A stretch of DNA of 64,000 nucleotides from Salinimicrobium xinjiangense DSM 19287 (lineage in GTDB: Bacteria > Bacteroidota > Bacteroidia > Flavobacteriales > Flavobacteriaceae), in NCBI RefSeq assembly GCF_000423585.1, contig NZ_AUIG01000008.1, positions 1 through 64,000 on the forward strand. The letters run 5' to 3'. The notes beneath the pieces are model-generated. The model had not been told where the DNA came from. It did not search any database and worked only from the letters and a program-made list of their open reading frames with translations. Of this stretch, positions 1 through 64,000 are shown piece by piece (the first letter of the stretch is position 1; each line of letters starts with the position of its first letter). A program made the translations under genes and the position numbers.

Positions 1-457
1 TGTAGAAGCCACTATATTTCAGTTTGTGGTAAACATTAGAAATAAAAAAACCAGGTATCGGGGGCTCATCAAGAACCGAATGTGGGCATTTGCCCGCGGA
101 ATGTGGATAAATCTAGTGAGGATAGCCAAAAACATGGAGAAAATGTGTCCCTGGAGTCCCGGGAAATCCCAAAACTCTTTATTTTCTGGATTTTTTCACC
201 TTCTAAACATTAAAAATCCTCTGATTTTCTCGTTTATCATAATGCAAATAAGAAACAACAATTTAATCGTCAAATAGTAGCCTCTCAGAGCTTTTCGAAA
301 TTAGGCTTTTTAGAGGTGACTCAAGATTCAAGGTTCAAGGTCTTTGTTCTCCTGAACACTGAATACCGAGAGCTGAACACTAATTTTTTGCTAAACGTAC
401 ATAATTCCTTTGCTGCGCGACTTTTCCTCCTTAATTTCAGGTATTAATTTTAAGATC
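1..457. other. Non-coding leader stretch with dispersed repeat words
   Basis: No convincing gene is visible here. An 83-codon open frame on the plus strand (26-277) has no recognisable motif and a composition unlike its neighbours. Positions about 325-385 carry short words (tcaaggttcaagg, gaacactgaa, gctgaacact) of the family scattered through other intergenic gaps of this window. A sequence close to a Bacteroidota -7 element (ttcctttg, about 405-412) lies upstream of the first reductase start. Confidence 0.5.
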
Positions 458-1405
458 ATGGAAACGCTAAAATTTAAGAACGGAGACGAGATGCCGGCTA
501 TTGGCCTTGGCACCTGGAAATCTGAAAAAGGAAAAGTTGAAGAAGCAGTAAAAATTGCCCTTAATAATGGATACCGGCATATTGACTGTGCCGCTACTTA
601 TGGTAATGAAGCTGAAATAGGTAATGCATTGAGTACTGTTTTTTCTGAAGGAAAGGTCAAACGGGAAGAAGTTTGGATCACCTCAAAACTCTGGAATGAT
701 TCCCATAAAGAAGAGCACGTTATCCCTGCTTTAAAACAGACATTAAAAGACCTGCAACTGGAATATCTGGACCTTTATCTCATCCATTGGCCGGTGGCCT
801 TTAAACATGGGGTTTCATTTCCTTCAAAAGATGAAGATTATCTTTCTCTTGAGGAAGTGCCCATTATAGAGACCTGGAATGCAATGATCGAAGCTAAAGA
901 ACAGGGATTGGTAAAACATATAGGAGTATCCAATTTTAGCAACAAAAAATTAAGGGATCTCATGAATGAAAGTGATGAGGTGCCCGAAATGAATCAGGTG
1001 GAATTACATCCCTTCCTGCAGCAGCATGAGTTGCTGGAGTTTTGCAGGGAAAACGATATTCATTGTACTGCCTATTCTCCTTTAGGAAGCGGCGATCGCA
1101 GTGAACAAATGAAAGCTAAAAACGAACCTTCCCTGCTAAAAGAGCCGGCCATTATGGAAATAGCAAAGAAACACAACGCTTCTCCCGCTCAGGTCCTTAT
1201 AAAATGGGCTGTGGCGCGCGGCACTGCGGTAATTCCGAAATCCACTTCTAAAGAACACATTATTTCAAATCTGGAAAGCGAAAAGCTTCCTCTGGATGAA
1301 GAAGATATGAAGAAAATTGCCGGTATTGACCGCGAATTCCGCTATGTTAACGGAGAATTCTTCGTTACCCCGGGGAATCCTTATGACAACATCTATGATC
1401 TGTAA
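458..1405 (+). CDS. Aldo/keto reductase
   Basis: NADPH-dependent carbonyl reductase of the aldo/keto reductase superfamily, expected to be cytosolic with a TIM-barrel fold. The catalytic tetrad is visible as Asp43, Tyr48, Lys77 and His110. The C-terminal cofactor segment IPKSTS follows. I place the start at the ATG at 458 because family proteins begin with the METLKF-type strand; an upstream in-frame ATG at 410 would add 16 unusual residues. Length, 315 residues, is normal. The substrate cannot be told from sequence. The next lipoprotein frame overlaps its end, so the two may be cotranscribed. Confidence 0.93.
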   Translation: METLKFKNGDEMPAIGLGTWKSEKGKVEEAVKIALNNGYRHIDCAATYGNEAEIGNALSTVFSEGKVKREEVWITSKLWNDSHKEEHVIPALKQTLKDLQLEYLDLYLIHWPVAFKHGVSFPSKDEDYLSLEEVPIIETWNAMIEAKEQGLVKHIGVSNFSNKKLRDLMNESDEVPEMNQVELHPFLQQHELLEFCRENDIHCTAYSPLGSGDRSEQMKAKNEPSLLKEPAIMEIAKKHNASPAQVLIKWAVARGTAVIPKSTSKEHIISNLESEKLPLDEEDMKKIAGIDREFRYVNGEFFVTPGNPYDNIYDL

Positions 1406-1862
1406 AAAATGTCTGCTGAAAATCACATTTTTGACACTTGTATGTTCGGGCTTTTATGGCTGTAAACAGGACGACAGGCAGTTAGAAATCAGCAGAAACC
1501 AGGCGGATTCTCTTTCCCGGGAACTGGTTCAGCAACGGGAGGTAAATGACTCCCTCCGGCACCTTATCGAAAAGAATGAGCTGGCTGCAGGTTATCCAAT
1601 CTTCTTTGGAAGAAAGTTTGATACAATTTCGAAACCAGAGGAATACATTTCCAATGCTTTAAAACAGCAAAAGGATAAGATTCCGCTCGATGGGGTATTG
1701 GGCGGTACTATGGAGTTTAGGCTCGTGCAGGTTTTGACAGAAGACTGGGTTCTTGCCATTTATGATGATGGGCATATACAGGGGAAAAGCATCTACGAAT
1801 ATGAATTACAGAATGATGGGAGTATCCGCTTTTCCGAAGTCGTTTCCCAACTTCCGGACTAA
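1395..1862 (+). CDS. Small predicted lipoprotein with coiled-coil segment
   Basis: Unrecognised protein of about 155 residues. It starts with a basic n-region and a hydrophobic stretch ending in FYGC, a weak lipobox, so it is probably an envelope lipoprotein. Residues about 25-60 are rich in Gln, Arg, Glu and Ser with heptad-like spacing, suggesting a short coiled coil. The C-terminal half looks globular. An ATG at 1383 is an alternative start. It overlaps the end of the aldo/keto reductase gene by a few bases, which suggests cotranscription but says little about function. Confidence 0.7.
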   Translation: MICKKCLLKITFLTLVCSGFYGCKQDDRQLEISRNQADSLSRELVQQREVNDSLRHLIEKNELAAGYPIFFGRKFDTISKPEEYISNALKQQKDKIPLDGVLGGTMEFRLVQVLTEDWVLAIYDDGHIQGKSIYEYELQNDGSIRFSEVVSQLPD

Positions 1863-1978
1863 GTTAAGAGCAGCAAAAAAAGCCTTTTTACAAAGTTATA
1901 ATTTTTATAAACCGGGTCCGGTTATTTCCAAATTTGGTATCTTAAGGCTAATTAATTAAAGTAATAAAACAGGAGATT

Positions 1979-2278
1979 ATGAAGACTAACATTCAATTTG
2001 TACAAACAGAAACAAAACTATCAGCTGAGCAGCTGGTACAGAAGAAACTAGATAAACTTGAAAATAAATATGACTGGATAATTTCAGCAGATGTAATGTT
2101 TAGAGAAGAGAAGTCCACTAATGGAGAAGGAAAAACCTGCGCGATCGAATTAAGCTTACCGGGGCCGAAGATCCACGCCTCATCAAATGCCGATAGTTTC
2201 GAGGCTGCTGCTGCCGAAACCGTAAGGGATTTAGAGAAGCAATTGAAGAAACGTAAAGCCGAAATGCAAAGCCATTAA
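1979..2278 (+). CDS. hpf: Ribosome hibernation promoting factor (HPF/RaiA, short form)
   Basis: A 99-residue protein of the HPF/YfiA family, which binds the 30S decoding region in stationary phase and stabilises idle ribosomes. It has the family pattern: N-terminal beta strand, a helix with alternating Lys (QLVQKKLDKLENKY), the ELSLPGPKIHA strand, and a closing basic helix (LEKQLKKRKAE). It lacks the long C-terminal dimerisation domain of long HPF. AGGAG lies only 3 nt before the ATG, so it may not act as a true Shine-Dalgarno site. A strong hairpin terminator follows at 2313-2354. Confidence 0.92.
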   Translation: MKTNIQFVQTETKLSAEQLVQKKLDKLENKYDWIISADVMFREEKSTNGEGKTCAIELSLPGPKIHASSNADSFEAAAAETVRDLEKQLKKRKAEMQSH

Positions 2279-2312
2279 ACCAGGGAATAAGGTTTAAGGA
2301 ATAAGGAATAAT

Positions 2313-2354
2313 AAAAAAGGCTGCCCGAAAATCATATTTCGGGCAGCCTTTTTT
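2313..2354. terminator. Bidirectional rho-independent terminator
   Basis: An 18-bp arm starting AAAAAAGGCTGCCCGAAA pairs with its complement across a 6-nt loop. It has an A-run on one side and a T-run on the other, so it can serve hpf on plus and murA on minus. Confidence 0.9.
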
Positions 2355-2385
2355 ATCTATTTAGTCTTGGCTCTAGCTTCTAGAA

Positions 2386-2406
2386 GCCTGCCTGCCGCAG
2401 GCAGGC
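2386..2406. repeat. Short GC-rich palindrome
   Basis: GCCTGCC-TGCCGCA-GGCAGGC is an almost perfect inverted repeat between the hpf terminator and the end of murA. Its GC content stands out from the AT-rich surroundings. Similar cctgcctgccgcaggcagg units are common dispersed elements in Bacteroidota genomes (from memory). Only this copy is seen in the window. Confidence 0.6.
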
Positions 2407-2426
2407 GCAGCGATCCTGATTCAAAT

Positions 2427-3743
2427 TTAAGCTACTCTCTTGATCTTCGCTCCTATTGCCTGCAGGCGTTCATCGATATTTTCGTAACCCCTGTCAATTT
2501 GTTCAATGTTATGAATAATTGAAGTTCCTTTGGCAGAAAGTGCCGCGATCAAAAGAGAGATTCCTGCCCTGATATCGGGAGAAACCATAGTCGTAGCCTT
2601 TAATTGTGATTCAAAATTATGTCCTATTACAGTTGCGCGGTGAGGGTCACAAAGAATGATCTTCGCTCCCATGTCAATCAATTTATCCACGAAGAAAAGT
2701 CGGCTTTCAAACATCTTTTGATGTATAAGCACATCTCCTTTTGCCTGGGTTGCAACAACCAGCATTATACTCAGTAAATCCGGCGTAAATCCGGGCCAGG
2801 GAGCATCACTTATGCTCATGATGGAACCGTCTATAAAGCTCTGCACCTCATAACCATCCTTATGTGCAGGAATATAAATATCCTCCCCACGTTTTTCCAG
2901 TTTGATCCCTAATTTGCGAAAGGTTGTAGGGATGAGCCCTAAATGCTCCCACCCCACGTTCTTGATCGTGATCTCACTTTTCGTCATGGCAGCAAGGCCA
3001 ATCCATGAACCGATCTCGATCATATCGGGTAAAACTGTATGCGTACAACCTCCTAAGGATTCTACTCCTTCGATTTCCAGAAGATTAGAGCCTACACCCG
3101 TTATTTTCGCACCCATGCTGTTAAGCATATTACAGAGTTGCTGCAAATAAGGTTCGCAGGCAGCATTATATATAGTGGTCTTTCCTTTTGCAAGGACAGC
3201 AGCCATAACAATATTTGCCGTTCCGGTTACCGAAGCCTCTTCAAGAAGCATATAAGTCCCTTTCAGCCCATCTTTTGGAGCTTCCACCCCATAAAAACGT
3301 TCTTCTTTATTGTAGCGAAAGTCGGCTCCAAGTTTTATAAAGCCTTCAAAATGGGTATCAAGTCTTCTCCGCCCGATTTTATCACCTCCGGGGCGCGGAA
3401 TATAACCCTGTCCAAACCTTGCCAGCATTGGCCCCACGATCATGATGGAACCCCTAAGTCCACTTCCCTCTTCCTTGAACTTTTCACTCTTCATATAGTT
3501 AAGATCAAGATCGTCGGCTTCAAAGGTGTAAGTGCCTTTTTTGATCTTTTCCACTTTAACTCCCAACTGCCTTAAAAGGTGGATGAGTTTGTTGACATCA
3601 AGAATGTCGGGTATATTATTTATTGTAACTTTTTCGGGTGTTAGCAGTACGGCACAAAGTATTTGAAGAGCCTCGTTCTTTGCTCCCTGGGGTTGAATTT
3701 CCCCCTTTAGAGCATGCCCTCCTTCAATTTGAAAAGTTCCCAT
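2427..3743 (-). CDS. murA: UDP-N-acetylglucosamine 1-carboxyvinyltransferase (MurA)
   Basis: First committed step of peptidoglycan synthesis: transfer of enolpyruvate from PEP to UDP-GlcNAc in the cytosol. At 438 residues it has the EPSP-synthase-like fold, with the KNE motif (residues 22-24) and the RPGGxxIGRRxxD loop. In the loop, residue 121, which aligns with catalytic Cys115 of E. coli MurA, is Asp (codon at 3381-3383). Cys-to-Asp enzymes are known to be active and insensitive to fosfomycin. It is the last gene of the DUF493-DUF4290-murA run; the gap to DUF4290 is 16 nt. Confidence 0.97.
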   Translation of the reverse strand: MGTFQIEGGHALKGEIQPQGAKNEALQILCAVLLTPEKVTINNIPDILDVNKLIHLLRQLGVKVEKIKKGTYTFEADDLDLNYMKSEKFKEEGSGLRGSIMIVGPMLARFGQGYIPRPGGDKIGRRRLDTHFEGFIKLGADFRYNKEERFYGVEAPKDGLKGTYMLLEEASVTGTANIVMAAVLAKGKTTIYNAACEPYLQQLCNMLNSMGAKITGVGSNLLEIEGVESLGGCTHTVLPDMIEIGSWIGLAAMTKSEITIKNVGWEHLGLIPTTFRKLGIKLEKRGEDIYIPAHKDGYEVQSFIDGSIMSISDAPWPGFTPDLLSIMLVVATQAKGDVLIHQKMFESRLFFVDKLIDMGAKIILCDPHRATVIGHNFESQLKATTMVSPDIRAGISLLIAALSAKGTSIIHNIEQIDRGYENIDERLQAIGAKIKRVA

Positions 3744-3759
3744 AGAGAATTATGAAATT

Positions 3760-4398
3760 TTAATGGCGTTTACGGCTTCTTGGCCGGTGCGTTTTTTTTG
3801 CTGGTTTCTTTGTTGCGAATTTCTTGTTGCTCCTTAATAATTCTGAAGCTTCGCTGAGATCTTCATCTGTGTTTTTCAGATTGATCTTACCACCGCTCAA
3901 TTCTCTGAGATGTTCAAAGATCACCTTGTCATCTACCGAGTCTTTATTCCAGCTCAGGTAAGATTTCTTCATGTGATTGGCAATGGTATAAATAAGACCG
4001 TCCTTCTCGGGACCATCTTCGAACTTATTGGCCTCATCGATCATCCTCTTGATATTGTTTCCGTAGAAACGATACTTCGGAAAGTTCTGAGGATAAGTCA
4101 TGCGTTCCGGGCGCTCTTCCAGCATTTCTTTTGAAGGCTTCGGAAAAGGACTCTCAACATCAAGTTTGAAATCACTGATGATAAATAACTGATCCCAAAG
4201 CTTATGCTGGAAATCGGGCACATCACGTAGATGCGGATTAAGATTACCCATGACAGAAATAATGGCGCGGGCTACTTTATTACGTTCTTCATCATCCTGG
4301 ATCTCCACGGCGTGTTCCACCATTTTCTGAATATGTCTTCCATATTCAGGAATGATAAGTTTACTCCTTTCGGAGTTATATTCTAATTCGTTTGTCAA
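3760..4398 (-). CDS. DUF4290 family protein
   Basis: A 212-residue protein of the Bacteroidota-specific DUF4290 family, function unknown. It is mostly helical by composition, with the family-like segment EYGRHIQKMVEHA near residues 18-30. The last 20 residues form a strongly basic tail (KKPAKK...RPRSRKRH), which could bind nucleic acid or acidic partners. It sits just upstream of murA on the same strand, an arrangement I believe is common in flavobacteria, so a link with cell wall growth is possible but unproven. Confidence 0.88.
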   Translation of the reverse strand: MTNELEYNSERSKLIIPEYGRHIQKMVEHAVEIQDDEERNKVARAIISVMGNLNPHLRDVPDFQHKLWDQLFIISDFKLDVESPFPKPSKEMLEERPERMTYPQNFPKYRFYGNNIKRMIDEANKFEDGPEKDGLIYTIANHMKKSYLSWNKDSVDDKVIFEHLRELSGGKINLKNTDEDLSEASELLRSNKKFATKKPAKKTHRPRSRKRH

Positions 4399-4501
4399 AA
4401 TGAATAATATTAGGTGATAATATACTGCAGAAGTTTATCGACTGCAAATTAAAAAAATATATTAAGGAAATAAGCTTCCTCCAATATTTATACAATAATT
4501 A

Positions 4502-4795
4502 TTAAAGAGAGATCACGCCTTCCACTTTTAAGGCCACTTCTTTATATTTTTCAATCACCGCATCGGGGTCTTTCATCTTCACATTTACAGAAACACTGGT
4601 GTAACTTCCTTTTTTGGACTGTTTCGTATTTATTACAGCACCAAGATTGTCGAAAATGTTTTCTATACTCTTTATTTTCTGTGGATTGGTAGGTACAATG
4701 AATTTAAAGAGATAGATAGCCGGCCAGTTTGAAGTATCCAGTAATTGAGACTTTAATTTCTTGTAAAATTCTTCCGGATCTTGCGCTTCGCTCAT
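4502..4795 (-). CDS. DUF493 family protein (YbeD-like)
   Basis: A 97-residue protein of the DUF493/YbeD family, with a small alpha/beta ACT-like fold. The central YTSVSVNVKMKDPDAV strand-helix part and the N-terminal PAIYLFKFIVP strand fit the family. It is the first gene of the run leading to DUF4290 and murA; 103 nt separate it from DUF4290. A good promoter lies 25-55 nt upstream. Its role is not known; the E. coli relative is near lipoyl transfer genes, which are not present here. Confidence 0.88.
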   Translation of the reverse strand: MSEAQDPEEFYKKLKSQLLDTSNWPAIYLFKFIVPTNPQKIKSIENIFDNLGAVINTKQSKKGSYTSVSVNVKMKDPDAVIEKYKEVALKVEGVISL

Positions 4796-4819
4796 AATTT
4801 TTCTTCTTCTTTAGTATTG

Positions 4820-4850
4820 CAAAGATACATTTTAGAATCCATTTTTTAAA
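4820..4850 (-). promoter_or_regulatory. Bacteroidota housekeeping promoter for DUF493-DUF4290-murA
   Basis: On the minus strand the -33 element TTTA (4847-4850) is 19 nt from a perfect -7 element TATCTTTG (4820-4827). The expected start point lies a few bases before the ATG at 4795. Confidence 0.7.
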
Positions 4851-4877
4851 TCGGATCCAAATGCCGAAATTTGCCGC

Positions 4878-5414
4878 GTGAAAACCAGAAAGATCGTAAT
4901 TACCGGCGGTCCCGGGACCGGTAAGACCTCTGTTATAGAAGCTTTGGAAAACCATGGCTATTTTTGCCTGCACGAAGTTTCCCGGGAGATCACAAGAGAA
5001 GCTCAGAAAAAAGGAATTGATCAGTTATTTTTAAAGGATCCGCTTTTATTTAGTGAGATGCTTCTTGAAGGGCGCATCAAACAATTTAAAGAAGCCGAAG
5101 AAAAACAATCGAATATTGTTTTTCTGGATCGCGGAGTCACTGATGTTGTTGCTTACATGAACTACTTCGGAAATGAATATCCCCCGGTTTTCAATCGAGT
5201 TTGCAGGGAGTATATCTATGACCAGGTTTTTATTCTTCCACCATGGAAGCAGATCTACACCGAAGATAATGAGCGCTATGAGAGTTACGAACAGGCTGTT
5301 GAAATTCATGATGAACTCGCACGGAGTTATTTCCAACACGGCTACCAGCCTGTGGAAGTTCCACAGGGTTCTGTCACAGAGCGCACTTCCTTTATATTAG
5401 ACCATCTTGTCTAG
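4878..5414 (+). CDS. AAA family ATPase / NadR-like P-loop protein
   Basis: A 178-residue P-loop NTPase. Walker A is GGPGTGKTS (residues 10-18) and a Walker B-like strand IVFLDRG follows at about 77-83. It resembles the AAA_28 (NadR/Ttd14-like) group, which includes small-molecule kinases; the substrate is unknown. It starts with GTG at 4878; no ATG occurs before the conserved P-loop strand. It ends 8 nt inside recQ, so the two are translationally coupled. Confidence 0.85.
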   Translation: MKTRKIVITGGPGTGKTSVIEALENHGYFCLHEVSREITREAQKKGIDQLFLKDPLLFSEMLLEGRIKQFKEAEEKQSNIVFLDRGVTDVVAYMNYFGNEYPPVFNRVCREYIYDQVFILPPWKQIYTEDNERYESYEQAVEIHDELARSYFQHGYQPVEVPQGSVTERTSFILDHLV

Positions 5415-7311
5415 TCCGGAAGCAATACTTAAACAGTACTGGGGCTTCGAAACTTTTCGCCCCCTGCAGAAGGAGATCATTTTAGAGCTGCTTAATAATA
5501 AGGATGTAATTGCCCTTTTACCCACAGGTGGCGGGAAATCCCTGTGTTTCCAGGTTCCTGCTCTGCTACAGCCGGGAATTTGTATAGTGATCTCCCCTCT
5601 TGTTGCTTTAATGGAAGACCAGGTAAAAGCCCTGCAGGCGAAAAACATCAAGGCCATGGCACTTACCGGTGGCATTCCTTTTAAGGAGGTGGATACCATG
5701 TTGGACAACTGCATCTACGGAAATTACAAATTCCTCTATCTCTCCCCCGAGCGATTACAGCAGGAGCTCGTACAGGAGCGCATAAAGCAGATGCAGGTAA
5801 ATCTCATCGCCATAGATGAGGCGCATTGTATTTCCCAGTGGGGTCATGATTTCAGGCCGGCATACCGAAACATATCCATCCTCAGGGAATTAAAACCTGA
5901 TGTAAATATGGTGGGACTTACTGCTACAGCAACGCTTCCGGTGGTAAAGGATATTGCTCAGCAACTGGCGCTTAAAGATGTAAAGATCCTTCAGAAGTCA
6001 TTCCGTAGAGAAAATCTTGCTTACATCGTAAGAGAAGCAGAGGATAAAAATTACTACCTGGAACAACTGCTTAAAGCACATGAGGAGTCAGGAATAATAT
6101 ACGTTCGCACCAGGAAAGCTACTATTGAGCTGGAACAATACCTGGTCAAAAAAGGCATTTTTGCCACCTCTTTCCACGGCGGACTCACAAAGGCAGAAAA
6201 ATCAAAGCGGCTGGAGCAATGGCTTAAGGAGGAGAAAAGAGTCATGGTAGCCACCAGTGCCTTCGGGATGGGTATTGATAAGCCAAATGTTCGTACCGTA
6301 ATCCATATGAACCTGCCGGAGAGCCTTGAAAGTTATTTTCAGGAAGCAGGAAGAGCGGGTAGAGACGGAAAACCGGCGAAGGCAGTTACTCTTACCAATA
6401 AGAGTGATATCCCCCTGTTGAAAAATCAGTTTTTAGCCACCTTGCCCGATGTTGAAATGGTTCGACTGGTGTACCGGAAACTTAACACCTACTTTAGAAT
6501 TGCTTATGGTGAGGGTGAGGGTGAGGATTTCTACCTCAACTTTTACCAGTTTTGCCAGAAATATCAGTTAAACACCCTACTCGCATATAATTCAATTCTT
6601 CTCCTGGACAGGGCAAGTGTCCTCAGCTTTTCGGAACAGTTTCAAAAAAAGACACGGATACATTTTCTGACTTCAGGAAAACAGCTTACATTTTATCTGG
6701 AGGCCAATCCCCAGTTCGATTCGGTAACAAAAGCTATTTTACGTACCTATGGAGGAACTTTTGATAGTCCCGTAGAGATCAACCTGCAAATTGTTTCAGG
6801 AAAAGCAGGAACTACTGTACAGGAGGCGGCAAAACTCCTTCAGCAACTGCACAAGGAAGGAATAGCAGAATTTGAACACGACCAGCACGATACAAAAATT
6901 ACTTTTTTGGTGCCGCGCGAGGATGATATTACAATAAATCCCCTCGTTCCATACATTAGGCTTCAGGAGAAGACAAAAACAGAAAAGATACAGCAGGTTC
7001 TTAACTATGTAGAAAATGACAGGCAGTGTAAGAGCGAACAGCTGCTGAAATATTTTGGAGAAAAGAACACTTCTTCCTGCGGAATTTGTTCAGTGTGCCA
7101 GGGCTTAGAAACGAAGCTTAGCAGAGAAGAGATGAAAAAGATATACTTCGCAATAATTGAATTGCTGCAGGAAGGAGAATTCACCTCCAGAGAAATGACT
7201 GAAACATTACCATTTCCGGAACCTCATATAATAAAGGTATTACGGGTACTCGTAGAAAAGGATGCCCTTACTACCACTCCAACAAAAAAATATAAACTAA
7301 AGCACTTATGA
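5407..7311 (+). CDS. recQ: ATP-dependent DNA helicase, RecQ family
   Basis: A 3'-5' superfamily 2 DNA helicase acting in recombination and replication repair. Walker A TGGGKS is at 40-45, DEAH at 137-140, LTATA follows, and the motif VI region includes QEAGRAGRDG. Four candidate zinc ligands are Cys541, Cys558, Cys561 and Cys564. They lie about 150 residues further along than in E. coli RecQ (near 380-403), and no clear HRDC domain follows. The start is TTG at 5407, overlapping the preceding ATPase gene. The stop overlaps the fmt start (ATGA), so ATPase, recQ and fmt form one operon. Confidence 0.95.
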   Translation: MSSPEAILKQYWGFETFRPLQKEIILELLNNKDVIALLPTGGGKSLCFQVPALLQPGICIVISPLVALMEDQVKALQAKNIKAMALTGGIPFKEVDTMLDNCIYGNYKFLYLSPERLQQELVQERIKQMQVNLIAIDEAHCISQWGHDFRPAYRNISILRELKPDVNMVGLTATATLPVVKDIAQQLALKDVKILQKSFRRENLAYIVREAEDKNYYLEQLLKAHEESGIIYVRTRKATIELEQYLVKKGIFATSFHGGLTKAEKSKRLEQWLKEEKRVMVATSAFGMGIDKPNVRTVIHMNLPESLESYFQEAGRAGRDGKPAKAVTLTNKSDIPLLKNQFLATLPDVEMVRLVYRKLNTYFRIAYGEGEGEDFYLNFYQFCQKYQLNTLLAYNSILLLDRASVLSFSEQFQKKTRIHFLTSGKQLTFYLEANPQFDSVTKAILRTYGGTFDSPVEINLQIVSGKAGTTVQEAAKLLQQLHKEGIAEFEHDQHDTKITFLVPREDDITINPLVPYIRLQEKTKTEKIQQVLNYVENDRQCKSEQLLKYFGEKNTSSCGICSVCQGLETKLSREEMKKIYFAIIELLQEGEFTSREMTETLPFPEPHIIKVLRVLVEKDALTTTPTKKYKLKHL

Positions 7312-8255
7312 GAGATTTGAGAATTGTGTTTATGGGAACGCCAGATTTCGCGGTTGAGACTTTAAGAACTATCGTAGAAGCAGGATATAAAGTCGTAGGA
7401 GTGATCACCGCACCAGATAAGCCTGCCGGAAGGGGGAGAAAACTACAGGAGTCGGCTGTAAAAAAATATGCCCTGGAGCATGATCTTAAAATTCTGCAGC
7501 CTGTAAATCTTAAAGCTGAAAGTTTTTTAAGGGAGTTAAAGGCTCTTGATGCCAATCTCCAGGTGGTTGTCGCTTTTAGAATGCTGCCCAAAGTAGTATG
7601 GAAAATGCCGGAATATGGCACCTTTAACCTCCACGCTTCCCTGCTACCTCAGTATCGCGGTGCGGCTCCAATTAACTGGGCCATTATTAACGGCGAAAAA
7701 GAGACCGGGGTCTCTACCTTCTTTATAGATGAGAAAATTGATACAGGAGCTATGATCATGCAGCAGAAGGTTGGCATCTTACCCACCGAGACTGCCGGTA
7801 GTTTACATGACAAACTTATGGTAGCGGGTGCGCAACTGGTTCTTAAGACCCTGGAGGCTATAAAAAGTGGAGAAGTCTTTACCACATCTCAGAAGGAAGC
7901 AGGTGATCTCAGATCGGCATATAAATTCAGCAGGGATAACACGCGGATTGACTGGAACCAATCTTTAGAAGATATATATAATCTTATTCGGGGTCTTAGC
8001 CCCTATCCTACCGCCTGGACCTTGCTCAAGAATGGGAATGATGAAATGATGCTAAAGATCTATGACAGCGAACCTCAACCTGCGGAACATGAAGAGCAGA
8101 CAGGGAAAATACTACAGGAAGGAAAAACGGTGAAAGTATCGGTGAAAAACGGCTTTTTGCTGCTGAAGGAAATTCAGCTTCCAGGCAAAAGAAAAATGGC
8201 GGTACAGGATCTTTTAAATGGTTATGAATTCTTTCCAAATGCTAAAGTGTTCTAA
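7308..8255 (+). CDS. fmt: Methionyl-tRNA formyltransferase
   Basis: Formylates Met on initiator tRNA, using 10-formyltetrahydrofolate. The GTPDFAV start, APDKPAGRG loop (35-43), and catalytic Asn107, His109 and Asp145 match E. coli Fmt Asn106, His108 and Asp144. Length (315) is normal and includes the C-terminal OB-like tRNA-binding domain. Its ATG overlaps the recQ stop by 4 nt. Confidence 0.97.
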   Translation: MRDLRIVFMGTPDFAVETLRTIVEAGYKVVGVITAPDKPAGRGRKLQESAVKKYALEHDLKILQPVNLKAESFLRELKALDANLQVVVAFRMLPKVVWKMPEYGTFNLHASLLPQYRGAAPINWAIINGEKETGVSTFFIDEKIDTGAMIMQQKVGILPTETAGSLHDKLMVAGAQLVLKTLEAIKSGEVFTTSQKEAGDLRSAYKFSRDNTRIDWNQSLEDIYNLIRGLSPYPTAWTLLKNGNDEMMLKIYDSEPQPAEHEEQTGKILQEGKTVKVSVKNGFLLLKEIQLPGKRKMAVQDLLNGYEFFPNAKVF

Positions 8256-8304
8256 ACCCTTATGAATGCTGATATGGGCGCATTTTCGGAAAAATCAACA
8301 AAGG

Positions 8305-8333
8305 TTATCAACAATTTACTGAAGTTATTAACA
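8305..8333. repeat. Direct repeat TTAT(C/T)AACA upstream of the HU gene
   Basis: TTATCAACA (8305-8313) and TTATTAACA (8325-8333) start exactly 20 bp apart, about two helical turns. TTATCAACA differs from the DnaA box TTATCCACA at one base. The pair is enclosed by GGTTAT and ATAACC. It may be a regulatory protein site or chance in AT-rich DNA. Confidence 0.35.
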
Positions 8334-8359
8334 ATAACCCGCTTTTCCCTTGATATTAC

Positions 8360-8389
8360 TTGCATGGGAAAGAATTCCATATAAATTTG
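8360..8389 (+). promoter_or_regulatory. Promoter for the HU gene
   Basis: TTG (8360-8362) is separated by 19 nt from a perfect -7 element TAAATTTG (8382-8389). This leaves a leader of about 45 nt before the HU ATG at 8440. Confidence 0.65.
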
Positions 8390-8439
8390 TAGAGCAAATT
8401 AATAAAAGTTTAACCAACAACTATTTAAAAACTCGAATT

Positions 8440-8712
8440 ATGAACAAAACAGATTTAATCGATGCAATGGCAGAAAACGCTGGAATTTCAAAAGCAGCTG
8501 CAAAGAAAGCTTTAGAATCTTTCCTTGAAAATGTTGAGAAATCCCTTAAAAAAGGAGACCGCGTTTCTTTAGTAGGTTTCGGATCCTGGTCAGTATCTAA
8601 AAGAGCAGCCAGAGAAGGAAGAAACCCACAAACCGGAAAAACTATTAAAATCGGCGCTAAGAATGTTGTGAAATTCAAAGCTGGTGCAGACTTACAGAAA
8701 GCTGTGAACTAA
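8440..8712 (+). CDS. HU-family DNA-binding protein
   Basis: A 90-residue histone-like protein that bends and compacts DNA as a dimer. It begins MNKTDLIDAMAENAG and shows the core VSLVGFGSWSV and the beta-arm signature GRNPQTGK. I start it at 8440; an upstream ATG at 8350 would give an unrelated 30-residue extension. It stands alone, with its own promoter and a terminator at 8739-8765, fitting high expression. Confidence 0.96.
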   Translation: MNKTDLIDAMAENAGISKAAAKKALESFLENVEKSLKKGDRVSLVGFGSWSVSKRAAREGRNPQTGKTIKIGAKNVVKFKAGADLQKAVN

Positions 8713-8738
8713 TTCCCACAAAAGCTAACGAAATACTA

Positions 8739-8765
8739 AACTCTCCCAATTGGGAGAGTTTTTTT
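8739..8765 (+). terminator. Rho-independent terminator after HU
   Basis: AACTCTCCCAA pairs with TTGGGAGAGTT with almost no loop, followed by seven or more T residues. Confidence 0.88.
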
Positions 8766-8844
8766 GTTAAATATTTCAGGCTAACGTTTCAACCTGCACA
8801 ATATTTTTTTAAGTTTAATAGAAAGATCGGGAAATTATCGAAAC

Positions 8845-9405
8845 ATGACTACATTAAAACCTGCCAAAGGACTTTTATTAATTGCCGAGCCTGCCATTAC
8901 CGGAGATCTTTCTTTTAACCGGTCTGTGGTATTGATCGCCGATCATACCAAAAGCGGCTCTATTGGCTTTATCCTTAATAAAGAGCTTGATTTTACTCTC
9001 AGGGATCTGTTACCGGATATAGAGGGTAACTTTAAAGTGTATAATGGTGGTCCTGTAGAACAGGACAACCTTTATTTCATTCATAAAGTGCCTGATCTGA
9101 TCCCCGACAGTATTGAGATCGCCAGTGGAATCTACTGGGGTGGAAATTTTGAAGTTGTCAAGGGTCTCATTAATGAACACCTCATAAGTGAAAATGAAAT
9201 CAAATTTTTCCTCGGATATTCCGGATGGGAATATGAACAACTCAATGAAGAACTTAACGCACACTCATGGATCGTAGCAGAAAATCATGATCATAAGGAT
9301 ATTCTAAATCGCAAGCCACGCACGTTCTGGAAAGATAAAATGATGCAGCTTGGAGGTTCCTATGTGATCTGGTCAAATGCTCCCGAAAATCCCTCCTATA
9401 ATTAA
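8845..9405 (+). CDS. YqgE/AlgH family protein
   Basis: A 186-residue cytosolic protein of the UPF0301 (YqgE/AlgH) family, biochemical role unknown. It has the family pattern: PAKGLLLIAEPAI at the N-terminus, the VVLIADHT...GSIGFILNKEL segment, the YNGGPVEQDNLYFIH motif (about 67-81) and FFLGYSGWEYEQL (about 121-133). Its stop overlaps the convergent aminotransferase gene by 4 nt. Confidence 0.94.
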   Translation: MTTLKPAKGLLLIAEPAITGDLSFNRSVVLIADHTKSGSIGFILNKELDFTLRDLLPDIEGNFKVYNGGPVEQDNLYFIHKVPDLIPDSIEIASGIYWGGNFEVVKGLINEHLISENEIKFFLGYSGWEYEQLNEELNAHSWIVAENHDHKDILNRKPRTFWKDKMMQLGGSYVIWSNAPENPSYN

Positions 9406-10247
9406 CTCAGCCTGGCCAAAGTATTCAGTCTGCCAAGCAGTGTCTTGGAAACTTCGGCTTTGTACTCCTTTTTCCGGTATTTACTTACCGGCTGAATTCC
9501 CATCACCACATTGGTTATAAACATCTCATCGGCCTTTTGAAGTTCAAAAGGTGAGATTGATGCTACTTCTAAAGAATAATCGGGCAGTTTCTTTATAATC
9601 TCCAAAATCTTTCCGCGGGTAATTCCTTTTAAACATCCATCGGTCAAAGGAGGAGTTTTAATTACGTTATCCTTTACCAGAAATAAATTTCCGTTGAGCG
9701 CCTCTACCACATTTTTTTGTTCGTTGATCAAAAGACAGTTGTGATAATCATTCTCCTTTGCAAAGATACTTCCAAGTACGTTAATTGCCCGGTTATTGGT
9801 CTTTAAGGTGGAGAGCAAACCTGCAGCAATATAGTGGTCCTTAAAAAGTTCTACCTCGTAAAAATCCTCATTCAACAGGTAAAAAGGCTCGGCTAAGGCT
9901 TCGGCGGTTATTAAATATTCCGTTTCATTTGTAGTAGGAGTGTAAAATCCGCCTTCCTTTCTGAAAACAGTAAATTTAACCCGGGCCTGACTCTCAAAAA
10001 GATCATTTTCACGGACTATTTGCTGAATTTCAGCTTCCAGGAATTCGGGAGAAAAATTAAGAGGAATCTCCATTCTCATGATACGCATTGAAGCCATCAT
10101 CCTAAAGTAGTGATCTTCCCAAAATACAATTCTTCCGTTAAGAACCCTTATCGTTTCAAAGACAGCATCCCCATAGGCAAAGCCCCTGTTCTTTATAGAT
10201 AAGGATGCCTGATCCTGTGGTACCAGTTCGCCGTTAATATTAACCAT
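9402..10247 (-). CDS. Class IV aminotransferase (PLP, D-amino acid / aminodeoxychorismate lyase-like)
   Basis: A fold-type IV PLP enzyme of 281 residues. The N-terminal strand-turn NRGFAYGDAVFETIRV, the probable Schiff-base Lys149 in TLKTNNR and the late segment DGCLKGITR fit branched-chain aminotransferase, D-alanine aminotransferase and aminodeoxychorismate lyase; these cannot be separated by eye. No pab genes are nearby. The ATG at 10247 directly follows the T-run of a terminator-like hairpin (10248-10273), leaving no room for a ribosome binding site. The family N-terminus supports this start. Confidence 0.88.
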   Translation of the reverse strand: MVNINGELVPQDQASLSIKNRGFAYGDAVFETIRVLNGRIVFWEDHYFRMMASMRIMRMEIPLNFSPEFLEAEIQQIVRENDLFESQARVKFTVFRKEGGFYTPTTNETEYLITAEALAEPFYLLNEDFYEVELFKDHYIAAGLLSTLKTNNRAINVLGSIFAKENDYHNCLLINEQKNVVEALNGNLFLVKDNVIKTPPLTDGCLKGITRGKILEIIKKLPDYSLEVASISPFELQKADEMFITNVVMGIQPVSKYRKKEYKAEVSKTLLGRLNTLARLS

Positions 10248-10273
10248 AAAAAAAGCCCGTTTTTTAGACGGGC
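10248..10273 (-). terminator. Terminator-like hairpin touching the aminotransferase start codon
   Basis: On the minus strand GCCCGT pairs with ACGGGC across a 7-nt loop and is followed by seven U, then directly by the ATG at 10247-10245. It can end transcription of the START-like gene upstream. It may also attenuate the aminotransferase gene. Confidence 0.75.
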
Positions 10274-10298
10274 CAAGGTACTATAAATTCAAGGAATT

Positions 10299-10685
10299 TT
10301 AAACTGATCCCAAGACTTGTTTGAGATCGGAGATCATGTTTTCCCATAGCATTTTTCCTTCATCAACCTCATCTTCTTCAGCAAAATCTGTCACCATGAT
10401 AGAAACATCTTTTGTAATTTCATCCACCTGTATGCGAAGTTCAAAATAATAAGGCGTATCCTCGTCTGCAACCCAGCGAAATTTGACTCTTTCTCCTGAT
10501 TTCTTACTCAGTAATTTTGCCTGCTCTTCACTTCCATCCCACATAAAAGTGAACATTTCTCCACGTGAATTTACATTATTGGCGTACCATTCACTTAAGC
10601 CGGAAGGAGTTGCAATATAGTTGTATAACAATGATGGGGAAGCCTGGATTGGAAATTCCATTTCATACTTAATCTTATCGTCCAT
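10299..10685 (-). CDS. START-like / SRPBCC domain protein
   Basis: A 128-residue protein of the SRPBCC helix-grip fold, seen in flavobacteria as START-like proteins. It has the N-terminal strand KYEMEFPIQASPSLLYNYIATPSGLSEWY split over a helix, and a C-terminal long helix ending LKQVLGSV. The start is the ATG at 10685, where the fold begins; an upstream ATG at 10730 adds 15 residues without homology. Ligand unknown. A terminator-like hairpin follows 26 nt downstream. Confidence 0.85.
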   Translation of the reverse strand: MDDKIKYEMEFPIQASPSLLYNYIATPSGLSEWYANNVNSRGEMFTFMWDGSEEQAKLLSKKSGERVKFRWVADEDTPYYFELRIQVDEITKDVSIMVTDFAEEDEVDEGKMLWENMISDLKQVLGSV

Positions 10686-10770
10686 TCTTCGGTTTTGATT
10701 AGTTTCGGGCAATATAATTATTAATTGCAAACCTAAAAAGAAATCAAAATAAATAATTCCGAAAAGATAG

Positions 10771-10801
10771 TTTGTAGCAAGACAAAATGTTTTTATATTT
10801 G
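10771..10801 (+). promoter_or_regulatory. Promoter of tRNA-Met
   Basis: A perfect Bacteroidota promoter: TTTG (10771-10774), a 19-nt spacer, and TATATTTG (10794-10801). It lies 53 nt before the mature tRNA 5' end, so the transcript has a leader to be processed. Confidence 0.85.
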
Positions 10802-10853
10802 CACCCGCTAAAAGAAAGCAGATGGCCAGTAGCCGCTTTCTCCAGGCGCAAAC

Positions 10854-10927
10854 GGCGAGGTAGCTCAGTTGGTTAGAGCGTCGGATTCATAACCCGGAGG
10901 TCACGAGTTCAAATCTCGTTCTCGCTA
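10854..10927 (+). tRNA. tRNA-Met (anticodon CAT)
   Basis: A 74-nt cloverleaf. The acceptor GGCGAGG pairs with TCTCGCT (two G-U pairs), the D arm contains AGCTCAGTTGGTTAGAGC, the anticodon loop has CAT, and the T arm is ACGAG-TTCAAAT-CTCGT. CCA is not encoded. The anticodon stem lacks the three G-C pairs of initiator tRNA, so this is elongator Met. A tRNA-Ile with modified CAU cannot be fully excluded. Confidence 0.93.
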
Positions 10928-10931
10928 CTCA

Positions 10932-10957
10932 AAAACCCCTTTTCAGGGGTTTTTTTG
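10932..10957 (+). terminator. Terminator after tRNA-Met
   Basis: AAAACCCC pairs with GGGGTTTT across TTTTCA, followed by a T-run, starting 5 nt after the tRNA. Confidence 0.9.
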
Positions 10958-11016
10958 TTTTATCCTATTCCTTCTTTATATTTGGATGACATAGAAAAAC
11001 CGTTTCTATTTATGGC

Positions 11017-11040
11017 ACTATATGCTGAACAGCATATAGT
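11017..11040. repeat. Perfect 11-bp inverted repeat
   Basis: ACTATATGCTG and CAGCATATAGT are separated by AA, placed about 10 bp downstream of the minus-strand secreted protein gene. It lacks a T-run, so it is a weak terminator or a protein site. Confidence 0.5.
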
Positions 11041-11049
11041 AGATAAAGA

Positions 11050-11856
11050 TCAAAAAGAATTTTGAGTGTCTAAATCATCGTTTCCTTCATTATACAACTT
11101 AACAATAAGCACCATATTATCGGGTGTGAATTCCCTGGCCCGCAATCTTTCAATTAATTGCGGTGCATCAGCAAACATTTCTTCCAGAATATGACCATAA
11201 CCCGAGGTAGGTACTTTCACTAATTTGTCTCCTTTTTCAATATAATAAAAGCGCCTGGTTTTGAATCCATCTCCATAATGGTGAGCATAAAGATTGACCT
11301 TCCCTTCTACCAGCAACATGAGATAATAATCTTTGTCATCCCCATATCCTGTCAGCTGCTTTTCTTTAAATCTATATATCCTGCTGTTATACCTTAGAGC
11401 AGGAATATCATCTTCCTTAAATTTTATTTCTTCGTTTTGCTGATCCCTAAACCGCAATCTTCTTCCATTGTAGCCGCTTATCTTTCCATAAATTGTATCA
11501 TATTTTGCAGTAACAACATAATCCTGTAAATCGGGGGTGAAAGTGTTGTAATTTTTATACCAGCCTTTAGATTTAAAAATGGATCTCTTTTGATTTACAT
11601 TTTTTTTCAAATAATAAACTTCGCCGTCCTTCCGAAACACAGTTGCGCCCTTCAACCGATGTTTTTGATAACTTATTTTCTCATTATCTGAAACTATTTT
11701 CTCGTAAAGCCAAAGCTTTTTGGTGCCATTGCTCCTAATGGCTCCAAAAATAGTGTCCCCGTCTTTCACCATATAATCCAAAAGGGATTTTTGAGAATAA
11801 ACTGAATTTAAGATTAAAAAAACCGGAAGGAGAAGTAAAAAATTTCTGCTACGCAT
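11050..11856 (-). CDS. Secreted protein of unknown function
   Basis: A 268-residue protein I do not recognise. Residues 1-21 form a signal peptide (basic start, LLLLPVFLILNSVYS, then Gln). The remainder is rich in Tyr, Lys, Arg and Asp, with repeated strand-like stretches such as DTIFGAIRSNGTKKLWLY and DTIYGKISGYNGRRLRF, about 95 residues apart, which look like two copies of one motif. This suggests a beta-rich periplasmic or surface protein. It is divergent from hemG with about 120 nt between the starts and has no partner gene on its strand. Confidence 0.75.
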   Translation of the reverse strand: MRSRNFLLLLPVFLILNSVYSQKSLLDYMVKDGDTIFGAIRSNGTKKLWLYEKIVSDNEKISYQKHRLKGATVFRKDGEVYYLKKNVNQKRSIFKSKGWYKNYNTFTPDLQDYVVTAKYDTIYGKISGYNGRRLRFRDQQNEEIKFKEDDIPALRYNSRIYRFKEKQLTGYGDDKDYYLMLLVEGKVNLYAHHYGDGFKTRRFYYIEKGDKLVKVPTSGYGHILEEMFADAPQLIERLRAREFTPDNMVLIVKLYNEGNDDLDTQNSF

Positions 11857-11976
11857 TTTGAAAATTATTTGATAAAAAATGAAGTCGAATGTACTATAAT
11901 TCTGTCTATTTCGTATTTTTATAATACAGAAGACAGACCTGAAGCCCTTGAATTCTGCAACTTCTCAAACGGGCCT

Positions 11977-12546
11977 ATGAAAAATATTATTATTCTTTAT
12001 TCTACAGTAGACGGGCAAACGAAAAAGATCTCTGAATCCCTGGCAGCTCAGGTTAAACAAGGTGGCTTTCGGGTTTCTGTATTTCCTTTAGCAGATTTTA
12101 AGCAAAATGTCTCCAATTTTGACACACTTGTTCTCGGTGCCAGCATTCGCTATGGAAAGCATAATGAGCTGGTGACGGCCTTTATAAATGAACATCAGGA
12201 AGAGCTAGAGAAGATTAGGGCTGCCTTCTTTTCTGTAAATCTGGTAGCACGTAAATCAGACAAGAATCAGCCCGACACTAATCCCTATGTCATTAAATTT
12301 CTCGATACCATCAGCTGGAAACCAGATCTCGTCGATGTTTTTGCCGGTTGTCTCGACTACAGTAAGTACGGTTTCTTTGACAGGATAATGATCAAAGCCA
12401 TTATGAAGTTCACCCATGGCCCTACTTCAACCAAAGAACCCATCGAATACACAGACTGGGAACGGGTACGCATCTTTGGAGAAAAAGTCTTACAATTAAA
12501 TAAGTCAATAAAGAGCGGAAACCCAAAAGAAATAGTTACTTCCTGA
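11977..12546 (+). CDS. hemG: Menaquinone-dependent protoporphyrinogen IX dehydrogenase (flavodoxin domain, HemG-like)
   Basis: A flavodoxin-fold protein of 189 residues, close in size to E. coli HemG (181). It has the FMN phosphate loop YSTVDGQTKKI (8-18) and the GASIRYGKHN flavin loop. The long loop with YSKYGFFDRIMIKAIMK is typical of HemG and separates it from flavodoxins. It would oxidise protoporphyrinogen IX with menaquinone at the inner membrane, in heme synthesis. The start is the ATG at 11977; an in-frame ATG at 11869 would add 36 residues ahead of the first flavodoxin strand. Confidence 0.85.
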   Translation: MKNIIILYSTVDGQTKKISESLAAQVKQGGFRVSVFPLADFKQNVSNFDTLVLGASIRYGKHNELVTAFINEHQEELEKIRAAFFSVNLVARKSDKNQPDTNPYVIKFLDTISWKPDLVDVFAGCLDYSKYGFFDRIMIKAIMKFTHGPTSTKEPIEYTDWERVRIFGEKVLQLNKSIKSGNPKEIVTS

Positions 12547-12634
12547 TCCTCTCCTCTGTAAAGCTCGTATGGAAACAGCCATACAATTTTCCATTTCCCG
12601 GCTTTACTTGTATCTTTAAGGTAAAACAACAAAA

Positions 12635-13567
12635 ATGGATAAGAAAAAACTGGGAAGAACAAAGCTTCAAACACCACCCATAGTCTTTGGCGGTAATGTT
12701 TTCGGCTGGACACTGGATGAAAAGGAATCCCTGAAATTGCTTGACAAAATTTATGAAAGAGGATTTACTTTTATAGATACTGCCGACTCCTACTCACATT
12801 GGGCGCCGGGAAACAGTGGCGGAGAAAGTGAGACCATTATCGGGAAATGGATGAAGGACAGAGGTCTTAGAGACAAGGTCTCAATTGCAACAAAAGTGGG
12901 TTCAAATCCAGGCAAAGAAGGTCGGGACGTTTCTAAAAAATATATTCTGAAGGCTGCAGAAGATTCCCTGCGGCGGTTGCAAACCGACTACATAGATCTT
13001 TACTTTACCCACTGGGATAATGAAGCCACTCCCGTAGAAGAAACCCTGGAAGCATATCAGCAGTTACTAAAAGAAGGTAAGATCAGGAACATAGGTGCAT
13101 CAAACCTCTCTCCTGCCCGGCTACGGGAATCCTTTAAGGCTGCAGAACATAATGACCTGCCCCAATACAAAGTCCTGCAGCCGGAATATAACCTGGTGGA
13201 ACGTGAGAACTTCGAATACAATTACAGGCCAATTGCCGAAGAATACGATTTGGCGGTAATGCCCTACTTCTCGCTCGCCAGCGGATTCCTTACCGGAAAA
13301 TACAGGAAGGAAGAGGACCTGCAGGGAGACCGCAAGGAAATGGTGAAAAAATATTTCAATGAAAAAGGTCTTAACCTCTTAAAGCAAATGGATGAGATAG
13401 CTAAAAACCATCAGGTGTCCAATGCTGCGGTAGCTCTGGCCTGGCTTATTCATCAACCGGCCGTAACAGCACCCATTGCAAGTGCCACGAAAGAAAGTCA
13501 CCTCAAAGCCTTTGATCAGGCAATCGGTTTAGAATTGACTCCTGAAGAGTTAGAGAGACTGTCGTGA
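12635..13567 (+). CDS. Aldo/keto reductase
   Basis: A 310-residue aldo/keto reductase, a different subgroup from the one at the start of the window. The catalytic tetrad is Asp48, Tyr53, Lys87 and His126. The GRTKLQTPPIVFGGNVFGW start and the FLTGKYRKEED loop resemble the YajO/Tas-like AKR groups. It would use NADPH for aldehyde or ketone reduction; substrate unknown. It follows hemG by about 90 nt on the same strand. A long repeat-bearing gap follows. Confidence 0.92.
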   Translation: MDKKKLGRTKLQTPPIVFGGNVFGWTLDEKESLKLLDKIYERGFTFIDTADSYSHWAPGNSGGESETIIGKWMKDRGLRDKVSIATKVGSNPGKEGRDVSKKYILKAAEDSLRRLQTDYIDLYFTHWDNEATPVEETLEAYQQLLKEGKIRNIGASNLSPARLRESFKAAEHNDLPQYKVLQPEYNLVERENFEYNYRPIAEEYDLAVMPYFSLASGFLTGKYRKEEDLQGDRKEMVKKYFNEKGLNLLKQMDEIAKNHQVSNAAVALAWLIHQPAVTAPIASATKESHLKAFDQAIGLELTPEELERLS

Positions 13568-13599
13568 TAAATACCACTAAAAACCAGCCACTTTTTGGA

Positions 13600-13732
13600 A
13601 TTGGAATTTGGTGCTTGGAAGTTACCGGTTGCGGGTTACGAGTTGCGGGCACGAAACAGAACCAAGATTCAAGATTTGTTTGAGTGAGCAATTCTGATTG
13701 GAATTTAGTGCTTGGTGCTTGAACCTTGAACC
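13600..13732. repeat. Intergenic repeat-word cluster
   Basis: Between the reductase and hisS (convergent ends) lie short words such as gcgggttacgagttgcggg, gattcaagat, gtgcttggtgcttg and gaaccttgaacctt. The same words recur near 325-385, 16470-16880 and 31800-31960. No hairpin terminator is obvious here. Confidence 0.55.
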
Positions 13733-15103
13733 TTAAACCAGTTTTGTAACCAACTCCTCAAGCGTAACAGCCGACTGCTCTCCTGTTTTCATATTCTTCA
13801 GGGTAAATTTGCTGTTTTCAATTTCCTCTGCACCTGCGAGAACAACAAATGGAATATCACGTTTATTGGCGTGAGCCATTTGTTTTTTCATTTTAGCTTC
13901 TTCAGGATAAAGCTCGGCAGCAATTCCGCCGGCGCGAAGTTCCTTAATAGCTTTAAGACAGTAAAGACTTTCTTTATTTCCGAAGTTGATAAACAGCGCC
14001 TGAATATTCCTAGCCACAGTTTCAGGAAAAAGACCTAGTTCCTCAAGCACGAGGTAGATACGGTCCAGACCAAAGGAGATTCCTACCCCACTCACGCCGC
14101 TCATCCCAAAGATACCCGTGAGATCATCGTAACGGCCGCCACCACCTATGGAGCCCATAGCGACACCTTCGGGTGCTGATACTTCAAATATTGCTCCTGT
14201 ATAATAATTGAGTCCGCGGGCAAGGGTGACATCAAGATCAAGGTTTGCGGTGTTTAGCTGCAGTTCCTGAATTGCACTATTGATGAATTCCAGTTCTTCT
14301 ATGCCTTTCCTCCCTATTTCTGAAGGCTCTAAAATGTCTTTTAAAACTTCGATTTTTTTTGAAAAGCTGCCTTTTAAGCCAAAAACCTTCTGGATTTTCT
14401 GAATAGCTTCAGAAGAGATCCCCTTCTCCTGCATTTCCTTCTTTACACCTTCTTCTCCAATCTTATCAAGTTTATCTAATGCGACAGTAAAGTCGATCAA
14501 CTTATCAGATTCTCCAATAACTTCAGCAAAACCTGAAAGGATCTTCCTGTTATTGATCTTAATAGTCACTCCTTTAAGATCCAGGGCAGTGAATACAGCA
14601 TCATACAGCTGTACAAACTCCACCTCCTGCCACAGGCTGTCACTTCCCACAACATCTGCATCACACTGAAAGAACTCTCTAAAACGCCCTTTTTGAGGCC
14701 TGTCTGCCCTCCATACCGGCTGGATCTGGTATCGTTTGAAAGGAAACTCAATTTCATTCCTGTGCTGCACCACGTAACGTGCAAAGGGAACAGTTAGATC
14801 ATACCGTAAAGCTTTCTCGCTAATAGAAGGAGTCAGCTTTATACTATCCTGTTGCGCATAGGCATCTGCATCGGCCTTCTTCAGGAAATCCCCGGAATTA
14901 AGGATCTTAAATATAAGCCGGTCGCCCTCCTCTCCATATTTTCCCATAAGAGTTTCGCTGTTCTCAAAACTTGGAGTTTCTATTGGTTGAAATCCAAACT
15001 TCTCAAATTGCTCCCTTATGTTTTGAATAATATAATTCCTTTTTGCTACTTCGGCCGGGGAAAAGTCCCGGGTACCTTTGGGAATGGAAGGTTTTTGCGC
15101 CAT
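13733..15103 (-). CDS. hisS: Histidyl-tRNA synthetase
   Basis: Class II aminoacyl-tRNA synthetase charging tRNA-His. Class II motif 2 is seen in the [19 protein letters not shown] region, the histidine motifs [14 protein letters not shown] and GGGRYDDL are present, and a C-terminal anticodon-binding domain (about 365-456) contains [12 protein letters not shown]. It is 456 residues, normal for Bacteroidota. It is transcribed alone from a promoter at 15127-15156. Confidence 0.97.
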
Positions 15104-15126
15104 TTTAATCTTTTTCTTTACTGCTG

Positions 15127-15156
15127 CAAATATCTGAAAAATTAAAGGAATGCAAA
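15127..15156 (-). promoter_or_regulatory. Probable hisS promoter
   Basis: On the minus strand TTTG (15153-15156) is 18 nt from GATATTTG (15127-15134), one mismatch from TAnnTTTG, about 23 nt before the hisS ATG. Confidence 0.55.
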
Positions 15157-15229
15157 TGCTGTCATTTGCTCACATTTTATGTAACATACAAAAGGCAAAT
15201 GCGTCTAACTGTTAAACCGAAACTTAGCA

Positions 15230-16468
15230 ATGTTTCCACTTTTTAAAGAAAACGTCCGTATTGCCTTCTTTTCCATTAAAAGCCAGATCTTAAGAACTGT
15301 CCTTACCGTATTGATCATAGCTATTGGGATAACAGCCCTCGTAGGGATTTTAAGTGCCGTGGCTGCCCTGGAAAATACGATTACCAGCGATTTTGCCTCT
15401 ATGGGAGCAAATACTTTTAACCTTCAGCGTTATGATTCTCAAATCAGGATCAACGGCGGGAGTCGGGATAAAGTAAATCCTGTTATCGGTTACAGGGAGG
15501 TAAAGGCTTTTAATGACGAATACGAATTTCCGCAAACTAAAACTTCCATCTCTTTTACCGGAACCTCATCTGCCGAAATTAAATATGAAAATGAAAAGAC
15601 AGATCCTGAAGCGAGCGTGCTCGGAGTGAATGAGAATTATGTCAACAATTCCGGGCTCAATATAGCAGCAGGTAGGGATTTCAATATTTTTGATATTGAA
15701 AACAACAATAACGTTACTATTATTGGGGCCGATGTAAAGGATGGTTTACTGAAAGGAGAAGATCCTTTGGATAAAATAATTTCGGTTAGGGGAGTAAAAT
15801 TCCGGATTATTGGGGTGCTTGAATCCAAAGGTTCAACTTTTGGAAACAATCAGGACCTAAGGATGCTGATCCCTGTTCAGGTGGCAAGGTCAATCTTCAC
15901 AGCACCTAATATCAATTACAACATCAGTGTGCGGGTTGATGACAAGGAATTACTTGAAGGAGCCCAGGATGAGGCGATCATGACCTTTAGAAATATCCGC
16001 GCACTAAGCCCGGTAGAAGAAAATAATTTTGGACTGGCCAAAAGCGACGATCTTATCAACAGGATCTTTTCTATCACACAATACCTCAATCTTGCCGCAT
16101 GGATCATTTCCATAATTACCATTTTTGGATCCTCTATTGCACTTATGAATATTATGTTGGTTTCTGTAAGTGAACGCACACGGGAAATTGGGGTAAGAAA
16201 AGCTTTAGGAGCCAAGAAGAATACCATTGCCATGCAATTCTTTATGGAAACCCTTATCATCGGACAAATGGGCGGAGTACTCGGAATATTATTCGGAGTT
16301 TTAATTGGCTTCGCAGTATCCAAAGCCGCGGGATTCAATTTTGCCACTCCCTGGGTTGCCGTAATCTGGGCAACGGTGATCACCTTGATTGTAGCAGTAC
16401 TTGCCGGAAGCTACCCTGCTGCCAAAGCAGCTAAACAGGATCCTATTGAGTCATTGAGATACGAATAA
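15230..16468 (+). CDS. ABC transporter permease, MacB/FtsX type
   Basis: A 412-residue inner-membrane permease. It has one N-terminal membrane helix (about 20-42), a large periplasmic MacB-like domain (about 45-280) and three C-terminal helices (about 290-310, 335-360, 375-400). SERTREIGVRKALGAKK just after the second helix is the FtsX-family signature. It would couple ATP hydrolysis to mechanical work or export of lipoproteins, peptides or drugs. No ATPase or membrane fusion gene is adjacent, so partners are elsewhere. Confidence 0.9.
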   Translation: MFPLFKENVRIAFFSIKSQILRTVLTVLIIAIGITALVGILSAVAALENTITSDFASMGANTFNLQRYDSQIRINGGSRDKVNPVIGYREVKAFNDEYEFPQTKTSISFTGTSSAEIKYENEKTDPEASVLGVNENYVNNSGLNIAAGRDFNIFDIENNNNVTIIGADVKDGLLKGEDPLDKIISVRGVKFRIIGVLESKGSTFGNNQDLRMLIPVQVARSIFTAPNINYNISVRVDDKELLEGAQDEAIMTFRNIRALSPVEENNFGLAKSDDLINRIFSITQYLNLAAWIISIITIFGSSIALMNIMLVSVSERTREIGVRKALGAKKNTIAMQFFMETLIIGQMGGVLGILFGVLIGFAVSKAAGFNFATPWVAVIWATVITLIVAVLAGSYPAAKAAKQDPIESLRYE

Positions 16469-16895
16469 AGTAGGCAGTAATTAGTTGGCAGTTTTTCTGT
16501 TACAGGTTTCTGGTTACAAGTCGCAGATTGTAGGTTTAGTGCCGCGGAGTTTTAAAACAATTTTACTGCCAACTTTAGACTGCCAACTGTTTACTCACAG
16601 TAATCAGTGGTCGGTGATCAGTGATTAGTCTTTTTGTGCCAGGGCTGCAGGTTGTAGGTTAATTATCGCGCAAGTTTGAACAATTTTACTGCCAACTTTA
16701 GACTGCCAACTGTTTACGCACAGTGATCAGTGGTCGGTGATCAGTGGTTAGTCATTTTTTGTTGCAGGTTGCAGGTTGCAAGAGTCGGGTTGCGGGATTG
16801 ACTTTTTCAAAGTCTTAAAATCTCTTTACTGCCAACTTAAAACTGCGCACTTCCGACTCACAAACCTTGGACCTTGGACTTTAAACCTTGAACCC
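16469..16895. repeat. 427-bp intergenic repeat cluster
   Basis: No coding region is seen. The gap is built of recurring words (ctgccaacttt, gactgccaact, ggtcggtgatcagtg, gcaggttgtaggtt, ttgcaggttgcagg, cttggaccttgg). A 75-bp block at 16556-16630 returns at 16679-16753 with about four mismatches (period 123 bp). Related words occur in other gaps of the window. Confidence 0.7.
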
Positions 16896-17369
16896 TTAGA
16901 GATTGAGGTGCTTCTCAAAGAATCCATACAATTCTCCTTTAGTAATAACAGCACCTTGCCGGATTAGTGCAAAAATATCTTTATTCCGGTCATCGCTGAT
17001 GTTCTTTGAAGAGGTGTAAAGCGAAACCCGGTCATCCATTAAATTCTGCTGTAGCCATGCATAGCCGTGGCGGGTGGTAACATCTACAGCTTCGTTCTCG
17101 ATCTTAACGGCAATAAGGTTAATAGTGAATTCTGTGATCTTAAAAAGGTAGATCTGGTTTGCCGATATATGCTCCAGGTATTGCGCCTGATTGAGCACGC
17201 CTTCCCACACCAGATCGCTAAAAACATCCAGTTCCTGCTCGGCCACTTCAGGTTTCTGCTCCTTGATCTCCTGCCATTCTGAAGCAGTAATAGACTGGCT
17301 CGCCAGGAAATTGATAAACTCCTGGTGCAGCTCTTCAAATTGTTCTTTTGTTAATCGGGAATATTTCAT
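16896..17369 (-). CDS. DUF6495-like protein of unknown function
   Basis: A 157-residue soluble protein. The beginning (KYSRLTKEQFEELHQEFINF) matches my memory of a small flavobacterial family annotated DUF6495. Features include acidic helices (about 40-60), a hydrophobic core KITEFTINLIAVKI and a C-terminal KGELYGFFEKHLNL. No catalytic motif is seen. It lies downstream of rplI on the same strand but is separated by a terminator and a repeat-bearing gap, so it is probably transcribed on its own. Confidence 0.75.
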   Translation of the reverse strand: MKYSRLTKEQFEELHQEFINFLASQSITASEWQEIKEQKPEVAEQELDVFSDLVWEGVLNQAQYLEHISANQIYLFKITEFTINLIAVKIENEAVDVTTRHGYAWLQQNLMDDRVSLYTSSKNISDDRNKDIFALIRQGAVITKGELYGFFEKHLNL

Positions 17370-17485
17370 ATTTAATGTAAAAGGTTTAAGGAATAAGGAA
17401 TAATGTAATTTGTATTAATTGCATATTCACTAATTCACTTTAATAAGACTGCCAACTTTCGACTGCTTACTGCCTACTCCATAAA

Positions 17486-17515
17486 AAAAGCCCACTCCGT
17501 TAGAAGCAGGCTTTA
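17486..17515 (-). terminator. Terminator of the rpsF-rpsR-rplI operon
   Basis: On the minus strand AAAGCCTGCTTC pairs with the GAGTGGGCTTT arm (about 12 bp with G-U pairs), followed by a run of seven U. It is about 20 nt after the rplI stop. Confidence 0.8.
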
Positions 17516-17533
17516 ATAAGATTTATACAGCGA

Positions 17534-17983
17534 TTAAGCTTCTGCTACAACTTCGAAGTTGAAGTTAGAAACCACCTCACGGTGAAAACGCAAAGTAGCT
17601 TCATATTGACCAAGACGCTTGATGTTTCCACCTGCAATAGTGATGTATTTCTTTTCGATCTCTACACCTTCTTTTGCAAGAGCTTCAGCAAGGTCAGCAT
17701 CGGTTACAGATCCATAGATCTTATCACCGGCACCTGCTTTAGCAGTAAGTTTTATATCAAGCCCCTGAAGTTTTGCAGCCTGAGCTTTTGCATTATCAAT
17801 TTGCTTTTTCTCTTTGTAAGAACGTTGCTTTAAAGTTTCTTCCAAAACTTTTCTGGCAGAAGGGGTTGCCAATATAGCAGCACCCTGAGGGATAAGAAAA
17901 TTGCGGCCATATCCCGGTTTAACCGAAACCACATCATCCTTAAATCCTAATTTCTCAACGTCTTTCTTTAATATCAATTCCAT
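17534..17983 (-). CDS. rplI: 50S ribosomal protein L9
   Basis: L9 of the large subunit, 149 residues, with the N-terminal domain pattern ILKKDVEKLGFKDDVVSVKPGYGRNFLIP and a connecting helix rich in Lys, Gln and Ala. It is the third gene of the rpsF-rpsR-rplI operon, 12 nt after rpsR. A terminator follows at 17486-17515. Confidence 0.98.
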   Translation of the reverse strand: MELILKKDVEKLGFKDDVVSVKPGYGRNFLIPQGAAILATPSARKVLEETLKQRSYKEKKQIDNAKAQAAKLQGLDIKLTAKAGAGDKIYGSVTDADLAEALAKEGVEIEKKYITIAGGNIKRLGQYEATLRFHREVVSNFNFEVVAEA

Positions 17984-17995
17984 AATAGCCTCTTT

Positions 17996-18292
17996 TTATT
18001 TTAGTAAATCGCCAACATAAGGCATTAATGCTAAATGACGTGCACGTTTTACGGCAACAGCCACTTTTCTCTGATATTTCAAAGAAGTTCCGGTTAAACG
18101 ACGAGGCAATAATTTCCCCTGCTCGTTAACAAAGCTCATTAAGAAATCCGGATCTTTATAATCGATGTACTTAATACCCGATCTCTTAAAACGACAGTAC
18201 TTCTTGGCTTTGTTGGTCTCAATATTCAACGGAGTAAGGTATCTTATCTCCCCGTCTTTTTTTCCTTTAGCTTGTTGTTCAATAGATGACAT
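17996..18292 (-). CDS. rpsR: 30S ribosomal protein S18
   Basis: S18, 98 residues, binding next to S6 on 16S rRNA. It contains [19 protein letters not shown], then IDYKDP, then [32 protein letters not shown] split over two helices. It starts 2 nt after the rpsF stop, so it is coupled to rpsF. Confidence 0.98.
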
Positions 18293-18294
18293 AC

Positions 18295-18633
18295 TTACGC
18301 TTTTTCTTTGTTTCTGTTTCTTCTCTTCTCAGCCCAGGCAACTGCATGCTTATCCAACTTTACAGTCAAATAACGCATCATGCGCTCATCTCTTCTAAAC
18401 TCAACCTCAAGAGGGTTGATTGCCTCACCCGGAGCGGTGAATTCAAATAAGTGGTAAAAACCACTTTTCTTGTGTTGAATAGGATAAGCTAATTTTTTTA
18501 GCCCCCAGTTCTCTTTTGATATCATCTCGGCACCGTTAGAAACAAGAAAATCTTCGTATTTCTTAACTGTTTCCTTTATCTGGTCATCAGATAAAACGGG
18601 ATTCAAGATGAAAACAGTTTCATAATGATTCAT
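18295..18633 (-). CDS. rpsF: 30S ribosomal protein S6
   Basis: S6, 112 residues, with the ferredoxin-like pattern [41 protein letters not shown] and [10 protein letters not shown]. It is the first gene of the rpsF-rpsR-rplI operon, with a near-perfect promoter 30-60 nt upstream. I could not recognise a known S6:S18 leader structure in the short leader. Confidence 0.98.
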
Positions 18634-18662
18634 AAAAATTTTACTTTAAATTAAATTGGCTG

Positions 18663-18693
18663 CAAAAGTAACATTATTCCTGAATATTACAAA
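18663..18693 (-). promoter_or_regulatory. Promoter of rpsF-rpsR-rplI
   Basis: On the minus strand TTTG (18690-18693), a 19-nt spacer and TACTTTTG (18663-18670) match the Bacteroidota consensus fully. Confidence 0.85.
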
Positions 18694-18797
18694 GCATAAT
18701 TAAAAAGGCGAATAGCTAATTTTATCGGTGAAATTCGGTTTTTATTTTTTTTATGATTATTTTTAGTTATTATTGCTAGTGCTAACCTAATTATATT

Positions 18798-19508
18798 GTG
18801 GAAGAAGTTATACTCAAATGTGCAGTAGTTGATGATTCCAGCTTACAAAGACTTTCTATTGTCAAGCTAATAAAGGACCATCCTAACCTCAAACTGGTGG
18901 CCGAATACAATAATGCCATTGAAACAAAGAATGGCTTATTGGATACTGAAGTAGACCTTATCTTTCTGGATATAGAAATGCCAATCCTTTCCGGCTTTGA
19001 CCTGCTGGATGATCTTTCCAATAAACCACAAATCATCTTTGTCACCGGAAAGACCAAATATGCTTTTAAAGCCTTTGATTATGATGCAGTAGACTATCTG
19101 CACAAACCCATTTCCAAAGAACGTTTTTTAAATGCCGTCACCAAGGCCATCAATCTTTATCGCCTTAAACACGAAGGAGCACCACCAGAAGATGACAACT
19201 ACATCTTTGTAAAAAGCAATCTAAAGAACCGGAAGGTCTTTTTGAATAAACTCAAATATATCGAAGCTCTTGGGGATTATGTAAAGTTTGTGACCGAAAA
19301 GGATAATTTTGTGGTTCTTGCAACCATGAAATCCTTTGAGAATCAGCTACCTTCAAATAAATTCCTCAGGATCCACAAATCTTACATTGTGAACCTGGAT
19401 AAAATCGAGCGATACAACAGTAGAAATATTGAGATTGACAAGCAACAGATCCCATTAAGCAGGCACAAAAAATCAAATCTCATTGAGGCACTTGCCGCCA
19501 ATCAATAA
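18798..19508 (+). CDS. LytTR-type two-component response regulator
   Basis: A 236-residue transcription regulator. The receiver domain (about 6-120) has Asp12-Asp13, phospho-acceptor Asp58 in IFLDIEMP, Thr in VTGK and Lys in HKP. A LytTR DNA-binding domain follows (about 132-230), with YIEALGDYVKF and RIHKSYIVNLDKIE. The start is GTG at 18798. No histidine kinase is adjacent, so the partner is elsewhere. The 3' end overlaps the convergent priA by 7 nt. Confidence 0.94.
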   Translation: MEEVILKCAVVDDSSLQRLSIVKLIKDHPNLKLVAEYNNAIETKNGLLDTEVDLIFLDIEMPILSGFDLLDDLSNKPQIIFVTGKTKYAFKAFDYDAVDYLHKPISKERFLNAVTKAINLYRLKHEGAPPEDDNYIFVKSNLKNRKVFLNKLKYIEALGDYVKFVTEKDNFVVLATMKSFENQLPSNKFLRIHKSYIVNLDKIERYNSRNIEIDKQQIPLSRHKKSNLIEALAANQ

Positions 19509-21955
19509 GGATCCACATTTATTACCGTTTTTACTCCTCTATAAGCTCCAATAGCTTTAAAGCTTTGCAATATCCTGCTCACAAGCTCCTTTGTCTTTCC
19601 TAGTGACTGTTTCTGCGGAATCTTTATGAGTATGTTTTTATAATATTCATTTCTGATCCTGGCAATCGGAGGAAATTCCGGACCCAGCACATTTTCATGA
19701 AAGGAATTTTTAAGGGAAGTTGCCAGCCAGTCGGCTCCCTCATTGACTCTGGAAAAATCTCTTCCTTTCAGGGTTATTCTAATTAGCCTGTAGAACGGCG
19801 GATATTTATAATTTCTTCGCTCCTCCAACTGCTCCCTGTACATGTCATGGTAGTTGTTGGTAGAAACCTGCTGCACAATCTGATGATGCGGATTGTAAGT
19901 CTGAATAAGCACAAGTCCTCTCTTTTTTGTTCGTCCTGCCCTACCCGCTACCTGCAGCATTAACTGAAAACTCCTTTCATGCGCTCTAAAATCCGGAAAA
20001 TTCAGAAGGGTATCGGCATTCATGATCCCTACTAATCTTACATTCCGGAAGTCCAGACCTTTGGTCAACATCTGTGTGCCCACCAGAACATCAATCTCTT
20101 CCTCTTCAAAGGCCGAAATGATCTTTTCATAACCATGTTTGCCCCGGGTAGTATCGAGATCCATTCTGCCAATCTTATTACCCGGAAACAAGGCTTTTAG
20201 TTCGGTTTCGACCTGCTCGGTTCCAAAACCTTTTGTTGAGAGCTCAATACTTCCGCAAGCCATGCATTTTGTTTGCAGAGCCATATGATATCCGCAATAA
20301 TGGCAACGCAATTGGTTATTATGACTGTGATAGGTAAGACTCACATCGCAGTTAGGACACTGCGGGGAATGTCCACAGGTATTGCATTCCAGTATTGGAC
20401 TGAATCCTCGCCGGTTTTGGAACAGGATCACCTGCTCCCCGTTACTGAGGGTTTCCCTTATCTCTTCCAGCAAACGATCTGAAAAATGACCTGTCATTCT
20501 TTTTTTCCGGTGCTTATCCTTGATGTCCACGATCTTGATTTCCGGAAGAAGCATATTCCCATAGCGGCGATCAAGATTGACCAGGGCATATTTTGAATGG
20601 TCTGCATTAAAATAGGATTCCAAAGCCGGGGTAGCCGATCCCAGTAATACTTTTGACTTCATCATTTTTCCCAGTACTACGGCCAAATCCCGTGCATTAT
20701 ATCGCGGCGCGGGATCATACTGTTTAAAAGTAGATTCATGCTCCTCATCTACAATGATAAGTCCGAGCTCCTTAAATGGAAGAAAAATACTGGATCGCAC
20801 CCCAATGATCACCCGTGCCTTTTCTGTATTACGCAAGACATTTTGATACACCTCCACCCTCTCATTTACGGAATACTTACTGTGAAAAACCAGTACTTTC
20901 TCCCCAAAATAATTCTGCAGCCGAACGATAAGCTGGGTAGTAAGAGCAATCTCCGGCAGCAAATACAACACCTGCTTTCCTGAAGAAATCACTTTCTCAA
21001 TGAGATCTACATATATTTCTGTTTTTCCTGAAGAAGTGATCCCGTGAAGCAGGCACACATCTTCGGTTTTAAATGAGGTTTCTATCTCATCGAGGGCCTG
21101 CTGCTGGTGCTCATTAAATGCGACTTTCCCTGCCAACTCCCCTTCCTCATATTCAAATCGTGAGGCCTGCACTTTTATCTCCTCCAGCACCTGCTTATCT
21201 ATTAAAGCTTTAATAACAGCGGCAGAAGCTTTACTTTCTTTGGCTAGTTCTGAAATTTTCACAACTCCCTTGTTTTTGGCAGACATTCCAAAAAGGGTAA
21301 ATATCACCTCTCTTTGTTTTGGAGCCCGGCTAAGCTCATCCAGCAATTGATGCATAGCAGCTTCGTTGGAATAATTATCATGTAATTTTACATGTCGCTC
21401 GATCTTTGGCTTGTATTGTTCATAGATCTCCTGGTTCACTGCCACCACCCTTTTTTCAACAAGAGAGTTTATCACAGGCAACACAGTTTTCTTGTCCAGC
21501 AACTGAACAATTTCATTGATCTTAAGAGAAGACTGCCGTTGTAAGGCTTCAAAAAGCAGGAACTCATCATCACTAAGATTCTCTTCGTTCACCTCTGCTT
21601 CCTTTAGCAACTGCACAATCGTCTCACTCTCCAGTAGAAAAGCACTTGGTATTGCGGCTCTTAACACCTCCCCTTCTGTACACATGTAATAAGCAGCGAT
21701 CCAACTCCAGAACTTTAATTGAGCTTCCGTCACCACAGGGGTCTCGTCCAGTATCTGCTCTATGGGTTTCGCCTCATAGATCTTTGGATCGTTTTGATGT
21801 ACTTCAGAAACAATTCCGGTGTAGATCTTTGACTTACCGAAAGGAACGGCAACCCTCATTCCCGGCCTAAGGAAGTTAGCTTCAGCTTCAGTAACACTAT
21901 AAGTAAAGAGATTCTCTAAAGGCAGAGGCAGAATCACATTGATAAAAAAAGCCAT
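19502..21955 (-). CDS. priA: Primosomal replication restart helicase PriA
   Basis: Restarts stalled replication forks by loading DnaB. It is 817 residues: N-terminal DNA-binding domain (VILPLPLENLFTYSV), Walker A GITSSGKTE near 310, DEEH, and a zinc-binding insert with eight Cys at about 520-567 (CNTCGHSPQCPNC ... CHYCG ... CMACGS). The helicase motif VLVGTQMLTKGLDF and QVAGRAGR follow. A -7-like TAAATTTG lies on the minus strand at 21971-21978 just before the ATG, without a clear -33 element. Confidence 0.97.
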   Translation of the reverse strand: MAFFINVILPLPLENLFTYSVTEAEANFLRPGMRVAVPFGKSKIYTGIVSEVHQNDPKIYEAKPIEQILDETPVVTEAQLKFWSWIAAYYMCTEGEVLRAAIPSAFLLESETIVQLLKEAEVNEENLSDDEFLLFEALQRQSSLKINEIVQLLDKKTVLPVINSLVEKRVVAVNQEIYEQYKPKIERHVKLHDNYSNEAAMHQLLDELSRAPKQREVIFTLFGMSAKNKGVVKISELAKESKASAAVIKALIDKQVLEEIKVQASRFEYEEGELAGKVAFNEHQQQALDEIETSFKTEDVCLLHGITSSGKTEIYVDLIEKVISSGKQVLYLLPEIALTTQLIVRLQNYFGEKVLVFHSKYSVNERVEVYQNVLRNTEKARVIIGVRSSIFLPFKELGLIIVDEEHESTFKQYDPAPRYNARDLAVVLGKMMKSKVLLGSATPALESYFNADHSKYALVNLDRRYGNMLLPEIKIVDIKDKHRKKRMTGHFSDRLLEEIRETLSNGEQVILFQNRRGFSPILECNTCGHSPQCPNCDVSLTYHSHNNQLRCHYCGYHMALQTKCMACGSIELSTKGFGTEQVETELKALFPGNKIGRMDLDTTRGKHGYEKIISAFEEEEIDVLVGTQMLTKGLDFRNVRLVGIMNADTLLNFPDFRAHERSFQLMLQVAGRAGRTKKRGLVLIQTYNPHHQIVQQVSTNNYHDMYREQLEERRNYKYPPFYRLIRITLKGRDFSRVNEGADWLATSLKNSFHENVLGPEFPPIARIRNEYYKNILIKIPQKQSLGKTKELVSRILQSFKAIGAYRGVKTVINVDPY

Positions 21956-21999
21956 TCACAGGGTTTTGAACAAATTTAACAGGATTTTGATGCAAAAAA

Positions 22000-22027
22000 A
22001 TAAACCATCCTAAAAAGAATGGTTTAT
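22000..22027 (-). terminator. Terminator after the chalcone isomerase-like gene
   Basis: ATAAACCAT pairs with ATGGTTTAT across a 10-nt loop. On the minus strand a run of U follows. Confidence 0.75.
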
Positions 22028-22047
22028 GAATATAATTTCGGTAAAAA

Positions 22048-22611
22048 TTATTTACCTGCTAAAAGATCATTTTTTAGACCATCATCTGCAGGTCTGTTGG
22101 AAAGCCAGATTCCAAAAAGGGCTTTTTTAAATTCTTTACCTGGTACAATCCCTTTTATTTTACCATTTTTATAAGCTACTACTCCTCTTGAGGGATCATA
22201 GACCAAATCAAAAACATCATTTTTCTTGATGTCTTCTTTAAAAAATCCAAGTATTGAATTTATTTCATTTTGAATGGGTGCAGTATTACCATTAGTCGAT
22301 TTTTCAAAACCTTCTGTCACTGCCTCCACCATCTTATCACTTGTAATAAGTTTAGACACTATATGAAGTTTAATGGCCATGGGTTTATCTGAATTGAGGA
22401 TTTCCTGCGCATTGTTATTTTTTTGGGTAAGATATAAACCGGCAGCATAAAGGTCAATCCAAAGTTTTTCCCGCACTCCCGCGCCATTAAGATGCATTTT
22501 GTTCTCCTGAATTTCAAGAGTGGCAGGAAGGTGGACACCGCCGACCTTTTTTTGGGCTACCGCAGTAGAAGAAACTATTACGGCCATAAATAATAAAAGC
22601 AGGTTTTTCAT
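22048..22611 (-). CDS. Secreted chalcone isomerase-like protein
   Basis: A 187-residue periplasmic protein of the chalcone isomerase-like fold (Chalcone_3 type). The signal peptide is residues 1-19 (LLLLFMAVIVSSTAVA then QKK). The family segment is visible as LNGAGVREKLWIDLYAAGLYL (about 43-63), with a late GKEFKKALFGIWLSNRPAD. Bacterial members are not thought to make flavonoids, and their ligand is probably a fatty acid or is unknown. It ends the nadC-yihY-CHI run and has a terminator. Confidence 0.9.
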   Translation of the reverse strand: MKNLLLLFMAVIVSSTAVAQKKVGGVHLPATLEIQENKMHLNGAGVREKLWIDLYAAGLYLTQKNNNAQEILNSDKPMAIKLHIVSKLITSDKMVEAVTEGFEKSTNGNTAPIQNEINSILGFFKEDIKKNDVFDLVYDPSRGVVAYKNGKIKGIVPGKEFKKALFGIWLSNRPADDGLKNDLLAGK

Positions 22612-22634
22612 AATTAGAGTTTTAAGTTTATCGT

Positions 22635-23561
22635 TTAATTTTTATTTCTTTTTAGCTTCATAAGAGAAGCATTAAGTTCAAATCCAAGCAACAATATATT
22701 AGAATTAATCCATATATACACCATTAAAATAAGCAGGGCTCCAATCGATCCATATAGCTCATTATAAGTGGAAAAGTTTTCAATATAAAGTCCAAACAAA
22801 TAGGTTGTAAGAATAATGAGAATTGTCGTAAAAAAAGCCCCGATCGAGAAAAACTTGCTTAATCTGCTTTCCTTGGTTCCAAAAAAATACAGCGTCGCCA
22901 CAGCTATATATATCATTGAAACAAATACAATATATCTTCCCACGTCTGCCCAAATGACCGCGTCATTTACCACTCCCAGGCTTTTAAGATCTTCTGTTAA
23001 GAACGTAAGATAAACCGTTACTACTACAGTAGTCAGCAACAATAGGGCCAGAATTAAAGAAACCCCAACCGCGATAATATACTGCCGTATAATAGACCTG
23101 TTCACTCTGGTATGATAGGAAAATTCAAATCCTGTAAAAACAGCATTCACCCCGTTGGCCATAAGAAAAATGGAAAGCAAAAAGACAAAAGAAAGGAGTC
23201 CTCCCCTTTTACGTGCTGCAATATCGAACAGGATGTCGTTAAAAAAATCTCCGGTATCAGGCGGGAGCAGGGAATCAATAAAATCAAGAAATACAATTTG
23301 AAAATCATCTATAAAGTCGATGAAGGGAATGAGATTCAGCAGAAACAGCAAAAATGGAAAAAGTGCCATAAAGAAACTGAAGGAGATCGCGCTGGCCCTT
23401 GCCGAAAAAGTACCTTTAACTATCCCCGCGTAGAATATGATGTAAAGATCATACAAGGACAGACCTTCGAGTCCGGGCAAAATTATTTTTTTAGCACGGC
23501 TGGTCCACCAGTAGGTGAATCCCTTCTTGTCTTTTACAGATTTTGCTTCGCCGTTACTCAT
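22635..23561 (-). CDS. YihY/BrkB family inner-membrane protein
   Basis: A 308-residue integral membrane protein of the YihY/virulence factor BrkB family (often mislabelled ribonuclease BN). About six membrane helices are seen; the family segment ARASAISFSFFMALFPFLLF is at about 55-75, and GANGVNAVFTGF-like and SIGALLILMVYIWINSNILLLG segments follow. Transport function is not established. The ATG is 3 nt after the nadC stop, so it is coupled to nadC. Confidence 0.93.
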   Translation of the reverse strand: MSNGEAKSVKDKKGFTYWWTSRAKKIILPGLEGLSLYDLYIIFYAGIVKGTFSARASAISFSFFMALFPFLLFLLNLIPFIDFIDDFQIVFLDFIDSLLPPDTGDFFNDILFDIAARKRGGLLSFVFLLSIFLMANGVNAVFTGFEFSYHTRVNRSIIRQYIIAVGVSLILALLLLTTVVVTVYLTFLTEDLKSLGVVNDAVIWADVGRYIVFVSMIYIAVATLYFFGTKESRLSKFFSIGAFFTTILIILTTYLFGLYIENFSTYNELYGSIGALLILMVYIWINSNILLLGFELNASLMKLKRNKN

Positions 23562-23564
23562 GAA

Positions 23565-24422
23565 CTACACAGCTTTTAAGCTGAGATCAAGATTATAAAC
23601 AGAATGAGTAAGTGCCCCGCTGGAAATGAAGTCCACACCACACTCAGCATACTTCCTGGCAGTGTCAAGAGTGATCCCGCCACTGGATTCGGTTTCGCAT
23701 CTGCCGTTAATTAAAGCTACAGCCTCACGTGTCTGCTCATAATTAAAATTATCAAGAAGAATGCGGTTCACTCCTCCTGCCTTAAGAATTTGTTTTATTT
23801 CCTCCAGATTCCGGGCTTCCACAATGATCTTGAGATCCAGGTTGTTTTCTGCAAGATATTTTCTGGTTTTATCTATCGCCATGGAAATCCCTCCTGCAAA
23901 ATCGATATGGTTATCTTTTAGCATGACCATATCATAAAGGGCAAACCTATGATTTTCACCGCCGCCAATCTTTACTGCCCATTTTTCAAGGGCACGAATT
24001 CCCGGAGTGGTTTTTCGGGTGTCAAGGATCCTGGTATTAGTACCTTCAAGTTTATCCACGAACGCCCTGGTTTTAGTAGCGATTGCACTCATACGCTGCA
24101 TGGCATTCAACACCAGGCGCTCTGCTTTTAATATAGATTGGGACGATCCTTCTACATAAAATGCTATGTCCCGGTGTTTAATACGACTACCGTCTTCAAA
24201 CTGAACATCTATCTTCATCCCGGGATCAACCTTTTCAAAGACCCGGCGTGCAAATTCCACCCCCGCAATGATCCCTATATCTTTTACCAGCAATTTGGCC
24301 TTTCCTCTGGCAGTTTCCGGGATACAGGCAAGAGAGCTATGGTCTCCTTCTCCTATATCCTCTCTTAATGCATTTTCAATTATTATTTCAATTTCCTTTT
24401 CAAATTGTTCTTTTGAAATCAT
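23565..24422 (-). CDS. nadC: Nicotinate-nucleotide diphosphorylase (carboxylating)
   Basis: Converts quinolinate and PRPP to nicotinate mononucleotide in de novo NAD synthesis. It is 285 residues, with AERLVLNAMQRMSAIATKT, the DTRKTTPG loop, EKWAVKIGGGENHRF and MVMLKDNHI, all strongly diagnostic. A C-terminal SGGITLDTARKYAECGVDFIS closes the barrel. It is the first gene of the nadC-yihY-CHI run, divergent from rlmH with about 50 nt between starts. Confidence 0.97.
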   Translation of the reverse strand: MISKEQFEKEIEIIIENALREDIGEGDHSSLACIPETARGKAKLLVKDIGIIAGVEFARRVFEKVDPGMKIDVQFEDGSRIKHRDIAFYVEGSSQSILKAERLVLNAMQRMSAIATKTRAFVDKLEGTNTRILDTRKTTPGIRALEKWAVKIGGGENHRFALYDMVMLKDNHIDFAGGISMAIDKTRKYLAENNLDLKIIVEARNLEEIKQILKAGGVNRILLDNFNYEQTREAVALINGRCETESSGGITLDTARKYAECGVDFISSGALTHSVYNLDLSLKAV

Positions 24423-24472
24423 TGCAGTGCCTATTTTTGCTAAAGTTACAAAGTAAACACTTTAATTTCATC

Positions 24473-24946
24473 ATGACCATAAAATTGCTGACAATAGGTA
24501 AAACCGATGATGCGGCCCTACAGAACCTCATTGACACCTATGTTAACAGATTAGGCCATTACAACAGGTTTGAGCCGGAGATCATTCCTGATCTTAAAAA
24601 GACCAAAAATCTTTCTGTTGACCAGCAAAAAACTGCGGAAGGAAAGCTAATCCTTGATAAGCTGAATACTTCAGATTTTGTAGTGCTTCTTGATGAAAAC
24701 GGAAAACAATTCTCTTCGGAAGGCTTCTCTGAATATATTCAGAAGCGTCTCAACAGCGGAATGAAACAGCTCATCTTCATCATAGGTGGACCCTATGGAT
24801 TTTCGGAAGAACTCTACTCCCGTGCCGACGGAAAATTATCCCTCTCAAAAATGACCTTTTCACATCAGATGGTGCGGCTATTTTTCGTGGAGCAGCTTTA
24901 CAGAGCTTTCACCATCTTAAAAAATGAACCTTACCATCATAAATAA
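24473..24946 (+). CDS. rlmH: 23S rRNA (pseudouridine1915-N3)-methyltransferase
   Basis: SPOUT-class methyltransferase modifying pseudouridine 1915 in helix 69. It is 157 residues, starting at the ATG at 24473 (MTIKLLTIGK); the longer open frame from 24368 has no family match. FIIGGPYGFSEELY (about 102-115), SLSKMTFSHQMVRLFFVEQLYRAF and the C-terminal PYHHK are typical. rdgB follows after 6 nt, so the two form an operon. Confidence 0.96.
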   Translation: MTIKLLTIGKTDDAALQNLIDTYVNRLGHYNRFEPEIIPDLKKTKNLSVDQQKTAEGKLILDKLNTSDFVVLLDENGKQFSSEGFSEYIQKRLNSGMKQLIFIIGGPYGFSEELYSRADGKLSLSKMTFSHQMVRLFFVEQLYRAFTILKNEPYHHK

Positions 24947-24952
24947 ATTTTT

Positions 24953-25540
24953 ATGAAATTAGTATTCGCCACAAATAACAAGAACAAAATAAAAGAAGTG
25001 CAGGCACTGCTTCCAAAGGAAATTCAGCTCCTTTCCCTGGAAGAAATTGGTTGTACCGAAGATATTCCTGAAACTTCTCCGACTATTGAAGGCAATGCCA
25101 TTCAAAAAGCTGAATATGTAAAGCAAAAGTATGGCTATGACTGCTTCGCCGACGATACCGGACTTGAAGTTGAGGCTTTAGACGGCGCTCCGGGTGTATA
25201 TTCGGCCAGATACGCGGGAGAGGTAAAAAGCAGTGATGCCAATATAAACAAACTACTAAAGGAACTGGAAGGAGAAGAAGATCGCAGCGCCAGGTTTAAA
25301 ACCGTGATCGCACTTCATCTGAATGGCGAACTACACACCTTCACCGGAATTTGTTCAGGAAATATCATTTTTGAGAGGAAAGGCTTACAAGGATTTGGCT
25401 ATGACCCTGTGTTTCAACCCGAAGGAAAAACCCTCACATTCGCAGAAATGAGCCTTAGGGAAAAATCCGAAATTAGCCACCGCGCGCTGGCAACCCGCCA
25501 GCTCATTGACTTTTTGACCTCTTACAGGCCACAAATTTAA
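24953..25540 (+). CDS. rdgB: XTP/dITP diphosphohydrolase (RdgB/HAM1)
   Basis: House-cleaning pyrophosphatase that removes ITP, dITP and XTP from the nucleotide pool. It is 195 residues, with the FATNNKNKIKEV start, SPTIEGNAIQKA, FADDTGLEVEALDGAPGVYSA split over the active site (Asp near 67-68), GFGYDPVF and ISHRALA. It follows rlmH by 6 nt. Confidence 0.97.
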   Translation: MKLVFATNNKNKIKEVQALLPKEIQLLSLEEIGCTEDIPETSPTIEGNAIQKAEYVKQKYGYDCFADDTGLEVEALDGAPGVYSARYAGEVKSSDANINKLLKELEGEEDRSARFKTVIALHLNGELHTFTGICSGNIIFERKGLQGFGYDPVFQPEGKTLTFAEMSLREKSEISHRALATRQLIDFLTSYRPQI

Positions 25541-25565
25541 ATGTAATAAGCTGCTAACAAATCCG

Positions 25566-25573
25566 TACCTTTG
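25566..25573 (+). promoter_or_regulatory. Candidate -7 element before the DEAD-box helicase
   Basis: TACCTTTG fits TAnnTTTG and ends 17 nt before the ATG at 25591. No good TTTG is seen 19 nt upstream. Confidence 0.45.
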
Positions 25574-25590
25574 CCGCTTATTAGATATGT

Positions 25591-27426
25591 ATGAATAAAT
25601 TTGAATTATTAGGATTGAATGACGCCTTGTTACAGGCAATTAAAGACATGGGGTTTGAAACTCCAAGCGAAGTACAGGAAAAAGCAATCCCAATTTTACT
25701 GCAGGAAGACACAGATATGGTGGCTCTTGCACAAACAGGAACAGGAAAGACCGCAGCATTTGGTTTTCCGCTAATCCAAAAGATTGATGTAGACAGTAGA
25801 AAGACTCAGGGCCTTATTCTTTCTCCAACCCGTGAGTTGTGTTTACAGATTACCAACGAATTAAAAAATTACTCAAAATATTTTAAGGGCCTAAATACCG
25901 TAGCGATATACGGAGGTGCCAGTATTACAGATCAGGCTGCGCAGATCAAAAAAGGTGCACAGATCATTGTTGCCACTCCCGGTCGTATGCAGGACATGGT
26001 TAACAGAAGGCTTGTTGATATTTCGGCGATCCAGTACTGTATTCTTGATGAGGCAGATGAGATGCTGAATATGGGATTCTATGAGGACATCACAGAGATC
26101 CTGTCTCACACCCCTAAAGAAAAGAGCACCTGGTTGTTCTCGGCTACCATGCCTAAGGAAGTTTCGACTATCGCAAAGAAATTTATGCGTACTCCAGTTG
26201 AAATTACCGTGGGCACAAAGAACATGGGAACTTCAAATGTTTCTCACGAATATTACGTAATAAATGCAAGAGACCGTTATGCCGCTCTTAAAAGACTGGC
26301 AGATGCAAATCCCGATATATTTTCGGTAATCTTTTGTCGTACCAAGCGTGATACTCAAAAAGTTGCGGAGCAGTTGATCGAAGATGGATACAACGCGGCT
26401 GCACTTCATGGAGATCTTAGCCAGAATCAACGTGACCTGGTAATGAAAAGCTTTAGGGCAAGGCAAATTCAAATGTTGGTAGCTACAGATGTTGCTGCCC
26501 GCGGAATTGATGTCGACGACATTACGCATGTGATCAATTACCAGCTTCCCGACGAAATAGAAACCTATACTCACCGTAGTGGTCGTACCGGAAGAGCCGG
26601 AAAAAGTGGTGTTTCCATGGTCATTGTTTCCAAAAGTGAAGCAAGAAAGATCAAAGGTATCGAACGTATTATCGGTCAGAGTTTCGAAAGAAAAGAAATT
26701 CCCGATGGCAGAGAGATCTGCGAAGTACAGTTGTTCCACCTTGCCAATGAAATAAGTAAGACAGAGATCAATCACGAGATCGATAAATACCTTCCGAGTA
26801 TTGCAGAGCTTTTTGAAGGTCTTACAAAAGAAGAGCTACTTAAAAAGTTCTTTTCTGTTGAATTCACGAGGTTCTTCAATTACTACAATAATGCGCAGGA
26901 TCTTAATGCGAAAGGTTCTACAGAAGTATATGAAGACGAAGGTGACAGCACCAGGTTCTTTATTAACGTAGGAGCCAAAGATGACTTTGACTGGATGAGC
27001 CTCAAGGATTTCCTTAAAGCTACGCTGGATCTTGGAAAAGATGATGTTAACCGCGTAGAGGTAAAAGACAGCTTCTCCTTCTTTAATGTTGACAGCTCTA
27101 AAGCTGAAGAAGTAATAAGGATCTTCCAGGACTTTAAGCACCAGGGAAGACACATCAATGTGGAGATCACGAAAAAGAGCGCCGGAAAAGAGCGCAGTGG
27201 GGGTCGCAGAGGTGGCGGCGGCTATAAAGGAAAAGATAAGGGAGAACGCAGCTTTGACAAGCCTTCAAGAGGAGGAGACAAAGGGTTAAGACGCTCATCT
27301 GATTCCCCCGCAAGCGGAAAAAGAAGATCATCTGATGCAGGTACCGGCGGACGCAAGGGAAAGAAGAGCGGAGGCCGCAGCAGCAGCATTGAAAGCTCAA
27401 TTAAGAGAAGAAGATCAAAAAAGTAA
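25591..27426 (+). CDS. DEAD-box ATP-dependent RNA helicase with DbpA-like domain and basic tail
   Basis: An RNA helicase of the DeaD/CsdA type, 611 residues, likely acting in ribosome assembly, cold adaptation and mRNA turnover. Walker A is AQTGTGKT (47-54), the DEAD box lies in YCILDEADEMLNMGF, and SATMP and HRSGRTGRAG follow. A DbpA-like RNA-binding domain spans about 465-530, with WMSLKDFLKATLDLGKDDVN and VDSSKAEEVI. The last ~80 residues are Gly, Arg, Lys and Ser rich (SGGRRGGGGYKGKDKG) and disordered, probably binding RNA. It is a single gene. Confidence 0.95.
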   Translation: MNKFELLGLNDALLQAIKDMGFETPSEVQEKAIPILLQEDTDMVALAQTGTGKTAAFGFPLIQKIDVDSRKTQGLILSPTRELCLQITNELKNYSKYFKGLNTVAIYGGASITDQAAQIKKGAQIIVATPGRMQDMVNRRLVDISAIQYCILDEADEMLNMGFYEDITEILSHTPKEKSTWLFSATMPKEVSTIAKKFMRTPVEITVGTKNMGTSNVSHEYYVINARDRYAALKRLADANPDIFSVIFCRTKRDTQKVAEQLIEDGYNAAALHGDLSQNQRDLVMKSFRARQIQMLVATDVAARGIDVDDITHVINYQLPDEIETYTHRSGRTGRAGKSGVSMVIVSKSEARKIKGIERIIGQSFERKEIPDGREICEVQLFHLANEISKTEINHEIDKYLPSIAELFEGLTKEELLKKFFSVEFTRFFNYYNNAQDLNAKGSTEVYEDEGDSTRFFINVGAKDDFDWMSLKDFLKATLDLGKDDVNRVEVKDSFSFFNVDSSKAEEVIRIFQDFKHQGRHINVEITKKSAGKERSGGRRGGGGYKGKDKGERSFDKPSRGGDKGLRRSSDSPASGKRRSSDAGTGGRKGKKSGGRSSSIESSIKRRRSKK

Positions 27427-27484
27427 TTTTTTGATGCATTTTGGTACAGTTTTCCCGTAGAACATGAGAAGCTTAAATTACAGC

Positions 27485-28240
27485 ATGAAAAATATTTTAG
27501 CGCCCCTGTTCCTGCTTTTCGGTTTTCTGGCCTTTGGTCAGGAAGCTACAGTGGTAAAAGGGAAAGTACTTAATGCGGCAAATGATGTACCTATTGAAAA
27601 CGCTCACATAGTGAACCTCAACCAGGTAGTTGGAGCTGTAACGGCTGCCAATGGAGATTTCGAGATCAGGGCGGAAGTGAATGATACGCTGTATTTCTCT
27701 TACCTCGGATTCAAATCTATAAGGGTAAGGGTTACCAATGACTGGTTAAAATTTGGAGAAGTCAAAGTAAAAATGACCGAACTGGGAATAGCCCTGGAAG
27801 AAGTGGTAGTGAGTCCCGTTCAGTTAACAGGCTATCTGGAGATCGATGCTAAGAACATCCCAATTTATGAGAATTACCGGTATAGTATTTCCGGGCTTAA
27901 CCAGGGATATGAAGGTGGAGAATACAGTCCCAATGCAGTTTCAAGAGTTTTAGGAGCAGTATTCAATCCCGCAGATGCACTTTACAATATTTTTGGAAAG
28001 CAGCCGCAACAAATGCGCAAGCTCCGGGAAATGAAACAGGATGATGAGATAAGGCGTTTGCTGCAAAGCAAATTTGACCGACAAACACTTATGGCTGTTC
28101 TTGGAATCACAAGGATGGACATTGATGAAGTATTGAGAAGGTGCAACTATTCCAAGGACTTTATTGGTTCTGCAAATGATCTGCAAATTCTTGACGCAAT
28201 GAGCGGTTGTTATGAAGAATACAAAGTACTCAACAGGTAA
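27485..28240 (+). CDS. Carboxypeptidase-like regulatory domain protein, exported
   Basis: About 251 residues, with a signal peptide 1-19 (KNILAPLFLLFGFLAFG then Q). A CarboxypepD_reg-like beta-sandwich follows (about 22-100): VVKGKVLNAANDVPIENAHI, GDFEI, DTLYFSYLGFKSI. This domain is common at the N-terminus of SusC-type receptors, but no plug or barrel follows here. The C-terminal 110 residues (including NIFGKQPQQMRKLREM) are conserved in flavobacterial proteins of unknown role. An alternative ATG is at 27464. Confidence 0.85.
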   Translation: MKNILAPLFLLFGFLAFGQEATVVKGKVLNAANDVPIENAHIVNLNQVVGAVTAANGDFEIRAEVNDTLYFSYLGFKSIRVRVTNDWLKFGEVKVKMTELGIALEEVVVSPVQLTGYLEIDAKNIPIYENYRYSISGLNQGYEGGEYSPNAVSRVLGAVFNPADALYNIFGKQPQQMRKLREMKQDDEIRRLLQSKFDRQTLMAVLGITRMDIDEVLRRCNYSKDFIGSANDLQILDAMSGCYEEYKVLNR

Positions 28241-28259
28241 GAAAACCTAAAAATATAAG

Positions 28260-28288
28260 TGCCGGAAATGAAAATTTCCGGCATTTTT
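28260..28288 (+). terminator. Rho-independent terminator
   Basis: TGCCGGAAAT pairs with ATTTCCGGCA across a 4-nt loop, followed by TTTTT, about 20 nt after the exported protein gene. Confidence 0.88.
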
Positions 28289-28359
28289 GATTGCAGTAAT
28301 GTACCCAAAATCCGGGTGATATCCACCGGCCAGTTCATGTGAAATATAACCTGTTAAGG

Positions 28360-28890
28360 TTATTTCTTCCTTTCCAGGTAAGTTTTAAGATTATAAAGTC
28401 CGGCTTCAAAATCCTTTCCCAAAGCACGATCCATTCCATAGAAAAGCATCAGGACCGAGGCAGGGAATTTATGAACGCCTTTAACACCCCAAACCATTTT
28501 CGTGCGGTCCGGATCCACATCTTTTACGGCGATATAATTAAGAGAAAGAGATTTATAAGGTTTAATAAAGAGCAACTGGGTTTCGAATACTTTTCCTTCC
28601 TTTACCTTTACGATCTTTTGGATTCCCTCTATGTTGTTACTTCCTTTCCAGTAGGAGGAGGCTCCTTCCTTCCCGTCATCTCCTTTATACTTGATCACCA
28701 CATTCGGGTCCTGTAAGTACCATGGGAGCCAAAGAGGTTGTTTTTTAAGCTGTCTTATAAAAGCATAAACTTCTGCTTTTGGCCGGTTGATCACTACCGT
28801 CCTGCTAAGGTTATATTCCTTTTTAGACCAGGCGTGCAGAAAAGCCACGAAAGTGATCAAACCAATAATTACATAAAAGAAAAGCGTCAT
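28360..28890 (-). CDS. SRPBCC family protein with N-terminal membrane helix
   Basis: A 176-residue protein. One N-terminal hydrophobic helix (about 3-20, LFFYVIIGLITFVAFLHAW) is followed by a polyketide-cyclase/SRPBCC domain (about 28-170): SRTVVINRPKAEVYAFIRQL, WLPWYLQDPN, FEAGLYNLKTYLE at the end. It is likely membrane-anchored, with a lipid or small hydrophobic ligand. It is convergent with the exported protein gene and 36 nt downstream of the trmH-like gene on the same strand. Confidence 0.87.
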   Translation of the reverse strand: MTLFFYVIIGLITFVAFLHAWSKKEYNLSRTVVINRPKAEVYAFIRQLKKQPLWLPWYLQDPNVVIKYKGDDGKEGASSYWKGSNNIEGIQKIVKVKEGKVFETQLLFIKPYKSLSLNYIAVKDVDPDRTKMVWGVKGVHKFPASVLMLFYGMDRALGKDFEAGLYNLKTYLERKK

Positions 28891-28925
28891 ATTCTTCTAC
28901 TAGGGGGCTCTAAATGTAAATAATT

Positions 28926-29582
28926 TTATCGTGATGCCTTGAATCTCTCAATGATTTCGGCAGAATTTTTTAAATTCTTTTTTGCCCAGTCTATTCTCTT
29001 AACGATTTGTTCTTCTTCGGAAAGCTTCCAGTTTTGTCCGCTCCTTCGTAATCGGGCTGTTACATCCTGCAAAATAATAGCTGCGGAAACTGAAATATTT
29101 AAACTCTCGGTGAAGCCTACCATCGGGATCTGCAAAAATTCGTCGGCCTCTTCCATGACTTCCTCAGAAAGACCTTTTGTCTCTGTTCCAAAAAAGAAGG
29201 CTGCAGGACGGGCAATATCGAAATCCTGAAGCAGCGTTCCTTTATGTGGAGAGGTAGCTACAATCTTGTAACCATTTTTCCGAAGTCTTTGAATACAGTC
29301 TGCCGTTGAGGTGTACCGGTTAATATCCACCCATTTCTGCGCTCCCATGGCGATCTCCCTGTCAATCTTCTTTAAGTTCACCTCCTCCACCACATGAATA
29401 TTCTGAATCCCGAATACATCACAGCTACGAATCACTGCGCTGGTGTTGTGCAACTGATATACATCCTGGGTGGCTACTGTAAAAAAATTGGTGCGGTTAA
29501 CGATCACTTTCTGAAACAAGTCCTTCCTTCTCGGAGTGAGAAAATCTTCCAGGTAAGATAATAATTCAGGATTCGCCTCCAT
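28926..29582 (-). CDS. TrmH-family tRNA/rRNA 2'-O-ribose methyltransferase
   Basis: A SPOUT-class (SpoU) methyltransferase of 218 residues, most like TrmH, which methylates the ribose of G18 in tRNA. NRTNFFTVATQDVYQLHNTSAVIRSCDVFGI is the substrate-side region with the conserved N..A..R pattern. The SAM knot shows FFFGTETKGLSEEVMEEAD and IPMVGFTESLNISVSAAI. The C-terminal RRSGQNWKLSEEEQ is TrmH-like. The exact nucleotide target is inferred. Confidence 0.9.
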   Translation of the reverse strand: MEANPELLSYLEDFLTPRRKDLFQKVIVNRTNFFTVATQDVYQLHNTSAVIRSCDVFGIQNIHVVEEVNLKKIDREIAMGAQKWVDINRYTSTADCIQRLRKNGYKIVATSPHKGTLLQDFDIARPAAFFFGTETKGLSEEVMEEADEFLQIPMVGFTESLNISVSAAIILQDVTARLRRSGQNWKLSEEEQIVKRIDWAKKNLKNSAEIIERFKASR

Positions 29583-29696
29583 AGCCGCGAAAATAAAGAA
29601 TCCTGCTCAATTTCTCTCATTTTTTACAAGGCTAATAAGGATCTTGAGGTTATGATTATTCAGGAATTCTGCCTATTTTTTATAAAAAATATAAAC

Positions 29697-30380
29697 ATGA
29701 AGAAAGTAGTGGTCTTAACCGGCGCCGGAATAAGTGCAGAAAGTGGAATTAGCACCTTTAGAGATGCCAACGGTCTCTGGGAGGGGCATGATGTGATGAA
29801 AGTAGCCTCTCCCATAGGATGGGAGCGTAACCAGGAACTGGTACTTGATTTTTATAATAAGAGAAGGAGACAATTAAAAAATGTTCAACCCAATGCAGCT
29901 CATAAAGCCCTTAAAGAGCTTGAAGAAAAATATGAAGTACATATCATCACTCAAAATGTAGACGACCTGCATGAGAGGGCAGGTAGCAGTAATGTGATCC
30001 ATCTGCATGGGGAATTAAAGAAAGTACGCAGCACCTTTAATAAAAATTTGGTCCTTGATTGGGAAGATGATCTTAATTCAGGAGATTTCTGCGAGCATAA
30101 TCACCAACTTCGACCACATGTGGTATGGTTTGGGGAAGAAGTACCAATGATGGAACCTGCTATGGAGATCACGGGGCAGGCAGATATTCTCATGATCATT
30201 GGCACATCCATGCAAGTCTACCCGGCAGCAGGCCTGCTGTATTATGCACCTGAAGAAACCCCTGTATATTTCATTGATCCTAAACCTTCTGTACAGGAAA
30301 CCCGGAATTTGAAAATATTCGCTGAGAATGCTTCCAGCGGAGTGCCCCGGGTGGTGCAGGAACTTCTGGAAAAAGCCTGA
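29697..30380 (+). CDS. cobB: NAD-dependent protein deacylase, sirtuin class III (CobB-like)
   Basis: A sirtuin of 227 residues that removes acyl groups from lysine with NAD+. It shows GAGISAESGISTFRD (10-23), TQNVDDLHERAG (85-96), catalytic His104 in IHLHGEL and a late GTSMQVYPAAGL. Tyr53 and Arg56 match the class III pair that favours succinyl or malonyl lysine. The zinc module is degenerate: only one cysteine (Cys132) lies where four are usual. The start is the ATG at 29697; 15 upstream in-frame residues from 29652 are not family-like. Confidence 0.94.
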   Translation: MKKVVVLTGAGISAESGISTFRDANGLWEGHDVMKVASPIGWERNQELVLDFYNKRRRQLKNVQPNAAHKALKELEEKYEVHIITQNVDDLHERAGSSNVIHLHGELKKVRSTFNKNLVLDWEDDLNSGDFCEHNHQLRPHVVWFGEEVPMMEPAMEITGQADILMIIGTSMQVYPAAGLLYYAPEETPVYFIDPKPSVQETRNLKIFAENASSGVPRVVQELLEKA

Positions 30381-30399
30381 ACAACTTCAAACTTAAAGC

Positions 30400-30430
30400 T
30401 TTCACGTATGGACGCGAAAATGTATCTTTA
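30400..30430 (+). promoter_or_regulatory. Probable purB promoter
   Basis: TTTC (30400-30403), a 19-nt spacer and TATCTTTA (30423-30430) each differ from consensus by one base, 25 nt before the purB ATG. Confidence 0.5.
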
Positions 30431-30455
30431 GCCCTTAATTTTTTAAAGAATTTAC

Positions 30456-31793
30456 ATGACCTCTCTTCAGGCAATTTCTCCTATCGACGGCAGATATTCT
30501 TCCAGGACAAAAGCACTGGTAGATTATTTTAGTGAACAGGCTCTTATAAAATACCGGGTACGGGTGGAAATCGAATATTTCATTTCCCTTTGCGAGCATA
30601 ACCTGCCCCAGTTACAGGAAGTTGATCATTCAAAGTTTTCGGGACTAAGAAAAATTTACCAGGATTTTTCTACTGAAGATGCCTTAGAGATCAAGGAAAT
30701 AGAAAAAACTACAAACCACGATGTTAAGGCTGTAGAGTATTTTATAAAGTCCAGATTTGATGAGCTGGGGCTTTCCCGCTTTAAAGAATTCATTCATTTT
30801 GGGCTAACTTCCCAGGACATCAATAATACTGCAGTGCCTCTTAGCATTAAAGAAGCAATGGAAGAAGTTTACCTTCCAGCTTTGAACCAGGTATTGGAAA
30901 AACTGGAACAACTGGCACAGGACTGGAAAGAGGTTCCCATGCTTGCCCGCACGCATGGACAACCTGCATCCCCTACCCGACTTGGAAAGGAAATTAAAGT
31001 GTTTGTAGTTCGATTAAAAGAGCAGATCAAATTCCTCCAAAACATTCCCAATGCTGCAAAGTTCGGTGGTGCTACCGGAAACTTTAATGCTCATAAAGTG
31101 GCTTTCCCGGAAATTAACTGGAAAAACTTCGGAAAGGATTTCGTGGAAGGTTCTTTAGGCCTCCATCACTCCTTCCCTACTACACAAATAGAACATTACG
31201 ACCATCTGGCTTCACTCTTTGACGCTCTTAAGCGTATTAATTCAATCATCCTTGACCTTGACAGGGATATCTGGTCTTATGTCTCCATGGATTATTTTAA
31301 ACAAAAGATCAAAAAAGGAGAAGTGGGATCTTCGGCGATGCCGCATAAGGTGAATCCCATAGATTTTGAGAACAGCGAAGGAAATTTAGGGATTGCAAAT
31401 GCCCTTTTTGAACACCTTGCCGCCAAACTTCCTGTTAGCCGCCTGCAACGCGATCTTACAGACAGCACGGTACTGAGAATAGTAGGAGTACCTTTTGGTC
31501 ATACCCTGATCGCATTCTCATCTACTTTAAAAGGCTTGAATAAGTTGTTGCTGAATGAGGCAAAAATAGATGCAGATCTGGAAAACAATTGGGCCGTAGT
31601 CGCCGAAGCAGTTCAGACCATTCTGAGACGAGAAGGATATCCTAATCCCTACGAAGCTCTAAAAGGTCTTACCCGTACCAATTCACAGATAAATAAAGAA
31701 AGTATTTCGGAATTTATTGGTGAACTGGATGTTTCAGAAGAGATCAAAAAGGAACTCAGGCAGATCACTCCGCAGAATTATACGGGAATTTGA
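30456..31793 (+). CDS. purB: Adenylosuccinate lyase
   Basis: Fumarate-releasing lyase used twice in purine synthesis (SAICAR and adenylosuccinate). It is 445 residues, with SPIDGRYSSRTKAL at the start, ARTHGQPASPTRLGKE (catalytic His) and the superfamily signature GSSAMPHKVNPIDFENSEG in the mobile loop. It ends normally with QITPQNYTGI. A single gene with its own promoter, and a strong bidirectional terminator at 31964-32010 after a 170-nt repeat-word stretch. Confidence 0.97.
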   Translation: MTSLQAISPIDGRYSSRTKALVDYFSEQALIKYRVRVEIEYFISLCEHNLPQLQEVDHSKFSGLRKIYQDFSTEDALEIKEIEKTTNHDVKAVEYFIKSRFDELGLSRFKEFIHFGLTSQDINNTAVPLSIKEAMEEVYLPALNQVLEKLEQLAQDWKEVPMLARTHGQPASPTRLGKEIKVFVVRLKEQIKFLQNIPNAAKFGGATGNFNAHKVAFPEINWKNFGKDFVEGSLGLHHSFPTTQIEHYDHLASLFDALKRINSIILDLDRDIWSYVSMDYFKQKIKKGEVGSSAMPHKVNPIDFENSEGNLGIANALFEHLAAKLPVSRLQRDLTDSTVLRIVGVPFGHTLIAFSSTLKGLNKLLLNEAKIDADLENNWAVVAEAVQTILRREGYPNPYEALKGLTRTNSQINKESISEFIGELDVSEEIKKELRQITPQNYTGI

Positions 31794-31799
31794 AATAGG

Positions 31800-31960
31800 G
31801 TCAGTGATCGGTGATCAGTGATCAGAATGAAGTTAGAAGTACGATTTTAGAAGTATGAACTGATAACCGACTTTACAGTATGCAGTGCGAGGTCTCGCAA
31901 CTCGCGACATCCAACTTTACAGACAACAATGGTTTTGAAATTTTGAATCTTGAACCTTGA
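31800..31960. repeat. Intergenic repeat-word cluster after purB
   Basis: It contains gtcagtgatcggtgatcagtgatcag, split words such as gaagttagaagtacg, gtctcgcaactcgcgac and cttgaaccttgaac. These match words in the 16.5 kb, 13.6 kb, 40.4 kb and 57.6 kb gaps. It sits between a gene end and its terminator. Confidence 0.6.
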
Positions 31961-31963
31961 ACA

Positions 31964-32010
31964 AAAAATAAGAGGGCTCAAAAATGTCATTTTTGAGCCC
32001 TCTTATTTTT
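31964..32010. terminator. Very strong bidirectional terminator
   Basis: A perfect 22-bp stem (arms 31964-31985 and 31989-32010) has a 3-nt loop, with A-run and T-run at the ends. It serves purB (plus) and the DUF4252 lipoprotein gene (minus). Confidence 0.93.
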
Positions 32011-32012
32011 TA

Positions 32013-32546
32013 TTAGTCCATAAAACCACCGAGTTTTGGAAGACCGGCAATATCGAGATCTCCTTCCTCAAAAGATTTCAGAAGTTTTATCAAAGCTTCA
32101 GGATTCATTTTATCTCCGGTCACCCGGGCAATTCCGAAGCCTTTCTCGTCATCACTTCCAAAAACTATCAGCTCATCAATGGCATCATCCTCTCCCAGAA
32201 AATAAAGTTCAGCTTTTCGGTTGCCACCACCATAACGCATAAGCTGCTTGTATTTATCTGATTTTAAAATTTCAGACAGCTTTTCTTTTTCAGCTTCATA
32301 TTGAACCTGATTCTCTTCTTTTAAAGGAAACCCAAGTATATTCACCTTTTTAACGGTAGCAAGGGTCGCCTTCTGTTCTGCAGTAAGCTTCGAGTTGTCT
32401 CCGGTCAAGAGACTGGCCGGAATGTCAAAAGCCAGGTACTGATGGTTGTTCTGGTTTTCTACGTAATATTCCTGGAGCGTGGTTTCATTATTACATGAAA
32501 CCAAACCCAGGCTTATTACTACCAGTAGTAAAACTACTTTTTTCAT
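32013..32546 (-). CDS. DUF4252 lipoprotein
   Basis: A 177-residue predicted lipoprotein: signal peptide with lipobox LVSC (Cys about 18), then a DUF4252-type alpha/beta domain (LSEILKSDKYKQLMRYGGG, AELYFLGEDDAIDELIVFG). Function unknown. It is the last gene of the sigma / anti-sigma / DUF4252 / DUF4252 operon; its ATG is immediately next to the stop of the preceding DUF4252 gene. It is a diverged paralogue of that gene. Probably anchored in the outer or inner membrane. Confidence 0.87.
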   Translation of the reverse strand: MKKVVLLLVVISLGLVSCNNETTLQEYYVENQNNHQYLAFDIPASLLTGDNSKLTAEQKATLATVKKVNILGFPLKEENQVQYEAEKEKLSEILKSDKYKQLMRYGGGNRKAELYFLGEDDAIDELIVFGSDDEKGFGIARVTGDKMNPEALIKLLKSFEEGDLDIAGLPKLGGFMD

Positions 32547-33073
32547 TATCTTTTTGTTTCAACATTTTTCAATTCATTCCCTCCGGGGATCTTGAAATCA
32601 TTGGCCAGTTTAGAAACCTGTGCCAGGTTAATTTCTCCCTTAATATTCAGGATCACAGAAATTGGTTTATTCTTATCCTGCCCTTCCATAAACATGAACA
32701 GCTGACTCACATAATCCTCATTCTTCCCGGGCTTGTAGTAAAATTTTACTGTTTTTCCACCCTCAGAAACTCTCATAAGTTCCTCCATACTTCCATTTTT
32801 GAGAAAAGAAGCCACATCTGCAGCCATTTGTTTTCTCACCCCTTCCTGGGTAGTAGAAAGTACTCTCATTTCCTGCAGGTTCTCGATAAGGTCAATATAG
32901 GCCTGAGTTTCGGGATCATCTGCATTTAGTTCTATTTTCGTAAGTAGTTTGAACATCTTGCTCGTAACTACTACGGCATCCACCTCTTTCATGTTCTCAT
33001 ACTTGTCAAAGTTCTGAGCACTTGTTAAAAAAGGTACTATTAGGGCCAATAAGGCGAAGGTTAATTTTTTCAT
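32546..33073 (-). CDS. DUF4252 protein, exported
   Basis: A 175-residue secreted protein: signal peptide 1-19 (KKLTFALLALIVPFLTSA then QN), no lipobox. The DUF4252 domain includes VDAVVVTSKMFKLLTKIEL, LQEMRVLSTTQEG, SMEELMRVSEGGKTVKFYY and INLAQVSKLAND. The start is the ATG at 33073 (an in-frame start at 33127 gives a non-signal extension). It follows the anti-sigma-like gene by 13 nt and overlaps its lipoprotein paralogue by one base. Confidence 0.88.
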   Translation of the reverse strand: MKKLTFALLALIVPFLTSAQNFDKYENMKEVDAVVVTSKMFKLLTKIELNADDPETQAYIDLIENLQEMRVLSTTQEGVRKQMAADVASFLKNGSMEELMRVSEGGKTVKFYYKPGKNEDYVSQLFMFMEGQDKNKPISVILNIKGEINLAQVSKLANDFKIPGGNELKNVETKR

Positions 33074-33086
33074 GGGTTTCTTTTTA

Positions 33087-33539
33087 CTATTTAACAATCT
33101 TATCTTTTGTATTATTGAATTCTTCAATGTAGCCCAGGTCTTCTGTTCCTGTGTTCATATATATAGACATCATTTCCAGGGCTTCCATGGTCTTTTGCAT
33201 GGCCAGTTCGGGGTCCTCATAAGTGCCGAATTCACTCATCTTGTTCTCCTGTTGTACTACTATTCCCAGAAGGATCACTATAGAGGCAGCAATTGCCACC
33301 CAGGAATAAACTTTCTTCCTGCTGGATTCAAACCTTGAAGTGACAGGCAAATAATCAACTTCTTTATCCAGATTTTCAGTTTTGGCCTGATCAAAGTAGC
33401 AGAACATAGGTATATACTGCTGTAGGTGAGGGGCGACATCACCCGATGAAAAATAGGCCTTAAGCTGCGCCTCTTCTGCTCCCGAAGTCTCTGCTTCGAA
33501 ATACTTGTCCAGAAGGTTTTCAATTATTCGTGATTCCAT
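33087..33539 (-). CDS. Putative membrane anti-sigma factor
   Basis: A 150-residue protein with a cytoplasmic N-terminal part (1-75), one membrane helix (about 79-95, VYSWVAIAASIVILLGIVV) and a short periplasmic tail. The N-terminus IENLLDKYFEAETSGAEEAQLKAYF is like Bacteroidota proteins encoded after ECF sigma factors. It overlaps the sigma gene by 20 nt. I infer it holds the sigma factor at the membrane; no zinc-binding HxxxCxxC motif is seen. Confidence 0.75.
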   Translation of the reverse strand: MESRIIENLLDKYFEAETSGAEEAQLKAYFSSGDVAPHLQQYIPMFCYFDQAKTENLDKEVDYLPVTSRFESSRKKVYSWVAIAASIVILLGIVVQQENKMSEFGTYEDPELAMQKTMEALEMMSIYMNTGTEDLGYIEEFNNTKDKIVK

Positions 33540-34035
33540 AGCGGTGTCTTTTAATCATTTCTTCTCTAATTTTTTTTCGGGCACGACTTAGCGCTACCCG
33601 TATAGCTGTTTCATTCATTTGAGTCATCTCTGCGATCTCTTCATACTCATACTGTTCTACTTCTCTTAACTGTATGAGGATCTTTTGTTGTTCAGGCAAA
33701 TCTCCTATGATCTTCTGAACCCAGATGAGATCATCCTGTACCTCAACTTTGTGCTGCAACGATGATTCTCCACATTCGTAATTGCTGTGAACGATCCTCA
33801 GGTTATTGTTCTGCTTCAGTTTTAACTGGTCAAGACAATGATTCTTCGTAACGGTCATGGCAAAGGCCTCGACATTATTATAAGAATTTAGTTTATCTTT
33901 CCTGCTCCACAACTTTAGCATTACCTCCTGCGTTGCATCTTCGGCCGCCTCTTTTGAAACCAGGAGTCTTAAGGCAAGTCTGTACATCTTGTCCTGCACC
34001 GGTTTCATGAGGTTTATGAAAGTATGCTGTTTCAT
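33520..34035 (-). CDS. ECF RNA polymerase sigma factor
   Basis: A 171-residue ECF sigma-70 factor. Region 2 (about 10-75) shows MYRLALRLLVSKEAAEDATQEVMLKLW and the -10-binding part NVEAFAMTVTKNHCLDQLK. Region 4 (about 110-165) shows LPEQQKILIQLREVEQYEYEEIAEMTQMNETAIRVALSRARKKIRE in two parts. It is the first gene of the operon with the anti-sigma-like protein and two DUF4252 proteins. A candidate self-recognised promoter is at 34078-34106. Confidence 0.95.
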   Translation of the reverse strand: MKQHTFINLMKPVQDKMYRLALRLLVSKEAAEDATQEVMLKLWSRKDKLNSYNNVEAFAMTVTKNHCLDQLKLKQNNNLRIVHSNYECGESSLQHKVEVQDDLIWVQKIIGDLPEQQKILIQLREVEQYEYEEIAEMTQMNETAIRVALSRARKKIREEMIKRHRYGITNN

Positions 34036-34077
34036 TTTGGTTTGGTTAGCGGGAGGTTTTTTACTGCCTCTTATCCT

Positions 34078-34106
34078 TACGACGCTTGATAAACAATTTT
34101 GTTACC
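34078..34106 (-). promoter_or_regulatory. Candidate ECF-type promoter of the sigma operon
   Basis: On the minus strand GGTAAC (34101-34106), a 16-nt spacer and CGTCGTA (34078-34084) match the general ECF pattern (AAC-type -35, CGT-type -10). It lies about 43 nt upstream of the sigma ATG and would fit autoregulation. Confidence 0.5.
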
Positions 34107-34164
34107 AATTAATTCTAAAATCTTAATTTATCCCTGTAAATTAGGCCATAAAAAGGCTAAAGCT

Positions 34165-35616
34165 ATGAAAACTCTACCCAATCTCCTTTTATATTTATTA
34201 CTGCTGATATTGGCCACCGGCTGCCAGGAAGACATCGATGATGTTATTAGGCCGGCCAGTGACCTGGAAATAAAAAATTTTATATGGAGCGCCATGAATG
34301 ATATGTACCTGTACAAAGCGGAGGTGCCCGATTTGGCCGATGATCGTTTTTCGAGTCAGGCCGAATTAGATAAATTTCTCCGGACGTTCTCTTCTCCGGA
34401 AGATCTTTTTTACAACGGCCTGGTTGCCGAACACGATGATTTCAGTTTTTTGGTGGCAGATTACCGGAAACTGGAGAAGTCTCTGGATGGGATCAATCTA
34501 ACTAATGGAATGCAATATGGCCTGATAAGATATACCGAAAATTCTTCTGAAGTTCTGGGCTTTGTTCGTTACGTCCTCCCCAACACATCAGCCGAAGCCA
34601 AGGGAATAAAGCGGGGGGATTATTTTAATTCCGTTGACGGGGAACAGCTTACAGTCGACAATTTTTCCCGATTGCTCGAACCTGCTTCTTATACTATAGG
34701 TTTAGCCGAAATTAATGGAAACGAGATCACTTCCACAGGAGAAACCGTTAGACTGCAAAAAGAGGAATACACCTCAAATCCGGTTTTTATAGCCAAAACT
34801 TTTCCTACTTCCGCAGGAAAGGTTGGTTATCTCATGTACAACAGCTTTACCAGCACTTTTGACGAGGTGCTCAATGAAACTTTTTCCATGTTCAAGGCCG
34901 AAAACATTTCAGAACTTATTGTTGACTTGCGCTATAATGGCGGAGGTTCGGTGGAAAGTTCAAGCGATCTTGGGAGTATGATCACAGGACAATTCAACGG
35001 AGAAATTTTCTACAAGGAACAATGGAATGAAGATTACCAGACCCGCCTGGAGGCTACTGCTCCGGAAAGCCTTGTCAACCGGTTCAATAACCGCATCCGG
35101 AATGGTTCAGCCATCAACAGTCTAAATCTCTCCCGGGTCTATTTTATAACCAGCCTTAGAACTGCCTCGGCCAGTGAATTGCTAATAAATGGACTTAAAC
35201 CATATATAGAGGTGGTGCAGATAGGCGAAAACACCACCGGGAAATTTCAGGCATCAACCACCCTCTACGACTCCCCTACCTTCAGAAGAAATGGCGCAAG
35301 TTTAAACCACACCTATGCTGTACAACCTCTTATTTACAAAACAGTTAATGCTGCAGGAGTTACAGATTATGTTAATGGTCTTCCTCCCGATTTTGAAATA
35401 AAAGAAGACATTAGAAACCTCGGAATCCTTGGCGATCCTTCAGAAAGATTGCTTGCTGCAGCCCTCGCTACTATTGAAGGAAGAGCACCAGAAACGCCGC
35501 AATCAAAACTTTATAATTTTAAAGTGATAGGAGAGAGTGGTATGGACGACCTACTGTACCAAAGAATGTATAATGAAAATTCCTTACCACTCCACTCAGA
35601 ACACTATAGGGAATGA
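34165..35616 (+). CDS. S41 family peptidase, lipoprotein (first of pair)
   Basis: A C-terminal-processing-type serine protease of 483 residues. The lipoprotein signal ends LATGC. An N-terminal helical domain (FIWSAMNDMYLYKAEVPDLAD) is followed by a PDZ-like region (VLPNTSAEAKGIKRGDYF) and the S41 domain. Ser335 in the SASE motif and Lys360 (TTGKF) are 25 residues apart, as Ser430 and Lys455 are in E. coli Prc. The acidic residues after Cys (QEDIDD) suggest surface display. The start is the ATG at 34165; an ATG at 34099 is upstream of the signal. Divergent from the ECF operon. Confidence 0.92.
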   Translation: MKTLPNLLLYLLLLILATGCQEDIDDVIRPASDLEIKNFIWSAMNDMYLYKAEVPDLADDRFSSQAELDKFLRTFSSPEDLFYNGLVAEHDDFSFLVADYRKLEKSLDGINLTNGMQYGLIRYTENSSEVLGFVRYVLPNTSAEAKGIKRGDYFNSVDGEQLTVDNFSRLLEPASYTIGLAEINGNEITSTGETVRLQKEEYTSNPVFIAKTFPTSAGKVGYLMYNSFTSTFDEVLNETFSMFKAENISELIVDLRYNGGGSVESSSDLGSMITGQFNGEIFYKEQWNEDYQTRLEATAPESLVNRFNNRIRNGSAINSLNLSRVYFITSLRTASASELLINGLKPYIEVVQIGENTTGKFQASTTLYDSPTFRRNGASLNHTYAVQPLIYKTVNAAGVTDYVNGLPPDFEIKEDIRNLGILGDPSERLLAAALATIEGRAPETPQSKLYNFKVIGESGMDDLLYQRMYNENSLPLHSEHYRE

Positions 35617-35685
35617 GAATAATTTAGGAATAAGTTTTGCTGCTTTTCAACAATACCTTAGTTTTAGCTCCTTTAAATATAAAAT

Positions 35686-37188
35686 ATGAAAAAGTTTTTT
35701 GCACCCTTTTTGATGATGAGTCTTCTTACACTTTCCTGTTCAAAAGATGATGTTGTGGATGAAGAAGTAGAAGAAGTAGAGATTGAAGAACCCGGGGAAA
35801 AACGTAACCTTGAGGTAGAGCGTTTCATTTACAGGGGAATGAATGATATTTATTTTTACAAATCTGAAGTGCCTGAATTAGCAGATAATTATTTCTCCAG
35901 CAATACTGAAAAAGATAAATTTTTGGCAGATTTTGACAGCCCCGAAGTCCTTTATGAGGCACTGCAGGCACCTCATGATCATTTCAGTTTTATGACCAGC
36001 GATTATGTAGCCTTGACTAAACAGCTACAAGGCGGAGTCGCTAAAACGACAGGGATGGATTATCAGCTTCATCTTTTCAGTAATTCAGAAAATATATATG
36101 GTTATGTTCGATACGTGGTTCCCGGAACCTCTGCAGCTGAAGAAGGTGTACAAAGAGGAGATTTTTTTACTGAAATTGATGGGCAACAGCTTACCTTAAA
36201 TAATTATCGGGATCTTTTCAGCCGGGATAGTTACAGCCTTAGAATAGCTGTGCTGGAAGGAAGTACTATAAAAAATACCGACAAAGTGGTAAATCTTGTA
36301 AACAGTGAATCTTCAGAAAACCCTGTCCTTATTTCCAAAGTTTTAGAGATGGAAGACTACCGTATTGGTTATCTTATGTATAATAGTTTTACGCCGAGCT
36401 TTGACAGCCAGTTAAATGCTGCTTTTGCCGATTTGAAATCACAGAATATTACACACCTTGTACTCGATCTTCGATACAATAGTGGTGGTAATGGTGAAAC
36501 TGCAAAAGATCTTGCCAGTATGGTTACAGGACAGTTCAACGGGGAGATCATGATGAGATATCAGTTCAATGAAGATTATCAGGCATACTATCAGGCGAAT
36601 TATCCCGAGTGGCTGGTTCAGAGGTTCAATGATGAAATAAGAACGGGAGAAAAGATTAATAGTCTGAATCTTGACAGGGTCTACGTACTTACCACCAAAA
36701 GATCTGCTTCTGCCAGTGAATTTGTGATCAATGGTCTTGATCCATACATAGATGTAGTTCAGATTGGAGACTACACCAGTGGGAAATACCAGGGTTCATT
36801 TACGCTTCATGATTCTCCCAATTTTCAACTTACAGATGATAAGGGAAATACTCATGTGAATCCAAATCATAAATATGCACTGCAACCTCTGGTTCTAAAA
36901 TATGCTAACAAAAATGGAGTTACGGATTTCGTCGACGGATTGCCGCCGGATGTAAGGGTAGCTGAGGATTTGGCACATCTTGGTACATTAGGCGATCCCA
37001 ACGAAACCTTATTACAAGCTGCTATTAATGCTATACTTGGAAATCCTCAGGAAGCCGCAACCAATACTCAAAGGAAAATGATGAGCGGAGAATATAAATT
37101 CGTGGGAGAAAGGGACATGTTCAACCCGAGCTATCAAAGGTTAATTATTGAGAACATGCCGCTAATGAAACCGGAAGAAATGAATTAA
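35686..37188 (+). CDS. S41 family peptidase, lipoprotein (second of pair)
   Basis: A 500-residue paralogue of the preceding gene, alike over its whole length. The lipobox is LTLSC, and the following SKDDVVDEEVEE tract fits a flavobacterial lipoprotein export signal for surface display. PDZ-like VVPGTSAAEEGVQRGDFF and the S41 domain follow, with Ser342 (SASE) and Lys367 (TSGKY). Substrate unknown. It is 69 nt after its partner; a bidirectional terminator follows at 37208-37236. Confidence 0.92.
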   Translation: MKKFFAPFLMMSLLTLSCSKDDVVDEEVEEVEIEEPGEKRNLEVERFIYRGMNDIYFYKSEVPELADNYFSSNTEKDKFLADFDSPEVLYEALQAPHDHFSFMTSDYVALTKQLQGGVAKTTGMDYQLHLFSNSENIYGYVRYVVPGTSAAEEGVQRGDFFTEIDGQQLTLNNYRDLFSRDSYSLRIAVLEGSTIKNTDKVVNLVNSESSENPVLISKVLEMEDYRIGYLMYNSFTPSFDSQLNAAFADLKSQNITHLVLDLRYNSGGNGETAKDLASMVTGQFNGEIMMRYQFNEDYQAYYQANYPEWLVQRFNDEIRTGEKINSLNLDRVYVLTTKRSASASEFVINGLDPYIDVVQIGDYTSGKYQGSFTLHDSPNFQLTDDKGNTHVNPNHKYALQPLVLKYANKNGVTDFVDGLPPDVRVAEDLAHLGTLGDPNETLLQAAINAILGNPQEAATNTQRKMMSGEYKFVGERDMFNPSYQRLIIENMPLMKPEEMN

Positions 37189-37207
37189 AACACTTATAGG
37201 TCCATAA

Positions 37208-37236
37208 AAAAATCCCGCTCCATTGGCGGGATTTTT
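37208..37236. terminator. Bidirectional terminator
   Basis: AAAAATCCCGC pairs with GCGGGATTTTT across a 7-nt loop, between the S41 pair (plus) and the B12 propeller gene (minus). Confidence 0.9.
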
Positions 37237-37257
37237 CTTTTTATTCTGTACTGTGAT

Positions 37258-38328
37258 CTAGAGAGAATTGAAATAAGCTCCATTAGGATTGATACCGGTA
37301 TCATAACCTGAAGATAAGCTTCCCGTTGCCGCTTCATATACATAAAGCTTTCCATTCCCTGTAAATCCCGGGTCGGCAGATGCCGCATAAGCTTTGCCTT
37401 CAAGAATGGTAAATCCGTATAAATAATCTACCTCCTCAAGAGTATATAAAGGAGTGGCAGGAAGAGAAGTTTCTGATGTTGCAAAGCTGTAGACCTCATT
37501 CTCTAGGGTATAAAATACATTCCCGTTATTTAGATTAAGATGATTTGGATGCTGACTCACATCTTCAAAAGTATAATCCTGCACAACTTCAAGAGTGGAC
37601 AGATTTATCTTACTTATTGATCCTGCAGTTTCACCCATCCAGTCAGGCAGTCCCGAAGCTGAAACCCACAGAAAGTCGTTTCCGGCAGCCAATGAATTTG
37701 GCCCCTCTCCTACCTCAATTGTTTTTACCACTTCGTTATTTGAAATAACGCTCACGACATTATTATAGCTCCAACCGCCCAGGTGAGCCACGAAAATTTT
37801 GCTTCCCTGCTCCAGGATATCTTCCGGGCCTTCTTCTACCGCGATTTTTATACTGAGTTGAAAGTCTTTAGCATTAAAAACTGCTATGTAATCGTCATCT
37901 GGATTTGATCCCTCTCCCCAGTTTGTGATATAAGCCATACCATTCAAAAATGCTATTTTTCGGGGGTTATTAAGGTCTGTGTCAATCGTTGCTACATGTT
38001 CAAAAGTGTGACGATCTACAACCTGAATTGTATTAGAGACATTTACAACTATAAAAGCCAGGTCTTCATAAAAACCTATATCTGTAGCTGTGTCACCAAG
38101 ACCTTCTCCATTGACTGTTTTAAAGATATTATGATTTACATTTCCGGATTGTGGATCTAGAAAAGAAACGCTTGAATTTCCCTGGCCAAAATTTCCTTCG
38201 TTGAGAATGACTACACCATCTGTATAGGCTCCTGAAGGTTCCGGGATATCAGGATTATCATCGTCTGTCGAACAGGAGACCAGGATACTAGAAGCAAGCA
38301 AGAAGTAAAAGAGATTTTTGATTTGCAT
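37258..38328 (-). CDS. btuG: BtuG-like surface beta-propeller lipoprotein (YncE/DUF5074 family)
   Basis: A 356-residue lipoprotein: lipobox LVSC, then STDDDNPD, an acidic tract that fits surface export in Bacteroidota. The remainder is repeated four-strand blades (for example VVILNEGNFGQGNSSVSFLD, TIQVVDRHTFEHVATI, NNVVSVISNNEVVKTIEVGEGPNS) of a YncE/DUF5074-type propeller. In Bacteroides, BtuG is such a propeller and binds B12 with very high affinity on top of BtuB. Here it lies 3 nt after a BtuB-type receptor controlled by a cobalamin riboswitch, so the same role is strongly suggested. Confidence 0.82.
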   Translation of the reverse strand: MQIKNLFYFLLASSILVSCSTDDDNPDIPEPSGAYTDGVVILNEGNFGQGNSSVSFLDPQSGNVNHNIFKTVNGEGLGDTATDIGFYEDLAFIVVNVSNTIQVVDRHTFEHVATIDTDLNNPRKIAFLNGMAYITNWGEGSNPDDDYIAVFNAKDFQLSIKIAVEEGPEDILEQGSKIFVAHLGGWSYNNVVSVISNNEVVKTIEVGEGPNSLAAGNDFLWVSASGLPDWMGETAGSISKINLSTLEVVQDYTFEDVSQHPNHLNLNNGNVFYTLENEVYSFATSETSLPATPLYTLEEVDYLYGFTILEGKAYAASADPGFTGNGKLYVYEAATGSLSSGYDTGINPNGAYFNSL

Positions 38329-38331
38329 TTT

Positions 38332-40164
38332 TTAAAATTTGAAGGTTAGTGAACTATAAAAAGCTCTTCCCGGCATTGGCCGGGAAGGCATACTTTGATA
38401 TTCGGTTTTGAAGATATTCCGCACTTCAATTCCCAGTTGAAGTTTCTGCTTCAAAAACTTGTAGTTTACTCCGGCGTTTGAAACCGTATACCCGGGAAGA
38501 GAATAATTATTATCTGAAGAAGTGTAGATTGTTCCATTGTAGAGAAATTGAAAGAAAGAACTAAATTTTCCATACCCATATCCGGCAGAAGCTGTTGCTT
38601 TGTGTTTGGGTACATAGATAAGTTCTTTATCAAGAGCCCGGTCGATAGCCCGCGTGTAGGCATAGGTTCCAAAAATGCTAAATTCCTGCCCTTTTAAATT
38701 CCTGTTCCAGTCCAGAGTTGTTTCCAGACCATAATTCCTGGCTTCTTTAGTATTATGAGGGATCCATTTTCCTCCACTTGAAGGAACCCAACGTAAGAGA
38801 TCTTCTGTATCAATTATAAATCCTGAGATGCTTACTCCCGCTCCAAAGATCCGGAGTTCCTGACCAATTTCTGCCTGCAGGGATTTCTCAGGTTTGAGAT
38901 CAGAGTTTCCACCGGCATGCCAAAACAGGTCATTAAAGGTCGGGATCCGGTAATTACGGGAGACATTTATTTTTAGGAGATAAGCTTCAGTGACTTCATA
39001 AACAGCTCCAGCCGAAAAGAGAATGGGAGAATCATAACTGTCAGAGAATTCTGCCCTTGCACTTATTTCGTACTTAAAGGGATACAGATCATGTGAAATT
39101 AAAACTCCTGCAGAGCCGGTTTCCCTTTTTTGAGAGCCTTCAATATTACTGCCTTCTCCTTCTGTCCTCTGAATTTCTAATAGCCCAGTCGCTTGAAAAT
39201 TTTCATTCACCGCATAGCTAAGATTATATTTTGCCAGTGCCGTTTCAGCTTTTCCAAAGGAATAAATATCCGAATGCCGGTTTTCAAAATACTTATACTC
39301 TTCCTCCAGGTAAGCTAGTTTCAGCCCCGAAACAAATCTTCCGAAATAGCTGTTCCACTCCAGGAGGTTTCGGCTGTTATAATCTTCATATTTGCTTTTT
39401 GATGCCATAGAGACTGTTCCCGAAAAGCCTCTGTCTCCGTTGTAATGGTTAGTGTAAAACTTCAGCGTATTGCTATTGTTGAGCAGATAGGCCACCGCCG
39501 CGCTTATACCGCTATTTTCATAATCTCCGTTCTGATTGTGTTTTTCAGAATCGGGATATGGAAAATCATTTTCATTGCTATGCCTGGAAACATTCAGCTG
39601 AAGGCTTAGTTCGTCTGATGAATATTCTGAATCTATATTCCCAAAAAAGGTATCAAAACTTCCGTAGTCAAGCCTCACTTTATTCCTGAAGCCAGTGCCA
39701 ATCCTGAACCTGTTGTTAAGATGTACACTACCACCTATGGCTCCACTCCCGTACAGCACTGATCCCCCACCAGACCTAACTGCGACACTTTCATAACCCG
39801 AAGTGAGGATGGTATTAAAATCTGTTTGGCCAGTGAACTGTGAATTGATATTGATTCCGTTCCAGACTACAGCAGTCTGTGAAGCGGTGGTTCCCCTAAA
39901 GGACGCCGAAGCCACCATCCCGGGGCCATTCTCCCTGAAGTAAAGCGGACTATTAAATTTTAGTACTGAAGTAAGGGCCGGAGCATTTTGCTCCAAAACC
40001 GAATCATTAAGCACCTGTACCAGGTGTGTTTTGGAATTGCGATATAGATGGATGTCGCTTAGTACCACCTCTTTCAGATATTGAACAGAGTCGAGTTGGC
40101 CGTACCCTTGAAGGGAACATAGCAATAGGGGTAATAAAATGTAGAAAATGCCTTTTTTCATCAT
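38332..40164 (-). CDS. btuB: TonB-dependent outer-membrane receptor, BtuB type
   Basis: About 610 residues, a small TonB receptor. A signal peptide (KKGIFYILLPLLLCSLQGYG) precedes the plug domain (about 45-150) with NAPALTSVLKFNSP, SASFRGTTASQTAVVWNGININS and GGGSVLYGSGAIGGSVHL. A 22-strand-like barrel rich in aromatic residues ends in FKF. The start is ATGATG at 40164/40161; an upstream frame to 40254 lies in the riboswitch. The riboswitch and neighbouring btuG-like and btuFCD genes point to cobalamin as substrate. Energy comes from TonB-ExbBD, not found here. Confidence 0.9.
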   Translation of the reverse strand: MMKKGIFYILLPLLLCSLQGYGQLDSVQYLKEVVLSDIHLYRNSKTHLVQVLNDSVLEQNAPALTSVLKFNSPLYFRENGPGMVASASFRGTTASQTAVVWNGININSQFTGQTDFNTILTSGYESVAVRSGGGSVLYGSGAIGGSVHLNNRFRIGTGFRNKVRLDYGSFDTFFGNIDSEYSSDELSLQLNVSRHSNENDFPYPDSEKHNQNGDYENSGISAAVAYLLNNSNTLKFYTNHYNGDRGFSGTVSMASKSKYEDYNSRNLLEWNSYFGRFVSGLKLAYLEEEYKYFENRHSDIYSFGKAETALAKYNLSYAVNENFQATGLLEIQRTEGEGSNIEGSQKRETGSAGVLISHDLYPFKYEISARAEFSDSYDSPILFSAGAVYEVTEAYLLKINVSRNYRIPTFNDLFWHAGGNSDLKPEKSLQAEIGQELRIFGAGVSISGFIIDTEDLLRWVPSSGGKWIPHNTKEARNYGLETTLDWNRNLKGQEFSIFGTYAYTRAIDRALDKELIYVPKHKATASAGYGYGKFSSFFQFLYNGTIYTSSDNNYSLPGYTVSNAGVNYKFLKQKLQLGIEVRNIFKTEYQSMPSRPMPGRAFYSSLTFKF

Positions 40165-40213
40165 CCGCAGGCTTTTTTCCCGAAAGCCGAAGGTTTTAAA
40201 TTGAGTGAAAAAT

Positions 40214-40480
40214 GGCAGGTCTCCTGGCTCGCGTCCTTTTGTTGACCTTCCCATCCCTTATGGAACAGTGGTATGAAGTGTACAAAAGGCATCCCAAATT
40301 CTCGGGACTAAGCTTACAGTTGCGGGAACAGCTCAGGCTTATACGAAGTACGAATTAAGAAGTACGAAATTAGAAGTAAATTTCTGCTTCTGTAAAACTG
40401 CTTCAGAATTTAAGTTATTGTACTTCGTAATTCTAACTTCGTACTTCTAACTTCAAATTCTCCTGATTCCCTTTTAATCG
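40214..40480 (-). promoter_or_regulatory. Cobalamin riboswitch (interrupted)
   Basis: Reading the minus strand: AAAAGGGAATCAGG (to 40462), then after an insert CCTGAGCTGTTCCCGCAACTGTAA (40337-40314, written as two overlapping words CCTGAGCTGTTCCC and CCCGCAACTGTAA), then CCACTG, GGGAAGG, and the B12 box GAGCCAGGAGACCTGCC ending at 40214. GGGAATCAGG pairs with CCTGA...TTCCC. All core motifs of the class I cobalamin element are present. A 124-nt insert (40338-40461) replaces the usual short peripheral loop. A small hairpin (GGCTTT/AAAGCC) lies between the B12 box and the btuB start. B12 binding would lower btuB-btuG expression. Confidence 0.88.
40338..40461. repeat. Repeat-derived insert within the riboswitch
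   Basis: 124 bp made of recurring words (gtacttcgtaattctaacttc, split as gtacttcgtaattc and taacttcgtacttc; acgaagtacgaattaag; agtacgaaattagaagt). The two halves are roughly inverted, so the RNA can fold into one long imperfect hairpin. gaagttagaagtacg also occurs in the gap after purB (about 31830). Composition is AT-rich with no coding capacity. Confidence 0.65.
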
Positions 40481-40580
40481 ATGTCTTTTCTTTCTGAAAT
40501 TATCAGAAAACAATCGAACCAAAATTCAGTACGAAAGTAAACATTTCAATTTATACAGCTCCCAAAAAATTAAATAATCT

Positions 40581-40588
40581 TACTTTTG
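40581..40588 (+). promoter_or_regulatory. Candidate -7 element before btuF
   Basis: TACTTTTG fits TAnnTTTG and ends 9 nt before the ATG at 40598, so the mRNA would be almost leaderless. No clear -33 element is seen. Confidence 0.4.
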
Positions 40589-40597
40589 AATTCACCT

Positions 40598-41743
40598 ATG
40601 AAGAACTTTTCTCCCATATTTCTAATGTTGATTCTTGCACTTTTCTCTGGATGTAAATCTGAAGAAAAGGAAAAAACTCCCTTATTGACCGGTGCAGGAG
40701 AAGAGATTGAAGTAAAATATGCATCCGGACTTTCCATTGTGGATTTTGGCGATCACCTCATCATAACAGTTGAAAATCCGTGGCCAAATGCCGACAGATC
40801 ATACCAATATTTACTTGCGCACGAAGGTGCAAAAGTTCCTGAAGATGTGAAATTCGACGAACGCATAAAGATCCCTGTAGAAAGAATGGTGGTCACCTCC
40901 ACCACTCACATTCCTTCCCTGGAGATCCTCAAAGTTGAGGAGACTTTAGTAGGTTTTCCGGGGCTGGATTATATTTCTTCAGAAAACACCCGCAACTTAA
41001 TTGATGAAGGCAAGGTAAAGGAGGTTGGCAGAAATGAAGCTCTCAATACCGAAAGCCTGCTTGCGCTGCAGCCCGATGTAGTTATTGGCTTTTCCATTGA
41101 CGGCAGCAACAAGAGCTTCAATACCCTCCAAAAAAGCGGAATTCCGGTAGTCTTCAATGCCGACTGGACCGAAAGTTTTCCCCTGGGAAAAGTGGAATGG
41201 ATCAAATTTTTCGGGGCCTTCTTCGGAAAAATGGAGGAAGCAAATACCTTTTTTGAAGAGGTAGAGAGCAGTTACCTGGAAGCAAAAGAAATCGCGGCAA
41301 AGGCAAAAGAGCAGCCAACGGTGGTAGCAGGTGCCATGTTTAAAGATCAGTGGTATTTACCGGCAGGAGAAAGCTGGCAGGCCCAATTTATAAAAGATGC
41401 CAATGCCGAATACCTCTTTGGAAACAGCGATGGCTCCGGAAGTCTTTCTCTTTCCATTGAAACTGTTTTGGCGAAAGCTGCCGATGCCAATTTTTGGGTG
41501 GGACCATCTCAATTCACTTCTTATGAAGAACTAAAAAATGCCTCTCCACATTATACCCGCTTTAAAGCATATCAAAACAGAAATATTTACACTTTCGCAA
41601 GTGACAAAGGGGAAACCGGCGGCGTAATTTTTTATGAACTTGCTCCTATGAGACCCGACCTGGTTTTAAGGGATCTTATTTCAATATTCCATCCCAACCT
41701 TCTTCCGGAATATCAAACAACATTTTATAAACCACTGGAATAA
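40598..41743 (+). CDS. btuF: ABC transporter substrate-binding lipoprotein (BtuF-like)
   Basis: A 381-residue lipoprotein (lipobox LFSGC) of the cluster A-II (BtuF/FepB/FhuD) binding proteins. The N-terminal lobe has RMVVTSTTHIPSLEILKVEE, ALNTESLLALQPDVVIGF; a long linking helix and a C-terminal lobe follow, with ELAPMRPDLVLRDLISIFHP. It would deliver cobalamin in the periplasm to the permease. The start is the ATG at 40598, where the signal begins. The stop touches the btuC TTG start. Siderophore or heme transport is excluded only by context. Confidence 0.88.
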   Translation: MKNFSPIFLMLILALFSGCKSEEKEKTPLLTGAGEEIEVKYASGLSIVDFGDHLIITVENPWPNADRSYQYLLAHEGAKVPEDVKFDERIKIPVERMVVTSTTHIPSLEILKVEETLVGFPGLDYISSENTRNLIDEGKVKEVGRNEALNTESLLALQPDVVIGFSIDGSNKSFNTLQKSGIPVVFNADWTESFPLGKVEWIKFFGAFFGKMEEANTFFEEVESSYLEAKEIAAKAKEQPTVVAGAMFKDQWYLPAGESWQAQFIKDANAEYLFGNSDGSGSLSLSIETVLAKAADANFWVGPSQFTSYEELKNASPHYTRFKAYQNRNIYTFASDKGETGGVIFYELAPMRPDLVLRDLISIFHPNLLPEYQTTFYKPLE

Positions 41744-42772
41744 TTGCAAAGCACCCGTACTTATAAGATCAGCCTGGTTTTACTGCTGCTTGTCACAGTA
41801 GCTGTGTGGTTCTTAAATATTAGCCTGGGATCTGTAAATATTCCATTCAGGGAGGTACTCACATCAATTTTTTCAGAGAACAGCAACAGCAGTTGGCAAT
41901 ATATCATTATGGAATATAGAATTCCCAAGGCGCTGACCGCTGTTTTGGCAGGCTCAGGCCTTGCAGTAAGTGGGATGCTGATGCAAACCATGTTCAGGAA
42001 TCCGCTTGCCGGGCCCTATGTGCTGGGACTTAGCAGCGGCGCCAGTCTCGGTGTGGCGCTGGTGCTTATGGGTGCTTCGCTTTTCGGCGGCCTGGCAGGA
42101 AGTATCATTTTTTCCAGCTGGGGAATTGTGATCGCCTCCAGCCTTGGAAGTTTACTGGTGCTTCTGGCGGTAATGCTAGCTTCGGTTAAGCTTAAAGATA
42201 CTATGGCCATTCTCATTATAGGATTAATGTTCGCGAGTTTAAGTTCGGCCGTCGTAAGTGTCCTGGCATATTTTAGTCCGGCGGCACAGTTACAGCAATA
42301 CGTCTTCTGGTCCTACGGAAGTGTGGGCGATCTCTCCTGGAACGAACTCGGAGTACTCATTATTTTCTGGCTTCTGGGGACCGGCATTGCACTTTACAGC
42401 ATCAAAAATCTCAATTCCCTGCTGTTAGGAGAACAATACGCCCGAAGCCTCGGAATGAACATTGGAAAGAACCGGGCGCTACTCATTATTTCCACAAGTT
42501 TTCTTGCAGGGAGCATCACCGCCTTTGCCGGTCCTATTGCTTTTATTGGTCTCGCGGTTCCACACTTAATAAGGCAGGTGGTTCCGGTAAATGATCATAA
42601 GATCCTGCTGCCCGCAGTGATCCTGGGAGGAGCCATCCTTATGCTGATCTGTGATATGGTGGCACAGCTGCCGGGTAGCGAACACACCTTACCCATTAAT
42701 GCCGTAACTTCTCTGGTGGGAGCGCCCGTAGTGATATGGCTACTGGTACGAAAAAGAAAATTCTTATTTTGA
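41744..42772 (+). CDS. btuC: FecCD-type ABC transporter permease (BtuC-like)
   Basis: A 342-residue inner-membrane permease with about ten helices. Family markers include EYRIPKALTAVLAGSGLAVSG, QTMFRNPLAGPYVLGLSSGASLG, and AFAGPIAFIGLAVPHLIR, followed by LLPINAVTSLVGAP-like residues. It begins with TTG at 41744, directly after the btuF stop. Within this locus its cargo is most likely cobalamin. Confidence 0.92.
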   Translation: MQSTRTYKISLVLLLLVTVAVWFLNISLGSVNIPFREVLTSIFSENSNSSWQYIIMEYRIPKALTAVLAGSGLAVSGMLMQTMFRNPLAGPYVLGLSSGASLGVALVLMGASLFGGLAGSIIFSSWGIVIASSLGSLLVLLAVMLASVKLKDTMAILIIGLMFASLSSAVVSVLAYFSPAAQLQQYVFWSYGSVGDLSWNELGVLIIFWLLGTGIALYSIKNLNSLLLGEQYARSLGMNIGKNRALLIISTSFLAGSITAFAGPIAFIGLAVPHLIRQVVPVNDHKILLPAVILGGAILMLICDMVAQLPGSEHTLPINAVTSLVGAPVVIWLLVRKRKFLF

Positions 42773-43563
42773 AGCCAACACCAGCAAATAGCGTCCTTCT
42801 AACGGAATCACTTTCCATAGGCTACAGAAAGAAGCAGCTGGAAAACGTGGTGGCATCAGGAATTGACATCGCTGTTGCTGAAGGGGAACTGGTAGCGGTT
42901 ATTGGAATAAACGGGGTGGGAAAATCCACTTTTTTGAGGACCATTAGCGGAGTACAATCTGCCCTCTCCGGAAAGATACTTCTTAACTCTGAAGACCGAA
43001 ATCACATTCCGCCGGAAAAACTGGCGCGAATGATAAGCCTGGTGCTCACAGAACAACCTTTATCAAAGAATCTGGGAGTCGCCGAACTAGTTGCCCTTGG
43101 AAGGCAGCCTTACACGAACTGGATTGGATCGCTTACGGCAGAGGATCGAAAAATGGTAAAAAAAGCCCTGACTTTAGTAAACATTGAACACCTACAGGAC
43201 AGGAAGTGTTATGAGCTGAGTGATGGACAGCTTCAAAAAGTGCTTATTGCAAGAGCGCTGGCCCAGAACACCCCGGTAATGATCCTGGATGAGCCCACCT
43301 CACACCTGGATATGTACCACCAGGCGCAGGTCCTAAAACTACTGAAGGAATTAAGCCTTTCGACCGGAAAGGCAATCATCTTTGCAACACATGAGATCAA
43401 TCTGGCTTTGCAACTTTGCGACAAGATCATCCTGATGAAACCCGGAGAGATCCTTCAGGACAGTCCGCAACAGCTTATCCAAAAAGGTGCTTTTGAGAAT
43501 ATATTTCCTTCAGACCTTATTGTTTTCGATCCGGCTACAGAATCCTTCAGAATAAAAACCTGA
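42736..43563 (+). CDS. btuD: ABC transporter ATP-binding protein (BtuD-like)
   Basis: ATPase of the cobalamin importer, 275 residues. Walker A is GINGVGKST (about 56-64), the signature is LSDGQ in place of LSGGQ, Walker B is VMILDEPTSHLDM, and the H-loop is ATHEI. The ATG at 42736 overlaps btuC by 37 nt. A TTG at 42769, overlapping the btuC stop by 4 nt (TTGA), is an equally plausible start, since btuC and recQ here also use TTG. Confidence 0.92.
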   Translation: MATGTKKKILILKPTPANSVLLTESLSIGYRKKQLENVVASGIDIAVAEGELVAVIGINGVGKSTFLRTISGVQSALSGKILLNSEDRNHIPPEKLARMISLVLTEQPLSKNLGVAELVALGRQPYTNWIGSLTAEDRKMVKKALTLVNIEHLQDRKCYELSDGQLQKVLIARALAQNTPVMILDEPTSHLDMYHQAQVLKLLKELSLSTGKAIIFATHEINLALQLCDKIILMKPGEILQDSPQQLIQKGAFENIFPSDLIVFDPATESFRIKT

Positions 43564-43593
43564 AAATACTATCTTTGAGCAAACCCGCTGCTC

Positions 43594-44988
43594 ATGACAG
43601 ACCCCCTTCTCATCGCAATTTTTCTAATCATCCTGCTTTTTGGCGGTTTAATTGGCTTTTTTATTGCCGGCTTCAGGAGTAAAGCTGTACAAAATGTGCT
43701 TTCAGAAAGAAATAATCAGCTGAATCAGCAATATCAGGAGTACAAGGAGCAGGTAGCGCAACAGGTGCTTCAGCTAAAAGAACAGGCACGGGAAGAAAAG
43801 GAAGCGATAAATAAGCAATTTTTGGATGCCTGTAAAGAGCGGGAAGAAATAAGGAGCAAAAAAGACATTTTGAGCACCCAATTGACCGAGAGGAATTCAG
43901 AATTCAGGAACCTCCAGGAAAAACTGGAGGACCAGAAAGGAGAGCTGGAAAAACTTCAGGAAAAATTCACTAAAGAATTCGAGAACCTGGCGAATAAGAT
44001 CCTCGATCAGAAATCTGAGAAATTCACCAACATCAACAGGGAGAATATTGAGCAGATACTGAATCCCCTTCAGGAGAAGATCAAAAATTTTGAGGAGAAG
44101 GTTGAGAAGAATTCCAATGATTTTATTGAACGACATGCGGCACTGGGGAAACAGCTTCAGTATTTACATGAGCAAAATATTAAGATAAGTGAGGAAGCGA
44201 ACAACCTGACCAAAGCTTTAAAAGGTGAAAATAAAACTCAGGGCAACTGGGGAGAGTTGATCCTGGAACGGGTACTGGAAAAGTCAGGACTGGTGAAGGA
44301 CAGGGAATATTTTGTTCAGAAATCTCATGAAACTGAAGAAGGAAAAAAATTGCTGCCCGATGTGGTTTTACATCTTCCCGGGGATAAAAGAATGGTCATC
44401 GATTCAAAGGTTTCCCTTGTAGCTTATGAGAAGTATGTAAATGAGGAGAACGAAGAACAGAGAGCAAGATGCTTAAAAGAACACCTCAGGTCCCTGAACA
44501 CCCACCTTCAGGATCTTAGCTCGAAAAAATATGAAGACCTGTACAAAATGCAATCGCCCGATTTTGTATTAATGTTCATTCCGGTAGAGCCGGCCTTATA
44601 TCTTGCGCAGAATTTCGACAACTCCTTTTTCTACACCGCTTTTCAAAAGAACATTCTGCTGGTGAGCCCTACTACACTGTTGTCTGTACTGCGCACCATT
44701 GATACGCTTTGGAGCAATGAAAAACAACAGCAAAATGCACTGGAGATCGCTAATCATGCCGCTTCCCTGTACCACAAGTTCAAGTTGCTGCTGGACGAAC
44801 TGGAGGTAGTGGGCAACAGGCTTAAGTCCACAACATCGGCCTATGAAGGTGCAATGAAAAAATTAACGGGACAACAAAACCTCATCAAGGATATTGACCA
44901 ACTGGAATCCCTGGGAATTTCACCCAAACAAAAATTATCTCAGAAATGGCTTTCCCAGGCTAACGGGGAAGAGAATCAATTAAATTAA
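43594..44988 (+). CDS. rmuC: DNA recombination protein RmuC
   Basis: A 464-residue protein: one N-terminal membrane helix (about 5-26), a long coiled coil (about 30-190, rich in Glu, Lys, Gln), then the RmuC nuclease-like domain (about 205-420) with KTQGNWGELILERVLEKSGL, LLPDVVLHLPGDKRMVIDSKVSLVAYEKY and SPDFVLMFIPVEPALYLA split across it. RmuC limits inversions at short repeats. TATCTTTG at 43570-43577 may be its own -7 element. Confidence 0.95.
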   Translation: MTDPLLIAIFLIILLFGGLIGFFIAGFRSKAVQNVLSERNNQLNQQYQEYKEQVAQQVLQLKEQAREEKEAINKQFLDACKEREEIRSKKDILSTQLTERNSEFRNLQEKLEDQKGELEKLQEKFTKEFENLANKILDQKSEKFTNINRENIEQILNPLQEKIKNFEEKVEKNSNDFIERHAALGKQLQYLHEQNIKISEEANNLTKALKGENKTQGNWGELILERVLEKSGLVKDREYFVQKSHETEEGKKLLPDVVLHLPGDKRMVIDSKVSLVAYEKYVNEENEEQRARCLKEHLRSLNTHLQDLSSKKYEDLYKMQSPDFVLMFIPVEPALYLAQNFDNSFFYTAFQKNILLVSPTTLLSVLRTIDTLWSNEKQQQNALEIANHAASLYHKFKLLLDELEVVGNRLKSTTSAYEGAMKKLTGQQNLIKDIDQLESLGISPKQKLSQKWLSQANGEENQLN

Positions 44989-44993
44989 AAATT

Positions 44994-46133
44994 ATGAAAC
45001 TTTACTTTTTCAGGCTGGTATTCTTTGCCTGTTTTTTTAGCATTTCAACCACAGCCCAGGAAATCTACTTTCCTTCAGCAGATGTCTGGGAAGAAAAACC
45101 AGCTTCAGAATTTAATATAGATATTTCCAAAGCCATTGAATTTGCCAAGAACAATGAATATTCCGATTCAAGAGATCTACGACAGGCGATACTTAAAGGT
45201 TTTGAAAACGAACCTTATCACAAACTTTTAGGTCCCACAAAAAGACGCGGTGGCCCTGCCGGAATGATCTTAAAAGACGGCTACATAATTGGAAAATGGG
45301 GAGACACAGAAAGAGTGGATATGACCTTTAGTGTGACCAAGAGTTTTTTGGCCACGACAGCCATTCTCGCCCTCGACTCAGGACTTATAGACGATGTTGA
45401 AGAGCCGGTAAAACATTATGTTTGGGATGACACTTTTGAAGGTCCGCATAACAGCCAGATCACCTGGGAGCATCTCTTGCATCAAACCTCAGATTGGAGA
45501 GGACAACTGTGGGACACCTATGATTGGGCAGATCGCCCAAACCCCCGGAAAAACATTGATGACTGGCGTTCTACAGAACTAAATGAACCGGGATCTCACT
45601 ACAAGTACAATGATGTGAGGGTAAATGTGCTGGCATATTCCCTGCTAAATATCTTTAGAAAACCATTGCCACAGATTCTCAAGGAAAATATCATGGATCC
45701 CATTGATGCTTCAAGCACCTGGCGTTGGTATGGATATGAAAATTCCTGGGTTACTATTGACGGACTGAAAATGCAGTCGGTAAGCGGTGGCGGCCATTCG
45801 GGTGGAGGATTATTCATCAATGCTGAGGACATGGCCCGTTTCGGCTTACTTTATATGAATGACGGCAACTGGGACGGCGAACAGTTAATTTCATCCTTAA
45901 GCATTTCAAAAGCCCTGGAAGCTTCAGAAGCCAATGAATCCTACGGATATATGTGGTGGCTTAATCGAGGTAATCGCCAGTGGAAGAATGTACCGGACCA
46001 TGTATTCTACGCAGCCGGATTTGGAGGGAATTTTATTGTGGTGGACCAGGAGAGAAAGTTGGTTGTGGTCACCCGCTGGCTGGAGCCTTCCAAAATTGAA
46101 GAATTTATGAACCTGCTTTACCAATCCCTCTAA
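44994..46133 (+). CDS. Exported serine hydrolase, beta-lactamase/class C-like
   Basis: A 379-residue penicillin-binding-type serine hydrolase: signal peptide 1-21 (then QEIYFP), nucleophile in SVTK (Ser113, Lys116), second motif YKYND (Tyr-x-Asn), and a Gly-rich third-motif region SGGGHSGGGLF. LEHLLHQTSDW-like helix EHLLHQTSDWRG is typical. Members include esterases, D-aminopeptidases and beta-lactamases; the substrate cannot be told. It is 5 nt after rmuC and 7 nt before the thioesterase. Confidence 0.9.
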   Translation: MKLYFFRLVFFACFFSISTTAQEIYFPSADVWEEKPASEFNIDISKAIEFAKNNEYSDSRDLRQAILKGFENEPYHKLLGPTKRRGGPAGMILKDGYIIGKWGDTERVDMTFSVTKSFLATTAILALDSGLIDDVEEPVKHYVWDDTFEGPHNSQITWEHLLHQTSDWRGQLWDTYDWADRPNPRKNIDDWRSTELNEPGSHYKYNDVRVNVLAYSLLNIFRKPLPQILKENIMDPIDASSTWRWYGYENSWVTIDGLKMQSVSGGGHSGGGLFINAEDMARFGLLYMNDGNWDGEQLISSLSISKALEASEANESYGYMWWLNRGNRQWKNVPDHVFYAAGFGGNFIVVDQERKLVVVTRWLEPSKIEEFMNLLYQSL

Positions 46134-46140
46134 TTTCGAT

Positions 46141-46686
46141 ATGACAAAAGAATATAAAACCATAGCCGAGTCGCAGGTTACTATTTCTGAACTTATGCTT
46201 CCCTCCCATTCCAACTTCAACGGAAAAATACACGGAGGTTATGTGCTAAGCCTGCTCGACCAGATCGCCTTTGCCTGCGCTTCCAAGCATTCGGGAGTTT
46301 ATTGTGTAACTGCAAGTGTTGACACTGTAGATTTCCTGAAGCCGATTGAAATTGGAGAGCTGGTTACCATGAAAGCTTCAGTGAATTTTGTTGGTAGCAG
46401 CTCTATGCAAATAGGAATAAGAGTAGAAGCCGAAAACATTCAGACGGGAGAAGTGAAACACTGTAATTCCTCCTACTTCACCATGGTTGCCAAGGACGCC
46501 GAAGGCAAATCTGTAAAGGTGCCCGGATTGATCCTGAAGTCTACAGACGATATTAGGAGATTTGCAAAAAGTATAAAGAGATACGACAATAAAAGAGTAA
46601 AGCTCAAAGAATTCACTGAAACTGATTTTGTATCCGAAGAACATTTGCACATCGTGGAAACCTATAACGTAAAGATCGAAAGCTAA
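46141..46686 (+). CDS. Acyl-CoA thioesterase, hot-dog fold
   Basis: Cytosolic acyl-CoA hydrolase of the YciA/BFIT group, 181 residues. NFNGKIHGGYVLSLLDQIAFACASKH (about 25-50) is the hot-dog active-site helix with the conserved Asp, and a TASVDTVDFLKPIEIGEL strand follows. The C-terminal 45 residues are basic and extra to minimal family members. It is coupled to the next gene, whose GTG directly follows its stop. Confidence 0.93.
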   Translation: MTKEYKTIAESQVTISELMLPSHSNFNGKIHGGYVLSLLDQIAFACASKHSGVYCVTASVDTVDFLKPIEIGELVTMKASVNFVGSSSMQIGIRVEAENIQTGEVKHCNSSYFTMVAKDAEGKSVKVPGLILKSTDDIRRFAKSIKRYDNKRVKLKEFTETDFVSEEHLHIVETYNVKIES

Positions 46687-47652
46687 GTGAAGTTCAACGG
46701 ATTCATAGCTGCACTGCTTTTTTCCATCCTTGTTGCCTGGTTCTTACCGGAAGGCCCTGAAGTTTTGCCGCTAAAGACCATTACAGATATAGGAATAGGT
46801 TTTATTTTCTTCTTCTACGGACTTAAACTTTCACCGGCAGAATTTAAAGCTGGCTTTTATAATTACCGGGTGCACATTATCATTCAGCTGACCACCTTTG
46901 TGCTTTTTCCGATGCTGACACTGACTTTCGCTCCTTTTTTTGACACGGGAACAGCCTCAGACCTGTGGCTGGCGCTATTCTTTCTGGGAGCTTTACCTTC
47001 TACGGTCAGTTCATCTATTGTGATGGTGTCACTGGCCAGAGGTAATTTACCCACTGCCATTTTTAATGCCAGCCTTTCGGGATTAATAGGGATTGTGGCC
47101 ACTCCTTTGTGGATGAGCCTGTTCATGGCAGCCTCTTCAGACTTTGAATTTGGCGCCGTGGTGCAAAAGCTGGTAATTCAGATCATTCTGCCGCTAATCA
47201 TCGGATTATTCCTCCAGAAGTTCCTTGGAGATCTGGCGCGTAAACATTCAAAAAAGATCAGCTTTTTTGATAAAACGATCATCATCCTGATTGTCTATTC
47301 CAGCTTTAGCAGTGCATTTTCCTCTCAGCTGTTCACAACTGTAGGGCCGGTGGATCTTTTAAAACTTCTGATAATAGTAACGATTTTATTCTTTGCTGTT
47401 TATTTTGGTTTGGGATTAATCTCCAGACTTATGAATTTAGGTGTAGAGGATGAGATTGCTGCTAAATTCTGTGGCACCAAAAAATCTTTAGTGCATGGGT
47501 CGGTCATGGTGAAGGTCATCTTTGGTAATAGTGCCGCTAATGCATTGTTCCTGTTGCCCATTATGCTGTATCACATTCTGCAGTTACTGGTAATTGCTGT
47601 TTTTGCTGAAAGCTATCGCAAGCGGGCAGCGAGAGAAAATCATATTCAGTGA
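46687..47652 (+). CDS. Bile acid:sodium symporter family protein (SBF-like)
   Basis: A 321-residue membrane protein with about ten helices, of the SBF-like (PF13593-type, YfeH-like) branch of the BASS family. Markers: FFFYGLKLSPAEFKAG, LGALPSTVSSSIVMVSLARGNLPTAIFNASLSG split over the fourth and fifth helices, and FCGTKKSLVHGSVM. Bacterial members carry various organic anions; bile acids are unlikely here. The start is GTG at 46687, right after the thioesterase stop. Confidence 0.92.
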   Translation: MKFNGFIAALLFSILVAWFLPEGPEVLPLKTITDIGIGFIFFFYGLKLSPAEFKAGFYNYRVHIIIQLTTFVLFPMLTLTFAPFFDTGTASDLWLALFFLGALPSTVSSSIVMVSLARGNLPTAIFNASLSGLIGIVATPLWMSLFMAASSDFEFGAVVQKLVIQIILPLIIGLFLQKFLGDLARKHSKKISFFDKTIIILIVYSSFSSAFSSQLFTTVGPVDLLKLLIIVTILFFAVYFGLGLISRLMNLGVEDEIAAKFCGTKKSLVHGSVMVKVIFGNSAANALFLLPIMLYHILQLLVIAVFAESYRKRAARENHIQ

Positions 47653-47659
47653 AGTAGAA

Positions 47660-48063
47660 ATGGTTAAAACCATTCCTGCCCGGAGATGCTCTATAACCAC
47701 GGGTTAAAACCCGTGGCTAAGATTACCGAGGAGATAAATATCACGAATAACTTTTTATTCTTTCTGTAGTTAATAGCACGTCTCTGGTAATATGGTCTTT
47801 GTAAAAAAAAGGCGGGTGCCGGAGGAGAATATTTCCTGATCTAATTAATTCCTAAATAGTCAAAACTATTTTTATACTAATTTACTTATAGCCACAGGTT
47901 TAAACCTGTGGCTATAAGAAGGTGGAAACCTGTATTTCACAATTTTCAGATATGAAGTTGAAAATGAGTGATTCAATCTTTTTTCCTAAATTCATTCATA
48001 GCCCCGGGTTTTAACCCGGGGTCACGAGAACAGTTATTATTATCAAAACCGTTTCAACGGTTT
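47660..48063. repeat. Left REP-like palindrome cluster
   Basis: Five short palindromes fill the gap before the transposase: ATGGTTAAAACCAT (47660-47673); CCACGGGTT-AA-AACCCGTGG (about 47697-47716); a perfect 34-bp palindrome CTTATAGCCACAGGTTT plus its complement (47885-47918); CCCCGGGTT-TT-AACCCGGGG (48002-48021); AAACCGTT-TC-AACGGTTT (48046-48063). All share a GGTT...AACC core. The other DNA in this 430-bp gap looks non-coding. Confidence 0.85.
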
Positions 48064-48086
48064 ATACACCTAAACAAATTTCCATT

Positions 48087-48518
48087 ATGGGTCATTCGTT
48101 TAATAAAATATGGGTTCATACTATTTGGTCAACCAAAGACCGGCAACCATTGATAAATTTTCCCTTTGAAAATGAAATACACGAATATATTGATCAACAA
48201 TTTCGGGAAGTAGGTTGTCCTGTGAGAATAATAAATGGAATGCCCGATCATATCCACTGCTTGTTTTTGCTCAACCCACAGAGATCTATTTCAGATGTTA
48301 TTAAGCAAATTAAAGGAAGTAGTTCTCATTATATTAATCAGAACAATCTCATACCTCAAAAATTCTCATGGCAAACAGGATATGCTGCCTATTCTGTTTC
48401 TGAATCGGTATTAGAGAAAACTTTTTCCTATATCCGGAACCAGAAGCTGCATCATCAGAAGAAATCATTCCAGCAGGAGTATGAGGAATTTTTGAAGCTT
48501 TACGGATTTGAGAATTAA
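48087..48518 (+). mobile_element. IS200/IS605-like (RAYT-type) transposase
   Basis: A 143-residue Y1 transposase. The HUH motif is His55-Ile-His57 in GMPDHIHCLF, and the likely catalytic Tyr115 lies in SYIRNQKLHH. WSTKDRQPLI near the start and SFQQEYEEFL near the end match the IS200-like family. It is a single-domain, single-copy gene, surrounded by palindromic REP-like elements rather than IS ends, so it is best seen as a REP-associated tyrosine transposase (RAYT) rather than an active IS. The reading frame is intact. Confidence 0.9.
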
Positions 48519-48570
48519 TAGATACTACTGAAATAAATTCCGGTTTAAACAATTGACTCACCTGTTTATA

Positions 48571-48852
48571 AATGGTTAAAACCATTATTACCCGCAATTT
48601 CTCTATAACCACGGGTTAAAACCCGTGGCTATAAAAAACCAGGCTGAGAAAATAGTTTAAAGCAATGTAAATGGCGTCCCATTGTTAACTGCACCACATT
48701 TTACCGCTTTTGGTGATCTTAATCTTTGCTGAAAAATGGGCCAAGCGGCCATAGAGAGAGAAAATCTACAGGCTAAATAAAACTTCCTATAGCCCCGGGT
48801 TTCAACCCGGGGTCAGGAAATATTTGGTATAATCAAACCGTTTCAACGGTTT
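48571..48852. repeat. Right REP-like palindrome cluster
   Basis: Four palindromes in the same order as on the left: AATGGTT-AA-AACCATT (48571-48586); CCACGGGTT-AA-AACCCGTGG (48609-48628); CCCCGGGTT-TC-AACCCGGGG (48793-48812); AAACCGTT-TC-AACGGTTT (48835-48852). The middle 34-bp palindrome of the left set has no partner here. No gene is seen in this 340-bp gap. Confidence 0.85.
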
Positions 48853-48857
48853 ATGAA

Positions 48858-49256
48858 CTAAGGAGTAGTTACAACTCCCGCAACATTTATTGTAAAAAGC
48901 ACCCACCCCATCACCAGTAATAATCCGCCTACCGGAGTAACAGGCCCCAAAAATGACATTTTTCGACCTTTTGCCGAGGACAACACCAATCCATAGATAC
49001 TAAAGGAGAAGAAGAAAACTCCAAGGATTAAAAACCATCCCATCAGGTTTTGCGAATAACCTTGAAAAGGAAAAATGATCCCCGTGAGAATGAGCAACAA
49101 GGCATGGTACATTTGATATTTCACTCCTGTTTCAAAACTTTTTAATTGCTCTGGATCCAGGTACTTCTTTAAACCATGAGCTCCAAATGCTCCAAAAATG
49201 ACTGCAAGGGTACCATATATTCCTCCTGCTATTAAAATGATTTCTTCCATGTTCAT
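48858..49256 (-). CDS. DUF423 family membrane protein
   Basis: A 132-residue protein with four membrane helices, of the DUF423 (YgdD/YwdK-like) family. Family markers: GGIYGTLAVIFGAFGAHGLKKYLDPEQLKSFETGVKYQMYHAL split over helices 1-2, and a late PVGGLLLVMGWVLF. Function unknown. It is on the minus strand after carB and its terminator, so it is probably separately transcribed. Confidence 0.92.
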   Translation of the reverse strand: MNMEEIILIAGGIYGTLAVIFGAFGAHGLKKYLDPEQLKSFETGVKYQMYHALLLILTGIIFPFQGYSQNLMGWFLILGVFFFSFSIYGLVLSSAKGRKMSFLGPVTPVGGLLLVMGWVLFTINVAGVVTTP

Positions 49257-49274
49257 CTAGTATAAATATTCAGT

Positions 49275-49308
49275 AAAAAAAGAATGCCACCCCTGGAGGA
49301 TGGCATTC
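49275..49308 (-). terminator. Terminator of carB
   Basis: On the minus strand GAATGCCATCC pairs with the GGGGTGGCATTC arm and is followed by seven U, about 20 nt after the carB stop. Confidence 0.85.
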
Positions 49309-49328
49309 AAAAATAACATTTTTGAAAC

Positions 49329-52181
49329 TTATTTACTCAGGTACATTTTTCTTCTGGAGTACAACTCATAGAAAGTATCGTCTCTTAAACTATCGATAAA
49401 GAGAATGCTTTCTCCCGTACTCTTCATTTCAGGCCCCAGTTGTTTGTTAACCTTCGGAAACTTATTGAAAGAGAACACCGGTTGTTTAATGGCGTAACCT
49501 TTTAATTTCGGTTCGAATTTAAAGTCGGTCACCTTATTTTCTCCCAGCATCACTTTAGTTGCATAGTTCACGTATGGCTGTCCATAGGCTTTTGCTATAA
49601 AAGGAACTGTTCTGGAAGCTCTTGGGTTAGCTTCTATGATAAACACCTTATCATCTTTTATCGCAAACTGAATATTGATCAATCCGACGGTATTCAGCGC
49701 CAGAGCGATCTTTTTGGTGTGATCTTTTATTTGCTGAAGCACCAGATCTCCAAGATTGAATGGCGGAAGCAGGGCATTTGAATCTCCGGAATGTATTCCG
49801 CAGGGTTCAATGTGCTCCATGATCCCAATGATCTGTACCGTTTCCCCGTCACAGATAGCATCTGCTTCAGCTTCTATAGCCCCATCGAGATAGTGGTCCA
49901 AAAGAAGTTTATTGTTAGGAATTTTCCGAAGCAAGTCGACAACAGTTGCTTCCAGATCTTTTTTGTTTATTACGATCTTCATTCCCTGTCCTCCCAGTAC
50001 ATAAGATGGTCTCACCAGGATTGGAAAATCAAGTTCATCGGCCAGGGCCAAAGCTTCATCGGCAGTTTCTGCTACTCCGAATTCCGGATAAGGAATATCA
50101 TTCTCCTGAAGCAGTTTCGAGAAAGAGCCCCTGTCTTCAGCGAGATCCAGAGATTTATAACTGGTACCTATGATCTTAATTCCGTAGCGATCAAGTTTTT
50201 CTGCCAGTTTTAAAGCCGTCTGACCTCCTAACTGGACAATTACACCTTCAGGTTTCTCATGACGTATAATATCATAGATGTGCTCCCAGAACACAGGTTC
50301 AAAATAAAGCTTATCTGCTACATCAAAGTCGGTCGAAACGGTTTCCGGATTACAGTTGATCATGATGGTTTCATAACCGCATTCCTTAGCTGCCAAAACT
50401 CCGTGGACACAGCAATAATCGAATTCAATTCCCTGGCCAATCCGGTTTGGTCCGGAACCTAATACTACAATCTTTCTTTTTTCTGAAACCTTACTGTCAT
50501 TTTCTACATATCTAACTCCTTCTGGAGTTTCTATATCGGCTTCAAAAGTGGAATAATAATAAGGCGTTTCCGCTTTAAATTCGGCCGCACAGGTATCTAC
50601 AAGTTTATAGACACGATTGATCCCAAGTTCCTCCCGTTTCTTATATACCTGACTTTCGAGACAGTCAACCATATAGGCGATCTGCCTGTCTGCAAAACCT
50701 TTCTGTTTAGCTTCCAGGAGCAGGTCTTTTGGAAGCGAATCGATGCTGAACTTTGAAATCTCTACTTCGAGAGCATAGAGTTCCTCGTATTGTTTCAGGA
50801 ACCACATGTCTATTTTGGTGATCTCATGGATCCTGCTTAGCGGTATTCCCAGTTGAATGGCATCATAGATCACAAATACCCTGTCCCAACTGGCAAATTT
50901 TAATTTTTCAAGGATCAGATCGTAATTTGTATAGCCTTTCCCATCGGCTCCCAATCCATTTCTTTTGATTTCCAGGGACTGAGTAGCTTTATGTAACGCC
51001 TCCTGGAAAGAGCGGCCAATTCCCATGACTTCTCCCACAGATTTCATCTGCAATCCAAGAGTACGGTCACTGCCTTCAAATTTGTCAAAGTTCCAGCGTG
51101 GGATTTTTACAATCACATAATCCAGAGTAGGCTCAAATAAAGCTGAAGTTGTTTGTGTGATCTGGTTTTGAAGTTCATCCAGGGTATAACCAATGGCAAG
51201 CTTAGCTGCAATTTTTGCAATAGGATATCCGGTTGCTTTTGATGCAAGAGCCGAAGATCTTGAGGTACGCGGGTTGATCTCAATTGCCATGATCTCTTCC
51301 TTTTCATCGGGGCTTACAGCAAATTGAACATTACAGCCTCCCGCAAAATCGCCAATATTGCGCATCATTTTGATGGCAAGATCTCTCATTCTCTGGAAAC
51401 AGGTATCACTAAGGGTCATTGCCGGCGCAACGGTAATAGAGTCCCCGGTATGAATTCCCATTGGATCCATGTTCTCAATGGAACAAATGATCACAACATT
51501 ATCATTTTTGTCCCGAAGCAATTCCAGTTCATATTCTTTCCAACCCAGTAAGGCTTTATCAATTAGTACCTCGTGAATTGGCGAGGCTTCAAGACCGGCA
51601 GTTAATAGTTCATCAAACTCTTCTTCTTTATGGACAAAGGCTGCACCACTACCTCCAAGTGTAAACGAAGCTCTGATTACGAGCGGAAAGCCGAATTCCT
51701 GTGCCACTTCCTTTCCTTTGAGAAAAGAAGTAACTGTTTGTGCCGGGGCTACTCCTACTCCAAGCCGTACCATCAACTGTTTAAATTTCTCCCGGTCTTC
51801 TGTGATGTTTATGGCATCTATATCAACACCAATCAATTTAACTTTAAAATCTTCCCATATCCCTTTTTCCTCTGCTTCAATACACAGATTCAGTGCAGTT
51901 TGTCCACCCATGGTGGGGAGTACTGCATCAATATCGGGATGATCGTTAAGGATCTCAACTATAGATTTTGTTGTAAGAGGTTTTAGATAAACGTGATCTG
52001 CCATTGAAGGATCGGTCATGATCGTGGCAGGGTTGGAGTTGATCAATACCGTCTTTATTCCTTCCTCCCGCAATGATTTAAGAGCCTGAGCACCGGCGTA
52101 GTCAAATTCACAGGCCTGTCCTATTACTATGGGACCAGAACCTATAATCAGGATTTTTTTTAGGTTTTCGTTCTTTGGCAT
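49329..52181 (-). CDS. carB: Carbamoyl-phosphate synthase large subunit, short form
   Basis: Makes carbamoyl phosphate for pyrimidines and arginine, with the small subunit CarA (not in the window). It is 950 residues, with two ATP-grasp halves: first about 1-395 (IGSGPIVIGQACEFDYAGAQA, FPLVIRASFTLGGSG), a linking oligomerisation region, and second about 550-930 (LGSGPNRIGQGIEFDYCCVH, FPILVRPSYVLGGQGM). It ends just after the FNKFPKVNKQLGPEMKSTGES region, so the C-terminal allosteric (MGS-like) domain of the 1073-residue E. coli enzyme is absent. A terminator follows at once, so this is not a frameshift. Confidence 0.96.
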   Translation of the reverse strand: MPKNENLKKILIIGSGPIVIGQACEFDYAGAQALKSLREEGIKTVLINSNPATIMTDPSMADHVYLKPLTTKSIVEILNDHPDIDAVLPTMGGQTALNLCIEAEEKGIWEDFKVKLIGVDIDAINITEDREKFKQLMVRLGVGVAPAQTVTSFLKGKEVAQEFGFPLVIRASFTLGGSGAAFVHKEEEFDELLTAGLEASPIHEVLIDKALLGWKEYELELLRDKNDNVVIICSIENMDPMGIHTGDSITVAPAMTLSDTCFQRMRDLAIKMMRNIGDFAGGCNVQFAVSPDEKEEIMAIEINPRTSRSSALASKATGYPIAKIAAKLAIGYTLDELQNQITQTTSALFEPTLDYVIVKIPRWNFDKFEGSDRTLGLQMKSVGEVMGIGRSFQEALHKATQSLEIKRNGLGADGKGYTNYDLILEKLKFASWDRVFVIYDAIQLGIPLSRIHEITKIDMWFLKQYEELYALEVEISKFSIDSLPKDLLLEAKQKGFADRQIAYMVDCLESQVYKKREELGINRVYKLVDTCAAEFKAETPYYYSTFEADIETPEGVRYVENDSKVSEKRKIVVLGSGPNRIGQGIEFDYCCVHGVLAAKECGYETIMINCNPETVSTDFDVADKLYFEPVFWEHIYDIIRHEKPEGVIVQLGGQTALKLAEKLDRYGIKIIGTSYKSLDLAEDRGSFSKLLQENDIPYPEFGVAETADEALALADELDFPILVRPSYVLGGQGMKIVINKKDLEATVVDLLRKIPNNKLLLDHYLDGAIEAEADAICDGETVQIIGIMEHIEPCGIHSGDSNALLPPFNLGDLVLQQIKDHTKKIALALNTVGLINIQFAIKDDKVFIIEANPRASRTVPFIAKAYGQPYVNYATKVMLGENKVTDFKFEPKLKGYAIKQPVFSFNKFPKVNKQLGPEMKSTGESILFIDSLRDDTFYELYSRRKMYLSK

Positions 52182-52232
52182 TAGAAATAATTTGTGTGGT
52201 GTTTGTAAAAATAGGAACCTATAGGGTATAAA

Positions 52233-52264
52233 AAAAGGCGTTACTTAAAAAAGTAACACCTTTA
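52233..52264 (-). terminator. Terminator of rpmH
   Basis: On the minus strand AAAGGTGTTACTT pairs with AAGTAACGCCTTT, with one mismatch, followed by a run of U. It is about 20 nt after the rpmH stop and before the carB start. Confidence 0.85.
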
Positions 52265-52284
52265 TTATTTTCGGTTATTATCAT

Positions 52285-52443
52285 TTAGTGTTTGTGCCTG
52301 TTCTCTGAGGAAACCGATAATTTCTTTCTGCCTTTCGCTCTTCTGCGAGCCAGCACTTTTCTTCCGTTAACACTTGCCATACGCTCTCTGAAACCGTGCT
52401 TGTTTTTTCTTTTCCTCTTAGATGGTTGAAACGTTCTTTTCAT
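52285..52443 (-). CDS. rpmH: 50S ribosomal protein L34
   Basis: A 52-residue, very basic protein, easily missed by length filters. It begins [20 protein letters not shown] and continues [22 protein letters not shown], the standard L34 pattern, with a short C-terminal [10 protein letters not shown]. It lies alone with a perfect promoter upstream and a terminator downstream; rnpA is not adjacent, as usual in Bacteroidota. Confidence 0.97.
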
Positions 52444-52514
52444 GATAATTATCTTTAATCTTCTTTGAAATCTCTTTGAAAAATTGTTCTAAGACCTCCT
52501 CTTAAAACTGCGGG

Positions 52515-52545
52515 CAAATATACAAAGAGTTTTTACTTAGGCAAA
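52515..52545 (-). promoter_or_regulatory. Promoter of rpmH
   Basis: On the minus strand TTTG (52542-52545), a 19-nt spacer and TATATTTG (52515-52522) match consensus exactly. The leader to the rpmH ATG is about 65 nt. Confidence 0.85.
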
Positions 52546-52608
52546 CCCTAAATTGAAATAATTTCCAATTGTTTTTCTTACCTTTGCGCCCTCTAAAATC
52601 AACTGCAA

Positions 52609-53124
52609 ATGTTTAATAAAGTCTATAAGTTAATCATCACAGCCATCCTTGTCATCATTGCAATATGGCAGTTTTTTCAGGGTAATATAGGAAACGGAAT
52701 CTTCCTCTTACTATTAGCAGGTATTTTCATCTTTCTTTATTACAAGAACGAAATGATACTTATGGCTTTTCTAAGACTGCGGAAGCAGGATTTCCCGGGG
52801 GCTAAAAAATGGTTAGATAAAATAAAGGATCCGGAAAAGGCACTTACTCAAAAACAACAGGGCTACTACTGGTACCTGCACGGTTTAATGGTTTCTCAAA
52901 CCAATATGACCCAGGCAGAGAAGTTTTTTAAAAGAGCAGTCAAAATGGGATTGTCCATGAAACAGGACCTGGCAATGGCTAAGCTAAACCTTGCCGGGAT
53001 TGCGATGACAAAACGCAGAAAAAGAGAAGCTCAAATGCTGTTGCAGGAGGCAAAAAAACTTGATAAGCACAACATGCTTGACGAGCAGATCAAGATGATG
53101 AAACAACAGATGAAAAAGATCTAA
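52609..53124 (+). CDS. Membrane protein with TPR-like repeats
   Basis: A 171-residue protein. Two N-terminal membrane helices (about 5-22 and 29-47) are followed by a cytosolic or periplasmic helical part with two or three TPR-like units (WYLHGLMVSQTNMTQAEKFFKRAVKMG; AKLNLAGIAMTKRRKREAQMLLQEAKKLD, shown by their first 20 residues' pattern). The tail is Met, Lys and Gln rich. No specific family recognised. A TACCTTTG -7-like element at 52579-52586 precedes it. It is likely a scaffold; the partner is unknown. Confidence 0.82.
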   Translation: MFNKVYKLIITAILVIIAIWQFFQGNIGNGIFLLLLAGIFIFLYYKNEMILMAFLRLRKQDFPGAKKWLDKIKDPEKALTQKQQGYYWYLHGLMVSQTNMTQAEKFFKRAVKMGLSMKQDLAMAKLNLAGIAMTKRRKREAQMLLQEAKKLDKHNMLDEQIKMMKQQMKKI

Positions 53125-53217
53125 TATTCGTCTCTACACAAGTTTTTTTTAAGGAATCATTTTCAGGAAAGGCCGCTAAGGTATTTCATCTAATTTCTGT
53201 GCTCTTTACCGAGTAAG

Positions 53218-53249
53218 TTTCAGCTGTAGGAATTCATTCAGTACTTTTG
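53218..53249 (+). promoter_or_regulatory. Probable promoter of the thioredoxin-fold gene
   Basis: TTTC (53218-53221), a 20-nt spacer and TACTTTTG (53242-53249), 25 nt before the ATG. Confidence 0.5.
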
Positions 53250-53274
53250 TGCCGAATTCGGAACCTCACTGTGA

Positions 53275-53976
53275 ATGAAGAAAACATTACTTGTAATTCT
53301 TACTATATTTTTTACAGGTTTCTCTTATTCACAACAAGAGCAGATTTTCTTTTCTAAAGCTCTAAGTCTCCACCTTCCAAAATATAAAGAAAAAGCCGAT
53401 AAAGCTTATCGCACTAATAATCTTGAGCGGGCAGAGTTTCTTTTTGACTCTCTTATTGATTACAGCTTAAAAGGAAGCCAGCTGGACAACTTCAAGGTGA
53501 AGGACCTGAAAAAGAAAGAGGTTTCTCTGAACGAATTTACCAAACCTGTATATCTCACTACCTATGCCTCTTGGATTGTCCCTACAGAAGGAGAGATCCC
53601 GGCGTTAAATAAACTTGCCGAAAAGTATTCAGATGAAGTTGACTTTGTTCTGTTGTTCTGGGACAATCACGCAACTGCAAAAGAGCTGGCAAAAAAATAT
53701 CATAAAAATATCCGGGTTTTATATGTAGATGAAATAAAGAATAATAGCCCCTATGTAATCAAAATGATGAAACATTCTCTGGGCTTTCCTACTACTTTCC
53801 TGTTAAACAAGGAAAAGAAAATCATTGATATAAGACGCAAGGTCTCTCACCCGTATGGAATTGAATTTGAAAAATCCTACGACCTTAATTACAGCTCTTT
53901 TTCTAAAGCAATTTCACTGCTATTGATCAAAGACAGCGGCCAGTTTTCCCAGGCCGAAGAAGTTTTGACACCTTAA
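53275..53976 (+). CDS. Exported thioredoxin-fold (TlpA-like) protein without cysteines
   Basis: A 233-residue protein: signal peptide 1-19 (then QQEQIFF), a helical N-terminal part (25-65), then a thioredoxin-like domain (about 70-215). YASWIVPTEGEIPALNKLAEKY aligns with the TlpA pattern WATWCGPC...E.P.L, but both active-site cysteines are replaced (Ile101 and Thr104). The cis-Pro loop GFPTTFLL is kept. No cysteine occurs anywhere in the protein. It therefore cannot do thiol redox work and may be a binding or scaffold protein. A strong terminator follows. Confidence 0.85.
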   Translation: MKKTLLVILTIFFTGFSYSQQEQIFFSKALSLHLPKYKEKADKAYRTNNLERAEFLFDSLIDYSLKGSQLDNFKVKDLKKKEVSLNEFTKPVYLTTYASWIVPTEGEIPALNKLAEKYSDEVDFVLLFWDNHATAKELAKKYHKNIRVLYVDEIKNNSPYVIKMMKHSLGFPTTFLLNKEKKIIDIRRKVSHPYGIEFEKSYDLNYSSFSKAISLLLIKDSGQFSQAEEVLTP

Positions 53977-53992
53977 GTCTTGGATTTCCCTT

Positions 53993-54031
53993 AAAACTAC
54001 AAAACCGCCTTCCCGGCGGTTTTGTAGTTTT
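53993..54031. terminator. Strong bidirectional terminator
   Basis: A perfect 17-bp stem (53993-54009 with 54015-54031) has a 5-nt loop and A/T ends, between two convergent genes. Confidence 0.92.
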
Positions 54032-54035
54032 ATTT

Positions 54036-54962
54036 TTAAGGAGCGGGGCTATAATAACCTTCTTCCGGTAATTCGATCAAATATTCCTTTCGGCTTTTAT
54101 TATCGAGATGTGCCTCTCTTAGCCATGGATTGTGGATCTTTAGGATCTTATAGTTGATCCCAAAGTCTTTGGCAAATTTTGCAAAATCCGTTACAGGAGT
54201 ATCGATTTTAATTTTACGTGACGGGATTGGCGCGTAGAGGTCCTTCGGTCTGTAATTGAATCCATATTTAGCCGGATTTTCCATGATCTCTTTAAGAGCG
54301 AGAATTCTAAAAACATATCTTCCCGTTTCTTCTCCCAACAAAAGGTCGTAATAATCTTTTACATCCTGCCGGTCTCTCTGCTTATCAACGCCATAATTAC
54401 CGGCATTATAGGCTGCAGCGGCCAGTGTCCAGCTGCCAAAACGCTCTTTGGATTTTAAGAAATATTCTGCTGCCACACGGGTAGATTTTTCAATATTATA
54501 TCGTTCATCAACATTAGAGTTTATCTCCAGTCCATATTCTTTTCCGGTAGCCTCCATGATTTGCCAGAAGCCTCTGGCGCCTGCGGGTGAAACAGCATTG
54601 GTGAGACTACTTTCGATTACGGCCAGATACTTAAAATCATCAGGCACTCCATATTCGGCCAGGATAGGTTCCATCACCGGGAAATATTTGTTCGCGCGTT
54701 TAATGAGTAAAAGCGTATTTGACTGCCAATAGGTGTTTACCAAAAGCTCCCTGTCCATTCTCTCATGAACATCGGGAATTTGAACAGGGACAGGTTCTCC
54801 TGCAAATTCCAGATTTTCGGGCATTGGAAGTGCATAAATATTGTAATCATTGATCATCTTCTTTTCCTGCACCTCATCACTTGGCGCCTCCTGTACCGCA
54901 TTAATACCTAATCCTACTACTGCCAGCACACTTCCTCCAATAAGTATGTTCTTAATTTTCAT
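54036..54962 (-). CDS. Lytic transglycosylase (SLT/MltD-like)
   Basis: A murein-cleaving lytic transglycosylase of 308 residues, periplasmic, with an N-terminal signal or anchor helix (4-22). The SLT domain (about 95-235) has catalytic Glu117 in AVIESSLTN, SPAGARGFWQIM, and AAAYNAGNYGVDKQ. The C-terminal KEYLIELPEEGYY region could be a degenerate LysM-like strand, but no clear LysM is seen. It starts 2 nt after the hydrolase gene, so they are one operon. Confidence 0.93.
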   Translation of the reverse strand: MKIKNILIGGSVLAVVGLGINAVQEAPSDEVQEKKMINDYNIYALPMPENLEFAGEPVPVQIPDVHERMDRELLVNTYWQSNTLLLIKRANKYFPVMEPILAEYGVPDDFKYLAVIESSLTNAVSPAGARGFWQIMEATGKEYGLEINSNVDERYNIEKSTRVAAEYFLKSKERFGSWTLAAAAYNAGNYGVDKQRDRQDVKDYYDLLLGEETGRYVFRILALKEIMENPAKYGFNYRPKDLYAPIPSRKIKIDTPVTDFAKFAKDFGINYKILKIHNPWLREAHLDNKSRKEYLIELPEEGYYSPAP

Positions 54963-54964
54963 CT

Positions 54965-55669
54965 TCAGTTCTTTATTAAATTTTCCTTTTTTTCCTTTAA
55001 CTCTCCGGTCATTATTATTTCTTCAAGATGATCATTAAACCATCTAAACCTGTTAATGATCATCACATGGGTTCCACCGCGAACTGTAATGCAATCTTCG
55101 ATGTATTTATAGGGAAAAATTTCATCGCTGTCTCCGTGAATATGCACTACACCGGGATAAGGTTCTGCCCTTTCCCAGCACACCATTTTCTCTATTGCCC
55201 AATCCAGGTAACGGATATCTGTAATAGAAAGATATTTTTTATACAGTTTTGCTCTTTTTTTAGCAAAATCACCCACTGCTATTTTTTCGAAAGCATCTAC
55301 ATGCCTGGCCAGAGATGTGGGCACGATCTTAAAAGCTTTTGTACAACGTGCAAACCTCATGCGTCTTGGCAGTTCCTTTTCACTCTTCACACTTGAAATT
55401 ATGATCACCCGTCTCACGTCAATGAGTTGTGCCATTTCCTGAACAATAACCCCGCCAAAGGATACGCCTATCAAAACCGGATTCTCATGTTTCACCTTTT
55501 CACAAAGGCGTCTTGAATAATCTTTAATACTCTCTTTGGGCTTTGGCAGCAGCCAATCCAGCCAATGGATCTGGAACTTATCCTGCGGTAAGGCTATTTT
55601 TTCAAATATTGTAGGATTAGCAGCGAGACCCGGCATGCAATAAACATGAATAACAGAAGTGTTTGTCAT
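54965..55669 (-). CDS. Alpha/beta hydrolase
   Basis: A 234-residue cytosolic alpha/beta-hydrolase. The nucleophile is Ser70 in GVSFGG, the acid is probably the Asp in HIHGDSDEIFP, and the late His is in GGTHVMI. The CMPGLAANPTIFE oxyanion strand is near the start. Substrate unknown. It is the first gene of an operon with the lytic transglycosylase. A TATTTTTG on the minus strand (55724-55731) may be a -7 element. Confidence 0.87.
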   Translation of the reverse strand: MTNTSVIHVYCMPGLAANPTIFEKIALPQDKFQIHWLDWLLPKPKESIKDYSRRLCEKVKHENPVLIGVSFGGVIVQEMAQLIDVRRVIIISSVKSEKELPRRMRFARCTKAFKIVPTSLARHVDAFEKIAVGDFAKKRAKLYKKYLSITDIRYLDWAIEKMVCWERAEPYPGVVHIHGDSDEIFPYKYIEDCITVRGGTHVMIINRFRWFNDHLEEIIMTGELKEKKENLIKN

Positions 55670-55880
55670 TGAAATAGCAGCCTCTTCAGCCGAATTTTAA
55701 GCAAAAATGCTTATCTTTATAGTCAAAAATAAGGGAAATTCATCGCTTCGAAGAATTTTAAATATTAAAAGTTTCCCTGCCGGCTGCAGCCTTCAATTCT
55801 ATGAAAAAGGTCAGAACCCATACTTCAAAAAAAGTGGCTGATTTTTTGATAATTCATTAAGAACTAAATAATTATAAAAT

Positions 55881-56180
55881 ATGAACCCTCAATTATCTGT
55901 TAATGACAATGAATTTCTGCGTCAATTCGAGTGCGAGATTGACGGGGAGCTTGCCAAAATTGAATATTCCCAGCAGGACAGGAAAATATTCCTAACCAAG
56001 CTCGAAATGAGTGAAAAACTTAAAGAAGAAGGATATCTTGAACCTTTCATAGAGAAGGTACTTGATATAATTAAAGACCGGGAAATAAGAGTGATGCCAA
56101 CAAGCCCCGCAGTAGCAAAATTCATGCGAAAACACCGACGTAAATACAAAGGTATGCTTCCGGTGGGAATAAATATTTAG
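55881..56180 (+). CDS. Small YjdJ/GNAT-like protein, degenerate
   Basis: A 99-residue protein. ECEIDGELAKIEYSQQD and the C-terminal RVMPTSPAVAKFMRKHRRKYKG resemble the small YjdJ-type GNAT family, where a similar P..P.VA.Y..RH pattern ends the fold. The acetyl-CoA loop (Q/R-x-x-G-x-G/A) is not recognisable: the matching part reads KEEGYLEP. It may be an inactive relative. It converges on mtaB with a 4-nt overlap. The ~200-nt gap upstream holds a poor 19-codon frame only. Confidence 0.68.
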   Translation: MNPQLSVNDNEFLRQFECEIDGELAKIEYSQQDRKIFLTKLEMSEKLKEEGYLEPFIEKVLDIIKDREIRVMPTSPAVAKFMRKHRRKYKGMLPVGINI

Positions 56181-57511
56181 GCTGTTATCTGCTCTTCAAC
56201 ATATGAGAAGCGCACCAGGCCATCCTCACCTATCTTTTGCAGCTCAATCTTCTGAAGTGTATTGACAAGAGCAGGATCCCATGGTGTTTTCACCTTTACA
56301 TAATTTTCTGTAAAGCCGTGAATGTAGCCTTCTTTATTTTCCCCTTCAAAAAGAACATTTTTTGTCTTACCCAATTGAGACTCATAAAAAGCACGTCTTT
56401 TCTTGGCGGAAAGACCCCGCAACATTTTACTCCTTTTTTTCCTGATCTTTAAAGGCACCACATCAGTCATTTCTGCAGCGGAAGTATTATCTCTTTCAGA
56501 ATAAGTAAAGACATGCAGGTAAGAAATATCCAGTTCATTTAAAAAATTATAGGTTTCCAGGAAATGTTCATTTGATTCTCCCGGAAAACCAACGATCACG
56601 TCTGCTCCTATGCATGCATCCGGCATAACTTCCCTGATCTTTTGTACCCGATCCACATAAAGCTCTCTCATATAGCGCCGGCGCATAGCTTTAAGAATAT
56701 CGTTGCTCCCACTTTGCAGCGGAATATGGAAATGAGGCACAAAAGCTTTGCTTTTAGCAACAAAATCTATGGTCTCATTTTTAAGGAGGTTGGGCTCAAT
56801 AGATGAGATTCGAAGCCTCTCAATCCCCTCTACCTCATCCAGCGCTTTTACCAGGTCCAGAAAGGTATGCTCATGTTTTTTGTTTCCAAATTCTCCTTTC
56901 CCGTAGTCTCCAATATTCACTCCGGTAAGAACGATCTCCTTAATTCCATCTTGGCTGATCTTCCTTGCGTTTTCTAAAACGTTCTCCAGTTCATCGCTTC
57001 TCGAGATTCCCCGGGCCAGAGGTATTGTACAGTAAGTACATTTATAATCACAACCATCCTGAACTTTCAAGAACGCGCGGGTCCTATCTCCAAAAGAATA
57101 AGATCCTACATAAAAATCGGCTTCGGTTATTTCACAGGAATGCACTTCTCCCATTTCATTTTTGGAAAGGTCATTCAGGTAATTCGTAATTTTAAATTTC
57201 TCGGTTGCTCCCAAAACCAGGTCGACCCCATCTACAGCAGCTAATTCTTCAGGTTTTAACTGGGCATAACATCCAACAGCAATTACAAAAGCGTTTTCAT
57301 TCGCTTTTTGAGCGTGTTTTACTATGGTTTTAAATCGCTTGTCGGCATTATCTGTCACCGAACAGGTATTGATGACATAAATATCTGCAGCCTCATTAAA
57401 ATCTACCCTTAAAAATCCTTCATCTTTAAAGGATCTGGCAATGGTAGAGGTTTCAGAAAAATTCAGCTTACAACCAAGGGTATAAAAAGCAACTTTTTTA
57501 AGGTTTTCCAT
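56177..57511 (-). CDS. mtaB: tRNA t6A37 methylthiotransferase MtaB
   Basis: Radical-SAM methylthiotransferase converting t6A37 to ms2t6A37 in tRNA. It is about 444 residues. The N-terminal UPF0004 domain has Cys14 (YTLGCKLNFSE), INTCSVT and VGCYAQ for the auxiliary cluster; the radical-SAM motif is CDYKCTYC; the C-terminal TRAM-like domain includes FTENYVKVKTPWD. I prefer the ATG at 57511 (MENLKKVAFY); ATGs at 57520 and 57526 are possible. KLN and TCSVT forms indicate MtaB rather than MiaB. Confidence 0.94.
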   Translation of the reverse strand: MENLKKVAFYTLGCKLNFSETSTIARSFKDEGFLRVDFNEAADIYVINTCSVTDNADKRFKTIVKHAQKANENAFVIAVGCYAQLKPEELAAVDGVDLVLGATEKFKITNYLNDLSKNEMGEVHSCEITEADFYVGSYSFGDRTRAFLKVQDGCDYKCTYCTIPLARGISRSDELENVLENARKISQDGIKEIVLTGVNIGDYGKGEFGNKKHEHTFLDLVKALDEVEGIERLRISSIEPNLLKNETIDFVAKSKAFVPHFHIPLQSGSNDILKAMRRRYMRELYVDRVQKIREVMPDACIGADVIVGFPGESNEHFLETYNFLNELDISYLHVFTYSERDNTSAAEMTDVVPLKIRKKRSKMLRGLSAKKRRAFYESQLGKTKNVLFEGENKEGYIHGFTENYVKVKTPWDPALVNTLQKIELQKIGEDGLVRFSYVEEQITA

Positions 57512-57595
57512 TCTTCGCATTCTCAAATTCTAAAGCATAAACCTCAGAATGTCAGTTAGATAAAAAAAGCTCTAAAAATATCATTTTAGAGGGCG

Positions 57596-57626
57596 CAAAG
57601 ATACCAACTTTTAATCAATGTACAAT
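57596..57626 (-). promoter_or_regulatory. Promoter of mtaB
   Basis: On the minus strand ATTG (57623-57626), a 19-nt spacer and TATCTTTG (57596-57603), giving a leader of about 80 nt. The leader also holds a short hairpin (CTAAAATGATATTTTTAG type, 57571-57590). Confidence 0.65.
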
Positions 57627-57720
57627 TATCAGGTTCAATGATCAATGACCAATTAACAATGAACAGTAATTATTTGATTTTAAATCTTCTGATCATTGAT
57701 CACTGACCACTGATCACTAT
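57625..57720. repeat. Intergenic repeat words
   Basis: Words tcaatgatcaatgacc, aacaatgaacagt, gatcattgatcactgacc and actgatcact are related to the gatcagtgatcag family of the 16.5 and 31.8 kb gaps. They lie between the GlmU-like gene stop and the mtaB promoter. Confidence 0.5.
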
Positions 57721-57721
57721 T

Positions 57722-58894
57722 TTACTCCCGTCTGTACTTCTTAGTGTCGTCAAAAACCTGATCCAGGATCGCTTTATCCTGTTCAGAAAATTCAATGTCC
57801 CTCCTTGCCATTACTTTTTCAGCTACTTCAAACGCCTTAACTGTCTTATAAGTAGTTGTACCTCCACTTCCACCCCAACTGAAGCTGGGAATGAAATTCC
57901 GTGGAAAACCGGCGCCAAAGATATTTGCACTAACTCCCACGACAGTCCCGGTATTGAACATGGTGTTTATTCCGCATTTACTATGATCTCCCATCATGAG
58001 TCCACAAAATTGCAAGCCTGTGGGCGCGAATCTTTCGGAATAATAATCCCATAAACGCACATCTGAATAATCATTTTTCAAATTAGAGGTATTGGTATCT
58101 GCTCCAAGATTGCACCACTCTCCCAAAACTGAATTTCCGAGGAAACCATCATGTCCTTTGTTAGAGTATCCAAAAATGACAGAATTGTTAACCTCTCCTC
58201 CAACTTTCGAATATGGCCCAACTGTGGTAGATCCGTAGATCTTTGCACCCATTTTTATAATACCTTGCTCACACAGTGCAAAAGGCCCGCGAATTATACT
58301 TCCCTCCATCACTTCGGCATCTGCCCCAATGTAAATAGGACCTCCAGAAGCATTTAATATGGTGCACTCCACCTTCGCTCCCTCCTCTAAAAATATATTT
58401 TCGGGTGCGATCACCTGGTTTGTAGAGGAAAGCTTCTGGCTCTTCCGGTGTTCTGTTAGCTGCTCAAAGTCGGCGGCGATCGCCTCTGCATTGAGTCTAA
58501 AAATATCCCAGGTATGCTCGACCATCATAGCTTTTCCTTCCATTTCAATGGAGGTACATTTAGCAAATTCGACATCCTGTTCTTCATAAGCATGAAAAGC
58601 AACTACATCCTCCTCGTGAAATATGGCTTCTCCCGGCTGCAGATTCTTTATTTGTTCGACCAGCTCGGCTGTGGGTAAAAAAGCAGCGTTAATCATCACA
58701 TTTTCTTCCATCTCTACCATAGGCCATTTCTCAGATAAATAGTCTTCAGTGATAGTAGAGGTGGTTGTATTGAGATATTTCTCCCATTTCTCACGAATAG
58801 TAAGAATACCAATTCTTATATCGGCTACAGGACGAGTGAAGGTAAAAGGCAGTAACTGGGTACGCACGGCCCCGTCAAATAATATATAGTTCAT
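57722..58894 (-). CDS. GlmU-like protein (putative sugar nucleotidyltransferase with left-handed beta-helix)
   Basis: A 390-residue protein of the Bacteroidota GlmU-like family. The N-terminal half (about 1-170) starts NYILFDGAVRTQLLPFTFTRP; the usual pyrophosphorylase loop (LAAGxGTRM) is absent. The C-terminal half (about 175-350) has hexapeptide repeats of a left-handed beta-helix (GPIYIGADAEVMEGSIIRGP, GAKIYGSTTVGPYSKVGGEV). It may bind or modify a nucleotide sugar, but activity is uncertain. Confidence 0.85.
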   Translation of the reverse strand: MNYILFDGAVRTQLLPFTFTRPVADIRIGILTIREKWEKYLNTTTSTITEDYLSEKWPMVEMEENVMINAAFLPTAELVEQIKNLQPGEAIFHEEDVVAFHAYEEQDVEFAKCTSIEMEGKAMMVEHTWDIFRLNAEAIAADFEQLTEHRKSQKLSSTNQVIAPENIFLEEGAKVECTILNASGGPIYIGADAEVMEGSIIRGPFALCEQGIIKMGAKIYGSTTVGPYSKVGGEVNNSVIFGYSNKGHDGFLGNSVLGEWCNLGADTNTSNLKNDYSDVRLWDYYSERFAPTGLQFCGLMMGDHSKCGINTMFNTGTVVGVSANIFGAGFPRNFIPSFSWGGSGGTTTYKTVKAFEVAEKVMARRDIEFSEQDKAILDQVFDDTKKYRRE

Positions 58895-58971
58895 TTGAAA
58901 GTCATTTACATGTAAAGGTACAAGTAATATTAAATTGGAAGAAATGGAGACAAAGAGACATATTCGTACAC

Positions 58972-58998
58972 AAAAAAAGCCCCCTGGACAGGAGGCTT
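58972..58998 (-). terminator. Terminator of rpmE
   Basis: On the minus strand AAGCCTCC pairs with the GGGGGCTT arm, followed by seven U, about 20 nt after the rpmE stop. Confidence 0.82.
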
Positions 58999-59019
58999 AT
59001 AGTATTATGGAGCGAAAAT

Positions 59020-59271
59020 TTACTTTTTAAATTTCGCGTATTTGTTCTTGAACTTGTCAATACGACCGGCAGTATCAAGCAATTTAGCTTTACCAGTGTA
59101 GAACGGGTGAGAAGTTCTGGAGATCTCCAACTTCACTAAAGGATATTTCTCACCATCAACTTCAATAGTTTCTTTTGTGTTTGCGGTAGATTTGGTAATA
59201 AAAACTTCCTCATTGGACATGTCTTTAAACGCTACCAATCTATAATTTTCCGGATGGATTCCCTGCTTCAT
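59020..59271 (-). CDS. rpmE: 50S ribosomal protein L31 type B
   Basis: L31 of 83 residues, type B (YkgM-like), without the zinc CxxC of type [43 protein letters not shown] and [11 protein letters not shown] are typical. A single gene with its own promoter and terminator. Confidence 0.97.
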
Positions 59272-59309
59272 CTCTTAATTCTTTAAAATCTTGTAATTTT
59301 TTCGAGGTG

Positions 59310-59340
59310 CAAATTTAATTAATTTTTACAATCAAACAAG
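59310..59340 (-). promoter_or_regulatory. Promoter of rpmE
   Basis: On the minus strand CTTG (59337-59340), a 19-nt spacer and a perfect TAAATTTG (59310-59317), about 38 nt before the ATG. Confidence 0.65.
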
Positions 59341-59442
59341 CATTATCAACTAATTTTTCACAACAAAAGAAAGCCGCAGCACCTGTGTAACGTTTTGTTA
59401 TATTTGCTTACTAACTGTAATATCAACCAAATTTAATATTTT

Positions 59443-59973
59443 ATGGAAGCTCAACAAGCTAAAGCTCGTAAATTTGTTCTGAATTACGGTTTAATACTGG
59501 GAATTTTACTGGTCCTCCTTGGTGTTATTATGTATGTATTGAATTACCACTTAAAGCCTCACTGGTCTTTTATGGTAATTACTTTTGCTGTTTTTATAGC
59601 CGTTGTTGTTTATGGGATCAAAGGCTACAAAAAAGAAAACGGAGGATTTCTATCTATAGGTGAGGCCATTAAAGTTGCTGTAGGAATTGCACTTATTGCA
59701 GCTATTATTAGCGGTCTTTGGGTAGTGGTCCTGTCTACTATACTAGAACCCGATTATATGGAGCAGGCAATTGAACTACAAAAACAGGAAGCATTTGCAA
59801 ATAATCCCGCCCTTACTGAAGAGCAATGGGAAAAAGGACTGGAAATGAGTGCTGCTTTTAGAGGACCTTGGATTACCTTTGCTTTTACCCTTGTCGTTGA
59901 TATGCTTTTTGGATTGATCGTTGGATTGATCGCCGGAGCTATTATGAAGCAAAGAAGGCCATACGAAGTATAA
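59443..59973 (+). CDS. DUF4199 family membrane protein
   Basis: A 176-residue protein with four membrane helices (about 13-35, 42-60, 76-100, 143-168) and an acidic loop after helix 3. It is of the Bacteroidota DUF4199 family, function unknown. It is followed after 10 nt by a glycosyltransferase gene, a pairing I believe is conserved in flavobacteria, so it may help that enzyme. TATATTTG at 59399-59406 is a good -7 element without a clear -33 partner. Confidence 0.9.
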   Translation: MEAQQAKARKFVLNYGLILGILLVLLGVIMYVLNYHLKPHWSFMVITFAVFIAVVVYGIKGYKKENGGFLSIGEAIKVAVGIALIAAIISGLWVVVLSTILEPDYMEQAIELQKQEAFANNPALTEEQWEKGLEMSAAFRGPWITFAFTLVVDMLFGLIVGLIAGAIMKQRRPYEV

Positions 59974-59983
59974 AACAAATTTA

Positions 59984-60943
59984 ATGCAGTTATCTATCGT
60001 CATCCCTCTTCTTAATGAAGAAGAATCTTTAAAGGAATTATACAATTGGATCGCAACTGTTATGCGGTCCAATTCTTTTTCCTATGAAATTCTTTTTATT
60101 GATGACGGCAGTACAGACAATTCCTGGAAGATTATTAAAAAGATTTCGGCAGAGGATCCTGCAGTCAAGGGAATAAAATTCAACCGGAATTACGGAAAAT
60201 CCCAGGCGCTGCATGTGGGTTTTGACAAGGCCGAAGGCGATGTGGTGATTACCATGGATGCCGATCTACAGGATAATCCCGAAGAAATTCCGGAACTTTA
60301 TAACCTTATCACAAAAGAAGGATACGACCTTATCTCTGGCTGGAAAAAGAAACGCTATGATTCGGTATTATCTAAAAATCTTCCTTCAAAGCTGTTTAAT
60401 GCTGCGGCAAGGAAAACCTCAGGGCTAAAGTTACATGACTTCAATTGCGGACTTAAGGCTTATCGTAAATCTGTCATCAAGAACATTGATGTTTACGGAG
60501 AAATGCACCGCTACATTCCGGTGCTGGCGAAAAATGCCGGTTATTCCAGAATTGAAGAAAAAGTAGTGAAACACCAGGCGAGGAAATATGGGAAAACCAA
60601 ATTCGGAGCCGAAAGATTCGTGAACGGGTTTCTGGACCTTATAACTATCTGGTTTTTGTCTAAGTTTGGTAAACGCCCCATGCACCTTTTTGGAGCTTTA
60701 GGAATACTTATGTTCTTCTTCGGATTTCTTTTTACCCTCTGGATTGGTATTTCTAAATTATACAAACTTTATGAAGGTTTGCCCAGCATCCTCGTAACAG
60801 ATAATCCCTGGTTCTACATCGCACTTACTACTATGATTCTCGGAACTTTATTGTTCTTAGCCGGCTTCCTTGGAGAGCTAATCCTTCGCAGCAGCCGGGA
60901 AAAAGAGCGGTATCGCATTAGCGAAACAACAGGAGAGTTTTAA
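59984..60943 (+). CDS. Family 2 glycosyltransferase (polyprenyl-phosphate sugar transferase-like)
   Basis: A GT2 enzyme of 319 residues of the DPM1/GtrB/ArnC type. SIVIPLLNEEESL is the nucleotide strand, IDDGSTDNSW follows, and the DxD-type motif is MDADLQDNPEEIPEL (about 86-100). KHQARKYGKTKFGAERF is the later conserved part. Two C-terminal membrane helices (about 233-258 and 272-298) anchor it. It likely transfers a sugar to a lipid phosphate carrier. Confidence 0.93.
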   Translation: MQLSIVIPLLNEEESLKELYNWIATVMRSNSFSYEILFIDDGSTDNSWKIIKKISAEDPAVKGIKFNRNYGKSQALHVGFDKAEGDVVITMDADLQDNPEEIPELYNLITKEGYDLISGWKKKRYDSVLSKNLPSKLFNAAARKTSGLKLHDFNCGLKAYRKSVIKNIDVYGEMHRYIPVLAKNAGYSRIEEKVVKHQARKYGKTKFGAERFVNGFLDLITIWFLSKFGKRPMHLFGALGILMFFFGFLFTLWIGISKLYKLYEGLPSILVTDNPWFYIALTTMILGTLLFLAGFLGELILRSSREKERYRISETTGEF

Positions 60944-60993
60944 ACAATTTCCCATAGAAATACTTATTTTTGTTACTGATTAAAAAAATAGGC

Positions 60994-62724
60994 ATGAGCT
61001 ATTACGACATAAAGACAAGAGCAGAATCCTGGCTTAACCCGGTATTTGATGAAGAAACTAAAAATAAAGTAAAAGATCTACTGGAAAATGATCCCGATGA
61101 TTTAAAGGAAAGCTTCTACAAGGACCTGGAATTTGGTACCGGTGGAATGCGAGGCATCATGGGAGTTGGAACCAACAGGATCAATAAATATACCCTCGGA
61201 AAGAACACCCAGGGAATTTCCGATTATCTCAAAAGTCAATTCCCAGACGAAGACCTGCGCGTAGTTATCGCGTATGATTGCCGCCGTAACAGTAAAGAAC
61301 TGGCTAAAGTGGTTGCCGATGTGTTTTCGTCTAACGGAATAAAAGTTTTTCTTTTTTCTGAACTCCGTCCTACTCCCGAATTATCTTTCGCTGTGAAATA
61401 TCTTGACTGCCACTGCGGAATTGTACTTACCGCGAGTCATAATCCGCCCGAATACAACGGCTACAAAGTCTATTGGCAGGACGGGGGGCAATTAGTTCCT
61501 CCACATGATCATAGGATCGTGGAAGTTATTGCCGGACTTGATTATTCTGAAGTAAAGTTTGAAGCCAATGAGGATCTGATCGAACTTATAGACACTCAAG
61601 TGGATGAAGCATTTATAAAAGCCTCTGTGGAAAACGGAAGCTTTAATACTCCCCAGGACGCTAAAGACAATCTTAAGATCGTTTTTACCTCGCTTCATGG
61701 AACTGCAATTAAATTGAATCCTAAAGTTCTGGAAACTGCAGGATATAAAAATGTTATTCTGGTTGAGGAACAATCTGAACCTAACGGTGAGTTTCCCACA
61801 GTGGAATCTCCAAATCCTGAAGAACCGGAAGCTTTAAAAATGGCCCTGGATAAAGCTGAGGAAGTAAATGCCGATATTGTCATTGGAACAGATCCCGATG
61901 GAGACCGACTGGGAGTAGCCGTAAGAAATCTCGAAGGTGAAATGGTATTGCTTAATGGAAATCAAACTATGCTGGTAATGACCTGGTTCCTCCTTGAACA
62001 GTGGAAAAAAGAAGGTCGTATTAGAGGTCGTGAATTTGTTGGATCTACCATAGTCTCTACCCCAATGCTTCGGGTGGTGACTGAGAATTACGGAGTAAAG
62101 TATAAAGAAGGTCTTACCGGCTTTAAATGGATCGCTAAGATGATCAAAGACAATCCCGGACTTGATTACGTAGGAGGTGGAGAAGAAAGTTTTGGATTCA
62201 TGGTAGGAGATTTTGTGCGGGATAAAGATGCCACCACTTCTACCCTACTGGCATGTGAAATTGCTGCCGAGATGAAAGCCAGAGGCATTTCTTTTTATGG
62301 AAAATTGCTTGAACTTTATGAGCAATATGGCCTTTATAAGGAAGAATTGATCTCTTTGGTAAAAAAAGGTATTGATGGTGCCGAGCAGATAAAGAATATG
62401 ATGATAAGTCTGCGGGACAATCCGCTTAGCGAAATTGCCGGGGAAAAAGTTGTTCTTGTTGAAGATTACCAAAGTTCAAAAGCATTTAACTATGGCCTGA
62501 CTGAAACCACTGTTGAAACTCTGGACATCCCAAAATCCAACGTTCTCATATACTATACAGAAAATGGAACTAAAGTGGCAGCACGACCAAGTGGGACAGA
62601 ACCAAAGATTAAATTCTACATAAGTGTAAATGCTCCTCTGGATGACGTGCAGAACTATAAAAAAGTTGAGCAGGAACTTTCAGAAAAAATCGCAGGAATT
62701 AAATCCGAGCTAAAACTGGCGTAA
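60994..62724 (+). CDS. Phosphoglucomutase/phosphomannomutase family protein
   Basis: Alpha-D-phosphohexomutase of 576 residues, of the PGM2/YhxB-like branch. The phospho-Ser is Ser148 in TASHNPPEYNGYK, the Mg loop is GTDPDGDRLG, the sugar loop is GGGEESFGF, and the phosphate loop is RPSGTEPKIKFY. The start is the ATG at 60994 (MSYYDIKTRAE); a TTG at 60970 gives eight extra residues within a promoter-like TATTTTTG (60965-60972). It supplies hexose 1-phosphates for polysaccharide or glycogen. The ABC exporter gene follows after 10 nt. Confidence 0.95.
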   Translation: MSYYDIKTRAESWLNPVFDEETKNKVKDLLENDPDDLKESFYKDLEFGTGGMRGIMGVGTNRINKYTLGKNTQGISDYLKSQFPDEDLRVVIAYDCRRNSKELAKVVADVFSSNGIKVFLFSELRPTPELSFAVKYLDCHCGIVLTASHNPPEYNGYKVYWQDGGQLVPPHDHRIVEVIAGLDYSEVKFEANEDLIELIDTQVDEAFIKASVENGSFNTPQDAKDNLKIVFTSLHGTAIKLNPKVLETAGYKNVILVEEQSEPNGEFPTVESPNPEEPEALKMALDKAEEVNADIVIGTDPDGDRLGVAVRNLEGEMVLLNGNQTMLVMTWFLLEQWKKEGRIRGREFVGSTIVSTPMLRVVTENYGVKYKEGLTGFKWIAKMIKDNPGLDYVGGGEESFGFMVGDFVRDKDATTSTLLACEIAAEMKARGISFYGKLLELYEQYGLYKEELISLVKKGIDGAEQIKNMMISLRDNPLSEIAGEKVVLVEDYQSSKAFNYGLTETTVETLDIPKSNVLIYYTENGTKVAARPSGTEPKIKFYISVNAPLDDVQNYKKVEQELSEKIAGIKSELKLA

Positions 62725-62734
62725 GCCGCTCTTG

Positions 62735-64000
62735 ATGAATTATTTTAAAAAGATCCTAAGGTTCGCAATTCCGTATAAGCGATTTGCGGTCCTTAATATT
62801 ATCTGTAATATTTTTTATGCACTTTTTAGCACTTTGTCATTTCTGGCGCTCATCCCGGTGATCCAGATACTTTTTGACAAGACAAAAAGAGTGGCAGTAG
62901 AGCCAGAATGGGCAGGTTCGGGAAGCCTCAAAGATTATGTTATAGATTATTTCAATTTTCAGGTCACCCGTCGCGTCAATGAAGATGAAGTGACTGCCCT
63001 GCTTTTTGTCTGCGGGGTTGTAGTGATCCTTTTCTTTCTAAAGAACCTGTTTGGCTACCTGGCCGCCTTTTTCATCACCTTCCTTAGAAATGGTGTTCTT
63101 AGAGATGTTCGGGATGCTATCTATGATAAAATTCTGGCACTGCCGGTTTCCTATTTTTCTGAAAAACGAAAAGGAGATACAATTTCCCGGATCACGGCCG
63201 ATGTCAATGAGGTGCAAACATCTTTCCTTTCTATCCTCGAGCTTATTGTAAGGGAACCATTAACGATCATTTTCACCATCACTGCGATGTTGATCATGAG
63301 CCCTACCCTTACTTTATTTGTCTTTATTTTTCTTCCTATTTCGGGCTTTATTATTTCTCTCATCGGAAAAAAACTGAAGAGCCAGTCCAACCTTGCCCAG
63401 GAAGAAAACGGACATTTCCTGTCTTTGGTGGAAGAAACCCTCTCCAGCCTTAAAATTGTAAAAGGATTTAATGCTGAAGAAAAGTTCAGAAAGAAATTCA
63501 GAGATTCCACTCATCGTCTAAAGAGAATTCTGGATAGTCTCATCAACAGGCAAAATCTCGCTTCTCCTACCAGTGAATTCCTTGGGATCTTCGTAATTGT
63601 GATCATTCTTTGGTTTGGCGGAAATATGGTTCTGGTGGAAGGAACATTGGATGGCGCCACTTTTATCGCCTTTATGGGTCTGGCGTATAATATACTTACC
63701 CCGGCGAAGCAGATAAGCAAGGCAACCTACAGTGTAAAAAAAGGTGATGCGGCAGCAGAGAGGATCTTTCAGGTGCTGGAAACTGAAAGTACAATAGTGG
63801 ATGCTGAAAATGCAATTGACAAAACAGACTTTAGCGATGAAATTGAAATACAGAATATTTCCTTTAAGTACGAAGAGGAATACGTCCTGAAAAATTTCAG
63901 CATAAGCGTTCCCAAAGGATCAACCGTTGCTCTTGTAGGACAATCCGGAAGCGGGAAATCAACTATTGCTAACCTGGTTACCAGATTTTACGATGTCAAT
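62735..64000 (+). CDS. ABC exporter, MsbA-like, 3' end outside the window
   Basis: The first 422 residues of a fused permease-ATPase exporter. Six membrane helices span about 17-310, with the family segment LRNGVLRDVRDAIYDKILALPVSYFSEKRKGD split over the second cytosolic loop and ATYSVKKGDAAAERIFQVLE before the ATPase. The ATPase begins EIQNISFKYEEE, with Walker A GQSGSGKST (402-410). The frame runs open to the edge, so signature and Walker B are missing only because the window ends. Probable cargo is lipid A or another lipid. In an operon with the phosphohexomutase. Confidence 0.93.
   Translation, partial: MNYFKKILRFAIPYKRFAVLNIICNIFYALFSTLSFLALIPVIQILFDKTKRVAVEPEWAGSGSLKDYVIDYFNFQVTRRVNEDEVTALLFVCGVVVILFFLKNLFGYLAAFFITFLRNGVLRDVRDAIYDKILALPVSYFSEKRKGDTISRITADVNEVQTSFLSILELIVREPLTIIFTITAMLIMSPTLTLFVFIFLPISGFIISLIGKKLKSQSNLAQEENGHFLSLVEETLSSLKIVKGFNAEEKFRKKFRDSTHRLKRILDSLINRQNLASPTSEFLGIFVIVIILWFGGNMVLVEGTLDGATFIAFMGLAYNILTPAKQISKATYSVKKGDAAAERIFQVLETESTIVDAENAIDKTDFSDEIEIQNISFKYEEEYVLKNFSISVPKGSTVALVGQSGSGKSTIANLVTRFYDVN

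Follow-up and report, generated by a model that had tools for sequence, protein, structure and literature searches.

According to the accessible part of Barrick and Breaker (2007; PMC2258182), loop L4 of the cobalamin riboswitch is canonically a T-loop, in which a U and an A close a GNR triloop and two bulged 3' nucleotides follow; a helix can interrupt the triloop of this P4 T-loop, and "variable insertions" are mentioned. In an intron of a different phylum, the tRNA-Leu (UAA) group I intron of Nostoc, the P6b stem consists of degenerate 7-nt repeats of Class I and Class II (PMC4476775, accessible part), and intergenic TAACTGA heptamers have been described for Beggiatoaceae, cyanobacteria, and five Bacteroidetes (PMC4679880, accessible part). 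Already known are, then, the riboswitch, the permissive T-loop site, and the occurrence of helices within the T-loop. In work attributed to Vioque (1997), STRR repeats with a unit of 7 nt were reportedly found within cyanobacterial RNase P RNA; as at the locus studied here, these are short tandem repeats in a functional RNA gene, whereas the RNA and the phylum differ.

This locus lies in a stretch of 64,000 nt of Salinimicrobium xinjiangense DSM 19287, referred to as the window. With the riboswitches of PMC2258182 it shares the aptamer, the B12 box, and a helix that interrupts the P4 T-loop triloop, but the L4 insert consists of genome-type heptamers in an array that reaches 154 nt and has two hairpins, a repeat make-up that the accessible part of that article does not mention. 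The parallels with the Nostoc P6b stem (PMC4476775, accessible part) are degenerate heptamers, a peripheral stem of a structured RNA, length variation, and two vocabularies at one place; that case, however, is a cyanobacterial intron, whereas ours is a metabolite riboswitch of the Bacteroidota with two adjacent hairpins. The TAACTGA repeats are likewise dispersed intergenic heptamer arrays in Bacteroidetes, but they consist of one fixed word, lie mostly just before start codons in the main genome described, and the term riboswitch is absent from the accessible text (PMC4679880). The closest parallels are the Nostoc intron P6b and the cyanobacterial RNase P RNA. A search of the open-licence literature gave no description of a riboswitch loop with heptamers, and what appears to be new is the composition from heptamers, the partial agreement with the repeat words of each genome, and the recurrence.

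A predicted cobalamin riboswitch upstream of a btuB-like gene

The riboswitch and the elements around it were assigned as follows.

40197..40538, minus strand: cobalamin (B12) riboswitch aptamer, full-length RF00174 (cmscan, 80.7 bits, model positions 1-189)
40214..40230, minus strand: B12 box GAGCCAGGAGACCUGCC (sequence and RF00174 match)
40462..40466, minus strand: P4 5' arm UCAGG (RF00174 alignment)
40333..40337, minus strand: P4 3' arm CCUGA (RF00174 alignment)
40323..40328, minus strand: L5 UUCCCG, complementary to a downstream CGGGAA hairpin loop (sequence)
40170..40188, minus strand: possible expression-platform hairpin GGCUUU-CGGGAA-(A)AAAGCC (sequence), with its end five bases upstream of the ATG (40164)
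38332..40164, minus strand: btuB-like gene for a TonB-dependent receptor, starting at the first ATG 3' of the riboswitch (open reading frame; Pfam plug and barrel)

The score of the match compares with a gathering score of 31.5, its longest insertion is L4, and it is the only RF00174 match found in the 3.76-Mb genome of 45 contigs. Both the B12 box and the conserved core CCCGCAACUGUAA are present, and judged by its sequence the window RNA is a cobalamin riboswitch whose core is intact. The initial annotation, made from the DNA letters, had claimed such a riboswitch with its core motifs and B12 box, a 124-nt insert, and a core left intact by it; the single high-scoring, whole-model match on the minus strand bears this out, and L4 spans exactly 40338-40461. 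Its 124-nt gap between the stem arms also stands, but the longer pairing that it gave these arms does not: in the RF00174 alignment P4 is only TCAGG/CCTGA (40466-40462/40337-40333), GGG belongs to P3, and UUCCCG (40328-40323) is L5.

By complementarity, the C-rich L5 and the CGGGAA outside the core form a candidate pseudoknot, and hairpins of the GGCUUU-CGGGAA type also lie 3' of the riboswitches of relatives at the loci examined. A perfect 5-nt complement of L5 within the next 90 nt was found for 92 of 128 parsed riboswitches, the window's included, and was missing in 36. The riboswitch is probably of the translation-controlling type. The best NCBIfam match of the receptor is the vitamin B12 receptor TIGR01779 (E value of 8.6e-32; 110 bits, below the cut-off of 600). 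Divergent from the riboswitch and receptor are two genes, which encode a periplasmic binding protein and a permease of the FecCD type; the best NCBIfam match of the permease is BtuC, again below the cut-off, and its relatives in Salinimicrobium genomes are 78 to 89% identical.

The L4 insert consists of degenerate heptamers

40338..40461, minus strand: expanded loop L4, 124 nt, heptamer-repeat insert (RF00174 alignment; periodicity z of 6.7, p of 0.001)
40338..40344, minus strand: L4 3' remnant GUAUAAG with the conserved T-loop A (position of A across L4 loops)

The insert is a degenerate array of the heptamers GAAGTAC and GAAGTTA and their complements. On the RNA strand, the first third of L4 reads GAAGUUA GAAGUAC GAAGUUA GAAUUAC GAAGUAC, and the last third is made of complementary heptamers. 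In the 21 L4 loops of at least 60 nt, identity at lag 7 was 0.474 versus 0.297 in mononucleotide shuffles (18.7 standard deviations), and pooled over 38 L4 segments of at least 45 nt it was 0.468 versus 0.237 to 0.314 at lags 3 to 6 and 8 to 13. The remaining aptamer, when pooled, has no excess at this lag (0.273 in 128 segments; 0.208 in 19 segments). Against dinucleotide shuffles, 30 of the 41 L4 loops of at least 40 nt were periodic at p < 0.005, the window's with a z of 6.7; many of these loops come from relatives and are not independent. Eleven were not periodic at this level, though some appear so by eye: L104, L117, L133, L217, L223, L233, L238, and L246, together with L108, L234, and L236 at p values of 0.005 to 0.014. 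Both traits of the Nostoc stem, seven-nt periodicity and a stem of complementary repeats, are found in the insert, the stem in predicted folds and in pairing across species. Weak Rfam matches within the insert (snoZ39, mir-254, and MIR8562) were far below cut-off and were discarded.

The site itself was compared across loops. All 54 L4 loops of 7 nt start with U and have A in fifth position; among the 73 loops of at least 17 nt, A is third from last in 72 and the first U is present in 46. The 7-nt loops match a T-loop and the long ones keep its A, and the heptamers therefore sit at a site already known to tolerate a helix. The window L4 retains the T-loop A but has an A in place of the first U, and so departs from the canonical T-loop.

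Long L4 loops in Salinimicrobium and other Flavobacteriaceae

All 12 Salinimicrobium genomes searched have an RF00174 match, and in 11 of them L4 measures 104 to 154 nt at the same place. In the remaining one, G009 (74% complete), L4 measures 17 nt, and a tblastn search of 13 kb of this locus detected no such permease. G002 has, in addition, two riboswitches whose L4 is short (about 7 nt). The initial annotation had proposed a dispersed repeat in a loop that tolerates length change and had left open whether it had landed there or grown. Dispersion and tolerance are both borne out, a local or recent event is not: the same-loop versions of 104 to 154 nt in 11 of the 12 genomes contradict a recent landing in the window. 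Long loops shared by all relatives had been named as evidence against an insertion if they were unrelated; the loops are indeed long at the same place, but they are alignable heptamer arrays. As many intermediate L4 lengths occur in relatives, growth from the loop fits better than one clean insertion.

In the family, 102 of 118 genomes drawn have an RF00174 match. From the 131 matches listed in this survey, we took the sequences of 54 (those of at least 214 nt plus one of 211), two of Salinimicrobium besides, and five more from a separate search; nine records duplicating genus genomes were left out of the counts. The 128 parsed riboswitches, which include relatives and are biased toward long ones since only long matches were taken, have an L4 of 7 nt, the commonest length, in 54 cases, of 8 nt in one, and of at least 17 nt in 73. 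Among the named relatives, L4 is 7 nt long in 15 of the 17 Flavobacterium-clade entries, in Gelidibacter, Winogradskyella, and several others, and 17 to 120 nt long in Salegentibacter, Christiangramia, and Gillisia. A heptamer-periodic L4 occurs in at least 10 of the 102 riboswitch-bearing genomes, from nine genera (G000, G001, G016, G025, G048, G061, G078, G083, G098, and G120), a lower bound because the sequences taken were those of long matches.

Relatives of the locus were sought with the BtuC-like permease; a BtuB protein query of genome contigs returned no relative. Pattern parsing yielded no riboswitch at 15 of 91 loci, in one of which (L144) cmscan finds one. On a tree of 68 permease sequences, a quick tree with 27 of its 65 inner branches drawn open, the heptamer state of L4 requires at least 10 changes (gains or losses). 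Locus L126 was entered by its second riboswitch (L4 of 39 nt) and not by the permease-adjacent one of 7 nt; neither has heptamers, and the count is unaffected.

A Christiangramia metagenome-assembled genome, LH_M82, has an L4 insert (L116:2740-2874) whose identity to that of the window is 86% across 118 aligned positions, with Christiangramia-like flanks. It shares its isolate prefix with the Salinimicrobium metagenome-assembled genome LH_M86. Transfer of the whole riboswitch from Salinimicrobium was not supported, since the locus is closer to Christiangramia in 24 of 24 segments compared; its insert may reflect common descent or local transfer.

Comparative pairing favors two adjacent hairpins

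40405..40461, minus strand: insert hairpin 1, with outer arms that covary across the genus (pair table, permutation p of 5e-5)
40345..40404, minus strand: insert hairpin 2 (GAAG...CUUC), weak in the window species (permutation p of 0.002 to 0.003, arm length of 12, 12 sequences)

The insert had been predicted to fold on itself as a long imperfect hairpin. Folded alone, it is more stable than its shuffles (z = -3.9; 1 of 100 as stable), and so is the insert together with P4 (z = -4.5; 0 of 200). Its predicted minimum is a single rod with an 18-bp run, at -31.6 kcal/mol for the window RNA alone versus -23.7 kcal/mol for two hairpins, and in each of the 12 species the whole loop reaches a lower minimum than the two hairpins summed. 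The long hairpin is thus the free-energy minimum of the window sequence, but pairing across species favors two adjacent hairpins instead.

When 10 inserts were aligned without a guide, RNAalifold missed the two hairpins and gave a double change in 2 of 19 predicted pairs. We attribute this to misaligned registers of the heptamer arrays and therefore used an arm-swap test on the 11 Salinimicrobium inserts and L116. For the outer arms of hairpin 1, pairing energy was -9.0 kcal/mol within species versus -4.3 between species (p of 5e-5), for the arms of hairpin 2 it was -5.9 versus -4.4 (p of 0.002), and for the rod arms -3.6 versus -4.2 (p of 0.94); the species are related, which makes these permutation p values too small, and with 6 representatives they are 0.002 to 0.008. 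With arms of 8 to 15 nt and 12, 9, or 6 representatives, p ranged from 0.0002 to 0.003 for hairpin 1, from 0.0002 to 0.014 for hairpin 2, and from 0.23 to 0.93 for the rod, the boundary between the hairpins having been chosen after inspection of the folds. Among the nine outermost positions of hairpin 1, all but the third have double changes that keep the pair; the first is A-U in seven sequences, G-C in four, and a mismatch in one. Genome G001 breaks this hairpin. These data support two adjacent hairpins, apparently kept by compensatory change, and the rod has no such signal.

Folds more stable than shuffles are predicted for all 12 of these loops, 11 from Salinimicrobium and that of L116 (z of -2.9 to -6.2). 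Over 40 heptamer segments from L4 and the second loop described below, the mean fold z is -3.0, with 12 not below -2, and the L4 loops of L220, L129, L236, L240, L206, and L167 fold no better than shuffles (z of -0.3 to -0.9).

Heptamers in a second riboswitch loop

Between CCACUG and GGGAAGG lies a peripheral-domain loop that is at least 40 nt long in 23 of the 127 riboswitches in which it was parsed, and 8 of these 23, all from Flavobacterium, are heptamer periodic. On the permease tree this state requires at least seven changes. In a phylum-wide draw, 108 of 109 genomes had an RF00174 match; among 20 long matches, this loop was parsed in 15 and measured at least 40 nt in 6. Four of the six come from one other family (f14), with p values of 0.001 in three and 0.009 in one and fold z values of -3.7 to -8.0; L264, from the same family as the window, has a p of 0.002 and a z of -3.8, and the long loop of L268 is not periodic. 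L4 was parsed in 9 of the 20 and is long, at 70 nt, only in L263. In four loci of a Bacteroidota family other than that of the window (L251, L252, L260, and L261), heptamer hairpins were seen in the peripheral-domain loop.

Repeat words elsewhere in the genomes

That the insert and other gaps have words in common, as initially noted, is confirmed by the intergenic-looking gap 31824-31859. The pattern of GAAGT heptamers has 27 overlapping matches in the genome, three of them in the window L4, and the reversed control has none. The other arrays are mostly of single orientation: at 14 of the 16 other GAAGT-array loci, no array of opposite orientation lies within 300 nt. Outside the riboswitch, an inverted pair thus exists at 2 of the 16 loci when arrays up to 300 nt apart are counted, and at 1 of 16, with a weak match, when the limit is 150 nt. 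At L073, a weak opposite-array match lies 27 nt away. At L077 (contig C28, array 19904-19927), the opposite array starts 135 nt away, forming a long inverted repeat with no riboswitch.

Across the genus, GAAGT matches number 7 to 38 in G000, G001, G003, G006, and G007 and 3 to 5 in G004, G008, G010, and G011, some of these being L4 itself; none were found in G002, G005, and G009, of which G002 and G005 nonetheless carry the insert. Four Salinimicrobium genomes were tried for the GATTTAC pattern, and none has a match. Five genomes with a GATTTAC-type L4 were also tried; four have the word elsewhere (G120, 18; G098, 12; G260, 11; G219, 4), and in G078 the only match is its own L4. Two Flavobacterium genomes with a GATT-type L4 have 13 and 14 GAAGT matches, and for GATT words G258 and G259 did not give a clean reversed-pattern control. 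The L4 vocabulary thus partly follows the lineage and the genome's own repeat words.

Interpretation of the insert

We favor, with a probability of roughly 0.7, a cobalamin riboswitch whose L4 T-loop is interrupted by an ancestral, self-closing array of genome-type heptamers, mostly a tolerated passenger. Direct support comes from the riboswitch match, the insert, its heptamers and their dispersion, the place shared in the genus, the compensation between arms, and the recurrence in other lineages. The array would have entered or grown in L4 in the ancestor of the genus or earlier and would have grown by gain and loss of seven-base units. Mainly self-closing hairpin forms would have been retained, presumably by selection: as such arrays allow the two ends of the loop to meet, P4 and the last nucleotides of the T-loop could still be brought together. 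Both B12 sensing and regulation of the receptor gene, by kissing of L5 with the downstream loop, would be unchanged, and the insert itself is probably passive.

A serious, though less probable, alternative is that the paired arms are a by-product of quasi-palindrome correction at the DNA level, by template switching during replication of inverted heptamers, the loop being neutral space. Heptamer arrays suit template switching, and both the perfect 15-bp arms of G003 and the inverted pair at L077, outside any riboswitch, are what such a process could leave. Against it stand the 14 of 16 other GAAGT loci without an inverted partner within 300 nt, a small sample with two exceptions, and the recurrence of inverted heptamer arrays in another loop of the riboswitch, both in Flavobacterium and in a distant family.

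It is rather improbable that the insert has become a second RNA domain that tunes receptor expression, for instance as a site for a protein, sRNA, or RNase or as a switch between two hairpins and rod. Long retention in the genus, even where other GAAGT arrays are few or absent, compensatory change in both hairpins, and the competition of two folds would fit such a role. Within the genus, however, L4 length varies from 104 to 154 nt, Christiangramia and Salegentibacter include loops down to 17 and 21 nt, and the invariant positions are largely heptamer words and the outer flanks, no other motif being evident by eye in the alignment. Slightly less probable still, and offered as speculation, is that peripheral loops of Bacteroidota cobalamin riboswitches are recurrent sinks that capture the dispersed heptamers of each lineage and domesticate them as structured domains of the RNA, with competing two-hairpin and rod folds that adjust the B12 response.

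A single MITE-like mobile element with defined ends that landed once in L4 is very unlikely. The inverted arms and the words common to other gaps recall one, but neither the largest repeats of the window nor the other GAAGT-array loci examined, where arrays differ in length and words, include a long copy of the insert, and L4 has intermediate lengths. Least likely of all is a decayed riboswitch broken by the insert: the first T-loop U has become A in the window, but B12 box, L5, and complementary downstream loop are kept there and in the other ten insert-bearing Salinimicrobium loci.

The locus offers a natural repeated experiment in which repetitive DNA is taken into a structured regulatory RNA, at one site and with many lineages, words, and length intermediates. 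It links the little-studied degenerate heptamers found in Bacteroidota with a functional RNA, and riboswitches join the Nostoc intron as a place for such repeats. Should the insert prove passive, it would provide a measure of aptamer tolerance; otherwise it would represent a new way of adding a domain.

Other repeats and riboswitch matches

Several further observations were made. (i) Elsewhere in the window, strong seven-base periodicity marks eight further stretches, whose words vary; periodicity with words different from those of the insert was seen at 317-386, 13591-13756, 16715-16916, 17343-17444, 31784-31873, and 57606-57731. (ii) At 16523-16862, a 123-bp unit is repeated 1.8 times and is itself built of heptamer-like words (ACTGCCA and AGTGATC types). 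(iii) Six Salinimicrobium genomes contain seven short RF00174 matches (L014-L018, L020, and L021) of 120 to 132 nt and 27 to 55 bits; six of the seven have the core TTGCGCAACTGT, and they are possibly a compact variant. (iv) No heptamer array was seen by eye in the RNase P RNA of the own genome; its gene (L190, C8:65507-65857) has two copies of a palindrome of the TCCCGAGT.CTCGGGAT type at different places. (v) A repeated hairpin of another kind, a 42-nt repeat of the palindrome type CCACGGGTT..AACCCGTGG (families D2 and D5), occurs in five copies within 1.2 kb at 47655-48821 of the window.
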